Assembly (NCBI RefSeq): GCF_903969135.1
Contig: NZ_LR824569.1
Span: forward strand, 4,423,001-4,487,000
Source: Chryseobacterium sp. JV274
Lineage (GTDB): Bacteria > Bacteroidota > Bacteroidia > Flavobacteriales > Weeksellaceae
Length of the DNA: 64,000 nucleotides
Direction: 5' to 3'
Shown: one piece after another, positions 1 to 64,000 of the stretch
Layout: each line of letters begins with the position of its first letter
Numbering within the stretch: the first letter of the stretch is position 1
Position numbers and translations under genes: made by a program
The notes under the pieces: generated by a model
Databases searched by the model: none
Told to the model about the DNA's origin: nothing
What the model saw: the letters and a program-made list of their open reading frames with translations, nothing else

Positions 1-147
1 AGCCCTGTTTTCTTTCGGCATTTTTATTTCCGTTCTTCCATCTGAACTTGTAAAGGCTTTATCGCCCTTGTAAAAGAAAACATACAGCAGCCCCGCATTA
101 AGAAGCACCGATAACAGGGATAGAATAAGCAAGTATTTTCTCTTCAT
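1..147 (-). CDS. N-terminal part of a membrane-anchored hypothetical protein (truncated by window edge)
   Basis: Reading leftward from the ATG at 147, 49 codons stay open to the window edge. The product starts MKRKYLLILSLLSVLLNAG, continues with hydrophobic residues to about position 27 and then becomes charged (KGDKAFTSSDGRTEIK). This fits a single N-terminal membrane anchor or signal with the rest outside the cytoplasm. The C-terminus lies beyond the window, so no family can be assigned. It is the gene following dinB-dnaE on the same strand but is separated by about 400 bp, so it is probably a separate transcript. The coding call rests on the open frame and the well-formed signal-type N-terminus. 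Confidence 0.55.
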   Translation of the reverse strand, partial: MKRKYLLILSLLSVLLNAGLLYVFFYKGDKAFTSSDGRTEIKMPKENRA

Positions 148-555
148 TGTTAACATATTAATGTCCTTTGCAAAGGTATAATTAAATCGGATAATTATGT
201 CTTATTTAATATTTTTTTATTTATTTGTGTTAAAAATCATACGAAATGGAAAATAAGTATAGTGGTTGATAGACGCATTTGACGGTTCTTGAGGATCTGG
301 AGGGACTAAAGTTGACAACTACTGCAGAAATAATAAATATCAATAGACTGTAATGTTAAGAGGTTCTAAAACAGAATTTTCCAATAATGATTTGAAATTT
401 CTTATGGATCTCAGTAAAATAGTAAGGTGTTCTCACAAATTACCATCATATTCTATTTTTTTTAAAATACTTCTATCTAGTAAGAAAATTATAATTCTAA
501 GTGGTATGATCGGTGTATAATTATTTTCGAATTGTGATAGAATTCCAAAATTCTT
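148..555. other. Gene-free stretch downstream of dnaE
   Basis: This is very AT-rich DNA. I see no ORF with convincing coding character, no tRNA and no strong hairpin with a T-run. It presumably holds the 3' end of the dinB-dnaE transcript and the promoter of the truncated gene at 1-147. No clear TAnnTTTG box was located for the latter. Confidence 0.5.
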
Positions 556-3500
556 TTATGACATTTTTTGTCTAGGCAATCCAATTTCATGTTCCTGGGG
601 ATAAGGTTTCCGCCAAGTCATACTGATATCTTCATACAGATTACGCTGAGCTTCCAATGATTTTTCTTCATCCATTGAATATCTTGGATCAGGAATAAAA
701 GGCATTTTGGCCATTTTATGAATGGTGATAGTAGGGAAATGGAAATCTACTTCTACTGTTCCCAATAGAAGATAGCACCCACCGCCCTGAAAAGGATATT
801 CTTCAAGGCAGGTGGGAAAATGAGCGGTATCAAAATATTCTCCTTCAGCATCAATCCAGGTACCGAAATACATCGTTCCCTTCTTGGTAGGTACATGCTT
901 TCTTGAAATCAGATAGGCCAGCATTTTGACCTGACATTTATGAAACCTCAATAAATCTTTTACCAAAATTGAACCTCTGTACCGGGTTTGTAATAGGTCG
1001 AACGGACTGAAAGAAACGGGAAAGCCTAATATCTCTATTTCATCAAAAGCATCTTCAAACTTGTTTCTTTCTATAGAAGGTAATTTATAATCCTTATGAG
1101 GCTCTTCCAATAAAGTTAATTGCGTGAAGGGAACTTTATTATTTCCCAAAAGAAATCTTGATTCGATCAGCAGTTCATGCTTCTGTTTTCCGGTAAAGCG
1201 GAATGCTCCGATAAAGATTAGAATCTGCAATGTCTCGATGCCGATAGGAATCCTTTTTACAAAGTTTTCAAGAGAGGTGTATTCTCCATTCTGAGTTCTT
1301 TCTTCAGGGATCAGCTGTGCTAACCTAGTTTCCAGCTTTTCAATATGCATCAATCCTAAATAAACATCAGTGTCATAAACCGTTGTCTGATACCCGCTTA
1401 AATTAACGCAAGGATTCTGAATAGTACCACCTGACATCCGAGCTTCATGAATGTAGACTTCAGTTCTGTAGAATCCTCCGCCGTTATTGATAGCAGAAAC
1501 CATAAATTCAATAGGGTAGTATACTTTTAAGTATAAGCTCTGATAGCTTTCTACGGCATAAGAAGCGGAGTGTGCTTTACAGAACGAGTATCCTGCAAAA
1601 GATTCGATCTGCCGGTATACTTCCATGGATAATTGTTCAGGATGTCCCAGCTTTTTACAAGATTCAAAAAAGTTATCCTTTACTTTCTGTAAAGCGGATA
1701 AAGACCGGCCTTTACCACTCATGGCTCTTCTTAATACATCCCCATCAGGAGCAGATAACCCTCCGAAATGAAGGGCAATTTTAATGACATCTTCCTGGTA
1801 TACCATTATACCGTAGGTTTCCCCGAGCTCTTTTTCGAAAACCTCATGGAAGTATTCAAATTTTGTGGGATTATTATGCCTGAAAATATATTCCCGCATC
1901 ATCCCGCTTTGGGCTACGCCGGGTCTAATAATGGAAGAGGCTGCAACCAGCACTTTGTAATTGTCACATTTCAGCCTGCGGAGTAATCCCCGCATGGCTG
2001 GAGATTCAATATAAAAACAGCCGATGGTTTTTCCGGAACTTAAGAATTCATTGCACCGTGCTTCATCTTTCGATATCGAAGTATCCCGGATATCGATATC
2101 AATACCTTTTTTTTCCTTTACCAGTTTTACCGTGTCGTTAATGGTGCCTAAGCCTCTTTGTGAGAGAATGTCAAACTTTTCAAGGCCAATTTCTTCAGCA
2201 GTGTACATATCAAACTGTACAATCGGAAAACCTTTGGGAGGCATTTCCAGTGCGGAATAATTTGTGATAGGTTCTTCTGAGATCAGAATCCCACAGGAGT
2301 GCATGCTTCTCTGGTTAGGAAACTTTTCTAAAAGCTTTCCGTAGTAATGAACCTGTCTGGATACAGAATTGTTATCATGCTCCTGGATGGGTTTTGTTGC
2401 GAGCGTATCCAGTTCCTCTTTTGGAAGACCGAATACTTTTCCTACTTCCCGGAAAATAGAACGGTATTTAAATTCAACATTGGTTCCGCAGAAGGCAACA
2501 TGGTCTTTTCCGTATTTATCAAAAATATATTCCAAGATGATATCCCTGGTCTGCCAGCTCCAATCTATGTCAAAATCGGGTGGTGTTTTACGGTTGAGGT
2601 TAAGAAACCTCTCAAAATACAGGTCCAGTTCCAGAGGACATATATCAGTGATTCCGATGCAGTAGCTGACTATGGAATTGGCTCCGCTGCCTCTTCCTAC
2701 ATGCATAAACCCCATTCGGTTGCTGTATTGGATAATATCCCAGGTGATCAGGAAATAGGCACAGAAATTAAGCTGGTCAATAACTCCTAACTCTTTATCC
2801 ACTCTTGCTTTTGCCTGTAGGTTATCATCGGAATATCTTTTTGAAAGTCCCTCATACGCTAACTTCTTTAAAAGCTCAAAATCATTTTCCCTGCTGTCTG
2901 TGAAATGCTTTTTGTTTTTAGGTGTTGAAAAATCAAAATCAAAATGACAGCTATTGACAATATACTTTGTGTTTTCAATAATCTGTGGCTCATGGTAAAA
3001 TTGAGCGAGAAGCTCTTTTTTATCAGTAAACATTTCGTTGTCTTTACAGTAATCAGCTTCTGTAAGCTTACTGATCAATGTATTGTGATCAATAGCCCTT
3101 ACTATTTTATGAAGCTCATATTCTCCAGGGGTCGTAAAGGTAACCGGATGAAGAATAACCATTTTATGAATGAACTGTTTTAATTCCGGTTTAATCAAAA
3201 GATTTAACTGGTTCTGTCTGATCCCTATAAATTCATGATCTGCTAATTTTTCAGGAATATTCTCCAGTGGATAAATAACAAAAGTATCTGTAAAATCAGG
3301 ATTTGCTTTAGGAATTTTAATGTCTTCACAGTTATATGCGGTTAAAAGTCTGTTGACTTCTGCAATGCTTTTTTGATTTTTGGCCAGGCAGATATAATAC
3401 AGTTCATCCTGAACCCGTATTTCCACTCCGACGATCGGTTTGATATTATGATCCTGACAAAGTTTGTAGAAATCATAGATCCCGGTAATGGTATTGATAT

Positions 3501-3609
3501 CCGTAAGAGCCAGGGTTTTAATATTAAAATGTACAGCCTGCTTAACCAGTTCTTTAATAGAAATGGTTCCATACCGAAGGCTATGATAAGAATGACAATT
3601 CAGAAACAT
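556..3609 (-). CDS. dnaE: Accessory DNA polymerase III alpha subunit (DnaE-like, SOS cassette type)
   Basis: C-family DNA polymerase of 1017 aa. Seen in sequence: an N-terminal PHP domain opening with CHSYHSLRYG (His6, His9), then the polymerase core with GRGSGANSIVSYC and the metal-binding PPDFDIDW motif near residue 345. A third acidic position lies in LEKFDILSQRG. A helix-hairpin-helix/OB-type C-terminal part follows. It is shorter than the replicative DnaE of Bacteroidota (my recollection is well over 1400 aa), so I infer an accessory translesion enzyme like DnaE2/ImuC. The start lies 7 bp after the dinB stop, so the two are cotranscribed. Coupling to Pol IV and a LexA-like repressor supports damage-induced mutagenesis. 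Several long antisense frames inside are shadows. Confidence 0.9.
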   Translation of the reverse strand: MFLNCHSYHSLRYGTISIKELVKQAVHFNIKTLALTDINTITGIYDFYKLCQDHNIKPIVGVEIRVQDELYYICLAKNQKSIAEVNRLLTAYNCEDIKIPKANPDFTDTFVIYPLENIPEKLADHEFIGIRQNQLNLLIKPELKQFIHKMVILHPVTFTTPGEYELHKIVRAIDHNTLISKLTEADYCKDNEMFTDKKELLAQFYHEPQIIENTKYIVNSCHFDFDFSTPKNKKHFTDSRENDFELLKKLAYEGLSKRYSDDNLQAKARVDKELGVIDQLNFCAYFLITWDIIQYSNRMGFMHVGRGSGANSIVSYCIGITDICPLELDLYFERFLNLNRKTPPDFDIDWSWQTRDIILEYIFDKYGKDHVAFCGTNVEFKYRSIFREVGKVFGLPKEELDTLATKPIQEHDNNSVSRQVHYYGKLLEKFPNQRSMHSCGILISEEPITNYSALEMPPKGFPIVQFDMYTAEEIGLEKFDILSQRGLGTINDTVKLVKEKKGIDIDIRDTSISKDEARCNEFLSSGKTIGCFYIESPAMRGLLRRLKCDNYKVLVAASSIIRPGVAQSGMMREYIFRHNNPTKFEYFHEVFEKELGETYGIMVYQEDVIKIALHFGGLSAPDGDVLRRAMSGKGRSLSALQKVKDNFFESCKKLGHPEQLSMEVYRQIESFAGYSFCKAHSASYAVESYQSLYLKVYYPIEFMVSAINNGGGFYRTEVYIHEARMSGGTIQNPCVNLSGYQTTVYDTDVYLGLMHIEKLETRLAQLIPEERTQNGEYTSLENFVKRIPIGIETLQILIFIGAFRFTGKQKHELLIESRFLLGNNKVPFTQLTLLEEPHKDYKLPSIERNKFEDAFDEIEILGFPVSFSPFDLLQTRYRGSILVKDLLRFHKCQVKMLAYLISRKHVPTKKGTMYFGTWIDAEGEYFDTAHFPTCLEEYPFQGGGCYLLLGTVEVDFHFPTITIHKMAKMPFIPDPRYSMDEEKSLEAQRNLYEDISMTWRKPYPQEHEIGLPRQKMS

Positions 3610-3616
3610 CTTGTAC

Positions 3617-4759
3617 TTATTTTAATAAACCTGAGGCTCTTCCTACACTTGAAGTTCCAAACCTATTCTTGATTTTATCCATTGTCTGATACAATGATAT
3701 CAACTCTTCCGTATCTTCAAAGAGATCCATTTGATGGCATCCGTGAACCAGTCCGGTAAACTTTACTCCAACTAACCTGATTCTCATACGTCTGGTATAT
3801 ACTTTTTTAAAAAGTTCTAAAACATACCTGAGCAGGGTATGGTCAGCTGAGGTGTAAGGAATCCTGCATTGTTTGGTTTCCGTATCAAAATTGGCATAGC
3901 GGAGTTTTACCACCACTACTGATACCAGCCATTTCTCTGCCCGGAGCTGATAACATAGCTTTTCAACCATTCCTGAGAGTATACTTTGAATACCTTGAAT
4001 ATCGATGCTATCCTGGGCAAAAGTATCTTCTGTAGAAATAGATTTTCTTTCCGAATAAGGAACCACAGGATTTTCGTCAATTCCGTGTGCTTTTTTCCAG
4101 AGTTCATTTCCATTTTTACCAATCAGCTGCTGAAGAACGTCAATAGGCATTTCTGAAAGCGTTTGTATCGTTCTGATCCCCAATCTTGACAGCAGCTGAA
4201 AGGTAACATCGCCAACCATAGGAATCTTCTTAACCGAAAGTGGGTTCAAGAATGATTGAATGTCATGCTGTTTGACTTCAAATCTACCGGTTGGCTTTGA
4301 TTCTCCAGTTCCGATCTTGGATACGGTTTTATTGGTGGATAAAGCAAAACTTATTGGTAAACCTGTATTTTTCTGTACACTTTCTGCGATTTCATGGGTC
4401 CACTTATAACATCCAAAAAACTGATCCATTCCGGAAAGATCCAGATAAAATTCATCAATACTTGCTTTTTCCACAACAGGAACTTTTTCCTGGATAATTT
4501 CCGTTACCATATGGGACATGTTGGAATACATTTCCATATCTCCCTTAATGACTTTTGCTTCGGGGCACAGCCGTAAAGCCATTTTAATCGGCATTGCACT
4601 TCTTACTCCGAAAAAACGGGTTTCATAAGAGCAGGACGCCACTACACCACGGTCTCCACCTCCTATGATGACAGGCTTTTTCTCCAGTTCGGAGTTTTTC
4701 AGCCTTTCACAGGAAACAAAGAACGTATCCAAATCCATATGTACAATGGCTCTTTCCAT
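3617..4759 (-). CDS. dinB: DNA polymerase IV (Y-family translesion polymerase)
   Basis: A 380-aa Y-family polymerase with the usual DinB length. The catalytic carboxylates are present: MDLD at residues 8-11 and SIDEFYLD with Asp102-Glu103. The steric-gate region DTFFVSCE, the fingers motif SYETRFFGVRSAMP and a C-terminal little-finger domain are also present. Because all catalytic residues are intact, this is an active Pol IV and not an ImuB-type pseudo-polymerase. It is the first gene of a leftward operon with the DnaE-like gene 7 bp downstream. The start codon abuts an inverted repeat (4760-4776) that also contains the probable -7 element. This predicts tight repression by the divergent S24 regulator and a very short 5' leader. 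Confidence 0.95.
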   Translation of the reverse strand: MERAIVHMDLDTFFVSCERLKNSELEKKPVIIGGGDRGVVASCSYETRFFGVRSAMPIKMALRLCPEAKVIKGDMEMYSNMSHMVTEIIQEKVPVVEKASIDEFYLDLSGMDQFFGCYKWTHEIAESVQKNTGLPISFALSTNKTVSKIGTGESKPTGRFEVKQHDIQSFLNPLSVKKIPMVGDVTFQLLSRLGIRTIQTLSEMPIDVLQQLIGKNGNELWKKAHGIDENPVVPYSERKSISTEDTFAQDSIDIQGIQSILSGMVEKLCYQLRAEKWLVSVVVVKLRYANFDTETKQCRIPYTSADHTLLRYVLELFKKVYTRRMRIRLVGVKFTGLVHGCHQMDLFEDTEELISLYQTMDKIKNRFGTSSVGRASGLLK

Positions 4760-4776
4760 GTGACAAAATTAGTCAC
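4760..4776. promoter_or_regulatory. Operator-like inverted repeat at dinB start, overlapping its -7 box
   Basis: GTGAC-N7-GTCAC is a perfect 5-bp inverted repeat touching the dinB ATG. On the minus strand its interior reads TAATTTTG, matching the Bacteroidota -7 consensus TAnnTTTG. A second dyad, ACAAA-T-TTTGT, lies at 4785-4795. I infer that these are binding sites for the S24 repressor encoded at 4821, giving autoregulation and SOS control of dinB-dnaE. Confidence 0.5.
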
Positions 4777-4794
4777 GTTTTGAAACAAATTTTG

Positions 4795-4802
4795 TATTTT
4801 TG
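4795..4802 (+). promoter_or_regulatory. -7 element (TATTTTTG) for the S24 repressor gene
   Basis: This matches TAnnTTTG exactly. Transcription would begin near 4808, shortly before the ATG at 4821. A TTTG lies at 4779-4782 but its 12-bp spacing is too short for a normal -33 box, so only the -7 element is supported. A TTG start codon at 4800, which some gene callers would choose, falls inside this element. Confidence 0.45.
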
Positions 4803-4820
4803 TTGTCTAAAATTGTAACA

Positions 4821-5597
4821 ATGTCAAAATTTTCTGATAACATCGTGTTTTTGAGAGGAAAGAAAAATATGACTCAGCAAGAACTGGCAGATCTATTACT
4901 TCTTACCCGATCCAGATATGTCGCCTATGAATATGGCAGAACAGAACCTCCTATTGAAATATTGCTTAGAATTTCAAAATTCTATAACATTAGCATCGAC
5001 CTATTGCTGACTGTAGATGTCAGAAAATTCTCTATCGATGAACTCATGGCGCTTCCTGAGAATAGGATTGTTCTGCCTATAAAGGTTGATCAGGATGGAA
5101 ACAATCAGATTGAGATTATTCCCCAAAAAGCTTCTATGGGCTACCTGAATGGCTATGGAGATCCGGAATACATAGAAAATCTGGAGACTATATCATTACC
5201 TTTTTTAAAAGGGGGTAAGTTCAGGGCATTTCCAGCTGACGGAGATTCAATGCCCCCCTATAAGAACGGAACCTATATTGTGGGGAAATATGTTGAAAAT
5301 CTTTCGGACCTGAAAACGGACAGAACGTATGTTTTCATTACCACCAATGATGGTATCAGTTACAAAAGGTTTCAGTTTCATGAAGCAGATGGTATATGGG
5401 TGAAGGCTGACAATCAATTTTATGAGCCTTATAAAATTCCATTGCCTGAAATTAAAGAGATTTGGGAATTTGCCTGTAGTATTAATACCAGAGAATATGA
5501 ACCTGATGAATTTTCAGAACATCATATTCAAAACTTTATCACAGAAATTAAAACTGATATCAAACAGATCAAAGAAAAAATGGGAGATAAGGATTGA
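4821..5597 (+). CDS. XRE-family LexA-like repressor with S24 peptidase domain
   Basis: A 258-aa regulator from the ATG at 4821. An N-terminal helix-turn-helix (MTQQELADLL, LTRSRYVAYE, residues about 15-50) is followed by a linker and an S24/LexA-like autoprotease domain. The nucleophile is Ser143 in GDSM and the general base is Lys182 in SYKRF. The 39-residue spacing is close to LexA. By analogy, RecA-stimulated self-cleavage would relieve repression of the divergent dinB-dnaE operon. I preferred 4821 over the in-frame TTG at 4800, because the TTG overlaps the promoter. The expected cleavage region reads KASMGYLNG, with Met-Gly where I would expect Ala-Gly or Cys-Gly. Confidence 0.88.
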   Translation: MSKFSDNIVFLRGKKNMTQQELADLLLLTRSRYVAYEYGRTEPPIEILLRISKFYNISIDLLLTVDVRKFSIDELMALPENRIVLPIKVDQDGNNQIEIIPQKASMGYLNGYGDPEYIENLETISLPFLKGGKFRAFPADGDSMPPYKNGTYIVGKYVENLSDLKTDRTYVFITTNDGISYKRFQFHEADGIWVKADNQFYEPYKIPLPEIKEIWEFACSINTREYEPDEFSEHHIQNFITEIKTDIKQIKEKMGDKD

Positions 5598-5628
5598 ATT
5601 CATTTAAAGTAAATGGCATAATCAAAAA

Positions 5629-5646
5629 ACTTCCCCGAAGGGAAGT
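5629..5646 (-). terminator. Hairpin with TTCG loop, U-run on the minus strand
   Basis: A 7-bp perfect stem (ACTTCCC / GGGAAGT). On the minus strand the loop is TTCG and six T residues follow, a typical intrinsic terminator. No clear leftward gene ends here, so it may act as a bidirectional barrier after the S24 gene at 5597. Confidence 0.5.
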
Positions 5647-5720
5647 AAAAACACAAATGATGAAATAAAATCCCGAAGTAACGGGGTATTACTAAGATAA
5701 ATATTTTAATTTAAAGTTAA

Positions 5721-5870
5721 ATGATCCAGCTGAGTTTATTTGATGCCGAAGAATTCTATGATTTTCCAAATGACCTTTTGAAATACTGAGAAAGTTTTCT
5801 GAGCAAATATGAAACTGACCACCTAAAAGATGGACTGTTGAAAACAGCCATAAATATGCCCAAACAATAG
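5721..5870 (+). pseudogene. AlkB-like dioxygenase N-terminal remnant
   Basis: The + frame from 5721 reads MIQLSLFDAEEFYDFPNDLL, then hits TGA at codon 23. It continues ESFLSKYETDHLKDGLLKTA and stops again at 5868-5870. The spacing and wording (QLSLF, YxFPxDLLxY, xxFLSxxExDxL, LLKTA) resemble the N-terminus of AlkB-type 2-oxoglutarate dioxygenases as I recall them. No catalytic HxD part follows, so this is a decayed fragment. From 5854 to 6003 a different frame is open (RETYNQTIEFYLEKAGYDF) and not recognised. Proximity to a DNA-damage cassette fits a lost repair gene. The family call is from memory. Confidence 0.4.
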
Positions 5871-6209
5871 GGAGACTTACAATCAAACGATAGAATTTTA
5901 TTTAGAAAAAGCAGGTTATGATTTTAAGGGTTATAGGCCTTTTATGAAATTTAGAAACGAATTAAAGTACAATATTCAAAATAAAGCAGATTCCGATAAA
6001 TAGAGTCTATTTTATCAGAAAGAGATAAAAGTATTTTTTGAAAAATTCCAATATAGCCTATGGTTTTATATTCCCAAGTCATCTTTTTATAAGATATCTG
6101 AAGTCTCGTAAATGTACTTTAATAATGAACTCATACTGTTTCTAAACAGTGGTGTAAAGTTACTTAAGCTTAGAATTCTTGGATTCTAATGCCATGTCTT
6201 CTATGGCAC
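5871..6209. other. Gene-poor remnant region
   Basis: AT-rich DNA after the alkB-like fragment. It contains the unrecognised open stretch ending at 6003 and no intact gene. GCTTAGAATTCTTGGATTC near 6171 forms only a weak dyad. Nothing else could be supported. Confidence 0.4.
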
Positions 6210-6551
6210 TTAAACATGATGTTTAGATATCATTTTTTTCCATTTTGTAACAGTATTTCGGCTTAATCGAAAATGGTTTGCTAACTGAGTATTATTATAA
6301 TTGTGCTTTTTCTGATAATCAAGAATTTTTTGAATCGAAGGAAGACTATAAGAACGGTGTCTCTGATTAAATTTTTCTATTTCCTTATCTGCCCTCTCGA
6401 AGATCATATTATTGAGTTCAATGATATCTATTTCTGACAAATCCGCTTTATTAAGCAGCGGAAGACATTTTTCCATTTTTTCAGGGAATTTAATGTTGAT
6501 CAGATCAATATAAATCTGTCTATAATTAGGAGTAGTTTTTTTTGAAATCAT
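6210..6551 (-). CDS. Small helix-turn-helix protein
   Basis: A 113-aa protein. Its C-terminal third (about residues 70-108) reads as an HTH: IQKILDYQKKH, NNTQLANHFRLS, RNTVTKWKK. This is the pattern of transposase-type or Fis-like helix-turn-helix segments. The N-terminal part is charged and helical with no recognised domain. It sits 40 bp downstream of another small HTH gene on the same strand, so the two probably form one transcript. I think such pairs are common in Chryseobacterium and are often labelled transposase-like, but no DDE catalytic domain is present. A role in DNA binding is the most that can be inferred. Confidence 0.65.
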   Translation of the reverse strand: MISKKTTPNYRQIYIDLINIKFPEKMEKCLPLLNKADLSEIDIIELNNMIFERADKEIEKFNQRHRSYSLPSIQKILDYQKKHNYNNTQLANHFRLSRNTVTKWKKMISKHHV

Positions 6552-6591
6552 AATTTGTTTTATGTTTTATTCAACATTTTAAAAATAGAGC

Positions 6592-7056
<465 letters not shown>

Positions 7057-7229
7057 TATTAAATATTATTATTACCCGAATGAAATTGTACATATGATGT
7101 CCATTTGTCAATTTTAATAATGTATAACCGAAATCTTCCTATCTTCAAAAAGCTGTCTTAGAATTTGATTTTACCATTTCATTTCTATTAAGATATAAAA
7201 GAGACTGTGCTTAGAGTTTTTACGCAAAG

Positions 7230-7952
7230 CTAGAGTCCGCTGGGAGAAGAGATGGAGTTATTTTGATTACCTCCCATATTGGTTGTGATAGTTCCTAGTG
7301 AATTCGCAAAAGTTTTATTAATGACAAGACAATGAATCGTCCATGAACCATTACTTGCATTGGCTGTATTCGCCCCCCTATAGTCCGCTGATATACGCCA
7401 AGTAGTTCCTTGCTGAAATGCGAATATGTTCTCGGGAGAAAAAGTTCCTGAGTTTGAATTACTAAGTCCTATCCCCGAAGCTGGGATAAAGCTGTTCCCT
7501 ACAATAATTAATTCATATTGTGTAATGTCAATATTTGTATTAAAATTACTTACATAGTCTCCATTTACATTATTAAGCTGGTAAGTTACACTATTAAACA
7601 TGGAAGTATTGCCACTATTTGAAGAAGCTATTCTCATTTCCCCCGTTGTATTATTTCTAACAACAGTTCCATATCCAAACACTCCTGAACTCAATGGTGA
7701 TGTTCCTAAAACCATATTACCAGTCGTGTGAAGTTTGGCAGTGGGTGATACAGTTCCGATACCTACATTTCCAGAAGAAGTCACAACGAAATCATTTGAT
7801 TGCTGTGTGGTAGACGGAGTCCCTATTATTGCATTGTCTTTTGCTCCATCAATATGCATCAGTGCCTGTGGATTTGGAGTATTAACACCAAATTGTGATT
7901 TGGCAGCAAATGAAACCAAAAAAAATATTAGGAATAAAATGTTTTTTTTCAT
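7230..7952 (-). CDS. Secreted VGIGTxxP-type surface protein, last in the array
   Basis: A 240-aa protein with a signal peptide ([20 protein letters not shown]) followed at once by [16 protein letters not shown] and [19 protein letters not shown]. This repeat is common at the N-terminus of flavobacterial surface and fibre-like proteins. The C-terminal half is a Ser/Asn/Gly-rich beta domain ([12 protein letters not shown]). I moved the start to 7952, because an upstream in-frame ATG at 8039 would add 29 non-signal residues overlapping the preceding gene. It closely resembles the product of 7993-8718 along its whole length, so the two are tandem duplicates 40 bp apart. The function is unknown; cell-surface location is inferred. 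Confidence 0.8.
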
Positions 7953-7992
7953 TTTGTTATAATTTATATATTTTAACCTATCTTTTAAACAT

Positions 7993-8718
7993 TTATAGTC
8001 CTGTTGGTGTTGCTGCAGACCCGTTTGAACTTCCTCCAAGATTAGAGGTAACTGTTCCTAATGAATTCATGAAGGTATTGTTAATGACAAGACAATTTAT
8101 CGTCCATGAACCATTTATACCGTCAGCAGTACTTCCTCCTCTATAATCGGCATATAAGTGCCAGGTCCCGCCGCTCTGGTAAGCATATATATTTTTAGGA
8201 GAAAATGTTCCTGTGGATGAATTTGAAAGTCCACCCCCATTTGCAGTAATAAAACTACTTCCTGTAATTATTAATGTATACTGATCAGAATTAATATTAG
8301 TATTCAGGTCATTGATAAGGTCTCCACTCACATTATTAATTTGATAAATGACACTATTAAAAACATATGTATTTCCATTGGTAGAGGAAGCAGTCCTTAT
8401 TTCTCCTGTTGTATTATTTCTTACTATTGTGCTGTAGCCTGTAACTCCATTGGTCAGGGCTGCAGTTCCTAATATCATATTACCCGTAGTCTGAAGCTGG
8501 GCAGTTGGTGTTATTGTACCAATGCCAACTCTGCCAGTGGAAGTTATGACAACATCATTAACCTGTTGTGTAATTGATGGTATTCCTGTCACAGGATTAT
8601 CCTTGCCTCCGTCAATATGGAAAGTTGCCTGTGGAGCTACGGTGTTGATGCCGACTTGGGAAAATGATAAAATTGGCATTAATAAAAAAGCCATGAATGT
8701 AATGTTTGTTTTTCTCAT
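7993..8718 (-). CDS. Secreted VGIGTxxP-type surface protein, paralogue of the next gene
   Basis: A 241-aa protein. The signal peptide ([20 protein letters not shown]) leads into [18 protein letters not shown] and [19 protein letters not shown]. The domain order matches the 7230-7952 product, including the shared block NNTTGE and the C-terminal [20 protein letters not shown]. Most positions are identical or similar, while surface-type positions differ. That is the pattern of a duplicated and diversifying exposed protein. It is separated from the upstream surface gene by a 252-bp gap that holds a motif also found upstream of the first gene of the array, so it may have its own control. Confidence 0.8.
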
Positions 8719-8970
8719 AATTTTGTTTTTATAAAGTTTAATTACTAAAGATGACAGTTATTCTGTTGAAAAAGAGGTCGGTTGCAAGTTGTTTATATGA
8801 CAGCAACTAAAATCATTTCGGCCTTTTAGTATCAATGCCAGTTTGAGGGAAACCTCCAAAGCTATAGAACAATAAAAGGGTATAACAAGCTGTATTTATA
8901 TGGCATTAATGCTTATAATTAAATTTGTGTTTTTAGATATTGTTGGAAGATTGCTATGCTAACTGTCTTT
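8719..8970. other. Intergenic gap within the surface-protein array
   Basis: A 252-bp AT-rich gap, much larger than the other gaps of the array. It contains the 13-bp motif TTTGAGGGAAACC at 8842-8854, repeated at 11400-11412. No ORF was seen. Confidence 0.5.
8842..8854 (-). repeat. Leader motif GGTTTCCCTCAAA, copy 1
   Basis: This 13-bp sequence is identical to 11400-11412. Read on the coding strand (minus), each copy is followed within a few bases by CATT. The two copies lie upstream of the genes starting at 8718 and 11294. A shared regulatory site or RNA element in these leaders is inferred. Confidence 0.5.
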
Positions 8971-9768
8971 TTAAAAATGTTTTCTGACAGTTATGTTAGA
9001 AACTGTGGCTGTAGACAATGTGCTTGAATTGTCCGCTCTCATTCTGTATTGGACCTGAATTTGATCTCCGGCAGTTAGGTTACCCATCCAATATAATGGC
9101 ATATCTCCCTGTGCACCTCCAGCTCCTGTTCCATAATATGAAATAGCCAATACAGTAGTGGATGTACTGTTAAAAATCCGGGCTCCAAATGCCTTTGAAT
9201 TACCATTAGTACTTGATAAACGTAGTGAAATGTCTCCGAAGAATGAGTATAGACCTGTTGCAGGCACAGTAAATGTTCCTCCATTATGAATGTTCCCTAT
9301 ATCCACACGCTCTGTAGTAAAATTCATTGTAGTCCATGACGAGTAGCCGGGCATTGTATAACCTGCATTTACCACCGCCGGACTACCTGCAAATAAGACC
9401 TTGGTCAGATTATTATTGTTTATTTCTGTGTTGACATCCGAAGTTTCTCCGATGCTTTCCCATTGTGTTCCTGACCAGATATAGAAGGTATCTTGAAACA
9501 CATTATTGGGTGATGTACCATTGTTCAGGAGATTATAAACTAAGGTACCTTGCTCCGGTGAATTTGTTGAAGATGTTACTGGAATTGTCGTCACATCATC
9601 AGTTCCCAATAGCTGTACTCTGGGAATTAACAAACCTTTATTTGTACTGTATATATCTAAAATTGTATTAGGATCCGGATTATTCAATCCTATACCTACC
9701 TGAGACTTGACAGATATGCTGAACGAGATAAATAGAAGGCATATTATATGGGTAATTTGTTTTTTCAT
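8971..9768 (-). CDS. Secreted VGIG-type protein with C1q-like C-terminal domain
   Basis: A 265-aa protein. Signal peptide MKKQITHIICLLFISFSISV is followed by KSQVGIGLNNPDPNTILDIY and the common flavobacterial block NKGLLIPRVQL. A stalk region ends in FYIWSGTQWESIG. From about residue 125 the pattern (VNAGYTMPGYSSWTTMNF, FTVPATGLYSFFGDISLRLS, AGDQIQVQYRM) resembles the C1q/TNF-like jelly-roll fold. It starts 2 bp after the 9771 gene stop, so translation is likely coupled. A trimeric surface adhesin or fibre tip is plausible, but the fold call is by eye and needs a profile or structure search. Confidence 0.75.
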   Translation of the reverse strand: MKKQITHIICLLFISFSISVKSQVGIGLNNPDPNTILDIYSTNKGLLIPRVQLLGTDDVTTIPVTSSTNSPEQGTLVYNLLNNGTSPNNVFQDTFYIWSGTQWESIGETSDVNTEINNNNLTKVLFAGSPAVVNAGYTMPGYSSWTTMNFTTERVDIGNIHNGGTFTVPATGLYSFFGDISLRLSSTNGNSKAFGARIFNSTSTTVLAISYYGTGAGGAQGDMPLYWMGNLTAGDQIQVQYRMRADNSSTLSTATVSNITVRKHF

Positions 9769-9770
9769 GA

Positions 9771-10529
9771 TTACTGATATTTATAAATATTGATGGTTCC
9801 GGATTCAATTCTGTAGTTATTGGCGGTATAGAGATATTTAAAGGTCATAAGATCACTTAGGGTCATATTTTGAGTACTGATTACTGTGGTGTACATCCTA
9901 TTGTTAATTGCATTATCCCGTCCAAAAGCACTTACAAGAGATGTGGTGCCTTTGAATATTTCTTGAACTGTAGTTCCTCCATTATTTCCGATATTTGACA
10001 TTTCGGTAATAAATTCAAACATGTAGATTCCTGTAGATGGAACTTTATATTGGCTCGTGGAATTGTTCCATCCGGCATATTTATCAAAGATAATTTCCGT
10101 AGGAGTGAGGGTAAGAGTGGTAGCGCTTCCGCCGCCAGCAGATCCTGTAGGTACGGTGGCTTTTTGACCAACAGCAGCACTGAAAATTAACAAAGGGATG
10201 TTTGCAGTTGCGATAATATCATCAGTCGATGCTGCAGTGGCTTGGTGGTGATATTTACTGTCACTTCCCCAATAGGTTATTCCTTTCATGATATCATTTG
10301 CCGTATTTGAATTGGTATTATAAAACATTACTCCTGTTGCCGGAGAAGTAATAGGGTTTGTGGCATCAATGTTATCTGTTACAGATAAACTTGGAACTCT
10401 TAGTGCTTTATTGTTTGAATCGAGTTTTAAAATGGCTGATTGTGAAACATTGGTTGATCCTATCACCATCTGGGCATTACTTATAATGGCCATTAATCCT
10501 AGAAATAAGATTAGAATTTTTGATTTCAT
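9771..10529 (-). CDS. Secreted surface protein with C1q-like C-terminal domain
   Basis: A 252-aa protein with signal peptide MKSKILILFLGLMAIISNAQ. The N-terminal part (SAILKLDSNNKALRVPSLSV, TGVMFYNTNSN, ITYWGSDSKYHH) is the usual flavobacterial pattern of replaceable surface proteins, though the VGIGT core itself is degenerate (MVIGSTNVSQS). The C-terminal half (FDKYAGWNNSTSQYKVPSTG, IYMFEFITEM, TLSDLMTFKYLYTANNYRI) again looks like a C1q/TNF-type jelly roll. It overlaps no neighbour, but lies 9 bp after the 10539 gene and 2 bp before the 8971 gene in one leftward operon. Confidence 0.75.
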   Translation of the reverse strand: MKSKILILFLGLMAIISNAQMVIGSTNVSQSAILKLDSNNKALRVPSLSVTDNIDATNPITSPATGVMFYNTNSNTANDIMKGITYWGSDSKYHHQATAASTDDIIATANIPLLIFSAAVGQKATVPTGSAGGGSATTLTLTPTEIIFDKYAGWNNSTSQYKVPSTGIYMFEFITEMSNIGNNGGTTVQEIFKGTTSLVSAFGRDNAINNRMYTTVISTQNMTLSDLMTFKYLYTANNYRIESGTINIYKYQ

Positions 10530-10538
10530 AAGATTGAT

Positions 10539-11294
10539 TTAGTTATTTGATATTTTAGAAATGGAAACATTAGGGTTGGTGATCTGATATGCGGCATTAG
10601 AAGACTGTACCCTGAATGTTATGAGGTCATTTACAGCCAGTTTTATACTACAGCTACTTGATACGCCTCCGAATTGATATCGTTTATCTGTTCCGTAGGT
10701 GCATATATTGACTCCGTTCCTCTGTATGTAAACCATTGCCCCTCCATTGGTGTCTCCGGATACATTTCTTACATCCACATTAAATGAAATTACATAGCCA
10801 CCCGCAGTTTGTACTCTGTATCCTGTATAAGCCGGGCCACCCTGAGCTCCTGCCGGTGAATCCTTGTATAAAGTATTAAAGGTGAGATTTGTGATTGTAC
10901 CGGCAGCAATACTACCTGAGGCAGCCATATTACTTGCAGCAAAGACTGGGATTATAAATGGAATTTTTGCAATTTCGGTTTTAACCTCCTGTTTCGACCA
11001 CATTTTTTCCCACATCGTTCCATTATAGGTATACAGACCTTTGGTAACTGAAGTATTTCCTGTGCCACTGACAGCGGTATTGTAAACAATAAATCCTGTT
11101 TTAGGATTTGAGACTGTAGTTGCATCTGCGGTAGATGTAAGCGCAACGATTGGAAGTTGAATACCTTTATTGGCGGCAGTTACATCCAGAGCAGCGGATG
11201 GATCCGGGTTTGTAGTCCCAATACCAACACTTCCTTGCTGTGCGCTAATACAAATGCTGTTAATAACCAAGATTAAAATAATTCTTTTTTTCAT
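10539..11294 (-). CDS. First gene of the surface-protein operon, VGIGT and C1q-like
   Basis: A 251-aa protein from ATG 11294. Its signal peptide MKKRIILILVINSICISAQ precedes QGSVGIGTTNPDPSAALDVT and NKGIQLPIVAL. A central block, GLYTYNGTMWEKMWSKQEV, leads to a C-terminal jelly-roll-like part (GYRVQTAGGYVISFNVDVRN, KLAVNDLITFRVQSSNAAYQ). Alternative in-frame ATGs at 11300 and 11345 exist; 11294 gives the cleanest signal peptide. It opens the leftward array. No consensus TAnnTTTG box facing left is visible in the roughly 500 bp upstream. That suggests dependence on the invertible segment at 11784-12011. Confidence 0.78.
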   Translation of the reverse strand: MKKRIILILVINSICISAQQGSVGIGTTNPDPSAALDVTAANKGIQLPIVALTSTADATTVSNPKTGFIVYNTAVSGTGNTSVTKGLYTYNGTMWEKMWSKQEVKTEIAKIPFIIPVFAASNMAASGSIAAGTITNLTFNTLYKDSPAGAQGGPAYTGYRVQTAGGYVISFNVDVRNVSGDTNGGAMVYIQRNGVNICTYGTDKRYQFGGVSSSCSIKLAVNDLITFRVQSSNAAYQITNPNVSISKISNN

Positions 11295-11352
11295 AATCAT
11301 ATTTTTATTAATGATTGACTTTGGTAAATAATGTACTATTCGCATGTAAAAA

Positions 11353-11427
11353 TTAAGCCCCTTTCTTTCTCATCACCTGTGTAGTGTGATAATGGTATAT
11401 TTGAGGGAAACCATAAGGGGGGCTTAA
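11353..11427 (-). promoter_or_regulatory. Long-range stem and motif copy in the surface-operon leader
   Basis: TTAAGCCCC (11353-11361) and GGGGCTTAA (11419-11427) form a perfect 9-bp stem. The enclosed loop holds a smaller dyad (ATCAC/GTGAT, about 11372-11390) and the motif TTTGAGGGAAACC (11400-11412). On the coding strand the closing arm is followed by TTTTTA, as in an attenuator. It lies 59 bp upstream of the first gene start. A cis-acting leader control is inferred. Confidence 0.45.
11400..11412 (-). repeat. Leader motif GGTTTCCCTCAAA, copy 2
   Basis: Identical to the 13 bp at 8842-8854, and located inside the leader stem-loop upstream of the first surface gene. Confidence 0.5.
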
Positions 11428-11584
11428 ATATCTTAAGTAAATTAGATTTTAGAAAAATTATAATTGCTTTTGTGATTATATAATTATCACAGGCTCACTA
11501 TTTTCTTAAAAAAACGGTGGACAAAAACTCTAGAGCAGTAGCCCACCACAGTAAAAAACTTATAAATAATATTTATTAAGTGAC

Positions 11585-11743
11585 TTAAGCATTTTGGTAC
11601 GCGTATACCTGTTTAGGTATTATTGCTTCTAAATAACTTATACTTGTTACATCCAAAGTGGATTTTGGAATGGGAACATTCATTTCAGTTTGAGAAAGCT
11701 CTATTGAGTAGAGCGGGTGATTTAATAATAAAAATTTTTCCAT
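11585..11743 (-). CDS. Possible 52-aa leader peptide or small protein
   Basis: The minus-strand frame encodes 52 aa beginning MEKFLLLNHPLYSIELSQTE and ending QVYAYQNA. It has no signal peptide or Cys and no recognised family. Coding status is uncertain. In its favour, it begins about 63 nt downstream of where the invertible promoter would start transcription after inversion, making it the first ORF of the leftward transcript. Against it, its 3' end contains a recombination-core-like dyad (11605-11620), which could be the real reason for the sequence. Confidence 0.35.
   Translation of the reverse strand: MEKFLLLNHPLYSIELSQTEMNVPIPKSTLDVTSISYLEAIIPKQVYAYQNA
11605..11620. repeat. Third recombination-core-like dyad
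   Basis: ATACC-TGTTTA-GGTAT is a perfect dyad. Its centre shares CCTGTTTAG with the left inverted repeat (11784-11799) in the same orientation, although the arms differ. It may be an additional or degenerate crossover site. Chance resemblance is not excluded. Confidence 0.35.
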
Positions 11744-11783
11744 TTTTTAGTTGTTGTGTTAATTTCAAGTGTGTTTAAATAAA

Positions 11784-11799
11784 GTAGTCCTGTTTAGAC
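11784..11799 (+). repeat. Left inverted repeat (IRL) of putative invertible segment
   Basis: GTAGTCCTGTTTAGAC is a perfect 16-bp inverted match to 11996-12011. The layout of short arms around a 7-bp CTGTTTA centre is that of a tyrosine-recombinase crossover site. Confidence 0.75.
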
Positions 11800-11951
11800 C
11801 CTTTTTTGTGATATTTGCCTAAATATGAGTTTATTCATAAATAGATTTTTATTGTAATTGAATTATGTTGGTTATTTGTAATCGTGTGTGATTTTTAATA
11901 AGAAATATTTTTAATCTGGTTAAAATATTAATACGCAAAAAGTTAATTTTG

Positions 11952-11982
11952 TTTGCTTAGTAAAATATTTATTATATATTTG
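11952..11982 (+). promoter_or_regulatory. Consensus promoter inside the putative invertible segment
   Basis: TTTG at 11952-11955, a 19-bp spacer, and TATATTTG at 11975-11982 match the Bacteroidota promoter TTTG-N19-TAnnTTTG exactly. In the present orientation it faces right, toward the recombinase gene at 12056, with a start site near 11989. Inversion between the repeats would place the box at 11813-11820 facing left, toward the surface-protein operon. No leftward TAnnTTTG box was found in the segment, so the switch would be ON/OFF for each side. Confidence 0.7.
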
Positions 11983-11995
11983 TAAGTGAAAGGTA

Positions 11996-12011
11996 GTCTA
12001 AACAGGACTAC
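11996..12011 (-). repeat. Right inverted repeat (IRR) of putative invertible segment
   Basis: GTCTAAACAGGACTAC is the exact reverse complement of 11784-11799. It sits inside a longer dyad, AAAGGTAGTC-N7-GACTACCTTT (11989-12015), which could also form an attenuator hairpin in the transcript running to the recombinase gene. Confidence 0.75.
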
Positions 12012-12055
12012 CTTTTGATTTATATTAGCTGGAAATTAACCTAATATTTCTAGCA

Positions 12056-13312
12056 ATGACTTTTAAATTTTTCATTTCTGATTGTGGATTGGCAAAAGAA
12101 AGTATTCATTTAAAAATTGAAAATCAATCGGGTCAACCACTCTTTAATTTCAAAACTCCGCTGAGAATCCGTCAGGAAGACTGGGATAGTAAAAAACAAC
12201 GTCCAAGTAATATTTATCTAAAACGCTATAAAAAAATTAATGCTAAGCTAGATGCTTTGAAAATACGGTTGGTAGAATGTATTGAAGAAAACAGGTCTAA
12301 AGGAAAGCTTTGTTCCCAAAGATATCTTTATAAGGAAATAAAAAATATTTGCAGTAAAGAGAAAGAAGATTATCCAAAAGATTCACTACTCTGTTTTATT
12401 AATATGTATATTTCTTCAAAACAAGAATACATTTGCCAGTCAACCTACAAAAGATATAAAGTATTTTTTAACCTTATTGAAAGGTTTGAAGGTTTTACGT
12501 CCAGAAGACTTTATGTCAATACCATCGATGGAGATTTTATCAGAAAATTTATTTCATTTGGAAAAGAAGAAGCTTACAGTGAGAATACCATATATAGAAC
12601 TATTCATTTTATTAAAACAATTTTAAACTTCGCTGAGAGAAAAGGTATCAGAACTGCTATCAGGGAATTCGATATAAGACGGGAGAAGCAAAATAGGATA
12701 GTCATAAATCTTACAGAGAAAGAAGTGATGAAAATAGGGAAAATGAAAGTTCCCAAAGAACTACAGGCAGCTAAAGACTGGCTGCTTATTAGTTGCTACA
12801 CCGGTCAGAGAGTCTCTGACTTTATGAAGTTCAACTCAGACCTGCTAAGAAAAGTGAATGACAGGGTGTGTATTTCTTTTATTCAGCAAAAAACAAAGAA
12901 GGAGATCCTGCTGCCAATACATCCTGTCGTTTTAGAGATTATTAAACGGCTTAAAAACAATTTTCCTCAAAAACTTTCTGCGACTAAATATAATAGTCAT
13001 ATTAAACAAATTGGCAGAATTGCTCAGCTTACTGATCCTGTAAATGCGGTAAAACGTGTAGGGCATAGGGTGAAGAAATTAATCGTTGAAAAATGGGAAG
13101 TACTCAGCAGCCATATTGGAAGAAGAAGTTTTGCAACTAACTTTTATGGTAAAATTCCAACTCCGCTATTAATGCAAGCAACGGGACATACTACGGAGCA
13201 GATGTTTTTAAAATATATTAATCCCATAGACGAAAGCCATATTATCAGTTTGGGTAATTATTTTGACAAAACATATAAAGAAAGTTATTTTGGAGGCATG
13301 GCTGTCAGTTAA
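12056..13312 (+). CDS. Tyrosine recombinase (integrase or invertase)
   Basis: A 418-aa phage-integrase-family recombinase. It has an N-terminal arm-binding part (residues 1-105), a SAM-like core-binding domain (about 108-215) and a catalytic domain from about 230. The catalytic set is complete: Arg in CYTGQRVSDF, Lys in QQKTKKE, His-x-x-Arg in SSHIGRRSF, His in ATGHTTEQ and the nucleophile Tyr in LKYINP. Length and layout suit both ICE integrases and the Tsr-type DNA invertases of Bacteroides. It lies 45 bp beyond a 228-bp segment with perfect 16-bp inverted repeats, which suggests inversion of that segment. On the other side are genes typical of ICE left ends, which suggests integration. I cannot decide between the two, and both may hold. 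Confidence 0.9.
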   Translation: MTFKFFISDCGLAKESIHLKIENQSGQPLFNFKTPLRIRQEDWDSKKQRPSNIYLKRYKKINAKLDALKIRLVECIEENRSKGKLCSQRYLYKEIKNICSKEKEDYPKDSLLCFINMYISSKQEYICQSTYKRYKVFFNLIERFEGFTSRRLYVNTIDGDFIRKFISFGKEEAYSENTIYRTIHFIKTILNFAERKGIRTAIREFDIRREKQNRIVINLTEKEVMKIGKMKVPKELQAAKDWLLISCYTGQRVSDFMKFNSDLLRKVNDRVCISFIQQKTKKEILLPIHPVVLEIIKRLKNNFPQKLSATKYNSHIKQIGRIAQLTDPVNAVKRVGHRVKKLIVEKWEVLSSHIGRRSFATNFYGKIPTPLLMQATGHTTEQMFLKYINPIDESHIISLGNYFDKTYKESYFGGMAVS

Positions 13313-13695
13313 CTCAAAAAATTGAAGAAAGCAATCTTCTTGAATTTAATATTTACAGCAATCTAAGCAGAGGTCTCCTTGCAAATGGCTGAACATGTCT
13401 TATTGATTACTGATTTTTCAATAGTGTCATTTGGTTCACATGTGTATGTAAATTCAGAAGAATAAAAAATATAATCTCACATGAAATTTTATGTAGGGGA
13501 CTGACAGGCTATCTTATTTTTAAAACCTTCTTTTTCTTATCTATTCATGAGACTTTCATTGTCATGTAATTCGATTTTGGTAATAAATCTTAACATTAAA
13601 ATACCAAAAAATTTTCATTACTACGAAAAACTAGTGATTTTATATGATTTCTCTTTTCCAATTTTACATCACCAGCAATCATAAAAATCACCATT
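13313..13695. other. Intergenic region after the recombinase gene
   Basis: 383 bp of AT-rich sequence. A weak dyad (GAAGA/TCTTC, 13323-13341) directly follows the stop codon. No copy of the GTAGTC/CTGTTTA core was found here, and no ORF. Confidence 0.4.
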
Positions 13696-13977
13696 ATGAA
13701 TATTGAAAGAACAGAATTTATCGCCTGGATGGAGAGAATCATGGAAAGATTTGATCTACTGAAAGAACAAATGCTTAGGAATCAATCCAGATTTATAGAA
13801 ATAGATGGAGAGCAGCTTCTGGATAACCAGGATGTTTTACAGCTTTTAAAAATTAGTTCCAGATCATTACAGCGGTATCGGACGGATAAAAAGCTGCCTT
13901 ACTATACCATCAGCGGAAAGCTGTATTATAAGCTTTCGGATGTCCATCAATTGATCAGAGAATGTTTAAACTCTTGA
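13696..13977 (+). CDS. Small HTH (MerR/excisionase-like) DNA-binding protein
   Basis: A 93-aa protein. An amphipathic N-terminal helix (FIAWMERIMERFDLLKEQML) is followed by a compact HTH of the HTH_17 type: LLDNQDVLQLLKISSRSLQR, then YRTDKKLPYYTISGKLYYKL. The YxxxGKxYY wing is typical of excisionase-like proteins of Bacteroidetes mobile elements. It lies between the recombinase and the DUF3945-topB pair, as is usual in these ICEs. I infer a role as recombination directionality factor or element regulator; this is not shown. Confidence 0.8.
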   Translation: MNIERTEFIAWMERIMERFDLLKEQMLRNQSRFIEIDGEQLLDNQDVLQLLKISSRSLQRYRTDKKLPYYTISGKLYYKLSDVHQLIRECLNS

Positions 13978-14075
13978 TAGTAACAAGACATCCACAGCCA
14001 AATCATTCACCACCATTCCAATCTTCAGGATTCTCTTAATTGAGCCTATATCTTCGTTCCATTAAATAAAATAAA

Positions 14076-15530
14076 ATGGAACAAGAAATAATAAATGTTC
14101 AGGAATCCGATGCACTCAAACCATCAGCAGACACACTCCTTGTCCTGAACATTCATACCAACCAGGTTGAAATGGTCAAAGGAATTGATCAAGAAGGCAA
14201 TCTTCAAAAGGTTACTCCACAAGAAAAAAAAGATAATGAGCAGCTGATCAGAGTGGATAAGCACGGCGATCTATTCTCCAACTTCTTTTCCAATTTTTAC
14301 CGGCAGCTTAAAAATCCTACGCATTTCAACTTTTTTAAAGTTTCAGAATATGATGCTGTTAATACCGCTAAGGATCTTCAAAAATATGTTGATCAGGCAT
14401 CGCCTGAAGAAAAAGAAAAGCTGAAAGGCTACGAAATTTTACCTCAACACAACAACAATCCAAAAAATCAAAATACAATGGACAACAACACAGACAATCA
14501 GGAATATCGTTTTCAGCCTGAGCAAATCGACTGGAAAACGATGGAAAAGTTCGGACTTAATCAGGAGAAGCTTGAAAAAATGAATGCGATGGATTCATTA
14601 CTCAGAGGTTTTAAAACCAATACGTTAATTCCCATCACTATTAATCTGGGAACGGCAGTAAGCAAAATGGATGTCCGGTTATCCCTTCAAACAGGAGATA
14701 CTGGACAGGTTGCCGTTCATCTGCATGGAATCCGAAAAGAGCCCAGTCTCAATAATAAATTCTTAGGTCATCAGTTTAGTGATGAAGACAAAAAGAACCT
14801 CAGAGAAACCGGGAATATGGGCAGGGTAGTAGATCTGGTCAATCCTAAAACAGATGAAATTATTCCATCAGTGATCAGCCGTGACCGTTTAACCAATGAA
14901 TTGGTTGCCTATCGGGCAGAATACATAAAAATTCCTGATGAAATCAAAGGAATACAGCTTGATGAACATCAGAAACAAACCCTACTGGAAGGAGCACCAT
15001 TGTATCTTGAAGGCATGACCTCTAAAAAAGGTGAACTTTTCGATGCCACCGTACAATTCAATGCGGATAAGCGGTATGTGGAATTTCTGTTCAATAATAA
15101 TCAGAATCAACAACAAAGTCAACAGCACAATCATAACCAACAGCAAACTCAACATACGGATCAAGAAGCGCCCAAAATATTCAGAGGAAAAGAACTGGAT
15201 GATTCTCAATATGAAAAGTTCAAAGCCGGACAAACCGTTTATGTTGACGGCCTTACCGATGCTAAAGGTAAAGCCTATCAAGGTTATATTACCTTCAACA
15301 AAGAAACTTCCAAAACCGATTTCTCCTTCAATCATCCTAATAAGCTCAAAGAAGAGGTAAAACCTACAGAAGATCATAAAACCCAAACTGCGGTTAACAC
15401 CCATGGTAAAACCAATGAAGATACTAAAAATGTGAATGAGCCTTTAGAATCAAAACAGCAGCACCCTGCCAATAAACAGCAGAAGGATCAGCAAAAAAAG
15501 GTTAGAAAACCAAGAGGGCAAAAACTATAA
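14076..15530 (+). CDS. DUF3945/DUF4099-type ICE protein
   Basis: A 484-aa protein. The N-terminal region up to about residue 120 ends in a Gln/Asn-rich spacer. Two related DUF3945-type repeats follow, at about residues 290-345 and 370-430: KIPDEIKGIQLDEHQKQTL, LEGAPLYLEGMTSKKGELFD and IFRGKELDDSQYEKFKAG, QTVYVDGLTDAKGKAYQGYI. The tail is very Lys/Gln-rich (QQHPANKQQKDQQKKVRKPR), suggesting nucleic-acid binding. In Bacteroidetes ICEs this gene usually stands directly before topoisomerase III, as here with 20 bp between. The biochemical function is unknown. A long antisense frame inside is a shadow. Confidence 0.85.
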   Translation: MEQEIINVQESDALKPSADTLLVLNIHTNQVEMVKGIDQEGNLQKVTPQEKKDNEQLIRVDKHGDLFSNFFSNFYRQLKNPTHFNFFKVSEYDAVNTAKDLQKYVDQASPEEKEKLKGYEILPQHNNNPKNQNTMDNNTDNQEYRFQPEQIDWKTMEKFGLNQEKLEKMNAMDSLLRGFKTNTLIPITINLGTAVSKMDVRLSLQTGDTGQVAVHLHGIRKEPSLNNKFLGHQFSDEDKKNLRETGNMGRVVDLVNPKTDEIIPSVISRDRLTNELVAYRAEYIKIPDEIKGIQLDEHQKQTLLEGAPLYLEGMTSKKGELFDATVQFNADKRYVEFLFNNNQNQQQSQQHNHNQQQTQHTDQEAPKIFRGKELDDSQYEKFKAGQTVYVDGLTDAKGKAYQGYITFNKETSKTDFSFNHPNKLKEEVKPTEDHKTQTAVNTHGKTNEDTKNVNEPLESKQQHPANKQQKDQQKKVRKPRGQKL

Positions 15531-15550
15531 TAATTATCTAAATCCATCAT

Positions 15551-17638
15551 ATGAAAGCAATCATCGCAGAAAAACCGAGTGTCGCAAGAGAAATCGCACA
15601 ATTATTAGGAGCCCATGAAAAGAAAGATGGTTATTTATCCGGTAACGGCTATTGTGTCACCTGGGCATTAGGACATCTGATCGCATTAGGAATGCCAGAG
15701 GATTATGGTATAAGAGGCTTTAATAAAGCCTCTTTGCCTATCTTTCCGAACCCTTTTATTCTAGCTCTCAAAAAACTAAAGAAAGCAAAAGGCTATGAGC
15801 CCGATCCTTTGGCTTTAAAACAACTCAACACCATACAACAAGTCATCAGTCAATGCAGCAGTATTATTGTCGCAACAGATGCAGGAAGGGAAGGGGAGTT
15901 GATCTTCCGCTATATCTATCACTACATAGAATGCAACAAACCTTTCGAAAGACTCTGGATCAGCTCCCTTACCGAAAAGGCAATACAGGACGGATTTAAA
16001 AACCTTCAGCCAGGCGATGCCTTTGACGGTTTGTATCAAGCTGCTAAAGCCAGAAGCGAAGCAGACTGGCTGGTAGGAATCAATGCTACTCAGGCATTAA
16101 CCATCGCAGGAAACCAAGATGTTTATTCATTAGGCAGAGTACAAACACCAACTCTTGCTTTAATCTGTCAACGGTTTCTTCAGCATCAAAACTTCACTAA
16201 GCAAAAATACTTTCAGATTCAGCTGAGCCATCGAAAAGAATATACAGACTTCACCAACCTTTCACTATTACAATGGAAAGAAAAAAAGCAGGCAGAACAA
16301 ATCCAAAAATCAATAGAGCGGGAGGGAAAAGCTGTTGTAGAAGATGTATCCATTACAACAGTACAGGAGCAATCTCCGTTACTTTTCGACCTCACAGAAT
16401 TACAGAAAGAAGCCAACAGGAAACTGGGGCTTTCTGCTGATGAGGTTTTACAAACAGCCCAAAGCCTTTATGAGAAACAGTTCATCACTTACCCCAGAAC
16501 CGGCAGTAAGTATATTCCTGAAGATGTATGGACTGATATTCCTGAGCTGGTCAGAATACTGAATCAGACCGAACCCTTCAAAGCAGCCATAACCTATTTA
16601 AAATTTGGAAACTTCAACAAGCGGATCGTTAATGATCTAAAAGTTACCGACCATCACGGATTACTCATAACCACTAAAACACCTTCTGCACTTTGCACTA
16701 CGGAAAAAGCCATTTACGAGATGATTGCTTACCGTTTATTGGAATCCCTATCCCACACCTGTACAAAGCAAGTCACCCAAATCCAGATAAAAGTCCATCA
16801 TTACGAATTCCAGATCAATGGCTCAAAAATACTCAATCAAGGCTGGCGAGCCATCAAAGGCATTCTTTCTGACAATGAAAATTCTAATAATAAAGATGAA
16901 GCCCTTACTGAGCTTCCGGAATTCAAAATCGGAGATGAGCTGAAAATATCAAAAACAGAATTATTGGAAAAAGTAACGCAACCACCCAAGCTTTATACAG
17001 AAGCTGACCTCTTATCAGCGATGGAAAATGCTGGCAGATCTATGGAGAACAAAGAAGAACAGAAAGCACTATCCAATATCGGTATCGGAACACCAGCAAC
17101 AAGAGCTTCTATTATCGAAACGCTGCTCAGTAGAAACTATATCACCAGAAAAAGCAAAGCATTAATTCCTACCGATAAAGGCTTACAGGTTTACAACCTG
17201 GTCAAAGACAAAAAAATAGCCAATGTCCAGATGACCGCAGAATGGGAAATAATGCTTGATAAAATTGAAAAAAGAGAACTCAATAAAACTCAATTCATCA
17301 ACGACATCCAACACTATACAACTGAAATCACTAACGAACTCTTATCACTTCATATTCCCCGAGAAAATATTCCCCAACTAAAATGCCCCAAATGCCAACG
17401 ACATCATGTTAATATCAAAGACAAAATCATAAAATGTCCTGATGAAAAATGTAATTGGATTCTCTTCAGAACTATATGCGGAGTACAACTCAATATTAAA
17501 GATCTTACTTTACTGTTAACTCAAAACAAAACATCATTAATCAAAAATATGAAGAGTAAAAACGGTAGAAAGTTTGATGCTTTTATCATTCTAAAAAATG
17601 ATTTTAGTACATCATTTGAATTTAGAAGCGGGAATTAA
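15551..17638 (+). CDS. topB: Type IA DNA topoisomerase III
   Basis: A 695-aa topoisomerase. The Toprim domain opens with MKAIIAEKPSVAREIAQLLG and has DAGREGELIFR. The catalytic tyrosine is Tyr314 in FITYPRTGSKY, and a C-terminal zinc-ribbon-like part contains CPKCQRHHVN and CPDEKCNW. It relaxes or decatenates single-strand-containing DNA and is a standard ICE gene, thought to aid element replication or transfer. It is cotranscribed with the DUF3945 gene 20 bp upstream and ends in a hairpin terminator. The C-terminus beyond the zinc ribbon is short compared with chromosomal TopB. Confidence 0.95.
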   Translation: MKAIIAEKPSVAREIAQLLGAHEKKDGYLSGNGYCVTWALGHLIALGMPEDYGIRGFNKASLPIFPNPFILALKKLKKAKGYEPDPLALKQLNTIQQVISQCSSIIVATDAGREGELIFRYIYHYIECNKPFERLWISSLTEKAIQDGFKNLQPGDAFDGLYQAAKARSEADWLVGINATQALTIAGNQDVYSLGRVQTPTLALICQRFLQHQNFTKQKYFQIQLSHRKEYTDFTNLSLLQWKEKKQAEQIQKSIEREGKAVVEDVSITTVQEQSPLLFDLTELQKEANRKLGLSADEVLQTAQSLYEKQFITYPRTGSKYIPEDVWTDIPELVRILNQTEPFKAAITYLKFGNFNKRIVNDLKVTDHHGLLITTKTPSALCTTEKAIYEMIAYRLLESLSHTCTKQVTQIQIKVHHYEFQINGSKILNQGWRAIKGILSDNENSNNKDEALTELPEFKIGDELKISKTELLEKVTQPPKLYTEADLLSAMENAGRSMENKEEQKALSNIGIGTPATRASIIETLLSRNYITRKSKALIPTDKGLQVYNLVKDKKIANVQMTAEWEIMLDKIEKRELNKTQFINDIQHYTTEITNELLSLHIPRENIPQLKCPKCQRHHVNIKDKIIKCPDEKCNWILFRTICGVQLNIKDLTLLLTQNKTSLIKNMKSKNGRKFDAFIILKNDFSTSFEFRSGN

Positions 17639-17673
17639 TTTTAGGAAGCAACCGATGAGCTGCCTCTAAAATT
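17637..17673 (+). terminator. Terminator after topB
   Basis: AATTTTAG (17637-17644) pairs with CTAAAATT (17666-17673), with an inner GCA/TGC pairing. CTCATTTTT follows. The left arm overlaps the topB stop codon. Confidence 0.55.
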
Positions 17674-17868
17674 CTCATTTTTCCAATTCTAATCACCTTT
17701 TTAGTATTCATTATGTTTTAGCTCAGTATGGCTAGGATGTGGCTATCGTTTATTCAGTATCTAATTCTAGTAGTAACTCTTTTAAATCAAGATTTACTAT
17801 AAGTAATTTATACGGAGTGACATAAAATAAAACGAATTCTGAATTTTATTTTTCTCGTTATATTTTCA
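17674..17868. other. Upstream region of dndCDE
   Basis: Very AT-rich DNA with no ORF. It separates the ICE backbone genes from the Dnd cargo. Confidence 0.4.
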
Positions 17869-17893
17869 TAAATTTGACTGGCATATTGTGCCA
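17869..17893 (+). promoter_or_regulatory. dndCDE promoter -7 box and operator-like dyad
   Basis: TAAATTTG (17869-17876) matches TAnnTTTG. Immediately after it TGGCA-TATTG-TGCCA (17879-17893) forms a perfect dyad at the expected start site, 25 bp before the dndC ATG. No clear -33 TTTG was found. DndB is known as a repressor of dnd operons in other bacteria, so this dyad is a candidate operator for it; that link is inferred. Confidence 0.45.
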
Positions 17894-17917
17894 TAATCAT
17901 GCAATGAGAAAATTTTT

Positions 17918-19282
17918 ATGCAAAAGATAAAGAGCAGTAAAATAGAAGGAATTATTGAGCAGATCACTGATCAATATTTATATGCTGACAGAACTGAAAG
18001 ACCATGGATCATAGGATTCAGTGGAGGAAAAGACTCTACTGTACTACTCACCTTGGTTTGGATTGCTTTGCAGCGTATTAGAGAGCAACTTCCTCATCCA
18101 TTTCAATTAAGAAGGAAAGTATATGTAGTTTGTAATGATACAATGGTTGAAAATCCAATTTTGGCTGATTATGTGACTGATGTTCTAAAGAAAATTGAAG
18201 AGGAAGCACGAAATCAGGATCTACCCATATTTGTCAAAAGAACAACGCCAAAATTAGAAGAGACATTTTGGATAAACGTTATAGGAAAAGGTTACCCAGT
18301 GCCAAATAATTCATTTAGATGGTGTACGGATAAGTTAAAAATTAGACCTACTTCAAGTTTTCTTTTAGAGCAAATTGATGACATGGGTGAAGCTATAGTT
18401 TTACTGGGAACCCGATACGAAGAAAGTGCTACTAGAGAACGTTCTATACGTAAACATGAGGTTGCGGGTCGTAGATTATCGAAACATCAAACTTCTCCAA
18501 ATACTTATACATATGCGCCAATTAAGGAACTTCTATTACATGAAGTTTGGTATATCATAAACGCTGTACCATCGCCATGGGGCTTTGATAATTCAATTCT
18601 ATTTCAAATTTATGCAGATGCAAGTGCAGATGATTACGAGTGTCCTACTGTTATAACAGATAAAAAACATACATCCTGTGGACAAAGCCGCTTCGGTTGT
18701 TGGACATGTACTGTGGTGAAAAATGACAAATCAATGAATGCCCTTGTAAGTAATGGACGAAACTGGATGCAGCCACTGCTTGACTTTAGAAACCGTTTAG
18801 TGGAAGGTAGAAATTTACCTGAGAATCGAAAAGACACAAGAAGAAATGGAATGAAGGCTGTTAATGATGATGGTGAGAATAATGGTACTTATGACGAAGG
18901 ATATAGATATCGTATTTTGAAAGATTTGCTAACAGTGCAAAGAGATGTTCAGATTGATCGTCCAGATGTCACATTAATTAACAATCAAGAATTGATTGCA
19001 ATTCAAGTTATTTGGAACAGAGACCTTTATTTTGACCACACAGTAGGAGAAGTTTATAAAGAAATTTATGATAAAGAAATTAGCACTAATAATATAAAAA
19101 ATCTTGATAACACAGAAAAGAGAATCATCAGAGAGGTCTGTGAAGATGATATAAAATTTTATAATCTTATTGATAACTTGATCTCATTACAAGAGACTAA
19201 AACTTTGTTAATTTCAAAATACGGATTGCATAATGATATTGAAAGACGTATCGAGAAATTTGCAACAGGAAAGACATCATAG
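17918..19282 (+). CDS. dndC: DndC, phosphorothioation sulfurtransferase
   Basis: A 454-aa protein of the PAPS reductase/ATP-pyrophosphatase superfamily. The PP-loop SGGKDST lies at residues 35-41. Cysteines suited to the Fe-S cluster occur in FRWCTDKLK and in SCGQSRFGCWTC. In the Dnd pathway DndC activates DNA with ATP and takes sulfur from a cysteine desulfurase to replace a non-bridging phosphate oxygen. No dndA desulfurase is encoded nearby, so a host IscS/SufS enzyme must supply sulfur, as in several known systems. It is the first gene of dndCDE, 2 bp before dndD. Confidence 0.95.
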   Translation: MQKIKSSKIEGIIEQITDQYLYADRTERPWIIGFSGGKDSTVLLTLVWIALQRIREQLPHPFQLRRKVYVVCNDTMVENPILADYVTDVLKKIEEEARNQDLPIFVKRTTPKLEETFWINVIGKGYPVPNNSFRWCTDKLKIRPTSSFLLEQIDDMGEAIVLLGTRYEESATRERSIRKHEVAGRRLSKHQTSPNTYTYAPIKELLLHEVWYIINAVPSPWGFDNSILFQIYADASADDYECPTVITDKKHTSCGQSRFGCWTCTVVKNDKSMNALVSNGRNWMQPLLDFRNRLVEGRNLPENRKDTRRNGMKAVNDDGENNGTYDEGYRYRILKDLLTVQRDVQIDRPDVTLINNQELIAIQVIWNRDLYFDHTVGEVYKEIYDKEISTNNIKNLDNTEKRIIREVCEDDIKFYNLIDNLISLQETKTLLISKYGLHNDIERRIEKFATGKTS

Positions 19283-19284
19283 AA

Positions 19285-21375
19285 ATGAAAATTAGTAAAA
19301 TTAAGTTTAACAATTTCAGAATATATAAGGGCGAAAATGAAATAACTTTTCTCCCCAATCAACAGAATAAAAACATAAATATAGTTGCAGGTAAAAATGG
19401 TTTTGGTAAGACAACATTTTTAACTTCTTTAATATGGTGTTTTTACGGAAAAATGATGGTTGAAGTTGAAGAAAAATATAAAAAAGATATTAAAAATGCT
19501 GGGGGGTATGAAAAATTTCTAAATACTTTGCTAAATCGTGATATTAAGAATGATTTTGAACAAAGTAATTTAAATGATTCGAGTCTGTCAATGGAAGTCG
19601 AACTTTCTGATATTTCAATTCCTTCCTTGCCCTGCGAGCGTGTTCTCATAAAAAGGTCCTATAACCTATCAACTGAAAATGAAATTTTAGAAATCTATAT
19701 TGATGGATTAGAAAATGAATTAGCTAAAGAAGTTGGTTTAGAGCTGTTTATCAATGACTTTATTTTACCCAGAGAAATAGCTAAATTCTTTTTCTTTGAT
19801 GCAGAAAAGATTGTAACATTGGCGGAAGCCAAATCAAAATCTGAATTGAAAAATCTCAGTAGGGCTTACTCTGAAGTGTTGGGAATTAAAAAATACGAAG
19901 ATCTTAAAAAAAACCTAGAGACTTTGCTTGTGAAACTTCGTCGAAACGGTGCTAAGCCTGATCAGCAGATCAAACTTCAACAATTAATAGAAAAAGAAAA
20001 AGAGTTAAAATCTTTAACTGAACTTTGTTTAGAGAAAAAAACTGAGATTGAAAAGGAGATTTTATCTTATTCTAATCAAAGCGATTCATTACAGGAGAAG
20101 CTTATCAGAGAGGGAAGTGGTATAACTTTAGAAGAGTTGACACAGCTTAAATTAGAACAGGAGCTATTAAAAAAAGATTCCGATGAGATTCGTGGACGAT
20201 TAAAAAAGATGATTGATCTTGTTCCAATTGTAATGGCAGGACAAAAGTTAGTTGAATTGAGTGACCAATTAGAAAGTGAAAGTTTTGCAGATTCCAATTT
20301 CAATATTAATATTGATGAAAACCCACTACTTAAAAAATCTATTCTTAATAAATTACAATCATTAAATATCAATATTTCCAAAGGCAATGAGATTATTAAA
20401 TTGTTTCAGGATTCTTTAGAACAATATACAATTAAAAGTAACGAGGAAACATCTATTCTACTTGATTATACTCCTGAACAGGCACGTGCTGTAAAAGCAA
20501 TTATAGACAACGTCAAGAATGGTTTTAATATCCAATTTCAAAATATTGTCAGAGAAGAAAAAAATAACAAGCTTGCAACATCAAAAGTGTTTTATAAAAT
20601 AAAGCAAGCTGAGGCTAGAAAAGGAAATGCGGTTGCTCAAAAACTCCGGGAAGAAAAATCAAAAGTAGATCAAAGAATTCTTCAGTTGTCACAAGAGAAA
20701 GGAGGAATAATTGAAGAGTTAAATTCATTGGAGTCGCAGGTTGCAATCAACAGTAGAGTGCTTTCTGAATATGAAAAGAATTTTAAATTAGTTGAGGCTG
20801 ACATTGCTAAAAGTGAAGTTACTGAAAAATTGTTACTTAAAATATCAAAAATTATTCAAAGAGTAAAAGAAGATAAGAAATATTCTCTTCAAAAATCAAT
20901 TCTTTTAGGTCTGAAGAAAATTATGCATAAAAATGATTTTGTTCATAACGTAAAGGTCAATGTTTATGATGATATAATGGATATTGATTTATTAGATTCT
21001 AATGACAAAATAATTGACAAAGAATCATTATCAAAAGGAGAACAGCAGCTTTATGCCACTGCTTTACTAAAAGCTTTAGTAGATGAATCTGGTATTAAAT
21101 TTCCTGTTTTTATTGACAGTCCACTACAGAAGTTTGATAAATTCCATTCTCAAAACATAATTAGGGAGTTTTATCCATCTATTTCAGATCAAGTGGTTTT
21201 ATTCCCACTTCTAGAAAAAGAATTGTCTGAGATGGAATATAAAACCTTGCAGCCACATGTCAATAAAGTTTATGTTATTGACAGTGAAAATGGTGCTTCA
21301 AAATTCAAATTTTTGAAACAAGATCAATTATTTATTGAAATTAAAAACGACGAAGATTATGTTCACTCAAATTAA
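19285..21375 (+). CDS. dndD: DndD, SMC/SbcC-like ATPase of the phosphorothioation complex
   Basis: A 696-aa protein with Walker A GKNGFGKT at residues 36-43. Long heptad-like coiled-coil segments follow (about 210-280 and 430-530). The ABC signature LSKGEQQLYATAL and Walker B FPVFIDSPLQKFD are at the C-terminus. This is the SbcC/RecN architecture of DndD, which hydrolyses ATP and probably nicks or opens DNA while DndC inserts sulfur. No hook zinc motif was seen. It overlaps the dndE start by 17 nt, so translation is coupled. Confidence 0.95.
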   Translation: MKISKIKFNNFRIYKGENEITFLPNQQNKNINIVAGKNGFGKTTFLTSLIWCFYGKMMVEVEEKYKKDIKNAGGYEKFLNTLLNRDIKNDFEQSNLNDSSLSMEVELSDISIPSLPCERVLIKRSYNLSTENEILEIYIDGLENELAKEVGLELFINDFILPREIAKFFFFDAEKIVTLAEAKSKSELKNLSRAYSEVLGIKKYEDLKKNLETLLVKLRRNGAKPDQQIKLQQLIEKEKELKSLTELCLEKKTEIEKEILSYSNQSDSLQEKLIREGSGITLEELTQLKLEQELLKKDSDEIRGRLKKMIDLVPIVMAGQKLVELSDQLESESFADSNFNINIDENPLLKKSILNKLQSLNINISKGNEIIKLFQDSLEQYTIKSNEETSILLDYTPEQARAVKAIIDNVKNGFNIQFQNIVREEKNNKLATSKVFYKIKQAEARKGNAVAQKLREEKSKVDQRILQLSQEKGGIIEELNSLESQVAINSRVLSEYEKNFKLVEADIAKSEVTEKLLLKISKIIQRVKEDKKYSLQKSILLGLKKIMHKNDFVHNVKVNVYDDIMDIDLLDSNDKIIDKESLSKGEQQLYATALLKALVDESGIKFPVFIDSPLQKFDKFHSQNIIREFYPSISDQVVLFPLLEKELSEMEYKTLQPHVNKVYVIDSENGASKFKFLKQDQLFIEIKNDEDYVHSN

Positions 21376-21772
21376 AACGAGCAGAGAGAATAAGGATATT
21401 GTTGCTCAACTTACTCGCAGACTCAATTTAGGAGCTGAAAACATAATTGCCCGTATGGCGTATTCATTTTCACTCTCAAAGAATAGAAGGTTGGACTTAA
21501 ATGGTTTAGCTGATTCAGGAGGTAAAGAATATTCAAGGTCTGTTTTGTTTGGTGACCATGATGATTTATATATAGGATTACTTTGTACTCATTATAGTAT
21601 TTACAAAACGGACAAAGATCTAGGTAAGTATGTAAAACTTCATATTGATGATGGGCTACAATTAATAAACGAGGAATTACAAAAGGCAAATAATATTGAT
21701 GGTTTTGATTTTTTAGTGGAGCTGATTTCTTCTAATCTTAGCACTTCATCTGATCTATTTAAAGAGAAATGA
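21359..21772 (+). CDS. dndE: DndE, small DNA-binding subunit
   Basis: A 137-aa protein starting MFTQIKTSRENKDIVAQLTR and continuing RRLNLGAENIIARMAYSFSL, the typical DndE N-terminal helical pattern. I chose ATG 21359, overlapping dndD by 17 nt, rather than the in-frame ATG at 21335, because the extra eight residues do not fit the family. DndE is a small oligomeric protein that binds nicked DNA in the modification complex. The gene ends before a 19-bp hairpin shared with the converging dndB gene. Confidence 0.9.
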   Translation: MFTQIKTSRENKDIVAQLTRRLNLGAENIIARMAYSFSLSKNRRLDLNGLADSGGKEYSRSVLFGDHDDLYIGLLCTHYSIYKTDKDLGKYVKLHIDDGLQLINEELQKANNIDGFDFLVELISSNLSTSSDLFKEK

Positions 21773-21820
21773 TTAATGAAACTGAGGTAGTAAATTATTT
21801 GTCAATGACAATATTTAAGA

Positions 21821-21864
21821 TGAATACAGAAGACTATTAATAATTTAATAGTCTTCTGTATTCA
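21821..21864. terminator. 19-bp perfect hairpin between converging dnd arms, overlapping the dndB 3' end
   Basis: Arms 21821-21839 and 21846-21864 are perfect reverse complements around a 6-nt loop (ATAATT). The right arm and part of the loop encode the last residues of DndB and the left arm holds its stop codon. It probably terminates dndCDE and the leftward dpt-dndB transcript. It may also block read-through antisense RNA. Confidence 0.75.
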
Positions 21865-23066
21865 TTTACATCCTGTTTGTTCTTAATTTCATCCAAATCC
21901 ATCAAACCCATAGAAATTAATAGAATATTTTTAATCCGGGTTTTACCAATTCCCGAAAGTTGAAAAAATGGGCTATTAAAATTTATATTTGTTGTTTTTG
22001 AAAATAAATTATTTACCTCGTAGCTAAAATAACTAACACTAATATCTTTTTCTTTTTCTATTTTTTGTAAAATCTTTTTTAAAACAATAAATTGAACTTG
22101 GATTCCAACGGTTTTAAACAAAATAGGACTTGACTGGAATAAAACATTATAAGTAGCTTTAAAGAAATTAAGTAGTATAGTATAAATTAGAAGATCATTA
22201 TTTTCAATATAATATTTTCTCAAAGGAGCACTACTTTTAACTTCATTTAAAATAATTCTTGATCTTTCGTTTTCAAACTTAATTTGTAATTCATCTCGAT
22301 CTCTTTTGGCATTGTTCGTTATTAAAGATAAAATTCCTTCTACTATTGCTGCTGTTGAGATCTTCCATTCATTGGAGTTTACACCAGAGATCTTTTCTAT
22401 TATTTCGTCACTATTTGCTGCTAGCAAAATATGACCTTTAAAAATCGATTTATCATCAAGATTCAATTTCCTAGTCAAAAATACTGCTAGTTTTTCAGGA
22501 GACCACTTATCTGCTTCATCATCATTTAAATCATATCCATACAATTCGTAAGCTAAACTTTTATCAACTTTACGTTGATTCATATTGATCGTTGCAAAAA
22601 TATATGCCTGATATGGATTAGGTAAATCTAAATAAAGAGTACATATTAATTCATAATTTTTTTGCTCATCGACATCAAGATGCTTAAAGCTAAATAAACG
22701 ATGCTGACCATCGATAACAGTGCCGTTTACTTGTAATTTAGGTATTTCTAAATAGTTTTCATTACTATCACTAATAATTTTCCATTGTTCATCTTCTGGT
22801 AAATTTCGTGTATTTCCGGCAATAATTATTGAGTTAGGTAAAGCACTTTCTGAACTTTTCAAGAATTTTGAAATTTCTCTTCCTCTTCCTTCATCAAATC
22901 GTCTTTGGATACCTTCATTTCTAAATTTACCGCCTTCCAAGCTTAAGTAATATGGTTCAGATTCAACTATTTGTAATAATTCAAAAGCTGAAATTTTAAA
23001 AACGTAAAAAGTTCCTAAAGGTTGTTTAATTTCTAAAATGTTATATTTATTTGACATTATACTCAA
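21837..23066 (-). CDS. dndB: DndB, DGQHR-domain regulator or auxiliary protein of phosphorothioation
   Basis: A 409-aa protein with the family-defining motif in VIDGQHRLFSF (residues 119-123). The N-terminal pattern PLGTFYVFKISAFELLQIV and RGREISKFL fits DndB/DGQHR proteins. DndB acts as a repressor of dnd genes and influences the modification level in known systems. Unusually, it is separated from dndCDE and sits last in the opposite, dpt-side operon. Its start overlaps the membrane-protein gene by 4 nt (ATGA-type). An alternative start is Met4 at 23057. The stop codon lies in the shared hairpin. Confidence 0.88.
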   Translation of the reverse strand: MSIMSNKYNILEIKQPLGTFYVFKISAFELLQIVESEPYYLSLEGGKFRNEGIQRRFDEGRGREISKFLKSSESALPNSIIIAGNTRNLPEDEQWKIISDSNENYLEIPKLQVNGTVIDGQHRLFSFKHLDVDEQKNYELICTLYLDLPNPYQAYIFATINMNQRKVDKSLAYELYGYDLNDDEADKWSPEKLAVFLTRKLNLDDKSIFKGHILLAANSDEIIEKISGVNSNEWKISTAAIVEGILSLITNNAKRDRDELQIKFENERSRIILNEVKSSAPLRKYYIENNDLLIYTILLNFFKATYNVLFQSSPILFKTVGIQVQFIVLKKILQKIEKEKDISVSYFSYEVNNLFSKTTNINFNSPFFQLSGIGKTRIKNILLISMGLMDLDEIKNKQDVNEYRRLLNY

Positions 23067-23695
23067 GTTTTAAAATTTTCTAAATTACCATTAAGATTAC
23101 TTTCTTGTTTATCTTTTGCTTCTGCGGTATTAAGTTCGGAAGTATTAGCATCTCCTCCCATTATACTTTCATAATTTTTTATATAATTTGAAAGAATTTT
23201 GTTTCTTACATTCGAGACCCACCATACAAAATAGGCAAATAATAGCAGAATTGTGGAAAAAAATATTTTTAGCAAATCAATTTCAAATAAATAATTAATA
23301 AGTATCCAAAGTATAAAAGATATAATCAAGGCACTTAATCCGAACATTCTTACACCCTTTTTCAAGTTTTCTAGCTCTTCAAAATTTAGATTAAAATTCT
23401 TGGTTTCTTTTCCAATATTTTTTCTAGATATAAAGATTAACTCAATAACTGATGCTGTTACTAATGCCAATCCAGTACTTGAAATATTAAAACAAGAATT
23501 TGTAACTTTACTATGATCAAATTTGCAACTTAAACAAAAATCTATTGAAAACAATTCTGTAATTACTCCAAAAGTTCCGACCAAAACGATCACTACAAAA
23601 AAGTATAAGACATATGAAGGTGCTTTCCAAGCTTCGTTAAATCTTTCATAAAGAAAATTACCAAGTAATTTCCAATCTCTACGTTTGTTTTCCAT
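23063..23695 (-). CDS. Four-helix membrane protein within the dpt-dndB operon (unrecognised)
   Basis: A 210-aa protein not recognised from any described Dnd or Dpt component. Four hydrophobic stretches are visible: about residues 27-46 (YVLYFFVVIVLVGTFGVI), 72-90 (STGLALVTASVIELIFI), 115-133 (MFGLSALIISFILWILI) and 138-158 (LLKIFFSTILLLFAYFVWW). A Cys pair CLSCKFD lies between the first two. The C-terminal tail is hydrophilic and acidic/Asn-rich. It overlaps dndB by 4 nt and follows dptH by 11 nt, so it is firmly part of the operon. A membrane anchor or effector for the restriction arm is a possible role. I do not assign one. Confidence 0.8.
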   Translation of the reverse strand: MENKRRDWKLLGNFLYERFNEAWKAPSYVLYFFVVIVLVGTFGVITELFSIDFCLSCKFDHSKVTNSCFNISSTGLALVTASVIELIFISRKNIGKETKNFNLNFEELENLKKGVRMFGLSALIISFILWILINYLFEIDLLKIFFSTILLLFAYFVWWVSNVRNKILSNYIKNYESIMGGDANTSELNTAEAKDKQESNLNGNLENFKT

Positions 23696-23706
23696 GATTA
23701 ATATAG

Positions 23707-26700
23707 CTATTTATCTAATTCCCAAAAAGCTTTATCTCTTATCACTAATGGATCAGAGCCGGCAAGGTTTACAACACTTTGATGTTTTTCAAGCCCCTTT
23801 ATTATATTGATTAAATTTTCTTTTTTCAATTTACTGTCCAAGGCGAAAAGTGATTCTACTTCTTTAATCTTAATTTCGTTTACTCTATGAATCACCCAAG
23901 TCAATATATAATTTGAGTATTCGTTTTCACCAGTGGCAAAATGATTTAAGAATTGAGTTGAAAGTACTGTACCTACTCCAAATTCACGCCCTTCTTTCAA
24001 TATTTTTTTTAGTGACTGGAAATTTTTACTAAGAAAATTATCTGCTTCATCTACCAAGATTATTTTACGTAATTGTCGTAGATTGTTTTCAATGGCACTA
24101 TGTCCGTGTCGTTGCATTTGTGTATAAAATGCATCTAGCGTAATGGCTACGATTAAGTTTTGAATAGATTCATCATATCCAGATAGATTAATAACAACAA
24201 CACCTTCAATAAGAGAATAAAGTGATTGTGTTTTAGTTGGATCTGATTCGAAAATTTCAAAGTCAGACAAATTTGAGATAGCGGCATATAAACTATCTTG
24301 GGACACTTCCGGATTCTCCAGATAAATATTACACACATCACCTAAAGTAGGTGGAGTTTTTGACCATGTTTCTCTTTTTCCTCTTTCTATACCTTTGTTT
24401 TCATAAGCATTAACTATAATATCCCTCAACTTCTGTCTCTGTACATTTCCGAGATTAAATGCATTAGCGATCGTTTCTTTAATATCATTTGCCGTATGTA
24501 ATGGTAGCATTGGTTTAGACTGGGGTGTTGGGTCTAGAGCTAAAGGATTGTACGGTAACTGATGTGGTTCAAAAACTTTTGCATCGGTCGCCTTCACAAA
24601 GTCATCCTTGATGTAATCCCCTTTGTAATCGAAAATGAGAATTCCTAGTTTCTCATCCCCAGGGTTTTGGACAGCATTTTTATAAATTTGCGAAATTAAC
24701 GATTTAGTAAATTGAGTTTTACCAGTTCCCATTGTTCCAATAATTCCCGTATTTGTATGCATTACCTTGTCAGAATTATTCGGTTCCCAAATGACAGGTT
24801 TCTGTGTATTCAAATCAGTTCCAAAAACTATTTTCATTCCGGTATCTGAAAGCCTCTCTTTTGGCTTTTCCAAAATTGTTTCTTCGGAAACAAAAGGTTC
24901 ATCCGGCAGACTACTTTTACTCTCAAGCAATATATCATCTGACTCAACTGATATTTTTGAGATAGCATTACAATCATAACGCGAAGCCAACAATTTAGAA
25001 GTATCAATAGTAGTTGTTGTGTGATGAAATAATTCAATAAGCTCGTCAACTGATTTAACAAGGAAATTGTAACCATCTTGTTCCATAAGATTAACTTCCA
25101 TACAGTTTTCAGAAGTACTCAGTTTACGTGTAATGGTATCATTTCCAAAATAAATTAAGCCGAAATCTCCAATAATTGACTTGAGTGATTTTGAAATGGT
25201 AAACTGGTTATTCAATAATTCGGTTCTATAATCATTTAGAATAATATCCCACTTCTGATTCTCCCATATTTGAAATAATTTCATCTTTTCAGCACTGGCC
25301 AAAATCAATTTAGCAAAGAAATTTTTGTAGAATTCAGAAATAAAACCATCCTTAGATAAATGATTGTAAATTAATTCAGCTGTTTTCTCTCCTTGTATCC
25401 TCCCTTTATTAACAATATTTACACCGCCGATCTTCAGTTCAACAGGATAAAAATACATTTCTAATTTCTCCTTTTTTTTCTCCAGACCGATTAACAGTAG
25501 ATCATCACTATAAGATCCTCCTGCGCCTAAATTTTTTGTAGAAAACAGACCTTCTTCTTTTGTAAGACCTGCATTTCCTGAAACTCGTAAAATCTCCTCT
25601 AATGAAATTGGAACCCAGATTATACATGGATTATGCAGAAAGGTTAATGCCGTTTTAACACCTGACAATAAACTCAGCTTCTCTTTTGGAAAATGACTTT
25701 TTTGACGTACCAATCCCAATAACCAGTCTCCATTAATTGCGTTGAAAAAGTTAATAATAGGTATAGTATCTGTTTGTGGGGTAAACAAAACTTTGTGCTT
25801 TGAAAGAAATTCCTGAACTACAAATGCATATTGCTCTGTTTTTCTGCTTACAGTAATTGCATCGTAGCCACTTGAATTGGTATATTGATCGCTGTAATGC
25901 ACAATTACCAAGTCTGACTGATCTTTGAAAAAATCTAAATCGACCCTCGGATCAATGTATGTCACCCAATGTGAACTCGAATATAATTTTTCTAATTGAG
26001 TACGGATAGCATTATTAATGGTTGTGCACAGTGCTTTGCTTGAGTCAAAAGGGTCATCATTAGATGCCACTTTCGCCAGTGCATTGTAACGAGTAGTTAA
26101 TTCAATAAGATCAGATTTTTCTGTTGATAAAAAGCGCGTTCCGAATCCTGTTCGATATGTATCTTGATGGGGTATAAACGAAACATCAGAAAGTAAACCG
26201 TCTAATGATAAGCCCGTTTTAACATCTTTCATTTCGTTAAAGGAGAATGCAGATGTTTCAGTGTCAAATTGGTAAAATGTAATGTGTGCATACTCATAGA
26301 GTTCCTCCTCTTTCGGAAATGATCGGGAATAGAATTTCACTTTTTCAAAAAAGGTGTTAAGCAAATCATCCTTATCAAAATCATTGGTTTTCAAATTAAC
26401 TTCAAGTTGATCTTCAATTTCACTGATCGAAGAGTAAAAAGTTAATTCTTCAAATTTATTGACAAGATTTTCAGATCCATAAATGAATACTTCGATCGGA
26501 ATCAGATCATTCAGCCTTTTATTTTTGTGGGTGTTCAAATCTGTCCTGTAAAACTCAAAGAGTCCATGGAGTACTTCTTTACAGTCTCCTTGATTGATTA
26601 CATTTATTCTAATCGGAGCTTGCTTCGATTGATCAAATAAAATACTATAATTGCTTTTGAAATCTTTTAATTTTGAAGAAATCAAATTAGCGACATAACT

Positions 26701-28872
26701 TTTGGAAATTCCCTGCTTAGTGTCTGAGTACATAGAGTAATACATCCATTCAGGAGAATGTACAGATTCAGTCGGAACATAAATTTCCCTTGATTTACCC
26801 TCTATATACGGTAGTAGATTGTTTGGATTTAATCGTTTTAAAATCGCATTATAGGATTGCGTATCATTGTCTAAAGTCCTGTTAATCTGTAATTGGTATG
26901 CAACATTCAGCGGATGATAAGGACTCAGTTTTATTTTTTTTGCTCCTGAATTTTCTTTGATTACCCCCAATAAGAAGACATTTTTTTGCTTTGATGTCAA
27001 TATTTGGTTTTCTGTAAAAGCTGTAATATAGTTTAAAATTTCTTTTACATATTTAGATGCAATCTCTTTTTCCGAATCTTCTAAGTAAGCTAAACTGGGT
27101 TGCACTTTTTTAATTCTAAAAACCTCACGAAACTGATCAAATGTATCTTTGATGGATTGATCCAAATCAAGTGGAATCTCTGAAATCTCTTCATTAACAT
27201 TTTCCTCCCAACTATATCCATCAGAATTTGTTAATTTTTGTTCAAGTATAAGGTTTTTTCTAAATTCACCGCTTACAGTTCTTTCTTGTTGTTCTGTTTT
27301 GAGTTGAATTTTTATAATTTCGTTCTCTTGCTTATATCGAAAATCAGATTTATTGATTCTTTTTGCTTTCCATACTTCTAATCCATTTATTAATCTTGGA
27401 GGATCAAAATCTGGTTTGATATGGATGGAAATTAGAGTCTCTTTAATTGTGATTTGAAAATAAACTTCTTCTGCATCTATATTTGCATAATCGCAGTTCA
27501 ATTTCAAAGATGTAAATTCAGTAATAACATAATTCTTACTGTATTCGAGTTCTTCTTCTATTACATGCTGCTCTCCTTCATTAAAAATGATGATATTGTC
27601 ATCTTTTACGGAAAGATAATTTCCAAGAGATCCTGCTCTGATAAGGAAATTAGATTCGAATTGAGTTAAATAATTAGATTCGAAAGGAACATGCAATAAC
27701 TTAAGCAGAAATTTTTTCCCGGAATCAGGGTCTCTGTATTCAATGAGGTGGAAATTATTTGTGTTCTCACATTTAGGTAATGTTACCAAAAGATTGTATC
27801 CACTGCTTTGAACTATTAAATTTCTTCCTTTGTAGTTTATGCCGTCTTTTTTAGTACGTTGATCAAATTTAATTTCTACTACTATATCTTCCTGCTGGTT
27901 TTGATTGAATACAAGCAGATTGTAATTTCGTTTCTTCGAAGCCGTTACACCATCTGTGCGTTTCCAAAGGGTAATATCTCTTGAATCGCAAGATACAGAT
28001 GTAATTTCTGGAATCGATTTATTTTTTTCAGCTTCCAGCCACTTAGATAATTCTCCAAAATCTGTCGTCTTCCAGTCTTCTTTAATAAACTTTTTATAAG
28101 CATTTTCAGGCAATATTTCTTTAAGCTCTGTTTCCGGTTCGTCATCTTGAAAAATTGCTTCTATTCTTCCAAAGAGTTTATAATTTTCTAGAATATCAAC
28201 GTCTACCTTTGTCCCTTTTGTAGCTAATTCTTCATGAGGAAATAAACCGAGAGCTTGAAAATCAACGGTATCAATTGTTCCTTTCTCCAAAACTTTTATG
28301 ACAGATTCATAGTCGAAAACTGAATTGTTATCTTCTAAAATGTTTTTTGTTTTGTAACTGAGAACCGCTTTTAGAATTTCTTTTTCATGGTATTTTAAAG
28401 TTCTATTCTCATTAATATCTTTCTCAACTCGCTTGCGAAAACTTAGATAGTGTAGAGGCATGCCGTCTTTTTCCAAATTTTCACTTCCACCGGATATACT
28501 TTCTAGTTTTTGACTGTAAATGATTAACATTGCAGTGTTTTCAAAACCTAATGCTTGTTGAGAAACATTGTTTCTTAACATAGTAAAGTAGTCTTCGGTA
28601 GCATTTTCACTTGAAACAACCAAAACCTTTATATCATTAATTTCAATGGTAAATGATTCGAAAGGAACACTGCCCGATGGATGTTGGTAAGAGAATGTCT
28701 CGATACTCGAAACATTGGCAGATCGAAGAGCATCGAACAATTGCTGTACATAAGATTTTTCTTCAAGATATAAATTATATCTGTCTCCGGGTCTAATCTG
28801 TTGATTGATAAAAAATTCAACGATTAATTCTGATATATATTTATAAAGAGGATTTAATGTATTGTGCATCAC
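23707..28872 (-). CDS. dptH: DptH, large HerA/FtsK-like ATPase of phosphorothioation-dependent restriction
   Basis: A 1721-aa protein. About 1370 residues of poorly recognisable sequence precede a C-terminal HerA/FtsK-type ATPase domain, with Walker A GTMGTGKT near residue 1377 and Walker B IILVDEADNF near residue 1604. This matches DptH, which with DptF and DptG restricts DNA lacking phosphorothioate marks. The start overlaps the dptG 3' end by 32 nt. The short, charged antisense and alternate-frame ORFs within are shadows. A nuclease active site is not evident by eye in the N-terminal region. Confidence 0.88.
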   Translation of the reverse strand: MMHNTLNPLYKYISELIVEFFINQQIRPGDRYNLYLEEKSYVQQLFDALRSANVSSIETFSYQHPSGSVPFESFTIEINDIKVLVVSSENATEDYFTMLRNNVSQQALGFENTAMLIIYSQKLESISGGSENLEKDGMPLHYLSFRKRVEKDINENRTLKYHEKEILKAVLSYKTKNILEDNNSVFDYESVIKVLEKGTIDTVDFQALGLFPHEELATKGTKVDVDILENYKLFGRIEAIFQDDEPETELKEILPENAYKKFIKEDWKTTDFGELSKWLEAEKNKSIPEITSVSCDSRDITLWKRTDGVTASKKRNYNLLVFNQNQQEDIVVEIKFDQRTKKDGINYKGRNLIVQSSGYNLLVTLPKCENTNNFHLIEYRDPDSGKKFLLKLLHVPFESNYLTQFESNFLIRAGSLGNYLSVKDDNIIIFNEGEQHVIEEELEYSKNYVITEFTSLKLNCDYANIDAEEVYFQITIKETLISIHIKPDFDPPRLINGLEVWKAKRINKSDFRYKQENEIIKIQLKTEQQERTVSGEFRKNLILEQKLTNSDGYSWEENVNEEISEIPLDLDQSIKDTFDQFREVFRIKKVQPSLAYLEDSEKEIASKYVKEILNYITAFTENQILTSKQKNVFLLGVIKENSGAKKIKLSPYHPLNVAYQLQINRTLDNDTQSYNAILKRLNPNNLLPYIEGKSREIYVPTESVHSPEWMYYSMYSDTKQGISKSYVANLISSKLKDFKSNYSILFDQSKQAPIRINVINQGDCKEVLHGLFEFYRTDLNTHKNKRLNDLIPIEVFIYGSENLVNKFEELTFYSSISEIEDQLEVNLKTNDFDKDDLLNTFFEKVKFYSRSFPKEEELYEYAHITFYQFDTETSAFSFNEMKDVKTGLSLDGLLSDVSFIPHQDTYRTGFGTRFLSTEKSDLIELTTRYNALAKVASNDDPFDSSKALCTTINNAIRTQLEKLYSSSHWVTYIDPRVDLDFFKDQSDLVIVHYSDQYTNSSGYDAITVSRKTEQYAFVVQEFLSKHKVLFTPQTDTIPIINFFNAINGDWLLGLVRQKSHFPKEKLSLLSGVKTALTFLHNPCIIWVPISLEEILRVSGNAGLTKEEGLFSTKNLGAGGSYSDDLLLIGLEKKKEKLEMYFYPVELKIGGVNIVNKGRIQGEKTAELIYNHLSKDGFISEFYKNFFAKLILASAEKMKLFQIWENQKWDIILNDYRTELLNNQFTISKSLKSIIGDFGLIYFGNDTITRKLSTSENCMEVNLMEQDGYNFLVKSVDELIELFHHTTTTIDTSKLLASRYDCNAISKISVESDDILLESKSSLPDEPFVSEETILEKPKERLSDTGMKIVFGTDLNTQKPVIWEPNNSDKVMHTNTGIIGTMGTGKTQFTKSLISQIYKNAVQNPGDEKLGILIFDYKGDYIKDDFVKATDAKVFEPHQLPYNPLALDPTPQSKPMLPLHTANDIKETIANAFNLGNVQRQKLRDIIVNAYENKGIERGKRETWSKTPPTLGDVCNIYLENPEVSQDSLYAAISNLSDFEIFESDPTKTQSLYSLIEGVVVINLSGYDESIQNLIVAITLDAFYTQMQRHGHSAIENNLRQLRKIILVDEADNFLSKNFQSLKKILKEGREFGVGTVLSTQFLNHFATGENEYSNYILTWVIHRVNEIKIKEVESLFALDSKLKKENLINIIKGLEKHQSVVNLAGSDPLVIRDKAFWELDK

Positions 28873-30301
28873 CGCTATCGCTTTTTTTCTCGATTAGATT
28901 AATTCGTTCAAATAATTTAATAACTTCCAATTTAGAAGTTTCATCAAATGTGATCCCTCGTTCTTGAAGTTTTTCCCAAAACGATTTTAAACGAATTTTT
29001 TCTCTGTTTCCCACACATAGTTTGGTTAGAAACAGTAAAATCTCTTGAGATAACACCAATTTGCTTCCCAGACGTCCACCTGATTTTGTAAAGTTTTCTT
29101 TACTGAAGCTACTTAGCCACAAAGCGTAGTCCTTGTAAGGTTTATTACGTTTTCCGTTCTCAAATTGGTAGCGGATTGTATACCATAATGAATAGATCAG
29201 TGTTGTAATCTCTTGATCAAAACTCTTTAAATTAAGATTACTGTGACATTCTTCCCAACTTGCAGGAGGATTTAGTGTCTTTACTTCATTTTTATAAAAT
29301 TCGAGTAACTGTTCTAAACAAGTTTTAAATTCTTCTTTTTCCGATTCTTCAAAAGAGTTAAATAATTTTGTAATCTCATCATAATCGCCAATCAAAGTAT
29401 TATCTACTAGGATGTAATTAATCAATTCTAATGCGTTAGCGTGTGCAAAAACACGTTCGTAATGTTTAGAAACCTCTCTCCATCCGATTTTATGGAGTTG
29501 TAATCTTGATTCGGATAAATTTTCCCAATCCATAGAAAAGTAAATTGGTTTTATATGGTAATCCTGCTGTCCAAAATTGTCTAGTTTGAAAGTTAGTTGT
29601 GTAAAGTAAAAAAAATAGTAATATTTGAAGAATAATTCAAAATTCTCCAAAAAATAATCTTTATCACTCATTAAAAAATCAAAATCTTTTTGAAATATTT
29701 CGGTAACAGCAGGAATCATATTTTTAAAAATCTGCTTGTCGCGTTTACTATCTTTTTTGTCGATATGATTTGGCAAACATTCTGAAATAAGTTGATTCAG
29801 AATGTTTTTACTTTTGTTTTCAGAAAATAGAGCTTTAAATTGTTCATTGTTTTGAATAAAAACATCTGAAATAAAGACTGGAACGTCCTTTATTGCATTA
29901 TTGTTGTTAATGAAGTTTTTGTAAGAGATAACATGGAAATCATACTTAAACAATGAATTATCATGCTCAAAAAACATTTTATTGATAATGTCTTCCAGTT
30001 GTTTTTTTTCACTAGTCTCAACTTTTTCGAGCACATTTTTGAGAATGGTTTGTTTTAGTTCAGTTTTATAATTCGCAGTGTTCTTGAATTTATCCAATTC
30101 GGTGTTATTGGACAAACGAATAACTTCACCCATAATTCCCTGAAAAGATAAAAAGTCATTTTTAAAGACATGTCCTCCAGGTTGTGTTTTAAATGGAAAT
30201 ATGTTAATCTGGTAACCAGTATGGTGCTGAAATGTATTTGCTTTTAATAGTCTTCCTTCTAAGCCATATTTTCCAGCTTTTAATAATTCTATTTTCCTCA
30301 T
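28841..30301 (-). CDS. dptG: DptG, restriction component
   Basis: A 486-aa protein called mainly from position, size and partner genes. It lies between a DptF-like ATPase (4-nt overlap) and DptH (32-nt overlap). The N-terminal phrase LKAGKYGLEGRLLKANTFQH, HHTGYQINIFPFKTQPGGHV and a helical remainder with many aromatic residues fit the DptG proteins as I recall them. No ATPase or nuclease motif is visible. It is thought to bridge DptF and DptH. The overlapping starts point to translational coupling and fixed stoichiometry. Confidence 0.8.
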   Translation of the reverse strand: MRKIELLKAGKYGLEGRLLKANTFQHHTGYQINIFPFKTQPGGHVFKNDFLSFQGIMGEVIRLSNNTELDKFKNTANYKTELKQTILKNVLEKVETSEKKQLEDIINKMFFEHDNSLFKYDFHVISYKNFINNNNAIKDVPVFISDVFIQNNEQFKALFSENKSKNILNQLISECLPNHIDKKDSKRDKQIFKNMIPAVTEIFQKDFDFLMSDKDYFLENFELFFKYYYFFYFTQLTFKLDNFGQQDYHIKPIYFSMDWENLSESRLQLHKIGWREVSKHYERVFAHANALELINYILVDNTLIGDYDEITKLFNSFEESEKEEFKTCLEQLLEFYKNEVKTLNPPASWEECHSNLNLKSFDQEITTLIYSLWYTIRYQFENGKRNKPYKDYALWLSSFSKENFTKSGGRLGSKLVLSQEILLFLTKLCVGNREKIRLKSFWEKLQERGITFDETSKLEVIKLFERINLIEKKSDSGDAQYIKSSL

Positions 30302-32031
30302 GATACCAATTCAAATTTATAACCTCCAAAATGATTTTTAGTCAGTTTGTAATCAATTGGTTTTCCTACATTTACTTCATCAATATATAAAGTGTTGTAT
30401 TGATTTCCTTGAATTACTTCATTTATAAAATAGACAAAGTATATAAAATTATTATTGTCTTTCTTGTTTGGGCGATACCCCTTATTAATCATTTTCAGCG
30501 TTTTAAATAAACTGTAGTCTATTGCTATTTTAATATCTTGCTCATTTGGAATTGGAGACGCATAACATACAGTGAATTCCTGTACAAACTGATATAAAAC
30601 TTTATCTTCAGAATTATTTGGTATGTACGGTTTCGGAGTTAAGGAAAAATCTTGAAACACCCGATATTTAGTTTGTCTTCTTCCTAGTCTTACAACAACT
30701 TTATCACCTTTCTTTGGATCACCATACCATTTTTTTACGGAATTTTCTACCAAGTTGTAAATTTTGTTTAGATATGTTGGGTTACCTTTATTAAAATGAT
30801 ACAGCCATGTAATGTATTCTTGAAAGTTACTGTTCTCAAAAAGGTTTCCATATTGAAAAAAATTAAGCCTTAAAAAAAATTTTGAAACAAGATTTCTATC
30901 GACTTCATCCATTTTAATAGTTTTAAACACTTCACCATATAATTCTGGTTGAATATTGATTGCAAATAATTCTGATGGACTGTCAATACTTTGTAATTTC
31001 AGTAATTTTTCGTCTGTCTCATCACTTCGTACATTACATGGGTCTAATTCAGAAAGTCTCGCAAACAAATTCGATAGATCTGCATGCTCAAAAATATAAT
31101 TCGGAATTAGACAATCTATAAGCTCAGAATCGGACAAATTACGGACAGCATTTAATTGATCAATATCAGCTAATGAAGACAATTGTATAGGAACAATCAA
31201 GTCATAAATAAAATTGAGTAAGGATCGTACTGACACTATCTCCTTGTTTTGAGCAATGGATTGGATTATTAATAGCTCAATCAATTCTCTGTTTTCAGAA
31301 CGGAATAGGAATTCGTAGTTATATTTTACCGGGCATCTGGATAAGTCAGCAACATCTTTGATCTTTTTATATGCTTTGTATATAAGATTACTTTCAGAAG
31401 GAGTAATAATTCTACATAGTAATTCTTTAATAATATCGGATACGGGACCATTTTCTGTTAGCGAGTATAAATGGTAATCCGTAAAATTTATTTGATGAAA
31501 ATGGCTGTCAGCATTAAAATCTTGAGAACTTACCAATGTATTGTCCAAAATGGATTCTTTCTGGATAAATGTTCCTAATTTCTGAAATTTAAAACCATAT
31601 TCTTCCATAAACTTGCTCAAAGTTCCTAGGTTAATAGCAAGAATCAGTTTTACATTAGATTGACTAATGTTTTCATCTGTAAAACTATTTAGAGTTCGGA
31701 GTAGTGTATCGTTTGAAGATTCATTTGGATTATGAGATTCTGTAGCATCATTATGGATTTGAAATTTCCCTATCTCATTCGGGATTTCATTATGCAAATA
31801 TGATAAAATATGCGATTTTCCGTCTCCCACATTTCCGCAAACGAGTACAAGCTGTGAAGTGTTAAGCTTGCTGCTTGAAATAATAATCTGCTTTAATTTA
31901 TTCTCAACCTCTCTTTCAATATGTAGAAATTTCTTGAAATCATCAATGTCATAGCTATTACCTTGTGCGATAGCATACCTAGAAGACTCCTTAAGTTTCT
32001 GTAGTTCATCAATTAATATATGATTTCTCAT
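30298..32031 (-). CDS. dptF: DptF, P-loop ATPase of phosphorothioation-dependent restriction
   Basis: A 577-aa protein with Walker A GNVGDGKSHILSYL at residues 66-73 and a possible Walker B in NVKLILAINLG. C-terminal residues (YIDEVNVGKPIDYKLTKNHF) match the DptF pattern as I know it. It overlaps dptG by 4 nt and follows the XRE regulator by 68 bp on the same strand. DptF, DptG and DptH together attack unmodified DNA. The modification genes dndCDE are encoded on the other strand about 9 kb away. Confidence 0.85.
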   Translation of the reverse strand: MRNHILIDELQKLKESSRYAIAQGNSYDIDDFKKFLHIEREVENKLKQIIISSSKLNTSQLVLVCGNVGDGKSHILSYLHNEIPNEIGKFQIHNDATESHNPNESSNDTLLRTLNSFTDENISQSNVKLILAINLGTLSKFMEEYGFKFQKLGTFIQKESILDNTLVSSQDFNADSHFHQINFTDYHLYSLTENGPVSDIIKELLCRIITPSESNLIYKAYKKIKDVADLSRCPVKYNYEFLFRSENRELIELLIIQSIAQNKEIVSVRSLLNFIYDLIVPIQLSSLADIDQLNAVRNLSDSELIDCLIPNYIFEHADLSNLFARLSELDPCNVRSDETDEKLLKLQSIDSPSELFAINIQPELYGEVFKTIKMDEVDRNLVSKFFLRLNFFQYGNLFENSNFQEYITWLYHFNKGNPTYLNKIYNLVENSVKKWYGDPKKGDKVVVRLGRRQTKYRVFQDFSLTPKPYIPNNSEDKVLYQFVQEFTVCYASPIPNEQDIKIAIDYSLFKTLKMINKGYRPNKKDNNNFIYFVYFINEVIQGNQYNTLYIDEVNVGKPIDYKLTKNHFGGYKFELVS

Positions 32032-32099
32032 AATCTGTTTTTAAATAATTCATGGTATAGTTTTTTAATTGATTTTTTTGAATAAAATTCAAATTTTCG

Positions 32100-32474
32100 T
32101 CAAGCCTTTTTTTTATTTAGATCTTTGTATTTATCTTTCAAAAGCTTTTTAAGAGAATTATAATAGTCTTGCTTTTCTTTTGTAAGCTTTTTTTCCAGCT
32201 TTAGACATTTTTCCACAATCAAAAGGTTTTCTTCCAAAGATTTTAATTGAAACAGTGATTCATAATCTAGTCCAACGGCTTGAAAAATTTTTAGTAGATT
32301 CTGCCAACTAGGTGAAGTTTCTGCTCTTTCCACCCTTCCAATCATCGTAGCATTTGAACCAATGAATAATCCAATATCCTCCTGCGAAAGATTTTTCTCT
32401 AATCTTTTAAATTTGATCAAGCATCCTATTTGCAATGCGAGAATATCTATTTCATAGTCATTGTAATTTTGCAT
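32100..32474 (-). CDS. XRE-family regulator at the head of the dpt operon
   Basis: A 124-aa protein. An N-terminal XRE HTH covers residues 11-65 (IGCLIKFKRLEKNLSQEDIG, GSNATMIGRVERAETSPSWQ, NLLKIFQAVGLDYESL). A Lys-rich helical C-terminal half follows (LKLEKKLTKEKQDYYNSLKK). It lies 68 bp before dptF, in the same direction. A 30-bp perfect palindrome (32502-32531) stands 27 bp upstream of its ATG and is the obvious operator candidate. I infer it autoregulates the dpt-dndB operon, perhaps delaying restriction until modification is in place after transfer. Confidence 0.8.
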   Translation of the reverse strand: MQNYNDYEIDILALQIGCLIKFKRLEKNLSQEDIGLFIGSNATMIGRVERAETSPSWQNLLKIFQAVGLDYESLFQLKSLEENLLIVEKCLKLEKKLTKEKQDYYNSLKKLLKDKYKDLNKKKA

Positions 32475-32501
32475 TTAGTAAAATTTGCAAAAAACAAACA
32501 A

Positions 32502-32531
32502 ATTATTCGATACAAATTTGTATCGAATAAT
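32502..32531. promoter_or_regulatory. 30-bp perfect palindrome, operator candidate
   Basis: ATTATTCGATACAAA followed directly by its reverse complement, with no loop and no mismatch. It lies upstream of the XRE-dptFGH operon. The TTTG of a rightward promoter (32517-32520) is part of it. Lack of a loop argues against a terminator and for binding of a dimeric or tetrameric protein, most likely the adjacent XRE regulator. Confidence 0.7.
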
Positions 32532-32548
32532 GATAAGTGATATATTTG
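32517..32548 (+). promoter_or_regulatory. Rightward consensus promoter overlapping the palindrome
   Basis: TTTG (32517-32520), a 20-bp spacer and TATATTTG (32541-32548) form a good Bacteroidota promoter. Transcription would begin near 32555, at the start of a 9-bp hairpin (32551-32575), and run into the structured region. The -33 box lies within the palindrome, so the XRE regulator could repress it. Confidence 0.6.
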
Positions 32549-32550
32549 TA

Positions 32551-32850
32551 AAAATTACAGCTAAAATGTAATTTTGCGATACTTCAAAGAATAATAGAAG
32601 CTATTGCTTAGAATCTCGCTTAGAAAACTGGTAATTTACGGAACGAGAGGATAAGTATTAAGCTCACGACCTAGGCGTGGGCTCTCTTATCTGTTCCAAG
32701 GTATACCAGTACCCCTAAGCTGATATTGTAGAGTCCCATGCCGTTTTTTTCCCATGCCGTTCGCTTTATCTCTACATCATAAATCTAAGCCCGCTTCCTA
32801 AACATAGTATCAGACTACACGATACAATAGGAATGTACAACCTATTGCGG
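32551..32850 (+). ncRNA. Candidate structured RNA or long 5' leader upstream of the SusC-like gene
   Basis: A cluster of stems is seen in about 300 nt. (1) 32551-32575, AAAATTACA with its complement, 9 bp. (2) A long interrupted hairpin 32627-32710 whose outer stem is ACTGGTA/TACCAGT. It then has GGAAC/GTTCC and ATAAG/CTTAT, and an inner AGcTCACG/CGTGgGCT stem with loop ACCTAGG. (3) GTAGAG/CTCTAC at 32728-32775, enclosing two direct copies of CCCATGCCGTT. (4) CAATAGG/CCTATTG at 32825-32847. Two GCTTAGAA direct repeats (32606, 32618) lie between. No ORF of note is present. No known Rfam family is claimed. Confidence 0.5.
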
Positions 32851-33115
32851 CTTTAAAAAGCTTACACGGGAACACAGATTTCATTCATATTAAATTCTTT
32901 CCGGTGCCTTACGGTCACTGCTTACAGAACCTCACCAGTCCTTTTTCATACCAAAGGGCATCAGGAAAGTCTTTATCTAAAAAATGAATCAAAAAAACTA
33001 CTCAACTTAAAAATCAGAAGAAAGAAAAAAGCCCCTTCCCATAGAGTTTGCAGACCAACGGGAAAGAGCGTAGTTCAGTAATTAATCTTTAAAAATTAAA
33101 AACCTTTACAAATCT
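32851..33115. other. Remaining leader before the SusC-like gene
   Basis: 265 bp without a credible ORF. CCCTTCCCA (33033-33041) and GGGAAAG could pair weakly across about 20 nt. It is probably 5' untranslated sequence of the SusC operon. Confidence 0.4.
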
Positions 33116-36109
33116 ATGAAAAATTCCTATTACCATATAGGAGGCATTTTCTTTGGGCTCATATTGACCGCTGTAAGCATTACTATAAAAGCCCAGACAC
33201 GCACCATTTCCGGTACCATAACCTCATCAGGCAAACCTCTTCCAGGAGTCGTAATCTCTCAAGAGGGCAGTGATCAGGTAACCATGACCGGCAACAACGG
33301 AACCTATACTTTACAGGTTTCAGCAGAAAATCCCATCCTATTGTTCAGACACCCTGATTATGCAGAAGAAAAATTCAGACTCACTAATCAGACCGTCGTT
33401 AATATCAGCTTAGAACAAAAAGTAAAGGGAATCGAAGAAGTTATTCTCAACGCTGGCTACTACAAGGTTAAAGACAAAGAAAGAACCGGTAGTATCGCCA
33501 AAGTTTCAGCAAAAGATATAGAAAATCAGCCTGTCTCCAATGTCCTGTCAGCAGCACAGGGAAGAATGGCAGGAGTCAGTATCACCCAGAATTCAGGAAC
33601 TCCCGGAGGTGGATTTGATATTCAGATCAGAGGTAGAAACAGCCTTCGGACCCGAAGCAATTCCGTAATTGATGGCAATCAGCCGCTCTATATTATTGAT
33701 GGTGTTCCGGTAGGTACGGGAATGAGTTCCTCCTATGCAGGAAGTATCCTTCCCAATGCAGATATCAATCCGTTAAACAGTATAAATCCTAACGATATTG
33801 AAAGTTTCGAGATTCTGAAAGATGCTGATGCTACTGCCATCTATGGCTCAAGAGGTGCTAATGGAGTAGTGCTGGTGACCACCAAAAAAGGGAAAAAGGG
33901 AAAGGTAAAACTGACCCTGAACTCTTCCTATGGTCTGAGCCATGCCATTTCAAACCTTAAAATGATGAATACTGCTCAGTATCTTGATATGAGAAAGCAG
34001 GCATTTGCCAACAGTAATATCTCTGTCTATCCTGCTAACGCCTATGACATCAACGGAACTTGGGATTCCAATCGTTATACCGATTGGAGAAAGGAACTGA
34101 TTGGTCATTATGCCGCTTTGTCAAATACCCAGCTTTCACTCAGTGGGGGAAGTGAAAATACTAATTTCCTGCTCAGTCTTAGTCATAATGAACAAACCAC
34201 GGTGTTTGGCAGGGATTTCAGATACAGAACCAATATCGTTTCAGGAAATATCAGCCACAGGTCTGCTGATCGAAAATTCAGTTTTAACTCATCCAATATT
34301 TTTACAGCAACAGACAATAACCTGATTACCTCTGATGCGACAAGACAGTCGTATATTCTGGCTCCCAATGCACCCGCTCTTTATGATGCGGAAGGTAACC
34401 TTAACTGGGAAAACAATACGTTTACGAATCCCGCAGCGGCTTTTGAGAACTCCTATTCCAATAACAATCTGCAATTCCTTAACAACATCAGTATGGAGTA
34501 TGAAGCTTTTGACAACTTTAAGCTCAAACTCAATGGAGGTTTAACCTATCAGACTTTTGACGAATGGTCACTTCGTCCGAGTACGGCGTATAGCCCTTCT
34601 GCTGGGGCAACACCTCTCAATTCCATGTCTTCAAAATCCAACCAGTACAGACTGTCTATGGTGATAGAACCCCAGATAAGCTGGATGTACAGAGCAGGTA
34701 AACATAAATTTGATATCCTGATGGGAGGTACCTATCAGAGAGATGTTTCAGACCGAGGTGAAATTCAGGGATCTGGTTTTGAGAGTAATGCCTTTATCTA
34801 TAATATAGGTGCTGCAATTAATAAAGTCGTCCTTGACCAGATCAGTACTGAATACCGGTACGGTGCTTTTTTCGGCAGAATCAACTATCAGTACGATAAA
34901 AAATATATCCTCAATCTTACAGGAAGAAGAGACGGCAGCAGCAGATTCGGTCCGAATAATAAATATGCAATATTCGGTGCCATTGGGGCAGCATGGCTGT
35001 TTTCGGAAGAAGACTTTATGAAGAACATCTCATGGCTCAGTTTTGGAAAGCTGAGAGGGAGTTATGGTTCATCAGGAAGTGATAATATCGGGGATTACCA
35101 ATACCTTGATACCTTTGCTACGGCTAATCTCATCTATAATGGCAGCACCGGACTGGCTCCAACAAAACTCTACAATCCTGATTTCAGCTGGGAAAGAACG
35201 ATCAAAACAGAAGCTGCTCTTGAACTAGGTTTGTTCAACAACAGGCTTAACCTAAGTGCTGCGTATTACCGAAACCGCTCAGGAAATCAATTGGTAGGCT
35301 ATCAGCTTTCCTCAGTAACGGGATTCAGCAGTGTGCTGGCCAATCTGGATGCTGTTATTCAGAATACAGGATTTGAATTTGAGGCCAGCGGAGAAATTAT
35401 CAATAAGGGAAATTTTTCATGGAAAAGTTCTTTCAATATCACTATTCCACGAAACAAGCTGATTTCCTTTCCTGGACTTGAAGGTTCATCCTATGCTAAT
35501 ACTTATGTGATCGGACAGCCTGTGAACATTGTTAAACTATACCAGCTTCAGGGGGTAAATCCCACTACCTTGGTGTATGATTTTACCGATTTCAATGGCG
35601 ACGGAAAGATCGCATCACCGGAGGACAGACAGGTGATCAGAAATCTTGGACAGCAGTTTTACGGAGGACTAAGCAATGAATTACGCTACCGAAACTGGAA
35701 CTTTTCATTTTTGTTGCAATTTGTAAAGCAGCAGAGCCGAAACTATAACTCAGCAATTTCTTCACCAGGTATTATGGCGAATCTCCCGGTGGAGGCATTG
35801 AATGTATGGTCGCCTTCAAATCCCACCGGCATTTATATGCCATACCGCTCTACGTCCAATTCTTCGCATAGCCTTTTTCAAAATAGTGATGCCAGTGTTT
35901 CTGATGCTTCATTTATAAGGTTTAAAAATGTGCAGCTTACCTATAATCTTTCTTTGGATTCAGGTATTTTCAGGGAAGTAAAGCTTTACTTTCAGGGGCA
36001 GAACCTCTGGACATGGACGAAGTTTTTTGGAATTGATCCCGAGATGACCTCTTTTGGATTCTTGCCTCCCTTGAAAACTTATTCATTGGGCATTCAACTT
36101 ACGCTGTAA
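33116..36109 (+). CDS. SusC/RagA-family TonB-dependent outer-membrane receptor
   Basis: A 997-aa protein with signal peptide (IGGIFFGLILTAVSITIKA). A carboxypeptidase-like regulatory domain follows at about residues 27-105 (ISGTITSSGKPLPGVVIS). The plug domain at about 125-240 has QIRGRNSL, PLYIIDGVPVG and the SusC signature DADATAIYGSRGANGVVLVT. A 22-strand-type barrel extends to the terminal YSLGIQLTL. With its SusD partner it should import a large oligomeric substrate across the outer membrane using TonB energy. No glycoside hydrolase is nearby and a peptidase follows, so a peptide or protein substrate is more likely than a glycan. Confidence 0.95.
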   Translation: MKNSYYHIGGIFFGLILTAVSITIKAQTRTISGTITSSGKPLPGVVISQEGSDQVTMTGNNGTYTLQVSAENPILLFRHPDYAEEKFRLTNQTVVNISLEQKVKGIEEVILNAGYYKVKDKERTGSIAKVSAKDIENQPVSNVLSAAQGRMAGVSITQNSGTPGGGFDIQIRGRNSLRTRSNSVIDGNQPLYIIDGVPVGTGMSSSYAGSILPNADINPLNSINPNDIESFEILKDADATAIYGSRGANGVVLVTTKKGKKGKVKLTLNSSYGLSHAISNLKMMNTAQYLDMRKQAFANSNISVYPANAYDINGTWDSNRYTDWRKELIGHYAALSNTQLSLSGGSENTNFLLSLSHNEQTTVFGRDFRYRTNIVSGNISHRSADRKFSFNSSNIFTATDNNLITSDATRQSYILAPNAPALYDAEGNLNWENNTFTNPAAAFENSYSNNNLQFLNNISMEYEAFDNFKLKLNGGLTYQTFDEWSLRPSTAYSPSAGATPLNSMSSKSNQYRLSMVIEPQISWMYRAGKHKFDILMGGTYQRDVSDRGEIQGSGFESNAFIYNIGAAINKVVLDQISTEYRYGAFFGRINYQYDKKYILNLTGRRDGSSRFGPNNKYAIFGAIGAAWLFSEEDFMKNISWLSFGKLRGSYGSSGSDNIGDYQYLDTFATANLIYNGSTGLAPTKLYNPDFSWERTIKTEAALELGLFNNRLNLSAAYYRNRSGNQLVGYQLSSVTGFSSVLANLDAVIQNTGFEFEASGEIINKGNFSWKSSFNITIPRNKLISFPGLEGSSYANTYVIGQPVNIVKLYQLQGVNPTTLVYDFTDFNGDGKIASPEDRQVIRNLGQQFYGGLSNELRYRNWNFSFLLQFVKQQSRNYNSAISSPGIMANLPVEALNVWSPSNPTGIYMPYRSTSNSSHSLFQNSDASVSDASFIRFKNVQLTYNLSLDSGIFREVKLYFQGQNLWTWTKFFGIDPEMTSFGFLPPLKTYSLGIQLTL

Positions 36110-36164
36110 TGAATGCTTAACGGCAACCAAAGACCGTCATATTATTTAACCCAATACAAAAACA

Positions 36165-37541
36165 ATGAAATCAATATTCAATAGTATAATAATGGCAGTG
36201 CTCATCTCTCTGATGAGTACCGCCATATCGTGTGAAAAAATGCTGGAAGTGGAATTGCCCGACAACCAAATGTTGTCAGAAACCGTTTTCAGTGATACTC
36301 AGACTGCCAACGCCGTATTATCTGGATTGTATGCCGGATTGTGGGAATCATCACCTGTTACGGGAGATCAAAGCGGAAGGCTTTTGAGTCTCTATACTGA
36401 TGACCTTACCTACTATGCAGTCAATGCCACTAATGGGCTGCCTGAACTATCCAATAATACTCAGATTGATTCCAATCAGTTTGTCAGTTCGTTCTGGAAT
36501 GCTGCGTATCAGAAAATATATGTCAGCAATTCCATACTCGAAGGGCTGGAAGGAGCAGGTCATATTCCGGCAGCTGATAAAGCAAGGATAAAAGGGGAGA
36601 CCCTGGTTATCCGCTCTTTGCTCCTTTTTTACGTTCAGCAGGTTTATGGAGATATTCCTTTTCCTGTGACCACCAATTATATGATCAATCAGAGTATTTC
36701 AAAAACACCTTCTGCAGAAGTGCTGATGAGAATTGAATCTGATGTGAAGGAAGCTATTGAACTGCTTTCTGATACATACCAAAATAATGAACGCATCTAT
36801 ATTAATAAAAAAACAGCCCAGCTTCTTCTGGGCAAAGTTCAGATGCAACAGCTGAAATGGAGTGAGGCAGAAGCCACCTTGAAAACAGTTGTTCAGAGTC
36901 CACTGTATCAGTTTCAAAATGATATCACCAAGGTCTTTCTTAAAAATGGCAGCCATATTATCTGGCAGCTTAAGCCTAAAAACAATGGGGATGCGGTAAA
37001 GGAAGCAACTATTTATTATTTTGTTAATGTTGCTCCAACCTCTATGGCACTTTCCACATCTCTGGTCAGCTCGTTTCTGAATGGAGATCTTAGAAAGCAA
37101 TATTGGATGGGAACTGTTACAGTTGGGAGCAACACCTGGTACAGAGCGGAAAAATACAAAGCAAGGTCTTCCAACTCCACAGAAAACTCCATTGTCTTCA
37201 GACTGGAAGAGGCCTATTTACTGTTGGCAGAGGCTCTGGCTCAACAAAATAAAATGTCAGAGGCCCTACCGTTTATTAACCCGATCAAACAAAGGGCAGG
37301 ACAGCCTTTGCTTGGCAGTTCTGTTACACAACAGCAGCTTCTTGAGGAAATCCTTAATGAAAACAGAAAAGAATTTTTTACAGAAATGGGACATCGATTT
37401 CTCGATTTGAAAAGAGCAGGAAAGCTTAATGAACTACAGCAGACCAAACCCAACTGGAAAGATCAACATAAAGTATGGCCTCTTCCGCAACAGGAACTGC
37501 TGCTCAATCCCCATCTGAATCCTCAAAATTTAGGTTACTAA
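36165..37541 (+). CDS. SusD/RagB-family surface lipoprotein
   Basis: A 458-aa protein. It has a lipoprotein signal with lipobox AISC (mature Cys near residue 23), then the SusD pattern CEKMLEVELPDN and LSGLYAGLWE. TPR-like helices carry ETLVIRSLLLFYVQQVYGDI. The C-terminal motif NPIKQRAGQPL, NENRKEFFTEMGHRFLDLKR is typical of SusD. It binds substrate at the cell surface and acts as a lid of the SusC transporter. It follows the SusC-like gene by 55 bp, and its stop codon overlaps the start of the peptidase gene (TAATG), so the three are coupled. Confidence 0.93.
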   Translation: MKSIFNSIIMAVLISLMSTAISCEKMLEVELPDNQMLSETVFSDTQTANAVLSGLYAGLWESSPVTGDQSGRLLSLYTDDLTYYAVNATNGLPELSNNTQIDSNQFVSSFWNAAYQKIYVSNSILEGLEGAGHIPAADKARIKGETLVIRSLLLFYVQQVYGDIPFPVTTNYMINQSISKTPSAEVLMRIESDVKEAIELLSDTYQNNERIYINKKTAQLLLGKVQMQQLKWSEAEATLKTVVQSPLYQFQNDITKVFLKNGSHIIWQLKPKNNGDAVKEATIYYFVNVAPTSMALSTSLVSSFLNGDLRKQYWMGTVTVGSNTWYRAEKYKARSSNSTENSIVFRLEEAYLLLAEALAQQNKMSEALPFINPIKQRAGQPLLGSSVTQQQLLEEILNENRKEFFTEMGHRFLDLKRAGKLNELQQTKPNWKDQHKVWPLPQQELLLNPHLNPQNLGY

Positions 37542-40027
37542 TGAGAGTGTATTGTTTAATTATTCTGCTGTTTTCTCCGCATTGCTTTAATGCACAGAGG
37601 TCGATTAAGGAATTGGACCAGTGGATGTCGCGTTTCTCCACGATGATAGGTCAGATGAAGGTATCTGAAGATCAGCGATTCGTTTTGCTCACTAAAATGT
37701 ATGCAAATAATTCTGATTCAGTTCTTGTGTTTGACCGCCAATCAGCAGTCATTCCATCCGATACCATTTTAAAAAAGAGCAACATCAGTTTTCTGAACAA
37801 TTATACGGTCTTTGCTTCAGGACCGGGCAGGGCTGAATTAATTGAGCTGAAGTCCAAAAAAAGAGAAATTTATGATAGTGTACAGCGATGCAATGTCAAT
37901 GAAACCCTGAAGCAATATTTCATATTGGGTACTGATAAAAACCTGAAAATCTATAATGCCAAAGGAAAAGTGCTTCACCATGAGGTGGCAACATTGAACT
38001 ATACTATTTCGGAGCAGGGACAGGTTTATATTCTTGCTGAAAGTGGAGGATTTCATCAAATATTGAATTGGAATGGAAGCACTATGAAATTGCTTTATTC
38101 CACTGCAACTAACATTGTTGCGATGGATCTTTTAGAATCAGAGAGATTTATTGTTGTAAAAGAAAAAATAGGTCCTAATGGAAAGATCAGGATAAGATTG
38201 TTGAGAGTATCAGACGGACAGCTGTTTCATAACAACCGGATCAGTCTAGGAGATGCCCAAAACATGAAATTAACTGAAGCAGGTCCTTCTGAAACTTTTT
38301 TGATTGATATTTCCGTTAGGAACCTCCCCGAGAAAACTGGAAAACTTGAAATATGGTATGGAGGAGACAAATATCTGCGCAATAAGGACCAGGGGCTGAT
38401 TGAGCATCAGTATATGGTATGGAATGTTAAAAATAATCAAGTTCATTCTATCCCTCCTAAATCAATGCAGGTCTATGTAGCGACAGACCATCCACGTTAT
38501 TTTTGGACGTATAATGCCAGGGAGGACAATGATTACCGTGGATTTAGAAGCCTGAATGTATATCGATATGACCTTTTAGAAAACAAATCTGAACTTGTTT
38601 TTGAGAATGCTTCAGAAATGGTCATAGGAAAGGACAGTCGTTACACCATCGGATTTCTGATGTATAAGAATCAATGGATGGTCTACGATCATCTGTTAAA
38701 GCAGACAAAAATGATCGATTATAATGGAACATTAAGCTATCCTATCTTTATGCCTGATGGCAGTTTGCTCTTTACGGCAGGAGACCGACTGATCAATTAT
38801 CACCTGGAAACAGGTGTGTTAAAAACAGCATTTAAACAAGAGAACAGCAAAATCAGCTTTTATGAATACAGTGGAAAAATGATTCATCAGATGGAATCTT
38901 TTAAGATAACACAACGAACTATTGAAATGTCACAGCCGTTGATGCTGCATATCAGGAGAGAAAATCATAATGAGTCCGGATATTATTCTTTTTATAAAGG
39001 TAAGCTCAAAAAAATAATGCCGTACAGCAGCAACAGGATTAAAATGTTCTCGCAAAAGGACAAGCATGATTTAATGTATTCGATCGAAGAAAACTACAAC
39101 ATGTCTCCACGGTTGTACAGCAAAAGCAAGTCATCAGGTCAAAAGAAGGTACTTTATACAACCAACCTTCATGATAAAGAAGCGATAGACTTGCAGCAGA
39201 ATGTTATTTCATACACCAACAGTGAAGGTAAGGACCTGAAAGGAGTTCTATATTATCCCATTAAATTCGACAAGACAAAAAAATATCCTTTGGTGGTACA
39301 GGTATACAGTATTCAGCATGATGAATTCAACAAATACCTGTATCCCGCCTGGGGACCCAGTGGATTCAATATTCGACTGCTTCTTGAGAACGGTTATATG
39401 GTTTTTCAACCGGACATTGTTTCAGATAGAAGGGGGCCGGGAATTTCGGCACTTGATTGTGTTCATTCTGGATTAGATGCGATTCGGGAAAATGAAAATA
39501 TTGATTTTAGACGCATGGGTTTGACAGGACACTCATTTGGTGGTTATGAGACCAATTTTATCGCTACCCATTCAGAAAGGTTCTCAGCCTATGTCTCGGG
39601 GGCAGGTCTTAGTGATATTATGAATACTTACTTTTCATTTAATGAACTGTTTAAAATAGCAGACTATTCAAGATTTGAAACAGGGCAGTTTTCAATGGGA
39701 GTTTCTTTTTCAGAGGATAAGGACCTGTATTATAAAAATAATCCCATCAATTTTATTGAGAAAGTCAACGCACCTGTATTGCTTTGGGCAGGTAAGAAAG
39801 ACACTAATATTCCGCCAACGCAAACCATGAGCTTCTATATGGGATTATTAAGAAACAGAAAAAAGGTGGTGGCACTGATGTATGCAGATCAGGAACACAC
39901 CTTCAAGAAAAGTTCCGAAGACATCAGGGATCTTAATACTAAAATCTTAGAATGGTGGGACTATCACCTGAAAAGGCGGAAAGATATAGGATGGATCGAT
40001 AAAGAAATGAAAAGGGACGCAGAATAG
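37541..40027 (+). CDS. Secreted S9-family serine peptidase (prolyl oligopeptidase-like)
   Basis: An 828-aa protein from ATG 37541, which shares one base with the SusD stop codon; the earlier in-frame ATG at 37475 lies inside susD and lacks a signal peptide. The signal peptide is MRVYCLIILLFSPHCFNAQ. A beta-propeller-like region of about 580 residues precedes an alpha/beta-hydrolase domain. Catalytic Ser665 lies in GHSFGGYE, Asp in WAGKKDTNIPP and His in YADQEHTF. It should cleave peptides in the periplasm or at the surface. Coupling with SusCD suggests it processes material imported by, or exported near, the transporter. Confidence 0.9.
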   Translation: MRVYCLIILLFSPHCFNAQRSIKELDQWMSRFSTMIGQMKVSEDQRFVLLTKMYANNSDSVLVFDRQSAVIPSDTILKKSNISFLNNYTVFASGPGRAELIELKSKKREIYDSVQRCNVNETLKQYFILGTDKNLKIYNAKGKVLHHEVATLNYTISEQGQVYILAESGGFHQILNWNGSTMKLLYSTATNIVAMDLLESERFIVVKEKIGPNGKIRIRLLRVSDGQLFHNNRISLGDAQNMKLTEAGPSETFLIDISVRNLPEKTGKLEIWYGGDKYLRNKDQGLIEHQYMVWNVKNNQVHSIPPKSMQVYVATDHPRYFWTYNAREDNDYRGFRSLNVYRYDLLENKSELVFENASEMVIGKDSRYTIGFLMYKNQWMVYDHLLKQTKMIDYNGTLSYPIFMPDGSLLFTAGDRLINYHLETGVLKTAFKQENSKISFYEYSGKMIHQMESFKITQRTIEMSQPLMLHIRRENHNESGYYSFYKGKLKKIMPYSSNRIKMFSQKDKHDLMYSIEENYNMSPRLYSKSKSSGQKKVLYTTNLHDKEAIDLQQNVISYTNSEGKDLKGVLYYPIKFDKTKKYPLVVQVYSIQHDEFNKYLYPAWGPSGFNIRLLLENGYMVFQPDIVSDRRGPGISALDCVHSGLDAIRENENIDFRRMGLTGHSFGGYETNFIATHSERFSAYVSGAGLSDIMNTYFSFNELFKIADYSRFETGQFSMGVSFSEDKDLYYKNNPINFIEKVNAPVLLWAGKKDTNIPPTQTMSFYMGLLRNRKKVVALMYADQEHTFKKSSEDIRDLNTKILEWWDYHLKRRKDIGWIDKEMKRDAE

Positions 40028-40034
40028 CGTCCCT
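40013..40034 (+). terminator. Terminator-like hairpin overlapping the peptidase stop codon
   Basis: AGGGACGC/GCGTCCCT is an 8-bp perfect stem with loop AGAATA, followed by CATTTAATTAAT. The peptidase stop codon lies in the loop/right arm. It stands between converging operons. Confidence 0.5.
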
Positions 40035-40061
40035 CATTTAATTAATACTTTATACAATGCA

Positions 40062-40334
40062 CTAAGGAATTTTATAAAGTGGCGTTCCACACATCGTGCC
40101 TGAACCGATTCTATGCAGTTCAACGCTGGTATCTAATGCCCATTCACAGACATCACCGGAAACGATATTGCTGCATTCCTGATCAGCATCCTCACATTTG
40201 AACTGACCACCACCTAAGCTAACAATTCTGTAAGCCGGCTCTAAAGCTCGTGTACTCTTCTTTGCCAACATGGTGGCAAAAGCTGACCCTGTTCCCAGTG
40301 CTACCAGGATGACAGGAAAAAGAATTTTTTTCAT
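40062..40334 (-). CDS. Small secreted cysteine-containing protein (DUF6520-like)
   Basis: A 90-aa protein starting at ATG 40334 (an in-frame ATG at 40373 adds 13 residues before the signal). The signal peptide is MKKILFPVILVALGTGSAFA. The mature part, of about 70 residues, has four Cys: CEDADQECSN, GDVCEW and TMCGTPL, which could form two disulfides. It resembles the DUF6520 small proteins of Flavobacteriia as I recall them. It is the last gene of the leftward operon, 25 bp after the MauE-like gene. The function is unknown; a secreted peptide that is processed or imported by neighbouring gene products is an inference. Confidence 0.75.
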   Translation of the reverse strand: MKKILFPVILVALGTGSAFATMLAKKSTRALEPAYRIVSLGGGQFKCEDADQECSNIVSGDVCEWALDTSVELHRIGSGTMCGTPLYKIP

Positions 40335-40359
40335 AATAAAAAAATATTTGATTTGCTGC

Positions 40360-41880
40360 CTACTCTGAAACACGGTTTTCGGCTTCCCCGTTTTTAAAAT
40401 GTTTTTTCAGGGGCTGGGTAAGTTTATATTGTACCAGCTGATTTCCAATAATTGCGTACAAATGCTCATCGGTAATTCTAAAATCTGACATGGTATTATT
40501 TTTAATATTGTCGATGTACATACTGCCAATATATTCCTGAGATTCGGTATTATAGATGTCAATAACTTTGCTTTCCTTCCATCTGTTTAAAGATTCATGT
40601 CTTCCTCTTAATTGAGCAGGGTTAAATAACAGACCTCTGTATACGATCGCATGCCCGTTAACTTTTAGTGCAGGTTTAGACATTTTAGATTTTCCATTGG
40701 ATAGCGATGTTACTTTAATCTGTGCGATTTTAGTCGTATCAATAGTTCTCCATCTGTGAATAAGCTGCATTGAATGGTTCATGACAAGAAACTGGTTTCT
40801 ATAACTGTAGATATAGCTGACAGTTGGTCTTATAGGATCAGATGAAAGATAGCCGTCAGAATCAAAAAAACCATCCAACTGCTTTTCAAGTAAATCAGGA
40901 TGCAGTGTCACCTGATTTTTGCCATTGTGATTGATTAAAATAGTTCCCAACGTTAAATTTCTGGTTTGAGATGAGAGGGTGCGAATGGCAATTTTATTAC
41001 TGTCAATAATTTCAAGCTGGCTAAAAAATGCATCGTTAAAACTGATTATTTTGCTTTTTACATCACCTAATTTGCCTTTTAATATGATGGGTACATTTCC
41101 ATCATAGATATAATAATGGTGATCTTTAACTTTAATCTCTATTTTTTTAAATGGATATTTGCTGAGTTCCAGATCAATCTTTGTATTTACAGCTTTCTTT
41201 AAAAGTGAATCAACTGCTAATAAATTTTGAGGGAGGCTTCGGTTAGCTAAGTAAAGCTCTTCATTTTTAGCACCAGCAAAATAAAATGAATGGTTCTCAA
41301 GATCCATACTTTTTACTTTTAAAATAGGATGCATCAGAAACCTTCTTGTAAAATTGTTTTCCTGTTTTATAATGTATTCTGACTTAAAAAACAAAACAAT
41401 GACAAGAATACAACTCAAAATATTGGAAATTCCTAAGATCAATGCCGTTTTACGGTGAGTGTTATGATTTGCTCTTCCGATGATAAGAACAGATAGACCT
41501 CCTATAACTACACAAAGAATATTAAAAATCAGATGTTCAGTCCATCCCATTTTTTCCAGGATCCCTCCACATGAGCAAGGGACAAAGTCACTGAAATTTA
41601 GAATGAGAAATATATACATCGTAAATGCTGACATTAATGCAGTTGATAAGTATAATCCGATTAATCTCCTGCTTGGAAAAGTTAATAACAGTACAATAAT
41701 TAATTCCACAATAATAACAGCATAAGAAATACCCCCTGCATAAGCACTTAGTAAAGGTGACTGAGCAATCTGTACTTGAAAGTTTTCAAAATCAAGCAAT
41801 TTGCTCACACTTGCATAAACAAACAACAGAATAAAAAAGCAGGAAACAGTTTTGATAAAGATAGTTTGTACGTTTTTCAT
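40360..41880 (-). CDS. MauE/DoxX-like redox-type membrane protein with large C-terminal domain
   Basis: A 506-aa protein. The N-terminal 170 residues form a MauE/DoxX-like membrane unit of about five helices (VSCFFILLFVYASVSKLLDF, AVIIVELIIVLLLTF, FTMYIFLILNF) with the Cys pair motif VPCSCGGIL. MauE-type proteins assist disulfide formation in partner proteins. The C-terminal 330 residues look like a beta-propeller-style periplasmic domain (NHSFYFAGAKNEELYLANRS, LKVNGHAIVYRGLLF). Neighbouring small proteins carry Cys residues, so oxidative folding of those peptides is a plausible role. Confidence 0.75.
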   Translation of the reverse strand: MKNVQTIFIKTVSCFFILLFVYASVSKLLDFENFQVQIAQSPLLSAYAGGISYAVIIVELIIVLLLTFPSRRLIGLYLSTALMSAFTMYIFLILNFSDFVPCSCGGILEKMGWTEHLIFNILCVVIGGLSVLIIGRANHNTHRKTALILGISNILSCILVIVLFFKSEYIIKQENNFTRRFLMHPILKVKSMDLENHSFYFAGAKNEELYLANRSLPQNLLAVDSLLKKAVNTKIDLELSKYPFKKIEIKVKDHHYYIYDGNVPIILKGKLGDVKSKIISFNDAFFSQLEIIDSNKIAIRTLSSQTRNLTLGTILINHNGKNQVTLHPDLLEKQLDGFFDSDGYLSSDPIRPTVSYIYSYRNQFLVMNHSMQLIHRWRTIDTTKIAQIKVTSLSNGKSKMSKPALKVNGHAIVYRGLLFNPAQLRGRHESLNRWKESKVIDIYNTESQEYIGSMYIDNIKNNTMSDFRITDEHLYAIIGNQLVQYKLTQPLKKHFKNGEAENRVSE

Positions 41881-41898
41881 GGTATGTCATTATTATGT

Positions 41899-42066
41899 TT
41901 AACAGACCTGAACCAGTCTCCATTTGATTTTCCATCCGCAGTATTCAGGCATTGGTTCACCCTTAAAAAGGGTTATGGTAGTCTTAAAATTCCCCATACT
42001 TTCCCAGATGCCACTCTTTGGACATGGTAAGCCTGTAACAACTGATATGTAGGTATGGGGAATCAT
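41899..42066 (-). CDS. 55-aa cysteine-containing small protein
   Basis: The minus-strand frame from ATG 42066 encodes 55 aa. It contains TGLPCPKSGIWESMGNFKTT, a Trp-rich end and three Cys (VTGLPCPK, PEYCGW, the terminal VC). There is no obvious signal peptide. It lies 18 bp upstream of the MauE-like start and 12 bp after the lipoprotein gene, so it is in the operon. Codon-level protein-like composition and tight spacing support coding. The family is not known to me, though I believe similar small ORFs accompany DUF6520 genes elsewhere. Confidence 0.6.
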   Translation of the reverse strand: MIPHTYISVVTGLPCPKSGIWESMGNFKTTITLFKGEPMPEYCGWKIKWRLVQVC

Positions 42067-42078
42067 ATTTTTTTGTTT

Positions 42079-42315
42079 TTAATGCTGAGTAAGCCGCCAA
42101 TTATCACCGTCTCTGACAGGAGGATCTTTTGTTCCAGGATCTTCAATGACTTCTATGGATTTAGCAGAATCCTGTTTCATTACTAAGCCATTTATTGTGG
42201 GATCTGATTTTTCAATATATTCACTATCTGAAATCATATCTTCATCTCGATGGGTGCAGTTTTGTAGACAAACTGCTGCGATGATTATGCTAAAAAATGG
42301 GATAAACTTTTTCAT
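42079..42315 (-). CDS. Small lipoprotein, first gene of the leftward operon
   Basis: A 78-aa protein. The signal MKKFIPFFSIIIAAVCLQ leads to a lipobox LQNC (Cys at about residue 20), followed by an acidic mature part (THRDEDMISDSEYIEK). No domain was recognised. It heads the operon lipoprotein-55 aa-MauE-DUF6520. The upstream region holds two inverted repeats and a candidate -7 box, and the divergent membrane AraC-type regulator lies beyond. Confidence 0.65.
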   Translation of the reverse strand: MKKFIPFFSIIIAAVCLQNCTHRDEDMISDSEYIEKSDPTINGLVMKQDSAKSIEVIEDPGTKDPPVRDGDNWRLTQH

Positions 42316-42342
42316 TTTGATAATTTTAATTGGGTTATCCCG

Positions 42343-42382
42343 GCCGGATTATATTAGAATTCTGATGTCAAAATTATCCGGC
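42343..42382 (-). promoter_or_regulatory. GCCGGAT inverted repeat flanking a leftward -7 box
   Basis: GCCGGAT (42343-42349) and ATCCGGC (42376-42382) are perfect 7-bp inverted arms. Between them, on the minus strand, TAATTTTG (42376-42369) fits TAnnTTTG for the lipoprotein operon. An operator around the promoter is inferred. Confidence 0.45.
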
Positions 42383-42415
42383 TTATGAGCTAAAAAAAAC
42401 TGTTATATGGCTCTA

Positions 42416-42445
42416 TTTTAAAATTGTTACGTCTCAATTTTAAAA
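42416..42445. promoter_or_regulatory. 11-bp inverted repeat in the divergent control region
   Basis: TTTTAAAATTG and CAATTTTAAAA are perfect arms around an 8-nt spacer, between the leftward operon and the AraC-type regulator. It is a candidate regulator binding site. AT-rich arms raise the chance of coincidence. Confidence 0.4.
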
Positions 42446-42531
42446 TTAATACATGAGAATATCAGAGTTCAAGTGGCTGTATTTGCATATTTTACAGGAT
42501 TTTTGTCTTTCTGTTATTTAATTCATTGAAA

Positions 42532-42565
42532 TTTGATTTATTTAAAACATAAATGTTTATTTTTG
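42532..42565 (+). promoter_or_regulatory. Promoter of the TPR-AraC regulator gene
   Basis: TTTG (42532-42535), a 22-bp spacer and TATTTTTG (42558-42565) match the Bacteroidota consensus. The start site would lie near 42572, about 20 nt before the ATG. Confidence 0.55.
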
Positions 42566-42592
42566 AGATGGTGAGGTTCTAAATATCAGTCT

Positions 42593-44296
42593 ATGAAAAA
42601 GTTTTATTACTTTCTCATCTTATTTCCTGTTTTTTCACAATTTTTATTTTCACAAAAGAAAGATGAAAAAACTTTCAGTGAAATTAGAAAGCCTTATGAA
42701 AAAATGGCAATAGATGACATTCATGCAATGCCCTATGTAAAACTGTACATTGAGAAAGCAAAAAACGAAAATAATTTTTCAAAGCTGATTCAAGGGTATA
42801 GAGATGCAAGACAGTTTGATTATAAAAACAAGATGAAGTATGCTGACAGTGCGCTTACTGTCAGTTTACAGCATGGAAGCCAAGATGACATCAGTAAAGA
42901 ATATTTAAGCAAGGGAATTATCTATTATTTTTATCAAAAAAAATTTAAGCTGGCTTTAAATGAATACATTAAAGCCTATGCGCATTCAAAAGGCTCAAAG
43001 GATGAGTACCATAGGTATAAAGTCCTTTATCATTTAGGAATTGTAAAAAGTCATTTGGGCTATTATGATGACGCCATGAAGCATTTTCTTGAATGTACTT
43101 CATTTTACAGGTCAAAGCTGAATGAAAACCATCATGAAAATGAACAGTTTAACTATGAGAAGGCGTATCTCAACTGCTTACATCAACTGACTGTACTCAA
43201 CAGATATCTGCATCATTTTGCCAAGAGTGATAGTTTAAGCAATTTAGGTTATCGGCTAACTGCCAATAATAATGATTTTGTGCTTGAAAAAAGCTATTTC
43301 CTAAAATGCATCGGAATTTCCAGATTTCATCATAAAGATTATGTTGGTGCTCAGGATCACTTGCAAAAATCTTTACCCAATATTCTAAAGAGAAATGATT
43401 TCGCCTGGGCTTCTGTAGTATATTATTATCTGGGTAAAACATATGAAGCACAGGATAATGTAAATAAGGCTGTAGGATGTTATAACAAAATAGACTCTAT
43501 TTTCAATAAACATGATTTTATACTTCCTGAGGTCTATAAGAGTTATCACTATCTTATCGATCATTATAAAGATAGAGACCTCGAAAAGCAACTGTACTAT
43601 ACCAATCAGCTTTTAAAAGCTGACAGTTTAATCAGTAAAGATTTTCCCTATTTATCTTTGAAACTTCATAAAGATTTTGACCGACGTACACTGATGGATG
43701 CAAAAGAAGAAATCGAGAGATCCAGTACTAAAAAAATAGTATTGGCTCAGATACTGATTGTTTCAGGAAGTGTAGTTCTTGTTTTTTTTGTTGTCCGGTA
43801 TCGAAGAGATCAAAAGATAAAAAAACAATATCAGCTTCTTCAAAAGAGAATTGCTGAAGGAAAATATAATATGAATGATATTTTAAGAGAAGAAATGATA
43901 GAACTGCCTGTAAGAAAGACTTCTCTTACCCCGGAAATGGCTTTAGAAATAAAAGAAAAACTTGAGAAGTTTGAGCAGGAGCAACATTTCAAAAAGAAAG
44001 GGATTACGCAGAAAAGTATTGCTTTAAAGCTGGGAACCAATTCCCACTATCTTTCGGTTTATATCAATGAACAAAAAGGGATTAATTTTAATAAATACAT
44101 GGCTGAACTGAGAATTAATTATATCACTAATCTACTTAATACCAACAGTAAATATTTAAATTATACTATCGAGGCTCTGGCTGATGAATGTGGTATAGCG
44201 GCACGCCAGAACTTTTCAAATCTGTTCTTTGACATCAATGGGATCAGACCTACTGATTATATAAAGAATCGGAAAAAGGAGCTGGGTATTAGTTGA
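42593..44296 (+). CDS. Membrane-anchored TPR sensor with AraC-type DNA-binding domain
   Basis: A 567-aa protein. The signal (YYFLILFPVFSQFLFSQ) is followed by a TPR-type helical region to about residue 375 (YDDAMKHFLECTSFYR, YYYLGKTYEAQDNVNKAVGC). One transmembrane helix lies at about 381-400 (IVLAQILIVSGSVVLVFFVV). A cytoplasmic C-terminus carries an AraC/HTH_18 pair (KGITQKSIALKLGTNSHYLS, YTIEALADECGIAARQNFSN). This is a one-component transmembrane regulator: the periplasmic TPR domain probably senses a ligand or protein while the HTH binds DNA. It is divergent from the lipoprotein operon and near SusCD, both likely targets. Confidence 0.85.
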   Translation: MKKFYYFLILFPVFSQFLFSQKKDEKTFSEIRKPYEKMAIDDIHAMPYVKLYIEKAKNENNFSKLIQGYRDARQFDYKNKMKYADSALTVSLQHGSQDDISKEYLSKGIIYYFYQKKFKLALNEYIKAYAHSKGSKDEYHRYKVLYHLGIVKSHLGYYDDAMKHFLECTSFYRSKLNENHHENEQFNYEKAYLNCLHQLTVLNRYLHHFAKSDSLSNLGYRLTANNNDFVLEKSYFLKCIGISRFHHKDYVGAQDHLQKSLPNILKRNDFAWASVVYYYLGKTYEAQDNVNKAVGCYNKIDSIFNKHDFILPEVYKSYHYLIDHYKDRDLEKQLYYTNQLLKADSLISKDFPYLSLKLHKDFDRRTLMDAKEEIERSSTKKIVLAQILIVSGSVVLVFFVVRYRRDQKIKKQYQLLQKRIAEGKYNMNDILREEMIELPVRKTSLTPEMALEIKEKLEKFEQEQHFKKKGITQKSIALKLGTNSHYLSVYINEQKGINFNKYMAELRINYITNLLNTNSKYLNYTIEALADECGIAARQNFSNLFFDINGIRPTDYIKNRKKELGIS

Positions 44297-44342
44297 TTAA
44301 GTCGTGCTTTAGGTAATTTTTGTAAATTCCTTAAAAAAGGAC

Positions 44343-45188
44343 ATGGTAACAAAAACTATTTTTAAAAGAACTTCGAAGTTATTGGAGGATCTGGACCTAA
44401 AGATTAACGAAGTCAATGCTGACGGAAATGACCTGATCAAAATTTCAGAAAAGGCATTACTTATTATTGATGAGTCGATAAGGAAATTAAAACTTTTGGT
44501 TTCCAACCATCATTTTGATCATATTGCTGAAGAAGTATTCTTTTTTAAAAAACTGAAACCGCAGTTTATCTCAAAATTTATTTATTATTCTGCAGTACTG
44601 GATATTGAATCTCATAAGCCGGCTGCCGGAAATAAGACTTTAAAAAAATATTATGAAGCAGAACAGGAAAAGTTGAAAGACTTTTATTTGGAGCATTCTG
44701 AATTTTACAGTTACTATAAACGGGAAGCAACCTATCTTGATCATAAAATATTTGTTCGTAATTCCTACGACCTAAAAATGAAGCTATCATCCGGATTTTA
44801 TAATTATGATCCAAGTTTTACAACATCCCACGATCATATGATCGCCAGATTTATTTCCAATCAGCAGTTCGATCAGTATTTAAAGAAGCAAATCGAAAAT
44901 TCAAATGATACCTTTACCACAAAAGTATTTTCTCCTTTGAGCTGGTCGGGGTCAAAGGTCGGTCTTATAGAGCTTATCTATGCACTTTACCAGATGCGTT
45001 GTTTTAACGGCGGTAATATAGAGTTAAGCGAAGTCATAAAATTTACAGAAAAGTCATTGGATTGCGATTTAGGTAACTTTCATAAAACCATCTTTGAAAT
45101 CCGTAACCGGAAACAGGGACCAACCAAATTCCTTCAATTGGTGAGTGACAATTTGAATCAATATTTTATGAACATTGATGCTGAGTAA
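44343..45188 (+). CDS. rteC: RteC-family ICE regulator
   Basis: A 281-aa protein with the RteC pattern: LISEKALLIIDESIRKLKLL-like N-terminal helix, HIAEEVFFFKKLKPQFISKF, KDFYLEHSEFYSYYKREATY, LDHKIFVR and the C-terminal WSGSKVGLIELIYALYQ, FNGGNIELSEV. In CTnDOT, RteC raises expression of excision genes. No RteA/RteB two-component pair is present in this window, so the input signal here is unknown. It ends at a hairpin shared with the converging mobC gene. Confidence 0.88.
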   Translation: MVTKTIFKRTSKLLEDLDLKINEVNADGNDLIKISEKALLIIDESIRKLKLLVSNHHFDHIAEEVFFFKKLKPQFISKFIYYSAVLDIESHKPAAGNKTLKKYYEAEQEKLKDFYLEHSEFYSYYKREATYLDHKIFVRNSYDLKMKLSSGFYNYDPSFTTSHDHMIARFISNQQFDQYLKKQIENSNDTFTTKVFSPLSWSGSKVGLIELIYALYQMRCFNGGNIELSEVIKFTEKSLDCDLGNFHKTIFEIRNRKQGPTKFLQLVSDNLNQYFMNIDAE

Positions 45189-45203
45189 CATACATACAAA
45201 TGA

Positions 45204-45233
45204 AAACCTCAAATCGTATGGTATTTGAGGTTT
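45204..45233. terminator. Bidirectional terminator between rteC and mobC
   Basis: AAACCTCAAAT/ATTTGAGGTTT is an 11-bp perfect stem with an 8-nt loop, followed by CATTCTTT on the plus strand. It lies 15 nt after rteC and 6 nt before the mobC stop. Confidence 0.7.
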
Positions 45234-45239
45234 CATTCT

Positions 45240-47282
45240 TTAATCCGATTTCAATAAATGCTGCAAATCAGGATCATTTTTTATTCGATCCATTTCATCT
45301 GTGATGATATTGAGAATATCTGACTTAATTTCTCTGTAATTATCCTGAATCTGCCTGGTCATAGAATCATTCCCGTCTTCATCAATAAAGGATCGGATCG
45401 GTGGTATCTGCTGAAAACTTTTCATTTCTTGAGAAAGCTTAACATTGTCTACGACAATCTCGGAATGAAAAATCTTCTGCTGAATCCTTTCATCAAAGTT
45501 ATCAGATACAGCACCGACAAAAAATCCCTGGGTCAGGGTAGAGATCTTCGAAGCAGGTATCAAACTGTCCAATTGGGTAGAAATAGAGGTCGAAGTATCG
45601 TTCCTATTGATGGATATACTCTGTCTTTTTTGCAGTATTTTTCCAAAACGTTCAGATAAGGTTTTTGCTGTTTCCCCAACCACCTGACCGCTGAAAATAT
45701 TGCCGACCGTATTCTGAATGACTTTACTTTCCTTATCTCCATAGTCTCTTGTCAACTGAGAAAAATCTTGGAATCCAAGACATACGGAAACTTTATTACT
45801 TCTGGCAGTAGCAATTAAATTATCCAGTCCTCTGAAATAAATAGTAGGCAACTCATCAATAATCACTGAACTCTTCAACTGTCCTTTTTTATTAATCAGC
45901 TTCACAATTCTCGAATTGTATAGCCCAAGAGCAGCAGAATAAATATTCTGACGATCAGGATTATTTCCAACACACAGAATTTTAGGCTCATTGGGATTAT
46001 TGATATCCAAAGAAAAATCGTCTCCGGTCATTACCCAGTATAATTGTGGTGAGATCATTCTTGACAAAGGAATCTTTGCAGAAGCGATTTGCCCCTGCAA
46101 TTGATCCTGGGCACCCCCTTGCCATGCATCCATAAAAGGAGATAGGTAGTTCTCTAATTCAGAATAAGAGGTTAATATCGTAAAGACCTCTTCATATTTT
46201 TTGTTAAGCAGTTCAATAGCATGTGGAAAAGTACAGTATTTACCGTTCTTATATATCTTAAGAAACCATATGATTGCAGCTAACAATATAATGGGACTTT
46301 CAACAAAGAAGTCACCCTGTTTTTGTATCCAGCTTCTATTGAGATTTAACATGATGGTGTAGGCAGCTTCGTAAGCATCCGATATATCCGTCATAAAATC
46401 GGGGTTTAAAGGATTACATCGATGGCTTTTTCTAGGGTCGTCAAAGTTGATGATATAGAATTTCGGCTTTACGGTATAAGCATCAGAATGATTGAGAAGA
46501 TGGTTGTACGCAATGGTTGATAAATCATCGAATTTAAAATCATAGATATACATGGAAAATCCTTTTTCGATATGCTGTCTTATATAGTTGTTGACAACAG
46601 CATAGGATTTTCCTGAACCTGGAGTTCCTAAGACAATGGTGGCACGAAAAGGATTCACCACATTAATCCATCCCTGATGCCAGTTTCCCTGATAATAGAA
46701 CTGTGTAGGAAGGTTAACAGAATATTCATTATAGAGTAATTGGGTTTCCTGCTGAAAGCTTTCATTCTCATTGTTAAAAACATCGGTCATTAAGTTTGTT
46801 TTGAGTAAACGGCCTATCCAGACTCCTGCCTGCATCAAGAAGATGTAGCCGGAACCAGTAGATAGAATATAAAGTACAGAAGTGAAACTGCGGGCAGATT
46901 GTAAGAGGATTGCGTTTAAAAAGAATAAGACAAAACCAATAGAAAAAACAATACTAATTTTTTTCCAAGTGATCTTTTCATTTTTTACTCCCTTTGTTCC
47001 AAGGCAACTCAAAGCTAGTAAAACTATTGCGAACAGCTTAGAATAAATAGGTTGAGAAAAAAGGCCTGCGGTCTTATTAAAATTATAAAGAATCTTATTG
47101 ATAAGTTCCAGTGTCCATTGTTGCTGTGTAAAAAATCCGTAACAGAACCAATACAGATGCATTAATACCATAATAATACTGACCGCTCGCATAAATGCCA
47201 TGATTTTAGCAAGCCCTCTTAAATCGTCTTCACCCTGCATATAACATTTTAGACGCATAAATACAGGATTACGTATTCTCAA
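45240..47282 (-). CDS. mobC: Type IV coupling protein (MobC/TraG-like, VirD4 family)
   Basis: A 680-aa protein. N-terminal membrane helices lie at about residues 30-165. The coupling ATPase has Walker A LGTPGSGKSYAVVN near residue 215 and Walker B SSVIIDELPTIYF, with the typical LCVGNNPDRQN and ARSNKVSVCLGFQDFSQL motifs. It recruits the relaxase-DNA complex to the conjugation channel. It is the last gene of the leftward mobABC set; the gap to mobB is about 80 bp. Confidence 0.93.
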   Translation of the reverse strand: MRIRNPVFMRLKCYMQGEDDLRGLAKIMAFMRAVSIIMVLMHLYWFCYGFFTQQQWTLELINKILYNFNKTAGLFSQPIYSKLFAIVLLALSCLGTKGVKNEKITWKKISIVFSIGFVLFFLNAILLQSARSFTSVLYILSTGSGYIFLMQAGVWIGRLLKTNLMTDVFNNENESFQQETQLLYNEYSVNLPTQFYYQGNWHQGWINVVNPFRATIVLGTPGSGKSYAVVNNYIRQHIEKGFSMYIYDFKFDDLSTIAYNHLLNHSDAYTVKPKFYIINFDDPRKSHRCNPLNPDFMTDISDAYEAAYTIMLNLNRSWIQKQGDFFVESPIILLAAIIWFLKIYKNGKYCTFPHAIELLNKKYEEVFTILTSYSELENYLSPFMDAWQGGAQDQLQGQIASAKIPLSRMISPQLYWVMTGDDFSLDINNPNEPKILCVGNNPDRQNIYSAALGLYNSRIVKLINKKGQLKSSVIIDELPTIYFRGLDNLIATARSNKVSVCLGFQDFSQLTRDYGDKESKVIQNTVGNIFSGQVVGETAKTLSERFGKILQKRQSISINRNDTSTSISTQLDSLIPASKISTLTQGFFVGAVSDNFDERIQQKIFHSEIVVDNVKLSQEMKSFQQIPPIRSFIDEDGNDSMTRQIQDNYREIKSDILNIITDEMDRIKNDPDLQHLLKSD

Positions 47283-47364
47283 CTATAAATGCGCCGTTGC
47301 ATGCATCTATTGGCTGACTATGGCTCTTTGAGCATCGTTATAAGACCGTTTTTGCAAAAGAAGA

Positions 47365-48612
47365 TTATTTTTTTCTTCTTTTTCTTTGTCTCTTTTTCAT
47401 TTGTGATTCGAAAATTTGTTCCTCCTGATCCTCATTAGTATCTGAAGATAATAAACCGCTAAAAAATCCGTCAAAAACTCCGCTGATGCTATCCGTAAGA
47501 AATTGTTGTTTGCATATTTCCTGAGATAAATTAAAGTGATCATTATGATCGTATTTTGTTTCACGTTTTATTTCTACCTCATTCCATAGTTTATTGAATG
47601 AGTTGGCTGAAAGCTCTTTACTCAACTGTGAACCATTCCAAACAGATTTGGAGTTATGATCTATAAATGTGATTCCGTAGATCCTTCCCTCATCATTCTT
47701 TCGTATGACTGTAGCGATTCCCTGTTCCAAAAGTTGAGTCTTAAAAGAAGCTTCCGATTTGCTTGTGCTAATTGCAGTTTCTATAGTTCTTTTAAGAATG
47801 AGTTTTGAAGGATTATTTTTCATTTTTGACTTCTCAATGAGGACCTGAATATTTTCCAACCCTGCCCGTTTGCCAAAAAGGGATGATTTAAAAGGGGAAC
47901 TTATTTTTTTTCCATTTTTATCTGTAGCAAAATAGACCATTCCTTTTCTCATTTTACCATGAAGCTCTCCGCTAATTTCTTCAACGGAGATATTGAATTG
48001 AGAGAGTAAAGCGTTATATGCACCTATACTTTGAAAGCTGTATGTTTGAGGCATGTGTCTTATTACTGATGATAATTGTGTTTTGATATTCCCCTTAGTA
48101 TAATCTACAGGTTTAAAAATAGGGCTTTGATTTAAACTTCTATTCTCACCAGCAACCTTTATGTTGTATCGTTTTTCCAATTTCCTGCAGACTTCCATTG
48201 ATCGGGGGTGATCATAGCGATCTGATATTTTCTTCCCATCGATCTGGACACACGTGGTGACGATATGAATGTGAGTCCTGTCAATATCCGTATGTTTAAA
48301 GACAACGTAGGGTTGGTTGCCATAACCCATTTCCTGCATATATTGCTGGGCCATTTCCCGATAATCTTTGTCATTAACCTTATCTCCAGGATCAGGATTA
48401 AGTGAGATATGTCTTACCGGTTTTTCAGTTTTGTTATTGGCTATCAAGTAGGGTTCAAAATACTGATGAAAAAATTTAACCGAATAAGGTCGATCCCACA
48501 AATCAGGAATCTTGTTAGTAAATAAAACAGTTCCTTTTTCGTTGTCTACTTTCTGTTGATTGTAGGTAAGCGCACCCCATAGGTTTTCACCTTTTCCAAT
48601 TTTAGCGATCAT
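47365..48612 (-). CDS. mobB: Relaxase/mobilization nuclease MobB
   Basis: A 415-aa relaxase. A nucleophile Tyr candidate is Tyr17 (ALTYNQQK). The HUH metal motif HTDIDRTHIHIVTT is near residue 110, and HISLNPDP and YVVFKHTD are typical of the Bacteroidetes relaxase family. The C-terminal part is Lys/Arg-rich, ending QMKKRQRKRRKK. It nicks oriT and leads the strand into the recipient. Its start overlaps mobA by 4 nt. The oriT candidate lies just upstream of mobA. Confidence 0.93.
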   Translation of the reverse strand: MIAKIGKGENLWGALTYNQQKVDNEKGTVLFTNKIPDLWDRPYSVKFFHQYFEPYLIANNKTEKPVRHISLNPDPGDKVNDKDYREMAQQYMQEMGYGNQPYVVFKHTDIDRTHIHIVTTCVQIDGKKISDRYDHPRSMEVCRKLEKRYNIKVAGENRSLNQSPIFKPVDYTKGNIKTQLSSVIRHMPQTYSFQSIGAYNALLSQFNISVEEISGELHGKMRKGMVYFATDKNGKKISSPFKSSLFGKRAGLENIQVLIEKSKMKNNPSKLILKRTIETAISTSKSEASFKTQLLEQGIATVIRKNDEGRIYGITFIDHNSKSVWNGSQLSKELSANSFNKLWNEVEIKRETKYDHNDHFNLSQEICKQQFLTDSISGVFDGFFSGLLSSDTNEDQEEQIFESQMKKRQRKRRKK

Positions 48613-49052
48613 TTTTCATAATTTTTTTGAATATGGTTTTGTTCAAATTCTTTGGTAAGTTCTATAATCTGCTTACAAATTAAAGCTAGTTCTCTGGTAT
48701 GATTTTCCAGTTTAAAGAGATAGAAAGAAGCTTTTTTCTCAGTAAAGTTTCGGTATAAAATTTTTACAATCTGATTATAATTGTTTCCAATCGATTGAAA
48801 CTGATAAAAGAATTTAGTGAGTTGAGTATGATAATCTATTGTTGAAATATCCACTTTTACAATTTTTAATTCTTTCTGAAACAAAATTGTTGTAATAAAT
48901 TTCGCTCTGCTGTTCATTCCTGATGCCTCATACAATTTTAGAAAATTAATGTTTTCTTCATCCGTAAGACGGAATACATATCTGTTTTTACTGGGGCGAA
49001 GTTTAGGCTTACGTCCACCTTTATTTTTATTATTTACGTCCATAGCATCCAA
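48609..49052 (-). CDS. mobA: Relaxosome accessory protein MobA
   Basis: A 147-aa protein. The N-terminal GGRKPKLRPSKNRYVFRLTD, EENINFLKLYEASGM is the ribbon-helix-helix-type start of MobA/MobC accessory proteins. The C-terminal half is helical (FYQFQSIGNNYNQIVKILYR). It should bind oriT and help the relaxase. Met1 (49052) and Met4 (49043) are both possible starts. The stop overlaps the mobB start by 4 nt. Confidence 0.85.
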   Translation of the reverse strand: MDAMDVNNKNKGGRKPKLRPSKNRYVFRLTDEENINFLKLYEASGMNSRAKFITTILFQKELKIVKVDISTIDYHTQLTKFFYQFQSIGNNYNQIVKILYRNFTEKKASFYLFKLENHTRELALICKQIIELTKEFEQNHIQKNYEK

Positions 49053-49105
49053 TTTAATATTAACAAAATCATGACTTCGGAGTGATTTTTAAAGCCCCAG
49101 CCAGG

Positions 49106-49159
49106 GCAAGTTGTTTTGAGGCACGAAAATAGTTATGAGGCACTCAAAACATAACTTGC
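49106..49159. other. Probable origin of transfer (oriT)
   Basis: Outer arms GCAAGTT/AACTTGC and inner arms GTTTTGAG/CTCAAAAC form a 15-bp interrupted dyad. Within and beside it TTTTGAGGCAC (49114) and TTATGAGGCAC (49133) are 19-bp-spaced direct repeats. This inverted-plus-direct-repeat layout, located between mobA and traA, is what relaxase and accessory proteins recognise. The nick site is not determined. Confidence 0.55.
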
Positions 49160-49676
49160 TCCTTTCGGGTGAAAGGAAATTCCAGTAATAAAGCAGATGT
49201 AATACTGATCGCATTCATAAAGTTCAATTTCCCAAGACCTCCTTAGTCTTCTGAAACAAAGTAAACCACAATCATTTGTAGGGACAATATTAGAAAGAAA
49301 GTCAAAGACAGTCACTTAAAGCCAAAAACGACCATTAAGAATATTTCGAAGAAGAAATCGTATTCATTTGTATCAGATTGAGGGCGGGATTTCCTGACTG
49401 CAGATCTGATAGAAATCCTGAATAGTGGAAATCCAGCATGCCAGCCTTCCGGAATTCCAGCCGTCAAGATAGTCTCTGTGAAAGATAGTCTTCAGGAAAG
49501 CAATTTTTCAGGATTGCAGGATGAATGGCATTCAGCCAGAACTGATTGAAGTCAATACAGCTTTCGGGAATTCCGTCCAGTAGCACTGAAAGCAGTACAG
49601 GGAACCTGATATATGTATTGCCAGGGGCTGTCAATCAGTCTTTCTTCCCAATTATGTATAACCAAAATCAAGCAAA
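49160..49676. other. Repeat-dense gene-free region upstream of traA
   Basis: About 500 bp without a convincing gene. It is less AT-rich than neighbouring intergenic DNA and dense in short repeats. AAGATAGTCT occurs twice at a 16-bp period (49466, 49482), GGAATTCC occurs twice (49451, 49567), and there are many CCAG, GGAAA and TTCC words. It may contain the leftward mob promoter, the rightward tra promoter and extra protein-binding sites. Confidence 0.45.
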
Positions 49677-50444
49677 ATGAAAACAAAGAACCAACCTACA
49701 ATTATTGCATTTTCCACCCAAAAAGGAGGGGTAGGAAAAAGCACTTTTACATCACTTCTAGCAAGTATTCTTCATTATCGGATGAGGTATCATGTTGCCG
49801 TTTTTGACTGTGACTTTCCTCAGTACAGTTTACTTCAGATGAGAGAGCGGGATTTAAAAATGGTGATGCAGAATGAGATTTTAAAAAAGATCGCTCACAA
49901 ACAATTTACGAGTATTAATAAAAAAGCGTATCCCATTTTCCAGAGTAAAGCCGACCAAGTTTTAGAGGATATGGATGCTTATGTTGTTGGATCTGAAACA
50001 ATTCCTGATGTTATATTTTTAGATCTACCGGGAACTGTGAATACGGCTGGTATTTTAAAAACTTTGACGAAAGTCCATTATATTTTTTCACCCATTACTG
50101 CGGATCGTGTTGTGCTTGAAAGTACGTTAAGTTTCACTGATGTTCTAACCAATGTATTGATGAAAGAAACTCAAACGGGAATCCGGGCAGTCCATCTTTT
50201 CTGGAATCAGGTGGATGGAAGAGAACGGACGTTGCTCTACAAAAACTACAGTAAAGTGATTTTAGATTTAGGGCTGCCACTTATGGAAACAAGCATTACA
50301 GACAGTAAAAGATTTAGAAAGGAAGGGGAGGCTATTACAAAGACTGTTTTCCGATCGACTTTACTGCCTGCAGATCCTAAATTGTTAGCTCAATGCAGGT
50401 TGGATCAATTTGTAGAAGAATTTTTAAGAATTGTAAAACTATAA
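49677..50444 (+). CDS. traA: ParA/MinD-family ATPase TraA
   Basis: A 255-aa protein with the deviant Walker A FSTQKGGVGKSTFTSLLA at residues about 13-27, then VFDCDFPQ and the Walker B-like IFLDLPGTV. ParA-family ATPases open the tra operon of CTnDOT-type elements. Their role in transfer is unclear; element partition or positioning is possible. It is followed by the DUF3408 gene after 3 bp. Confidence 0.9.
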   Translation: MKTKNQPTIIAFSTQKGGVGKSTFTSLLASILHYRMRYHVAVFDCDFPQYSLLQMRERDLKMVMQNEILKKIAHKQFTSINKKAYPIFQSKADQVLEDMDAYVVGSETIPDVIFLDLPGTVNTAGILKTLTKVHYIFSPITADRVVLESTLSFTDVLTNVLMKETQTGIRAVHLFWNQVDGRERTLLYKNYSKVILDLGLPLMETSITDSKRFRKEGEAITKTVFRSTLLPADPKLLAQCRLDQFVEEFLRIVKL

Positions 50445-50447
50445 ATT

Positions 50448-50840
50448 ATGGAACAGGACAATAACAATGAAGAGAACGGTATCGATGAACAATATCTGAT
50501 GTCCATTATGGCAGGAAGTCCCCAGAAAGAAGTTCCTGTACAAAATGCAGATCTCCAAAAGGAGAAAGCTGTAAAAAAAAATAAATTGAATACTAAGAAA
50601 TCCTCAGATATAAGCTATATGGAACAGTTTCTTACTCATCATACAATGACAAAGCGTGGTGATAAAAGTATCTATATCCGTCCTGAATATCACGAGCGCC
50701 TCTCACGCATTATTCAAATCATCGCCGATGACCAGATTCCTCTGTATGCTTATCTGGATAATATACTGGCGTATCATTTTGAAATGTTTGAAAAGGAAAT
50801 CACTGATGATTTCAATAACAAATACCGTCCCATCTTTTAA
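50448..50840 (+). CDS. DUF3408-type conjugal transfer protein (TraB-like)
   Basis: A 130-aa protein. An acidic and Lys-rich N-terminal half precedes a compact RHH-like domain (SYMEQFLTHHTMTKRGDKSI, YIRPEYHERLSRIIQII, IPLYAYLDNILAYHF). This is the DUF3408 pattern found directly after ParA in Bacteroidetes ICEs, consistent with a ParB-like or DNA-binding partner. The position gives the TraB name; function is inferred. Confidence 0.82.
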   Translation: MEQDNNNEENGIDEQYLMSIMAGSPQKEVPVQNADLQKEKAVKKNKLNTKKSSDISYMEQFLTHHTMTKRGDKSIYIRPEYHERLSRIIQIIADDQIPLYAYLDNILAYHFEMFEKEITDDFNNKYRPIF

Positions 50841-50849
50841 TATCATTTT

Positions 50850-51467
50850 ATGGAAAAAATAATCATTATAGGTTTATTAATTGCTATCATTCTAATTCTT
50901 CTAGACAGAAGATTCCCAGTCAATGTCCATGCGAAAGATAGTGGTAATACTAAGAAAATTTCTCCATCTATAATGGGAGATATTAAGCAAACAAAAAGAA
51001 AAGGTTTGCCAGTTGAAGCCACTGAAAGCCACCTTGAATTTACTTCATTAGTAGAAGATAATTTTGAATCAGAAACCAGAAACGGGAAAGCTGAAGATGT
51101 AGCCGAGAATAAAAATCTTGATGATATCCTAATCAAGGATAATTGGGGGCAGGAGGAAGAAGATTGGAAGTATCAGGACTCTAATATCGAAAGCGGGTTT
51201 GCTACAGGGGTTACCTTTCAGGAATTGAGTACTGCGGGTCAGCTGTTACAGCGGAATATGCTGGAACCTGATTTAGAACAGCAAGCAGTTGCTATAATTC
51301 AAAAAATTCATGGGACCGAGCTTTTTGATCTTTTGGAGAATTCGTTGGGGGAGGCTTCGAAGCGTATTTCAAATTTGTTAAGTCAGAGCATTTCGAATGA
51401 TGTTGAAGGCATATCTTCCAGTTACAAAGATGGTGTTGAAGGTTTCGATATTGGGGAGTTTGTTTAG
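50850..51467 (+). CDS. Membrane-anchored conjugal transfer protein, TraD-like
   Basis: A 205-aa protein. It has an N-terminal helix (IIIIGLLIAIILILLD) and a long acidic middle. The C-terminal block SGFATGVTFQELSTAGQLLQ, EQQAVAIIQKIHGTELFDLL resembles the conserved part of TraD proteins of CTnDOT-type operons. No enzymatic motif is present. It precedes the oppositely oriented nuclease gene, which interrupts the operon before traE. Confidence 0.7.
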   Translation: MEKIIIIGLLIAIILILLDRRFPVNVHAKDSGNTKKISPSIMGDIKQTKRKGLPVEATESHLEFTSLVEDNFESETRNGKAEDVAENKNLDDILIKDNWGQEEEDWKYQDSNIESGFATGVTFQELSTAGQLLQRNMLEPDLEQQAVAIIQKIHGTELFDLLENSLGEASKRISNLLSQSISNDVEGISSSYKDGVEGFDIGEFV

Positions 51468-51500
51468 GCAAATTCCCCTTTTGTTATTAATAAATTTCAA

Positions 51501-52475
51501 CTAAGATCTGTTATCAAACAATTCGTGCAGTTTTTTCTGCAGAACCTTTTTGTCGGGAAGCTGCGTTTTGTATTCAGAAACCATTGTCGGAGAAAGACTT
51601 CTACTGAGCGCATATTCTACTACTTCGCTGTCCTTGTCTTTACAAAGCAGTACGCCGATGCTTGGATTTTCGTTCTGACGTTTAACATCCCTGTCCAGAG
51701 CTTCTAGATAAAAGTTAAGCTGACCCAGATGTTCGGGTTTGAATTTATCTGCTTTCAGTTCGAAAGCGACAAGGCATTGCAGCCCCCTGTGGAAGAATAA
51801 AAGATCGATATAAAAATCAGAATTGCCGACCTGTACTTTGTACTCTTCGCTGATAAAAAGAAAATCCCGTCCTAACTCCAGGATAAAATTTTTCATCTGC
51901 TCAATTAAACCTTTTTGGAGATCATTTTCATTGAATGTTTCAGGCAGATTTAAAAAGTCAAATACATAGCTGTCTTTAAATGTATTGACTATATCAGCGT
52001 TGGTTTCTCTCAACACTGTTGAGAGTTTTGAATTTCCAATCATCGTTCTTTCAAAAAGGCTGCTGGATATCTGTCTCTCTAACTCCCGGAAGCTATAATT
52101 TTCCTGTTTGGTCAACTTGATATAAAATTCCCTTTCCTCGATTGATTTACATCTGGAGAATATGGACAGATTATGAGACCAGCTGATTTCTCTCAACAGT
52201 GTTGAGATTTTTGGAAATTCCTTGTAAGTCTCATAAAATTGCTTCATTCTCCATAGATTCTTATCCGAAAAACCTTTTAGTTCAGGTTCATGAGTCTGGA
52301 TAAACTGAGAAAGTTCTTTAACCACAGACTGTCCCCATTCACTCAGCTCAACCTTTTTGCTTATATACTCACCAATATTCCAGTATAGATCGATGAGTTC
52401 CTCATTGACTTTTCTTATTGCATTGTTACGAGACTGTTTGATGAGCTCAATAATATCTGTGAACCTTTTATCCAT
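51501..52475 (-). CDS. PDDEXK nuclease-family protein (DUF1016/YhcG-like)
   Basis: A 324-aa protein. The N-terminal DUF1016 part (FTDIIELIKQSRNNAIRKVN, YWNIGEYISKKVE, GFSDKNLWRMKQFYETY) and a C-terminal PDDEXK-like nuclease core (DFYIDLLFFHRGLQCLVAFE, LKADKFKPEHLGQLNFYLEA, PSIGVLLCKDKDSEVVEYAL) are both recognisable. The motif D-x8-11-E-x-K is intact. Such proteins are linked with defence or DNA processing in mobile elements; the exact role is unknown. It lies on the opposite strand inside the tra operon, splitting traD from traE. Confidence 0.88.
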   Translation of the reverse strand: MDKRFTDIIELIKQSRNNAIRKVNEELIDLYWNIGEYISKKVELSEWGQSVVKELSQFIQTHEPELKGFSDKNLWRMKQFYETYKEFPKISTLLREISWSHNLSIFSRCKSIEEREFYIKLTKQENYSFRELERQISSSLFERTMIGNSKLSTVLRETNADIVNTFKDSYVFDFLNLPETFNENDLQKGLIEQMKNFILELGRDFLFISEEYKVQVGNSDFYIDLLFFHRGLQCLVAFELKADKFKPEHLGQLNFYLEALDRDVKRQNENPSIGVLLCKDKDSEVVEYALSRSLSPTMVSEYKTQLPDKKVLQKKLHELFDNRS

Positions 52476-52662
52476 GATTTCTCTTTTTTGAAATTCCTTA
52501 CAAATTTACAATTAATTATACAGGAATTCTGACTGGCGCACGGTTCTTTAACAGCCAAAAGATTCCATCCAATGCCATTCCTGTTACTGAGTATCTAGAC
52601 TCGGACATCTTTGTCTTCAAGCCCGTAAAGTGCGGGTTTCATAATCAAAAAATCTATTCATT
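52476..52662. other. Region between nuclease gene and traE
   Basis: Contains a small hairpin AAGCCCG/CGGGTTT (52619-52639) shortly before traE and presumably the divergent promoters needed because the nuclease gene interrupts the operon. No ORF was seen. Confidence 0.4.
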
Positions 52663-52968
52663 ATGAAAAAACAAAGAAAAAAATTGCTGTATGCTGTTTT
52701 AACATTGGTAACAATTAATTCGGTATTTGGTCAAGGCAATGGTTCAGCCGGAATTAACGAAGCTACACAGATGGTCACCTCTTATTTTGAGCCGGCTACC
52801 CAATTAATTTACGCCATAGGTGCAGTAGTAGGACTCATTGGAGGAGTCAAGGTTTACAACAAGTTCAGCAGCGGTGATCCTGACACCAGTAAAACCGCTG
52901 CAAGCTGGTTTGGAGCATGTATCTTCCTCATAGTTGCAGCGACAATTCTTCGCTCATTCTTCCTTTAA
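52663..52968 (+). CDS. traE: Conjugative transposon protein TraE (DUF4134)
   Basis: A 101-aa protein with signal or first helix KKLLYAVLTLVTINSVFGQ. The VirB2-like pattern INEATQMVTSYFEPATQLIY is followed by two membrane helices (IYAIGAVVGLIGGVKVY, WFGACIFLIVAATILRSFF). This DUF4134 protein is the pilin-like subunit of Bacteroidetes conjugation systems. Its stop touches the traF start. Confidence 0.9.
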   Translation: MKKQRKKLLYAVLTLVTINSVFGQGNGSAGINEATQMVTSYFEPATQLIYAIGAVVGLIGGVKVYNKFSSGDPDTSKTAASWFGACIFLIVAATILRSFFL

Positions 52969-53310
52969 ATGACGGTTATGAATATCTATTATATCAATAA
53001 AGGAATAGGACGGACGGTAGAGTTCAAGGGACTTAAAGCGCAATACCTCTTTATCTTCAGTGGAGGGCTCTTAGGAATATTGATCTGTGTCATGGTTATG
53101 TATATGGCAGGTGTCAATACTTATTTGTGTTTGATTCTTGGAGGAGTTAGCAGTGGACTTCTTACCGGGCAGACTTTCGCACTGAATAGAAAATACGGGG
53201 AACATGGTCTGATGAAAATGGGTGCTCAAAAAAAGCATCCAAAATACATCATCAGTCGAAAGAGTATTTATCGGTATTTGAAATCTAACCGTAAAAGAAC
53301 AGACGTATGA
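52969..53310 (+). CDS. traF: Conjugative transposon protein TraF (DUF4133)
   Basis: A 113-aa protein with two membrane helices (YLFIFSGGLLGILICVMVMY and TYLCLILGGVSSGLLTGQTF) and the DUF4133 signature YYINKGIGRTVEFKGLKAQY. It resembles VirB3. The start may be 52969 or the in-frame ATG at 52978. It overlaps traG by 4 nt. Confidence 0.88.
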   Translation: MTVMNIYYINKGIGRTVEFKGLKAQYLFIFSGGLLGILICVMVMYMAGVNTYLCLILGGVSSGLLTGQTFALNRKYGEHGLMKMGAQKKHPKYIISRKSIYRYLKSNRKRTDV

Positions 53311-55817
53311 GAAATTCTTCCAAAGCAGCAACCTTGGAAAGCAAATTTCCACTGCTTGCGATTGAAAATGATTGTATCATTTCAAAGGACGCTGATGTGA
53401 CCATCTGCTTTAAGGTCAGACTCCCCGAACTGTTTACCGTTGCTTCCGCTGAGTATGAAGCCATCCATTCCGTTTGGTTTAAAGTGATTAAAACATTACC
53501 GGATTTCACCATTGTTCACAAACAGGACTGGTTTATCAAAGAAAACTACAATCCTGATTTGTCAAAAGACGACCAGAGTTTTCTTTCCAAATCATTTGAA
53601 AGACATTTCAATGAGAGACCCTTTTTAAATCATTACTGCTATCTCTTTATAACGAAAACCAGTAAGGAGAGAATGAGGATGCAGAGCAATTTTTCTTCTC
53701 TCTGTAAAGGCAAGCTGATTCCAAAAGAGATTAAAGACAAAGAAATCATTGGTCGTTTTCTTGAAGCGGTCGATCAGCTGGAGCGGATAATGAATGATAG
53801 TGGTTATATCCATCTGGAAAGGATGACAGAAGATGAGATAGCAGGAACTTCCGAGAGGTCTGGACTACTGGAACAGTATCTGACTCTATCCCGTGAAACC
53901 CATCCGTCATTGCAGGACATCAAATTAGGCTCGGAAGAAATGCGGATTGGTAATAACCGGATTAGTATGCACACCTTATCGGATACTGAGGATTTACCAG
54001 GCACAGTTTCATCACATAGTCGGTATGAGAAGTTAAGCACCGACCGCAGTGATTGTCTTCTTTCATTTGCTTCTCCGGTGGGACTTCTGCTCAGTTGCAA
54101 TCACATTTATAACCAATATCTGTTCATCGACAACAGTGATGAGAACCTTCGCCAGTTTGAAAAATCTGCAAGGAATATGCACTCTTTAGCCAGATATAGT
54201 AGAGCCAATCAGATCAATAAGGAATGGATTGAAAAGTATTTAAATGAAGCACATTCTTTCGGGTTACAATCTATCCGCGCTCATTTTAATGTGATGTCAT
54301 GGTCTGATAATTCTGCTGAGCTCAAACAATTAAAAAATGATACGGGTAGTGCGCTAGCCTTAATGGAATGTAGGCCCCGTCATAATACGACAGATACAGC
54401 AACATTATATTGGGCTGGAATTCCCGGTAATGCAGGAGATTTTCCTAGTGAAGAAAGCTTTTACACATTTATTGAACCTGCTTTGTGTTTTTTCACAGAA
54501 GAGACCAACTACCAGGATTCACCATCACCTTTTGGGATCAAAATGGCTGACCGCCTAACGGGAAAGCCTATTCATCTGGATATTTCAGATCTGCCGATGA
54601 AACAGGGGATTATCACCAATAGAAATAAATTTATCCTCGGACCATCGGGCAGTGGTAAATCATTCTTCACCAACCATATGGTGCGACAGTATTATGAGCA
54701 GGGAGCGCATGTCCTTCTTGTAGATACCGGAAATTCCTATCAGGGATTATGTGAACTCATTAAAGGAAAGACCAAAGGAGAGGACGGGGTTTATTTCACT
54801 TATACCGAGGACAATCCTATCGCTTTCAATCCATTCTATACTGATGACGGCGTTTTTGACATTGAAAAAAGGGAGAGTATAAAAACCTTGATTCTGACTC
54901 TTTGGAAAAGAGACGATGAACCACCAACCCGTTCAGAGGAAGTGGCACTCTCCAATGCAGTCAGCGGATATATCGAAAGAATTAAAACCGATGACCAGCA
55001 TCCTTCTTTCAATGGATTCTATGAGTACGTCAAAGATGACTATCAGAAAGTATTGGAGCAAAAGAAAGTCAGGGAAAAAGACTTTGATATTGCCAACTTT
55101 CTCAATGTGCTGGAACCTTACTATAGAGGAGGAGAGTATGACTATCTGCTCAATTCAGAGAAACAGCTGGACTTATTATCCAAGCGTTTTATTGTCTTTG
55201 AAATCGATGCCATTAAAGATCATAAGATTCTGTTCCCTATTGTGACCATTATCATAATGGAAGTCTTCATCAATAAGATGCGAAGACTCAAAGGAGTCAG
55301 AAAACTCATCCTCATCGAAGAAGCCTGGAAAGCCATTGCCAAGGAGGGGATGGCTGAGTATATCAAGTACCTGTTCAAGACCGTCAGGAAATTCTTCGGA
55401 GAAGCCATTGTAGTAACTCAGGAAGTCGATGATATCATTCAGTCACCGATTGTGAAAGAAAGTATCATTAATAATTCGGATTGTAAGATTCTTCTTGACC
55501 AAAGGAAGTATATGAACAAGTTCGATGATATTCAGGCGATGCTGGGATTGACTGATAAAGAAAAGTCCCAGGTGCTGTCGATCAATATGAACAACGATCC
55601 GAGAAGGCTGTACAAGGAAGTCTGGATTGGACTGGGTGGAACGCACTCTGCAGTCTATGCCACTGAAGTTTCAACAGAAGAATATCTGGCATATACTACA
55701 GAAGAAACGGAAAAGATGGAAGTGATGAATCTTGCATCAGAACTTGATGGGAATGTCGAACATGCCATCAAGAGGATTTCTCTTAGTAGAATCAAATCGA
55801 ATAGAAAAGACAATTAA
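53307..55817 (+). CDS. traG: TraG, VirB4-type conjugation ATPase
   Basis: An 836-aa protein. An N-terminal TraG/VirB4 domain (LLAIENDCIISKDADVTICF) is followed by a P-loop ATPase with Walker A LGPSGSGKSFFTNH near residue 445 and Walker B RKLILIEEAWKAIA. The motif VVTQEVDDI lies downstream. It drives assembly of the mating channel. The 4-nt overlap with traF shows coupling, and traI follows after 21 bp. Confidence 0.94.
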   Translation: MRNSSKAATLESKFPLLAIENDCIISKDADVTICFKVRLPELFTVASAEYEAIHSVWFKVIKTLPDFTIVHKQDWFIKENYNPDLSKDDQSFLSKSFERHFNERPFLNHYCYLFITKTSKERMRMQSNFSSLCKGKLIPKEIKDKEIIGRFLEAVDQLERIMNDSGYIHLERMTEDEIAGTSERSGLLEQYLTLSRETHPSLQDIKLGSEEMRIGNNRISMHTLSDTEDLPGTVSSHSRYEKLSTDRSDCLLSFASPVGLLLSCNHIYNQYLFIDNSDENLRQFEKSARNMHSLARYSRANQINKEWIEKYLNEAHSFGLQSIRAHFNVMSWSDNSAELKQLKNDTGSALALMECRPRHNTTDTATLYWAGIPGNAGDFPSEESFYTFIEPALCFFTEETNYQDSPSPFGIKMADRLTGKPIHLDISDLPMKQGIITNRNKFILGPSGSGKSFFTNHMVRQYYEQGAHVLLVDTGNSYQGLCELIKGKTKGEDGVYFTYTEDNPIAFNPFYTDDGVFDIEKRESIKTLILTLWKRDDEPPTRSEEVALSNAVSGYIERIKTDDQHPSFNGFYEYVKDDYQKVLEQKKVREKDFDIANFLNVLEPYYRGGEYDYLLNSEKQLDLLSKRFIVFEIDAIKDHKILFPIVTIIIMEVFINKMRRLKGVRKLILIEEAWKAIAKEGMAEYIKYLFKTVRKFFGEAIVVTQEVDDIIQSPIVKESIINNSDCKILLDQRKYMNKFDDIQAMLGLTDKEKSQVLSINMNNDPRRLYKEVWIGLGGTHSAVYATEVSTEEYLAYTTEETEKMEVMNLASELDGNVEHAIKRISLSRIKSNRKDN

Positions 55818-55838
55818 ATCATTTAAAAATGTACAACA

Positions 55839-56471
55839 ATGAAAAATTTAATCATTAAAACCTTAATGGTAGCATTTTTTGCTGCCATAACCTATACAAA
55901 AGCACAATTTGTCGTAACAGACCCCGCAAACCTGGCTTCGGGAATTTTGAACTCAGCCAATGAAATTGTACAGACTTCATCAACGGTATCTAACGTTGTT
56001 AAGAACTTCAATGAAGTTAAGAAAGTGTATGAACAGGGTAAGGAGTATTATGACCAGCTGAAAGCCATTAATAATCTGGTCAAAGATGCCAGAAAGGTTC
56101 AGCAGACCGTCCTTTTAGTGGGTGATGTTTCTGAGATGTATGTCAACAATTTCGGAAAGATGCTCAATGATCCCAACTTCAATGCTCAAGAATTAGCGTC
56201 GATTGCCAATGGTTATTCTGCACTTCTTACCGAGAGTACAGAGCTATTGAAAGAACTGAAAGAGATCATCACCTCTAACGGTCTTTCTCTGAATGATAAA
56301 GAAAGGATGGATGTTGTTGACCGGGTTTATAAAGAGGTTAAAGCTTATCATAATCTTGTACGATACTATACCAATAAGAATATTTCGGTTAGTTATCTGA
56401 GAGCTAAAAAGCAGAACAATACCCAAAGGGTGTTAGATCTTTACGGAACCTCTAATCAAAAATACTGGTAA
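55839..56471 (+). CDS. traI: Conjugative transposon protein TraI (DUF4141)
   Basis: A 210-aa secreted protein. Signal peptide NLIIKTLMVAFFAAITYTKA, then FVVTDPANLASGILNSANEI and a long helical region, as in VirB5/TrbJ-like proteins. DUF4141 proteins occupy this position after TraG in Bacteroidetes ICEs and may form the pilus tip or an adhesin. One base separates its stop from the traJ start. Confidence 0.85.
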   Translation: MKNLIIKTLMVAFFAAITYTKAQFVVTDPANLASGILNSANEIVQTSSTVSNVVKNFNEVKKVYEQGKEYYDQLKAINNLVKDARKVQQTVLLVGDVSEMYVNNFGKMLNDPNFNAQELASIANGYSALLTESTELLKELKEIITSNGLSLNDKERMDVVDRVYKEVKAYHNLVRYYTNKNISVSYLRAKKQNNTQRVLDLYGTSNQKYW

Positions 56472-56472
56472 G

Positions 56473-57465
56473 ATGGAACCAAGCAACTTACATGAAGTCC
56501 TACGTTCCGTTTATGAGGAAATGATGCCGATGTGCGCTGATATGGCTGCTGTGGCAAAAGGGGTCGCAGGATTAGGCGCTTTATTCTATGTAGCACTAAA
56601 AGTCTGGCAGTCATTGAGCCGTGCAGAATCGATTGATTTGTTTCCCATGCTGAGACCTTTTGCCATAGGCATCTGCATTATGTTTTTCACCACATTGGTT
56701 TTAGGAAGTTTTAATGGGGTAATGAGTCCCATCGTTCAGGGAAGCCATTCAATGCTGGAGAATCAGGTCTTAGATATGAACGAGCTGCAGCAGAAAAAGG
56801 ATCTTTTAGAACGAGAAGCGATGCTTAGGAATCCGGAGATGGCTTACCTTATTTCAAACGAAGAATTTGACAAGAAGCTGGAAGAGCTCGGATGGTCACC
56901 ATCGGATCTGGTCACGATGTCCGGAATGTATATTGAACGAGAAATGTTTGCCATCAAGAAAGATATCAGAGATGGTTTTCGTGAATTTCTTGAAATTCTG
57001 TTTCAGTCGGCAGCCTTAGTTATTGATACCATCAGAACCTTCTTTCTGATTGTCCTTTCAATATTAGGACCTATCGCATTTGCCATTTCTGTATGGGATG
57101 GTTTCCAAACTACTTTAACTCAATGGTTGACGAGATATGTTAGTGTTTATCTATGGCTTCCTGTTGCTGATATATTCAGTGCCATTCTTGCCAAGATACA
57201 GGCTTTGATCTTAGAACGGGATATCGAGATGCTCGCAGATCCCACTTTCATTCCCGATACCTCCAATACGGTATACATCATCTATATGGTGATTGGGATC
57301 ATAGGTTATTTTACGGTGCCAACGGTGACTGGCTGGGTAATTCAGGCAGGAGGCGCCGGCAATTTCATGCGTAATGTAAACCAAACTGCCACGAAATCAG
57401 GTAATGTTGCGGGAGCAGCAGTAGGTTCTGCCACAGGAAATATTTCGGGAAGATTATTAAAATAA
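56473..57465 (+). CDS. traJ: Conjugative transposon protein TraJ (VirB6-like)
   Basis: A 330-aa multi-pass membrane protein. Helices are visible at about 30-45, 60-80 (FAIGICIMFFTTLVLGSF), 175-200 (IDTIRTFFLIVLSILGPIAF), 225-245 and 265-285 (NTVYIIYMVIGIIGYFTV), with a Gly/Ala-rich C-terminus. The TraJ signature YLWLPVADIFSAILAKIQAL is present. It probably forms the inner-membrane channel. Confidence 0.9.
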   Translation: MEPSNLHEVLRSVYEEMMPMCADMAAVAKGVAGLGALFYVALKVWQSLSRAESIDLFPMLRPFAIGICIMFFTTLVLGSFNGVMSPIVQGSHSMLENQVLDMNELQQKKDLLEREAMLRNPEMAYLISNEEFDKKLEELGWSPSDLVTMSGMYIEREMFAIKKDIRDGFREFLEILFQSAALVIDTIRTFFLIVLSILGPIAFAISVWDGFQTTLTQWLTRYVSVYLWLPVADIFSAILAKIQALILERDIEMLADPTFIPDTSNTVYIIYMVIGIIGYFTVPTVTGWVIQAGGAGNFMRNVNQTATKSGNVAGAAVGSATGNISGRLLK

Positions 57466-57477
57466 AAATACAGTTCT

Positions 57478-58101
57478 ATGGAATTTAAAACATTAAGAAA
57501 TATTGAGAGCAGCTTCAAGCAGATCCGTTTATTTACATTCGTTTTTGCGGTGTTGTGTTTTGGAGTCGTAGGGGTAGTTGTCTTTAAATCCTATCAATTT
57601 GCCGAGAAGCAGCGTCAGAAGATCTACGTGCTGGACAACGGCAAATCATTAATGGTCGCGCTATCTCAGGATATGTCGATCAACAGACCTGTGGAAGCAA
57701 GAGAGCATGTGAGACGATTTCATGAATTGTTCTTCACCATTGCCCCAGATAAGAATGCTATTGAAAGTAATGTAAAAAGGGCTTTCAATTTGGCTGATCA
57801 ATCTGCATTCAATTACTATAAAGACCTTCAGGAAAAAGGGTACTATAACAGAATAATTTCCGGTAATATCCAGCAGAGAGTTGAGGTAGATAGTGTCGTT
57901 GCCAACTTTGACACTTACCCTTATGATGTTAAAACATACGCACGACAGTTTATAATCAGGTCCAGCAATCTTACCATCAGAAATTTAGTCACTAATTGTT
58001 CACTGGTTAATTCTGTACGGTCTGACAGCAATCCTCAGGGATTTATCATTGAAAAATTCAACGTGCTTGAAAATAGAGATGTCGAAACTGTTGAACGCTA
58101 A
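57478..58101 (+). CDS. traK: Conjugative transposon protein TraK (VirB8-like)
   Basis: A 207-aa protein with N-terminal helix LFTFVFAVLCFGVVGVVVF and the conserved TraK pattern KIYVLDNGKSLMVALSQDMS, INRPVEAREHVRRFHELFFT and YYKDLQEKGYYNRIISGN. The periplasmic domain resembles VirB8. It is followed by traL after 10 bp. Confidence 0.92.
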   Translation: MEFKTLRNIESSFKQIRLFTFVFAVLCFGVVGVVVFKSYQFAEKQRQKIYVLDNGKSLMVALSQDMSINRPVEAREHVRRFHELFFTIAPDKNAIESNVKRAFNLADQSAFNYYKDLQEKGYYNRIISGNIQQRVEVDSVVANFDTYPYDVKTYARQFIIRSSNLTIRNLVTNCSLVNSVRSDSNPQGFIIEKFNVLENRDVETVER

Positions 58102-58111
58102 TAAGACCGAT

Positions 58112-58381
58112 ATGAAAAAACTAAGAGATACACTCGAAAATTATGTTGCAAAGATTGATACACACTGGAAATCTCTTCCGGTAGAGCGACAAAAATTCCT
58201 GACCAAGGTTTTCTTTAGTGGTTATGTTTTGATAACCGTCATCGTCATTGTCAATATCTGTATTTCTACAGGTCAAAGAAGTAATACCATTTCTATTAAT
58301 CATATTGACGGCATTTCTAAGAAACTTATCGAAAAAAGATCGACGCATAATGAAATAGTAAACTCATCTACTAAAAAATAG
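58112..58381 (+). CDS. traL: Small membrane conjugation protein, TraL-like (DUF3989)
   Basis: An 89-aa protein from ATG 58112; the in-frame ATG at 58049 lies inside traK and is rejected. One helix is present (FSGYVLITVIVIVNICIST), preceded by LRDTLENYVAKIDTHWKSLP. The position between traK and traM and the single helix fit the DUF3989/TraL proteins. Function is unknown. Confidence 0.75.
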   Translation: MKKLRDTLENYVAKIDTHWKSLPVERQKFLTKVFFSGYVLITVIVIVNICISTGQRSNTISINHIDGISKKLIEKRSTHNEIVNSSTKK

Positions 58382-58384
58382 GAT

Positions 58385-59683
58385 ATGAAAGATTCAGAGA
58401 AAATTAGAGTGACAGAAAATGATCTCTCCCAAAATTCTAACGGAGTGAATGATCATCCCAAGGCTCAATGGGAAAGATTAAAGAAACCTTTCATCTACTT
58501 TTTGATGACTGCTGTATGTGCATCATGCTTTTACCTCATTTTTAAACCAAAAGCCAACAATACGATTATTGAAGAGGATGGTTTTAATACAGCTATTCCA
58601 CAGGCAAAAGACGGTCAATTGCAGTCTGATAAGCAAAAGGCTTATGAGCAGCAGCTATTGGAGCAAAAGAATGAAGAAAAAAGAAATGCTGTAACCACCT
58701 TATCCGATTATTGGAATGACCAAAGTGATTCAAATTCAAATAACAATCCATCAAGTGTAACGGCTAGAACGAGGATTCTTCAGCAATCAGATCAGAATGC
58801 CGTGAACAGCTATCGTAATGCTCAACAGACCTTGAGTTCATTTTATGGTCGGGATGATCAGGAAGTCAATAATCTGAGGAAAGAAATTTCAAGATTAAAG
58901 AATGAAGCCATGCAGAACAATACTGCTCCTGCGGGTCTTGGAATGAACGATCAATTAGAACTCATGGAAAAATCATATCAGATGGCAGCTAAATACCTTC
59001 CAACGACTTCAAAACAGGAAGAGCTGGCCCCAAAAGAAGAGGTGGAAATACCAACTGAAAAGAAGATTAAATTGACTTTAGCAAAACCAGCACATCCCAC
59101 TATTGTTTCTTCATTGTACAGAGAACCAGCAGACAGTGCCTTTATTGCAGGTTTAAATCAGAATAGATTTTACGACAGTCAAAATGATTCAGAAAACTCG
59201 GTTCAAACAAAAAACGCAATAAGAGGTGTGGTCTATGAAACTAAGACTTTGGTCAACGAAAGTACATTATCTATAAGGCTTTCAGAAGCGATAAAAGTCG
59301 GACGAGCTGAAATTCCAATTGGGAGTTTACTGATTGCAGTAAGCAAATTTCAGGGTGGGAGGCTTCAGTTAAAAATATCTTCCATTCAATCTCAAGGTAA
59401 GATCTATCCTGTAGAAATCAATGTTTATGACACTGACGGTCAGATGGGATTGTATGTTCCTTATTCAGCGGAGCAGAATGCGGTAAGCGATATTGTAGCT
59501 AATATGAGCCAGACTTCAGGTACTAATATTATGATGACCCAATCTGCAGGACAACAGATTGCAGCTGATCTGAGCAGGGGAGTAGTACAGGGACTGTCTG
59601 GTTATTTTCAGAAGAGAGTCAGACAATTGAAAGTAACTGTAAAAGCTGGCCATCAAGTTTTACTCTTACCCAAAAATAACTAA
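58385..59683 (+). CDS. traM: Conjugative transposon protein TraM (VirB10-like)
   Basis: A 432-aa protein with one N-terminal helix at about 38-56 (FIYFLMTAVCASCFYLIFK). A Gln/Asn-rich linker is followed by the TraM domain from about residue 275 (NAIRGVVYETKTLVNESTLS, IRLSEAIKVGRAEIPIGSLL, YPVEINVYDTDGQMGLYVP). It spans the periplasm like VirB10. Three bases separate it from traL. Confidence 0.92.
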   Translation: MKDSEKIRVTENDLSQNSNGVNDHPKAQWERLKKPFIYFLMTAVCASCFYLIFKPKANNTIIEEDGFNTAIPQAKDGQLQSDKQKAYEQQLLEQKNEEKRNAVTTLSDYWNDQSDSNSNNNPSSVTARTRILQQSDQNAVNSYRNAQQTLSSFYGRDDQEVNNLRKEISRLKNEAMQNNTAPAGLGMNDQLELMEKSYQMAAKYLPTTSKQEELAPKEEVEIPTEKKIKLTLAKPAHPTIVSSLYREPADSAFIAGLNQNRFYDSQNDSENSVQTKNAIRGVVYETKTLVNESTLSIRLSEAIKVGRAEIPIGSLLIAVSKFQGGRLQLKISSIQSQGKIYPVEINVYDTDGQMGLYVPYSAEQNAVSDIVANMSQTSGTNIMMTQSAGQQIAADLSRGVVQGLSGYFQKRVRQLKVTVKAGHQVLLLPKNN

Positions 59684-59698
59684 TCAAAAAAAATAAAA

Positions 59699-60601
59699 AT
59701 GAATACACAAAAGAGTCATTATATTCTCATTATGCTATTACTTCTATTAGTAAGCAAGGCATTTGGGCAGGATTCTGTGACAACTTATTATTCCTTGGAA
59801 GAGGGAAAATTAGAGCCTTTCAGGATACAGGTTACCTACAATAAAACCAGTCATCTGATATTTCCTACATCAATACGATATGTTGACCTGGGGAGTGAAC
59901 TGTTAGTTGCCAATAAGGCAGAGCCTATCGGAAATGTTCTCCGGATCAAATCGGCTGTAAGAGATTTTGAAGAGGAAACCAATTTTTCGGTCATTACTGA
60001 AGATGGAAAATTTTATAGTTTTGATGCATCTTACAGTTCTTATCCCGATATATTAAGCTACGATTTAGTAAAACTTCAGAGAGGTATTGAAAGGCAATAT
60101 GCTACTGATGTATTATTTGAAGATCTTAAAGGAAGCTCAACTTCTCTCACCTGGCTCATTATGGAAAATCTTTACAGGAAAAGCAACAGAACTATTAAGC
60201 ATATTGTTTCGAAAAGTTATGGAATTGAGTTTTCAGTCAGGGCACTCCACGTTAATGAAAGCAAATTTTATTTCACATTGCAGGTTAAGAATCAAAGTAA
60301 TGTGGGGTATGCTATTGAGCTAGTCAATTTTAAAATTGTCAATAAAAAGAACTTAAAGCGAACGGTCGTTCAGGATAAGATTTTAGAGAAGGTTCGCACC
60401 TATTTCCCGGAAACGACCGTAGCTAATCATTCAGACAGTAAAGGGATTTATATGCTTGATCAGTTTACGCTCTTAAAAGATCAGGTTTTGGAAATTGAAA
60501 TTCTGGAAAAGAATGGGGGAAGGCATCTGAAAGTACAGCTTGAAAACGAAGATCTGGTTCATGCAAGATTGATACATAGTTTAACCATTAAAACGGAGTA
60601 A
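59699..60601 (+). CDS. traN: Conjugative transposon protein TraN (VirB9-like)
   Basis: A 300-aa secreted protein. Signal peptide ILIMLLLLLVSKAFGQ, then the TraN pattern TYNKTSHLIFPTSIRYVDLG, SELLVANKAEPIGNVLRIKS and EETNFSVITEDGKFYSFDA. It forms the outer-membrane-proximal ring of the channel with TraM. It is followed by traO after 1 bp. Confidence 0.92.
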   Translation: MNTQKSHYILIMLLLLLVSKAFGQDSVTTYYSLEEGKLEPFRIQVTYNKTSHLIFPTSIRYVDLGSELLVANKAEPIGNVLRIKSAVRDFEEETNFSVITEDGKFYSFDASYSSYPDILSYDLVKLQRGIERQYATDVLFEDLKGSSTSLTWLIMENLYRKSNRTIKHIVSKSYGIEFSVRALHVNESKFYFTLQVKNQSNVGYAIELVNFKIVNKKNLKRTVVQDKILEKVRTYFPETTVANHSDSKGIYMLDQFTLLKDQVLEIEILEKNGGRHLKVQLENEDLVHARLIHSLTIKTE

Positions 60602-60602
60602 G

Positions 60603-61163
60603 ATGCACAAAATATTTTTAACAGTCATCTTCATGATGATAATGAGTAGCAAAATATTTGCTCAACAGATGATTCCTAAGCAAATTGGTGTTGAATTTTC
60701 TTATTCAGTATTTCGAAAATCTCCAGAAAAACAAAATTATATGTTAAGTATTGGGCTTGTTTCTTACTCGAAGAATGGTAATTACTTTTTTGGACTGGCA
60801 GAATATGGTAGAAAATATTATAAATACACAAGCGGCGATATCCCGATAGATAGTTTCCTGCTGAGCAGTGGGTACAGTTTTTATGTTTGGGGAGACTTCA
60901 TGCGAAATGTCAATTTTAATCTGGGAATTGGAGGTCTTGTTGGTTATGAGCAGATTAATAGAGGTGATGAATTGTTGTATGATGGATCAAAGCTTAACTC
61001 TACAGGTAATTTTATTTATGGGACGAACGGTAAGCTGTCTATTGAAAGCTATCTGACTGAGCATTTAGTTTTCCTGGTCAACGGGCAACTTCGCTTTTTG
61101 AAAAATAGTCAAATGGTTAATTTTCACTCTCTGCTGGGGGTTGGAATAAGATATAATTTCTAA
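60603..61163 (+). CDS. traO: Conjugative transposon protein TraO
   Basis: A 186-aa secreted protein. Signal peptide IFLTVIFMMIMSSKIFAQQ, then IPKQIGVEFSYSVFRKSPEK and a beta-rich pattern ending in VGIRYNF, an outer-membrane barrel-type C-terminus. It occupies the TraO position, 12 bp before traQ. The role is probably outer-membrane anchoring of the channel; this is inferred. Confidence 0.85.
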   Translation: MHKIFLTVIFMMIMSSKIFAQQMIPKQIGVEFSYSVFRKSPEKQNYMLSIGLVSYSKNGNYFFGLAEYGRKYYKYTSGDIPIDSFLLSSGYSFYVWGDFMRNVNFNLGIGGLVGYEQINRGDELLYDGSKLNSTGNFIYGTNGKLSIESYLTEHLVFLVNGQLRFLKNSQMVNFHSLLGVGIRYNF

Positions 61164-61175
61164 AAATAATGAAAA

Positions 61176-61622
61176 ATGAAAAATATAATTAATACAGCTA
61201 AAATACAATTAAAGTGTTTCTTGCTACTATTTGTGATTGGACTATTTTTACAATCATGTGAGAAAGATGATTTGGAAATTCAGCAGAATTATCCTTTTAA
61301 GGTGTCGGTTATGCCTGTTCCTAAGGATATCGCTAAAGATGAGTATGTGGAGATCCGTATCAAAATTATTCCTGAAGGTAATTTTGCTGACACCAAATAT
61401 TATCTTCGATATTTTCAGTTTGAGGGAGCAGGAAAGCTGCAGTATTATAACACTCAACCTTACTTTCCTAATGATATTTATCCTCTTTATGAGAAAGAGT
61501 TCAGATTGTATTATACTTCAACCTCTGAAGTTTCACAATCATTTACGGTATGGTTCTCAGACAGTTTTGGAAATGAGGAGAAAATTGAATTTCAATTCAA
61601 CAACAAAAAGCTAAACGGATAA
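61176..61622 (+). CDS. traQ: Conjugative transposon lipoprotein TraQ (DUF3872)
   Basis: A 148-aa lipoprotein with signal KCFLLLFVIGLFLQSC and mature Cys at about residue 28. The DUF3872 fold follows: YPFKVSVMPVPKDIAKDEYV, EIRIKIIPEGNFADTKYYLR, YFQFEGAGKLQ. No TraP primase gene lies between traO and traQ, unlike CTnDOT. It is the last gene of the operon, followed by two hairpins. Confidence 0.88.
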   Translation: MKNIINTAKIQLKCFLLLFVIGLFLQSCEKDDLEIQQNYPFKVSVMPVPKDIAKDEYVEIRIKIIPEGNFADTKYYLRYFQFEGAGKLQYYNTQPYFPNDIYPLYEKEFRLYYTSTSEVSQSFTVWFSDSFGNEEKIEFQFNNKKLNG

Positions 61623-61701
61623 ATACTATTTCTTTAGCTTACAAATATATATTTCCACTTCAAATAAAACCATCTAATTTGAGAAGCATTGTTTAGTATT
61701 T

Positions 61702-61743
61702 GCGGAAAGATGGTTGGCCCCTAAAGGACAAGCATCTTGCCGC
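61702..61743 (+). other. Hairpin after traQ
   Basis: GCGG-A-AAGATG (61702-61712) pairs with CATCTT-G-CCGC (61733-61743), one mismatch, with a loop that can pair further (TTG..CC/GG..CAA). It precedes the terminator at 61752 and could protect the mRNA 3' end. Confidence 0.45.
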
Positions 61744-61751
61744 GACGCCAC

Positions 61752-61790
61752 AAGAATCCAGACCGGGAACCGGTTCTGGATTCTTATTTT
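61752..61790 (+). terminator. Strong terminator of the tra operon
   Basis: AAGAATCCAGA (61752-61762) pairs with TCTGGATTCTT (61775-61785), plus inner C-G pairs, followed by ATTTTT. It stands between traQ and the converging radC gene. Confidence 0.75.
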
Positions 61791-61806
61791 TAGAAATTTA
61801 AGTTTC

Positions 61807-62250
61807 TTATAAAATACCTTCATCGGAGAAAGAGAAGGAGTCGGTTGAAGTTATTATACAATGATCAAGCAGGTTAATATTTAATAGTTGGGCAGCCTCC
61901 TTTATTTTTTGTGTGATGCCTATGTCTTCGCGAGAAGGTGTAAGGTTTCCGGAAGGATGGTTATGGGCTATAATAAATGATACGGCATTACATAATAGAG
62001 CTCCCTGCATGATGATTCTGATGTCAACAAGAGAAGAGGTAATTCCAGATTCTGATATTTTTTGTATTCCTAAGACCTTGTTAGCCTGATTCATATACAT
62101 TGAGTAAAATGACTCTCTGTAGTCGATCTGATCTGCATCAAAATGTTCCCTGAAAATATCTGTAGCATCCTGGGAGTTCAGTACTTTTTTTTCAGCATTT
62201 CCTTTTCTTGTGTAGATCAATTTGATCTCATTTACGATATTATATTTCAT
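61807..62250 (-). CDS. radC: RadC-like JAB-domain protein
   Basis: A 147-aa protein with the MPN/JAB metalloprotease motif AHNHPSGNLTPSREDIGIT (His-x-His-x7-Ser-x2-Asp) and the preceding LVDIRIIMQGALLCNAVSFI. It is the short RadC form common on Bacteroidetes ICEs, without the N-terminal HhH part of chromosomal RadC. A role in DNA repair is disputed and the function is unknown. It is convergent with the tra operon. Confidence 0.88.
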   Translation of the reverse strand: MKYNIVNEIKLIYTRKGNAEKKVLNSQDATDIFREHFDADQIDYRESFYSMYMNQANKVLGIQKISESGITSSLVDIRIIMQGALLCNAVSFIIAHNHPSGNLTPSREDIGITQKIKEAAQLLNINLLDHCIITSTDSFSFSDEGIL

Positions 62251-62911
62251 TGTTATTGCTCTGAGTACGGCAGAGCCTTTTGTTTCCCGTACTTAAGTTA
62301 AAACAGCACTTATTTAAAACATCTTTGAACTGTTATGTGTCTTTTTTAGATCAAAAGCCTTTTCAATACCTTCTCCGTCCTATTTCTTAAAAGCCTTTCA
62401 GGCTTCGCTGAATATTTTTCAAAAGAAAAACCAGAAAAAAGAAAGCAGATATGAAGTGTTGACAATGAAAAAAAACAAAAGGAAACGGAATAATTGGAGG
62501 GTACCTTTAGGGAGGAAACCGTTTATGCTGTAGTCTTTTGGTTGGATTAGCAAGACGGCTGGCAACAATACCTTAGCTGCCTTTTTACCGGTTTTTTATG
62601 GAAAATGTTTCGTGTAATAGCAGTCAATAACCTGTTTTTGTATATGAAATGAATGTTTAAATTAACAATGTTGATTTTATTTGTATTTTAGTTGAATCTA
62701 AGAATGATGAATTTCTTTGCATCAATTTTCTCTTGTTGCACCTAAAAAATAAATTTAAACGTAATCACATCTTTTATAAATAAAAATTTTTTCCGCCTGA
62801 TGGTTGACGTTAAGTGTTTCGTTTGATTTTACATGTTTCAAGCGTTAGACATTTATATTTAAAAGCCAAATACATCGCATAAGTGTCTGGGTTTAATTTC
62901 AGAACAGTTGT
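62251..62911. other. Gene-free stretch between radC and the recombinase pair
   Basis: About 660 bp with no credible ORF; a 22-codon frame near 62466 (MKKNKRKRNNWRVPLGRKPF) is too short to support. The region probably holds the radC promoter and control of the downstream pair. No att-like repeat was recognised. Confidence 0.4.
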
Positions 62912-62938
62912 CCAATACTTTTATTAAAAAAGTATTGG
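62912..62938 (+). promoter_or_regulatory. 11-bp hairpin ending one base before the start codon
   Basis: CCAATACTTTT pairs perfectly with AAAAGTATTGG around a 5-nt loop, and the ATG follows at 62940. In RNA it would mask the ribosome-binding region; in DNA it could be an operator or recombinase site. Confidence 0.55.
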
Positions 62939-62939
62939 T

Positions 62940-63101
62940 ATGGAGAAGAAAGTTGAAATTAGTAACATTACCATAGAGGAGATTATCAAGATTTTTAAAG
63001 AAGAGGAGGGAATTGAATTGAGCATTGAGGAGGCGAGAGATATTTTAAGCTTTCTGACGATGCTCTTAAAAATTACCATTAAGAGTTTTTTAGAACAATA
63101 A
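62940..63101 (+). CDS. 53-aa acidic helical protein preceding the serine recombinase
   Basis: A 53-aa protein MEKKVEISNITIEEIIKIFK, then acidic EEEGIELSIEEARDILSFLT and MLLKITIKSFLEQ. It is strongly helical with amphipathic periodicity and no signal peptide. It lies 19 bp before the recombinase gene. The protein-like composition and tight linkage support coding. I recall similar small proteins before serine recombinases in Flavobacteriia. A regulatory or directionality role is possible, not shown. Confidence 0.65.
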   Translation: MEKKVEISNITIEEIIKIFKEEEGIELSIEEARDILSFLTMLLKITIKSFLEQ

Positions 63102-63120
63102 TATTTTCTAAGATTTATAT

Positions 63121-64000
63121 ATGAAAAAAGCCGATTTATATATCCGTGTGTCAACTGATGAGCAGGCAGATAAGGGATACTCGCAAAGAGATCAGGAGGA
63201 ACGATTAAAACGTTATTGTGAAAACAATAACATTAAAGTAGGTCAAATCATTTATGAAGATTACTCAGCCAAGACTTTTATCAGGCCAGAGTGGATTAAA
63301 TTACTGGATACGCTAAAGAAAAAAAGCTCAAAAACGGATCTGCTGCTTTTTACAAAATGGGATCGCTTCAGCAGGAACGCTGGCGATGCGTATCAAATGA
63401 TTAACATACTTAGGAAAATTAACGTTGAACCGCAGGCCATTGAGCAACCTTTAGATCTTTCAATTCCTGAAAATAAAATGATGCTGGCTATATATCTTGC
63501 TGCACCGGAAGTTGAAAACGACAGGCGCGCTCTGAATACTTATTATGGAATGCGCCGTGCTAAAAAAGAAGGCAGATTAATGGGGAGGGCACCTTATGGC
63601 TACGCTAACAGAATAACGGAGAACGGGAAAAAGTATGTAATCCCGAAGGAACCAGAAGCTTCCAATATGAAATGGGCATTCAATGAAATGTCCAAAGGCG
63701 TGTATTCAGCGAGCCAGATCATGGATATGATGAACAGAAAAGAAGGAAAGCCAGTTAAGATAAGTGCCTTTCTTGCAAGTTTACGCAATACCGCATATTG
63801 CGGAAAAATTTACGTGGAGCAATTCAATGAAGAGGAGGCTCATTTTGTTAAAAGTATTCATGAACCTTTGATCAGTGAAGAACTATTCGAAAAAGTTCAA
63901 TGTATAATGGATGGAAATGTGAATCCAGCCAGACCTAATGTAAAAGTACTGTCTGACGATAATTTGCCATTAAGAGGTTTCCTTGTGTGTCCGGAATGTG
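63121..64000 (+). CDS. Large serine recombinase, 3' part outside the window
   Basis: 293 codons are visible, open to the window edge. The resolvase domain begins MKKADLYIRVSTDEQADKGY with nucleophile Ser11. Arg-rich active-site motifs follow (TKWDRFSRNAGDAYQMINIL). A recombinase domain (GRAPYGYANRITENGKKYV) and the start of a zinc ribbon (GFLVCPEC) come next. This is the large-serine-recombinase architecture used for integration and excision. It could be an integrase of this element or mark a neighbouring one. The residue IYLAAPEVENDRRALN replaces the more usual AxxExxxxSxR pattern in that helix. Confidence 0.9.
   Translation, partial: MKKADLYIRVSTDEQADKGYSQRDQEERLKRYCENNNIKVGQIIYEDYSAKTFIRPEWIKLLDTLKKKSSKTDLLLFTKWDRFSRNAGDAYQMINILRKINVEPQAIEQPLDLSIPENKMMLAIYLAAPEVENDRRALNTYYGMRRAKKEGRLMGRAPYGYANRITENGKKYVIPKEPEASNMKWAFNEMSKGVYSASQIMDMMNRKEGKPVKISAFLASLRNTAYCGKIYVEQFNEEEAHFVKSIHEPLISEELFEKVQCIMDGNVNPARPNVKVLSDDNLPLRGFLVCPEC

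Follow-up and report, generated by a model that had tools for sequence, protein, structure and literature searches.

A candidate invertible promoter beside a tyrosine recombinase, in its OFF orientation, at a secreted-protein operon of Chryseobacterium

Results

Organization of the locus

The window, the whole 64,000-nucleotide stretch of Chryseobacterium sp. JV274 DNA analysed here, comes from a genome assembled as one contig of 5.23 Mb. It contains two perfect 16-bp inverted repeats 196 bp apart, both built on the same 7-bp core, as an earlier note on this DNA had described; the core, CTGTTTA, is set between TAGTC and GAC (Table 1). When the 64-kb window was dinucleotide-shuffled 30 times, no perfect 16-bp inverted repeats appeared at a distance of 100–300 bp, so that the pair is not a chance occurrence. 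Just one other perfect pair of this length and spacing exists in the window (52008-52025 and 52190-52207); it sits in a 324-aa ORF among conjugation-type genes, and each of its arms is itself nearly palindromic.

The 228-bp segment bounded by the repeats carries one full consensus promoter, P1, which faces right; a second, lone TAnnTTTG box at 11944 is rightward too. No TAnnTTTG box faces left between 11300 and 12100, consistent with the earlier description of a single rightward promoter without a leftward equivalent. The complete tyrosine recombinase gene expected just right of the segment is present, with its ATG 44 bases past the right repeat. If transcription from P1 began 5 nt after the box, the leader up to this ATG would be 68 nt long, which fits the approximately 67 nt predicted previously. 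Right of the recombinase lie topoisomerase III, ParA-like and VirB4/TraG-like genes, which we read as a conjugative-type element.

To the left, on the opposite strand, we found the expected five-gene operon as five ORFs of 240–268 aa, here termed cargo, followed by two helix-turn-helix genes. HTH-A ends in an asparagine run, and its family has nine copies in the genome, only two of them inside the two cassettes described below. Genes for a DnaE-type and an ImuB-like polymerase (556-4759) adjoin the cassette in the window, and at two related loci (L054, L055) an ORF as long as the ImuB-like one is likewise present to the left of the cassette.

Table 1. Features of the candidate switch and its surroundings in the window
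Feature	Position	Strand	Remarks
Left inverted repeat, candidate recombination site GTAGTCCTGTTTAGAC	11784..11799	+	TAGTC 11785-11789, core CTGTTTA 11790-11796, GAC 11797-11799
Right inverted repeat, candidate recombination site GTCTAAACAGGACTAC	11996..12011	-	17-mer site 11994-12010; core TAAACAG 11999-12005 on the + strand
Interior of candidate invertible segment	11800..11995	.	No ORF of at least 50 aa
Putative promoter P1, TTTG-N19-TATATTTG	11952..11982	+	By consensus; faces the recombinase in this assembly, OFF for cargo
Putative P2, fixed -7-like box TATATTAG	12021..12028	+	Outside the segment, facing the recombinase
Predicted hairpin, 9-bp stem	12028..12054	+	Ends one base before the recombinase ATG
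Tyrosine recombinase, 418 aa	12056..13312	+	Pfam Arm-DNA-bind_5, Phage_int_SAM_5, Phage_integrase (PF00589)
52-aa ORF	11585..11743	-	Probably not a conserved gene
Cargo 1, 268 aa	10539..11345	-	Secreted-type N-terminus, read by eye
Cargo 2, 252 aa	9771..10529	-	PF26696 in its relatives
Cargo 3, 265 aa	8971..9768	-	ORF
Cargo 4, 241 aa	7993..8718	-	ORF
Cargo 5, 240 aa from ATG	7230..7952	-	ORF
HTH-A, 154 aa	6592..7056	-	C-terminal helix-turn-helix (HTH_7)
HTH-B, 113 aa	6210..6551	-	Weak helix-turn-helix matches only, below curated cut-offs

The cargo is diverse and probably secreted

The window's own cargo proteins gave no Pfam match at E 0.001, and a comparison of cargo 2 with solved structures returned no convincing match. 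All 18 relatives of cargo 2 carry PF26696; wherever an organism is named it is a Chryseobacterium, and several of these relatives are called 'C1q domain-containing'. Among cargo proteins from other loci, 8 of 19 matched Pfam at E 0.001 (7 of 10 in a first set and 1 of 9 in a second), the families being Fib_succ_major, Peptidase_S74, GEVED, DUF7933, Lectin_C, Fibrinogen_C or DUF5907, with the Lectin_C and Fib_succ_major matches below curated cut-offs. Many cargo proteins have in common an N-terminus like QVGIN..P.ATLDV, as read by eye. These N-termini and the Pfam matches point to cargo of secreted, adhesin-like proteins.

The 52-aa ORF between segment and cargo had been proposed as the target of the promoter after inversion. 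The ORF is present and is 73% identical in the second cassette of the same genome. At three related loci (L054, L055 and L056) the alignment is confined to its first 26 codons, and the ORF faintly resembles the N-terminus of a cargo protein (E 0.026). We therefore regard it as probably no conserved gene, and the idea that it encodes a conserved leader peptide was dropped.

Site pairs with largely locus-specific cores accompany the recombinase

Residues R252, K279, H353, R356, H378 and Y387 of the recombinase, which we take to be its catalytic residues, are identical in 63 of 63 relatives longer than 380 aa. The recombinase had no match in the plasmid collection at E 1e-60, the threshold of that search, nor among solved structures at E 0.001. 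At E 1e-100 it matched in 33 of 173 genus genomes, with 51 matches in total, and at E 1e-80 in 47 of 320 family genomes (genus included). The nearest named relatives (91%) come from Chryseobacterium cucumeris and C. rhizoplanae, and others occur in some Elizabethkingia and Empedobacter.

We examined 68 recombinases with upstream DNA, including 50 of the 51 genus matches. The set does not include a match that starts at a contig edge (G138:C224) or the fragments at contig edges in G215, G204 and G137, and L040-L053, duplicates of other loci or fragments, were excluded from the final counts. A site pair flanking approximately 190 bp lies just upstream of the recombinase in 62 of the 68. Its architecture consists of the arms TAGTC and GAC(TA) around a 7-bp core, with nearly invariant non-core positions. 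Six loci have no site pair: in L076, L149, L161 and L162 it is lost or degenerate, and L095 and L101 are at contig ends. In L149 and L076 a cargo-like frame, read by eye, begins right beside a single recombinase-side site and there is no invertible segment. A scan of IMG/VR with the site pattern yielded no accepted viral segment; five contigs were rejected, all of them repetitive, with unequal cores and no recombinase match in the DNA examined.

The core is identical between both sites in 60 of the 62 loci, the exceptions being L098 (one base) and L150. Between loci it is equal in just 48 of 1891 comparisons, and 38 distinct cores occur; the loci are related by descent, so these counts are not independent. 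Cores that vary between loci and are identical within each are what one would expect if strands are exchanged over a homologous overlap, as tyrosine recombinases do. The pattern thus fits a tyrosine-recombinase crossover region, and the adjacent recombinase probably acts on the paired sites.

Inverted alleles occur among related loci

Orientation could be assigned at 61 of the 62 loci: 58 are OFF, 3 are ON and L156 is uncalled. A strict TAnnTTTG box near a site points towards the recombinase in 54 of the 62, with a leader of 60–74 nt from P1 to the recombinase, and towards the cargo in three (L061, L150 and L151). Five loci have no strict box near either site; besides L156 these are L069, L071, L160 and L165, which are OFF by an independent marker, TTGATTTACA. 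In 17 of the 62 loci this marker, or a close variant, is located at the end away from the promoter, at 12–13 bp from the site. The two markers fully agree at the 13 loci that have both (11 OFF, 2 ON, no disagreements). In L150 and L151 the promoter and the TTGATTTACA motif are both on swapped sides, and the interior of L061, which lacks the marker, aligns in inverted form to those of L062 (91 versus 33) and L065 (106 versus 45). The comparison of related genomes proposed earlier thus turned up both orientations, with the window locus and its paralogue found in one orientation only.

The ON allele L150 has unequal cores (CTACTTA and CTTATTA) and a 105-bp interior, and may be naturally locked ON. 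In L060, L071, L079 and others, a conserved TTGATTTACAnnTCAATAAWTT-like sequence occupies the left segment end opposite the promoter, 12–13 bp from the site (17 of 62 loci, counted by its first half); perhaps it is a site for a host bending protein.

The inverted repeats could be read instead as operator sites of a DNA-binding regulator. Their palindromic arms would suit such a role, as would the HTH-A and HTH-B pair, which recurs further left on the same strand at 41 of 63 loci. However, a binding protein gives no reason for a spacer that varies between loci yet is identical within each, and it leaves the inverted alleles unexplained. We therefore dropped this reading as highly improbable.

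The position of the cargo is in line with an invertible promoter. At 11 of 44 loci no more than 40 bp separate the left site from the start of the nearest left ORF of at least 90 aa, and cargo start codons are in some loci as near as 12–21 bp, so that a further promoter would hardly fit in between. In the window, approximately 440 bp lie between the left site and the first cargo ATG. This distance leaves room for a separate cargo promoter, which is possible, although the absence of a leftward TAnnTTTG box speaks against it. None of the 62 loci has a promoter-like box outside the left (cargo) site. Inverted alleles, the core pattern and near cargo starts together support the claim of the earlier note that the segment is an invertible promoter with the surface or secreted-protein operon OFF here. 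What counts against a switch is that only 3 of the 62 recombinase-adjacent segments are ON, and that one of these is L150 with its unequal cores.

A second cassette in the same genome

The repeat is found exactly at four places in the genome, two in the window and two in a second cassette whose segment lies at C1:155522-155749 (locus L004, G000:C1:155522-157041); one further match has two mismatches, and a reversed control gives no fewer of these. The second cassette has the same orientation, OFF. Its repeats and core are identical to those of the window, its recombinase is 96% identical and its segment agrees at 197 of 228 positions. A large stretch of the chromosome might in principle be inverted if these cassettes recombined with each other.

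The second cassette bears on the idea that the neighbouring conjugative-type element uses the recombinase as its integrase, with the repeats as part of its attachment site, an idea prompted by topoisomerase III and the conjugation-type genes to the right. The unit of recombinase, segment and cargo is found in other places too, for instance at C1:155522, where matching DNA stops approximately 190 bases past the recombinase. The integrase reading is weakened accordingly; we hold it to be barely credible and abandoned it.

Solo segments

Among the 173 genus genomes, 26 contain the site-pair pattern and none the reversed-pattern control; the window's own segments escape the pattern on account of a degenerate inner left arm. 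In genome G161 there are 12 segments, with nine distinct cores among them; each core is identical within its segment, and only one of the 12 adjoins a recombinase, the other 11 being solo. Every one of the 12 promoters faces away from a secreted-protein operon, the first ATG of which is 15–21 bases from the left site. For three of the 11 solo segments (L139, L143 and L145) the nearest far-side ORF runs with the promoter, 135–483 bp off, and a second promoter target on that side is possible. There is a single close recombinase in G161, where all further matches are at most 34% identical, and this enzyme may act in trans on the solo segments.

By pattern count, the Empedobacter genomes G204 and G215 contain six and four segments. 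All 10 script-found segments in five Empedobacter stretches point away from their cargo, and several stand in tandem, each with its own cargo. Two of the 10 (the third of L180, and L181) are at contig ends, so that an adjacent recombinase is possible; the first of L163 belongs to the 62 loci above and the first of L183 adjoins a recombinase fragment. The tandem segment-cargo units of L180, L163, L182 and L183 often include HTH-A and are all OFF, and neighbouring cores differ.

A second promoter-like box and a predicted start-codon-hiding leader

Outside the right site, at a distance of 9–12 nt and directed towards the recombinase, a P2-type box, TAnnTT[T/A/C]G, is present in 56 of the 62 loci, compared with a mean of 5.4 when the same bases are shuffled; 25 of these boxes have the strict TTTG. 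A -33 TTG at the right spacing is present for P1 and absent for P2, and P2 may consequently be weak. P1 and P2 may both be working promoters.

The DNA between the P2 box and the ATG is predicted to be structured, with z below -1 in 27 of 51 loci (mean -1.54), compared with 16 of 62 (mean -0.28) for a control stretch inside the recombinase gene. In the window the hairpin would form in the P1 leader and merely in part in the P2 transcript. We compared predicted start-codon occlusion between the two leaders at distinct loci that have the two boxes and, where the start is projected, an ATG, assuming transcription to begin 3–7 nt after each box (39, 39 and 38 loci, the last at the 7-nt setting). 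The P1 leader exceeded the P2 leader by a mean of 4.6–4.8 kcal/mol, versus 1.6–2.1 in dinucleotide shuffles (Wilcoxon p 7e-7 to 1e-5, values that are too small by an unknown amount because the loci are related). With the start set 5 nt after the box the gap was 4.8 versus 1.9 kcal/mol (p 7e-6), and 30 of 39 loci exceeded their own shuffle mean. Single-base shuffles reduced the contrast (4.8 versus 2.3), and at most 10% of shuffles reached the real value in 19 of 39 loci, so that half the loci are unremarkable singly. The modelled difference suggests that recombinase output is lowered in the OFF orientation and raised in ON.

These observations bear on the proposal of the earlier note that the promoter toggles between recombinase and operon. 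P1 would then be the main recombinase promoter, the recombinase would be made only in the OFF orientation, and the ON state would be locked. The direction of P1 at 54 of the 62 loci, with its leader of 60–74 nt, speaks for this proposal. Against it stand the fixed P2 box, the start codon predicted to be hidden in the P1 leader, and the 11 solo segments, which show the same anatomy with no recombinase beside them; moreover, ON alleles would be expected to build up if that state were locked, and they make up only 3 of 62. We consider the toggle unlikely.

An invertible cargo promoter might instead be supplemented, not replaced, by a self-resetting circuit with OFF as default. In OFF, P1 would read through P2 and give a long message in which the hairpin hides the start codon, and little recombinase would be made; in ON, the short and open P2 message would yield more recombinase, and the segment would flip back. 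The frequency of the P2 box and the occlusion gap argue for such a circuit, and the ratio of 58 OFF to 3 ON fits it. On the other side, the transcription starts are assumed, P2 lacks the -33 TTG, structure before the ATG is not universal, the gap shrinks against single-base shuffles, and half of the loci, related as they are, are unremarkable by themselves. The solo segments are all OFF too, which would call for the recombinase in trans or for selection in culture. We put the circuit forward tentatively, as possible and somewhat doubtful.

Discussion

We conclude, with a probability of roughly 0.87, that the 228-bp segment holds a promoter and is flipped site-specifically by the adjacent tyrosine recombinase, that it switches the cargo operon, OFF here, and that the recombinase need not depend on P1. 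The recombinase would pair the two inverted sites and exchange strands over the identical 7-bp core, and the segment would flip as a result. With P1 leftward the cargo operon would be ON, producing the secreted adhesin-like proteins and then the two helix-turn-helix proteins; with P1 rightward, as in this assembly, it would be OFF. Expression of the recombinase could come from the fixed P2 box just outside the segment.

This model is built from sequence: the site architecture, the identity of cores within a locus, the inverted alleles in relatives, the side on which the promoter lies and the conserved recombinase residues. On this model the segment would flip in culture and the cargo proteins would act as adhesins. 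Features that characterize invertons are present, namely inverted repeats flanking a promoter (by consensus), identical crossover regions and a tyrosine recombinase with conserved residues; both orientations in nature, a further such feature, are seen across related loci only and not at the window locus.

Tsr recombinases reportedly act on outer surface protein genes of B. fragilis, a finding attributed to Weinacht et al. in 2004 (cited in PMC12632263). Going by the title of that work, tyrosine recombinases, DNA inversion and surface proteins are common to both systems. The closest parallel is BF2766/Tsr19 of B. fragilis, which flips one local and one distant promoter, the local one being mostly OFF in culture and in the majority of tested faeces (PMC4747536). 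The present system resembles it in having a tyrosine recombinase beside a local invertible promoter with a -7 TAnnTTTG, a mostly OFF orientation and a cell-surface output; the action of Tsr19 on a distant promoter may have its counterpart in the 11 solo segments and one close recombinase of G161. The switch probably works like the Tsr19 switches of Bacteroides. Unlike Tsr19 as described, the present system belongs to Weeksellaceae, has secreted adhesin-like cargo that is often accompanied by a helix-turn-helix pair, shows cores that differ by locus, with up to 12 segments and their nine distinct cores in a single genome, and has a fixed P2 box and a hairpin before the recombinase.

The earlier note had compared the locus with both Tsr and Mpi systems. 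Of the two, only the Tsr comparison can be kept, since Mpi of B. fragilis is a serine recombinase (PMC4747536). Mpi is one recombinase for 13 invertible regions, and in this sense the arrangements are alike, whereas the enzyme here has tyrosine recombinase domains. Invertible promoters of resistance genes in Bacteroidales, for which the OFF orientation is said to be advantageous in most samples, are tied to glycan-synthesis loci on conjugative elements and are reported solely from Bacteroidales (PMC8748976).

A family-wide extension of the model would be barcoded phase variation, in which one recombinase type serves many promoters and the 7-bp core is an address that keeps the switches largely independent and limits genome rearrangement. 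The OFF promoter would repress its own recombinase through the start-codon-hiding leader, with ON transient and OFF the default. Clean barcoding is argued against by three cores in G161 that are each common to two segments, by the shared core of the window genome's two cassettes and by the core sharing across genomes (the 48 of 1891 comparisons). We regard this full scheme as improbable as a whole.

Promoter inversion is well documented in gut Bacteroidales, and a review describes many such inversions there (PMC12632263). In the open-access literature searched, we found no paper containing both 'invertible promoter' and Chryseobacterium and none combining 'invertible', 'recombinase' and Weeksellaceae; judged from titles and abstract starts, no paper deals with such a switch in Weeksellaceae. 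If the invertible-promoter reading is true, silent secreted-protein operons, some with lectin-, fibrinogen- or C1q-like matches, exist in approximately one in five of the searched genomes of the genus (33 of 173, counted by recombinase) as well as in some Elizabethkingia and Empedobacter, and are perhaps rarely expressed in laboratory culture. The solo segments with their differing cores would offer a natural test of addressing by crossover homology, and the OFF bias makes the maintenance of a default state by such a switch a testable question.
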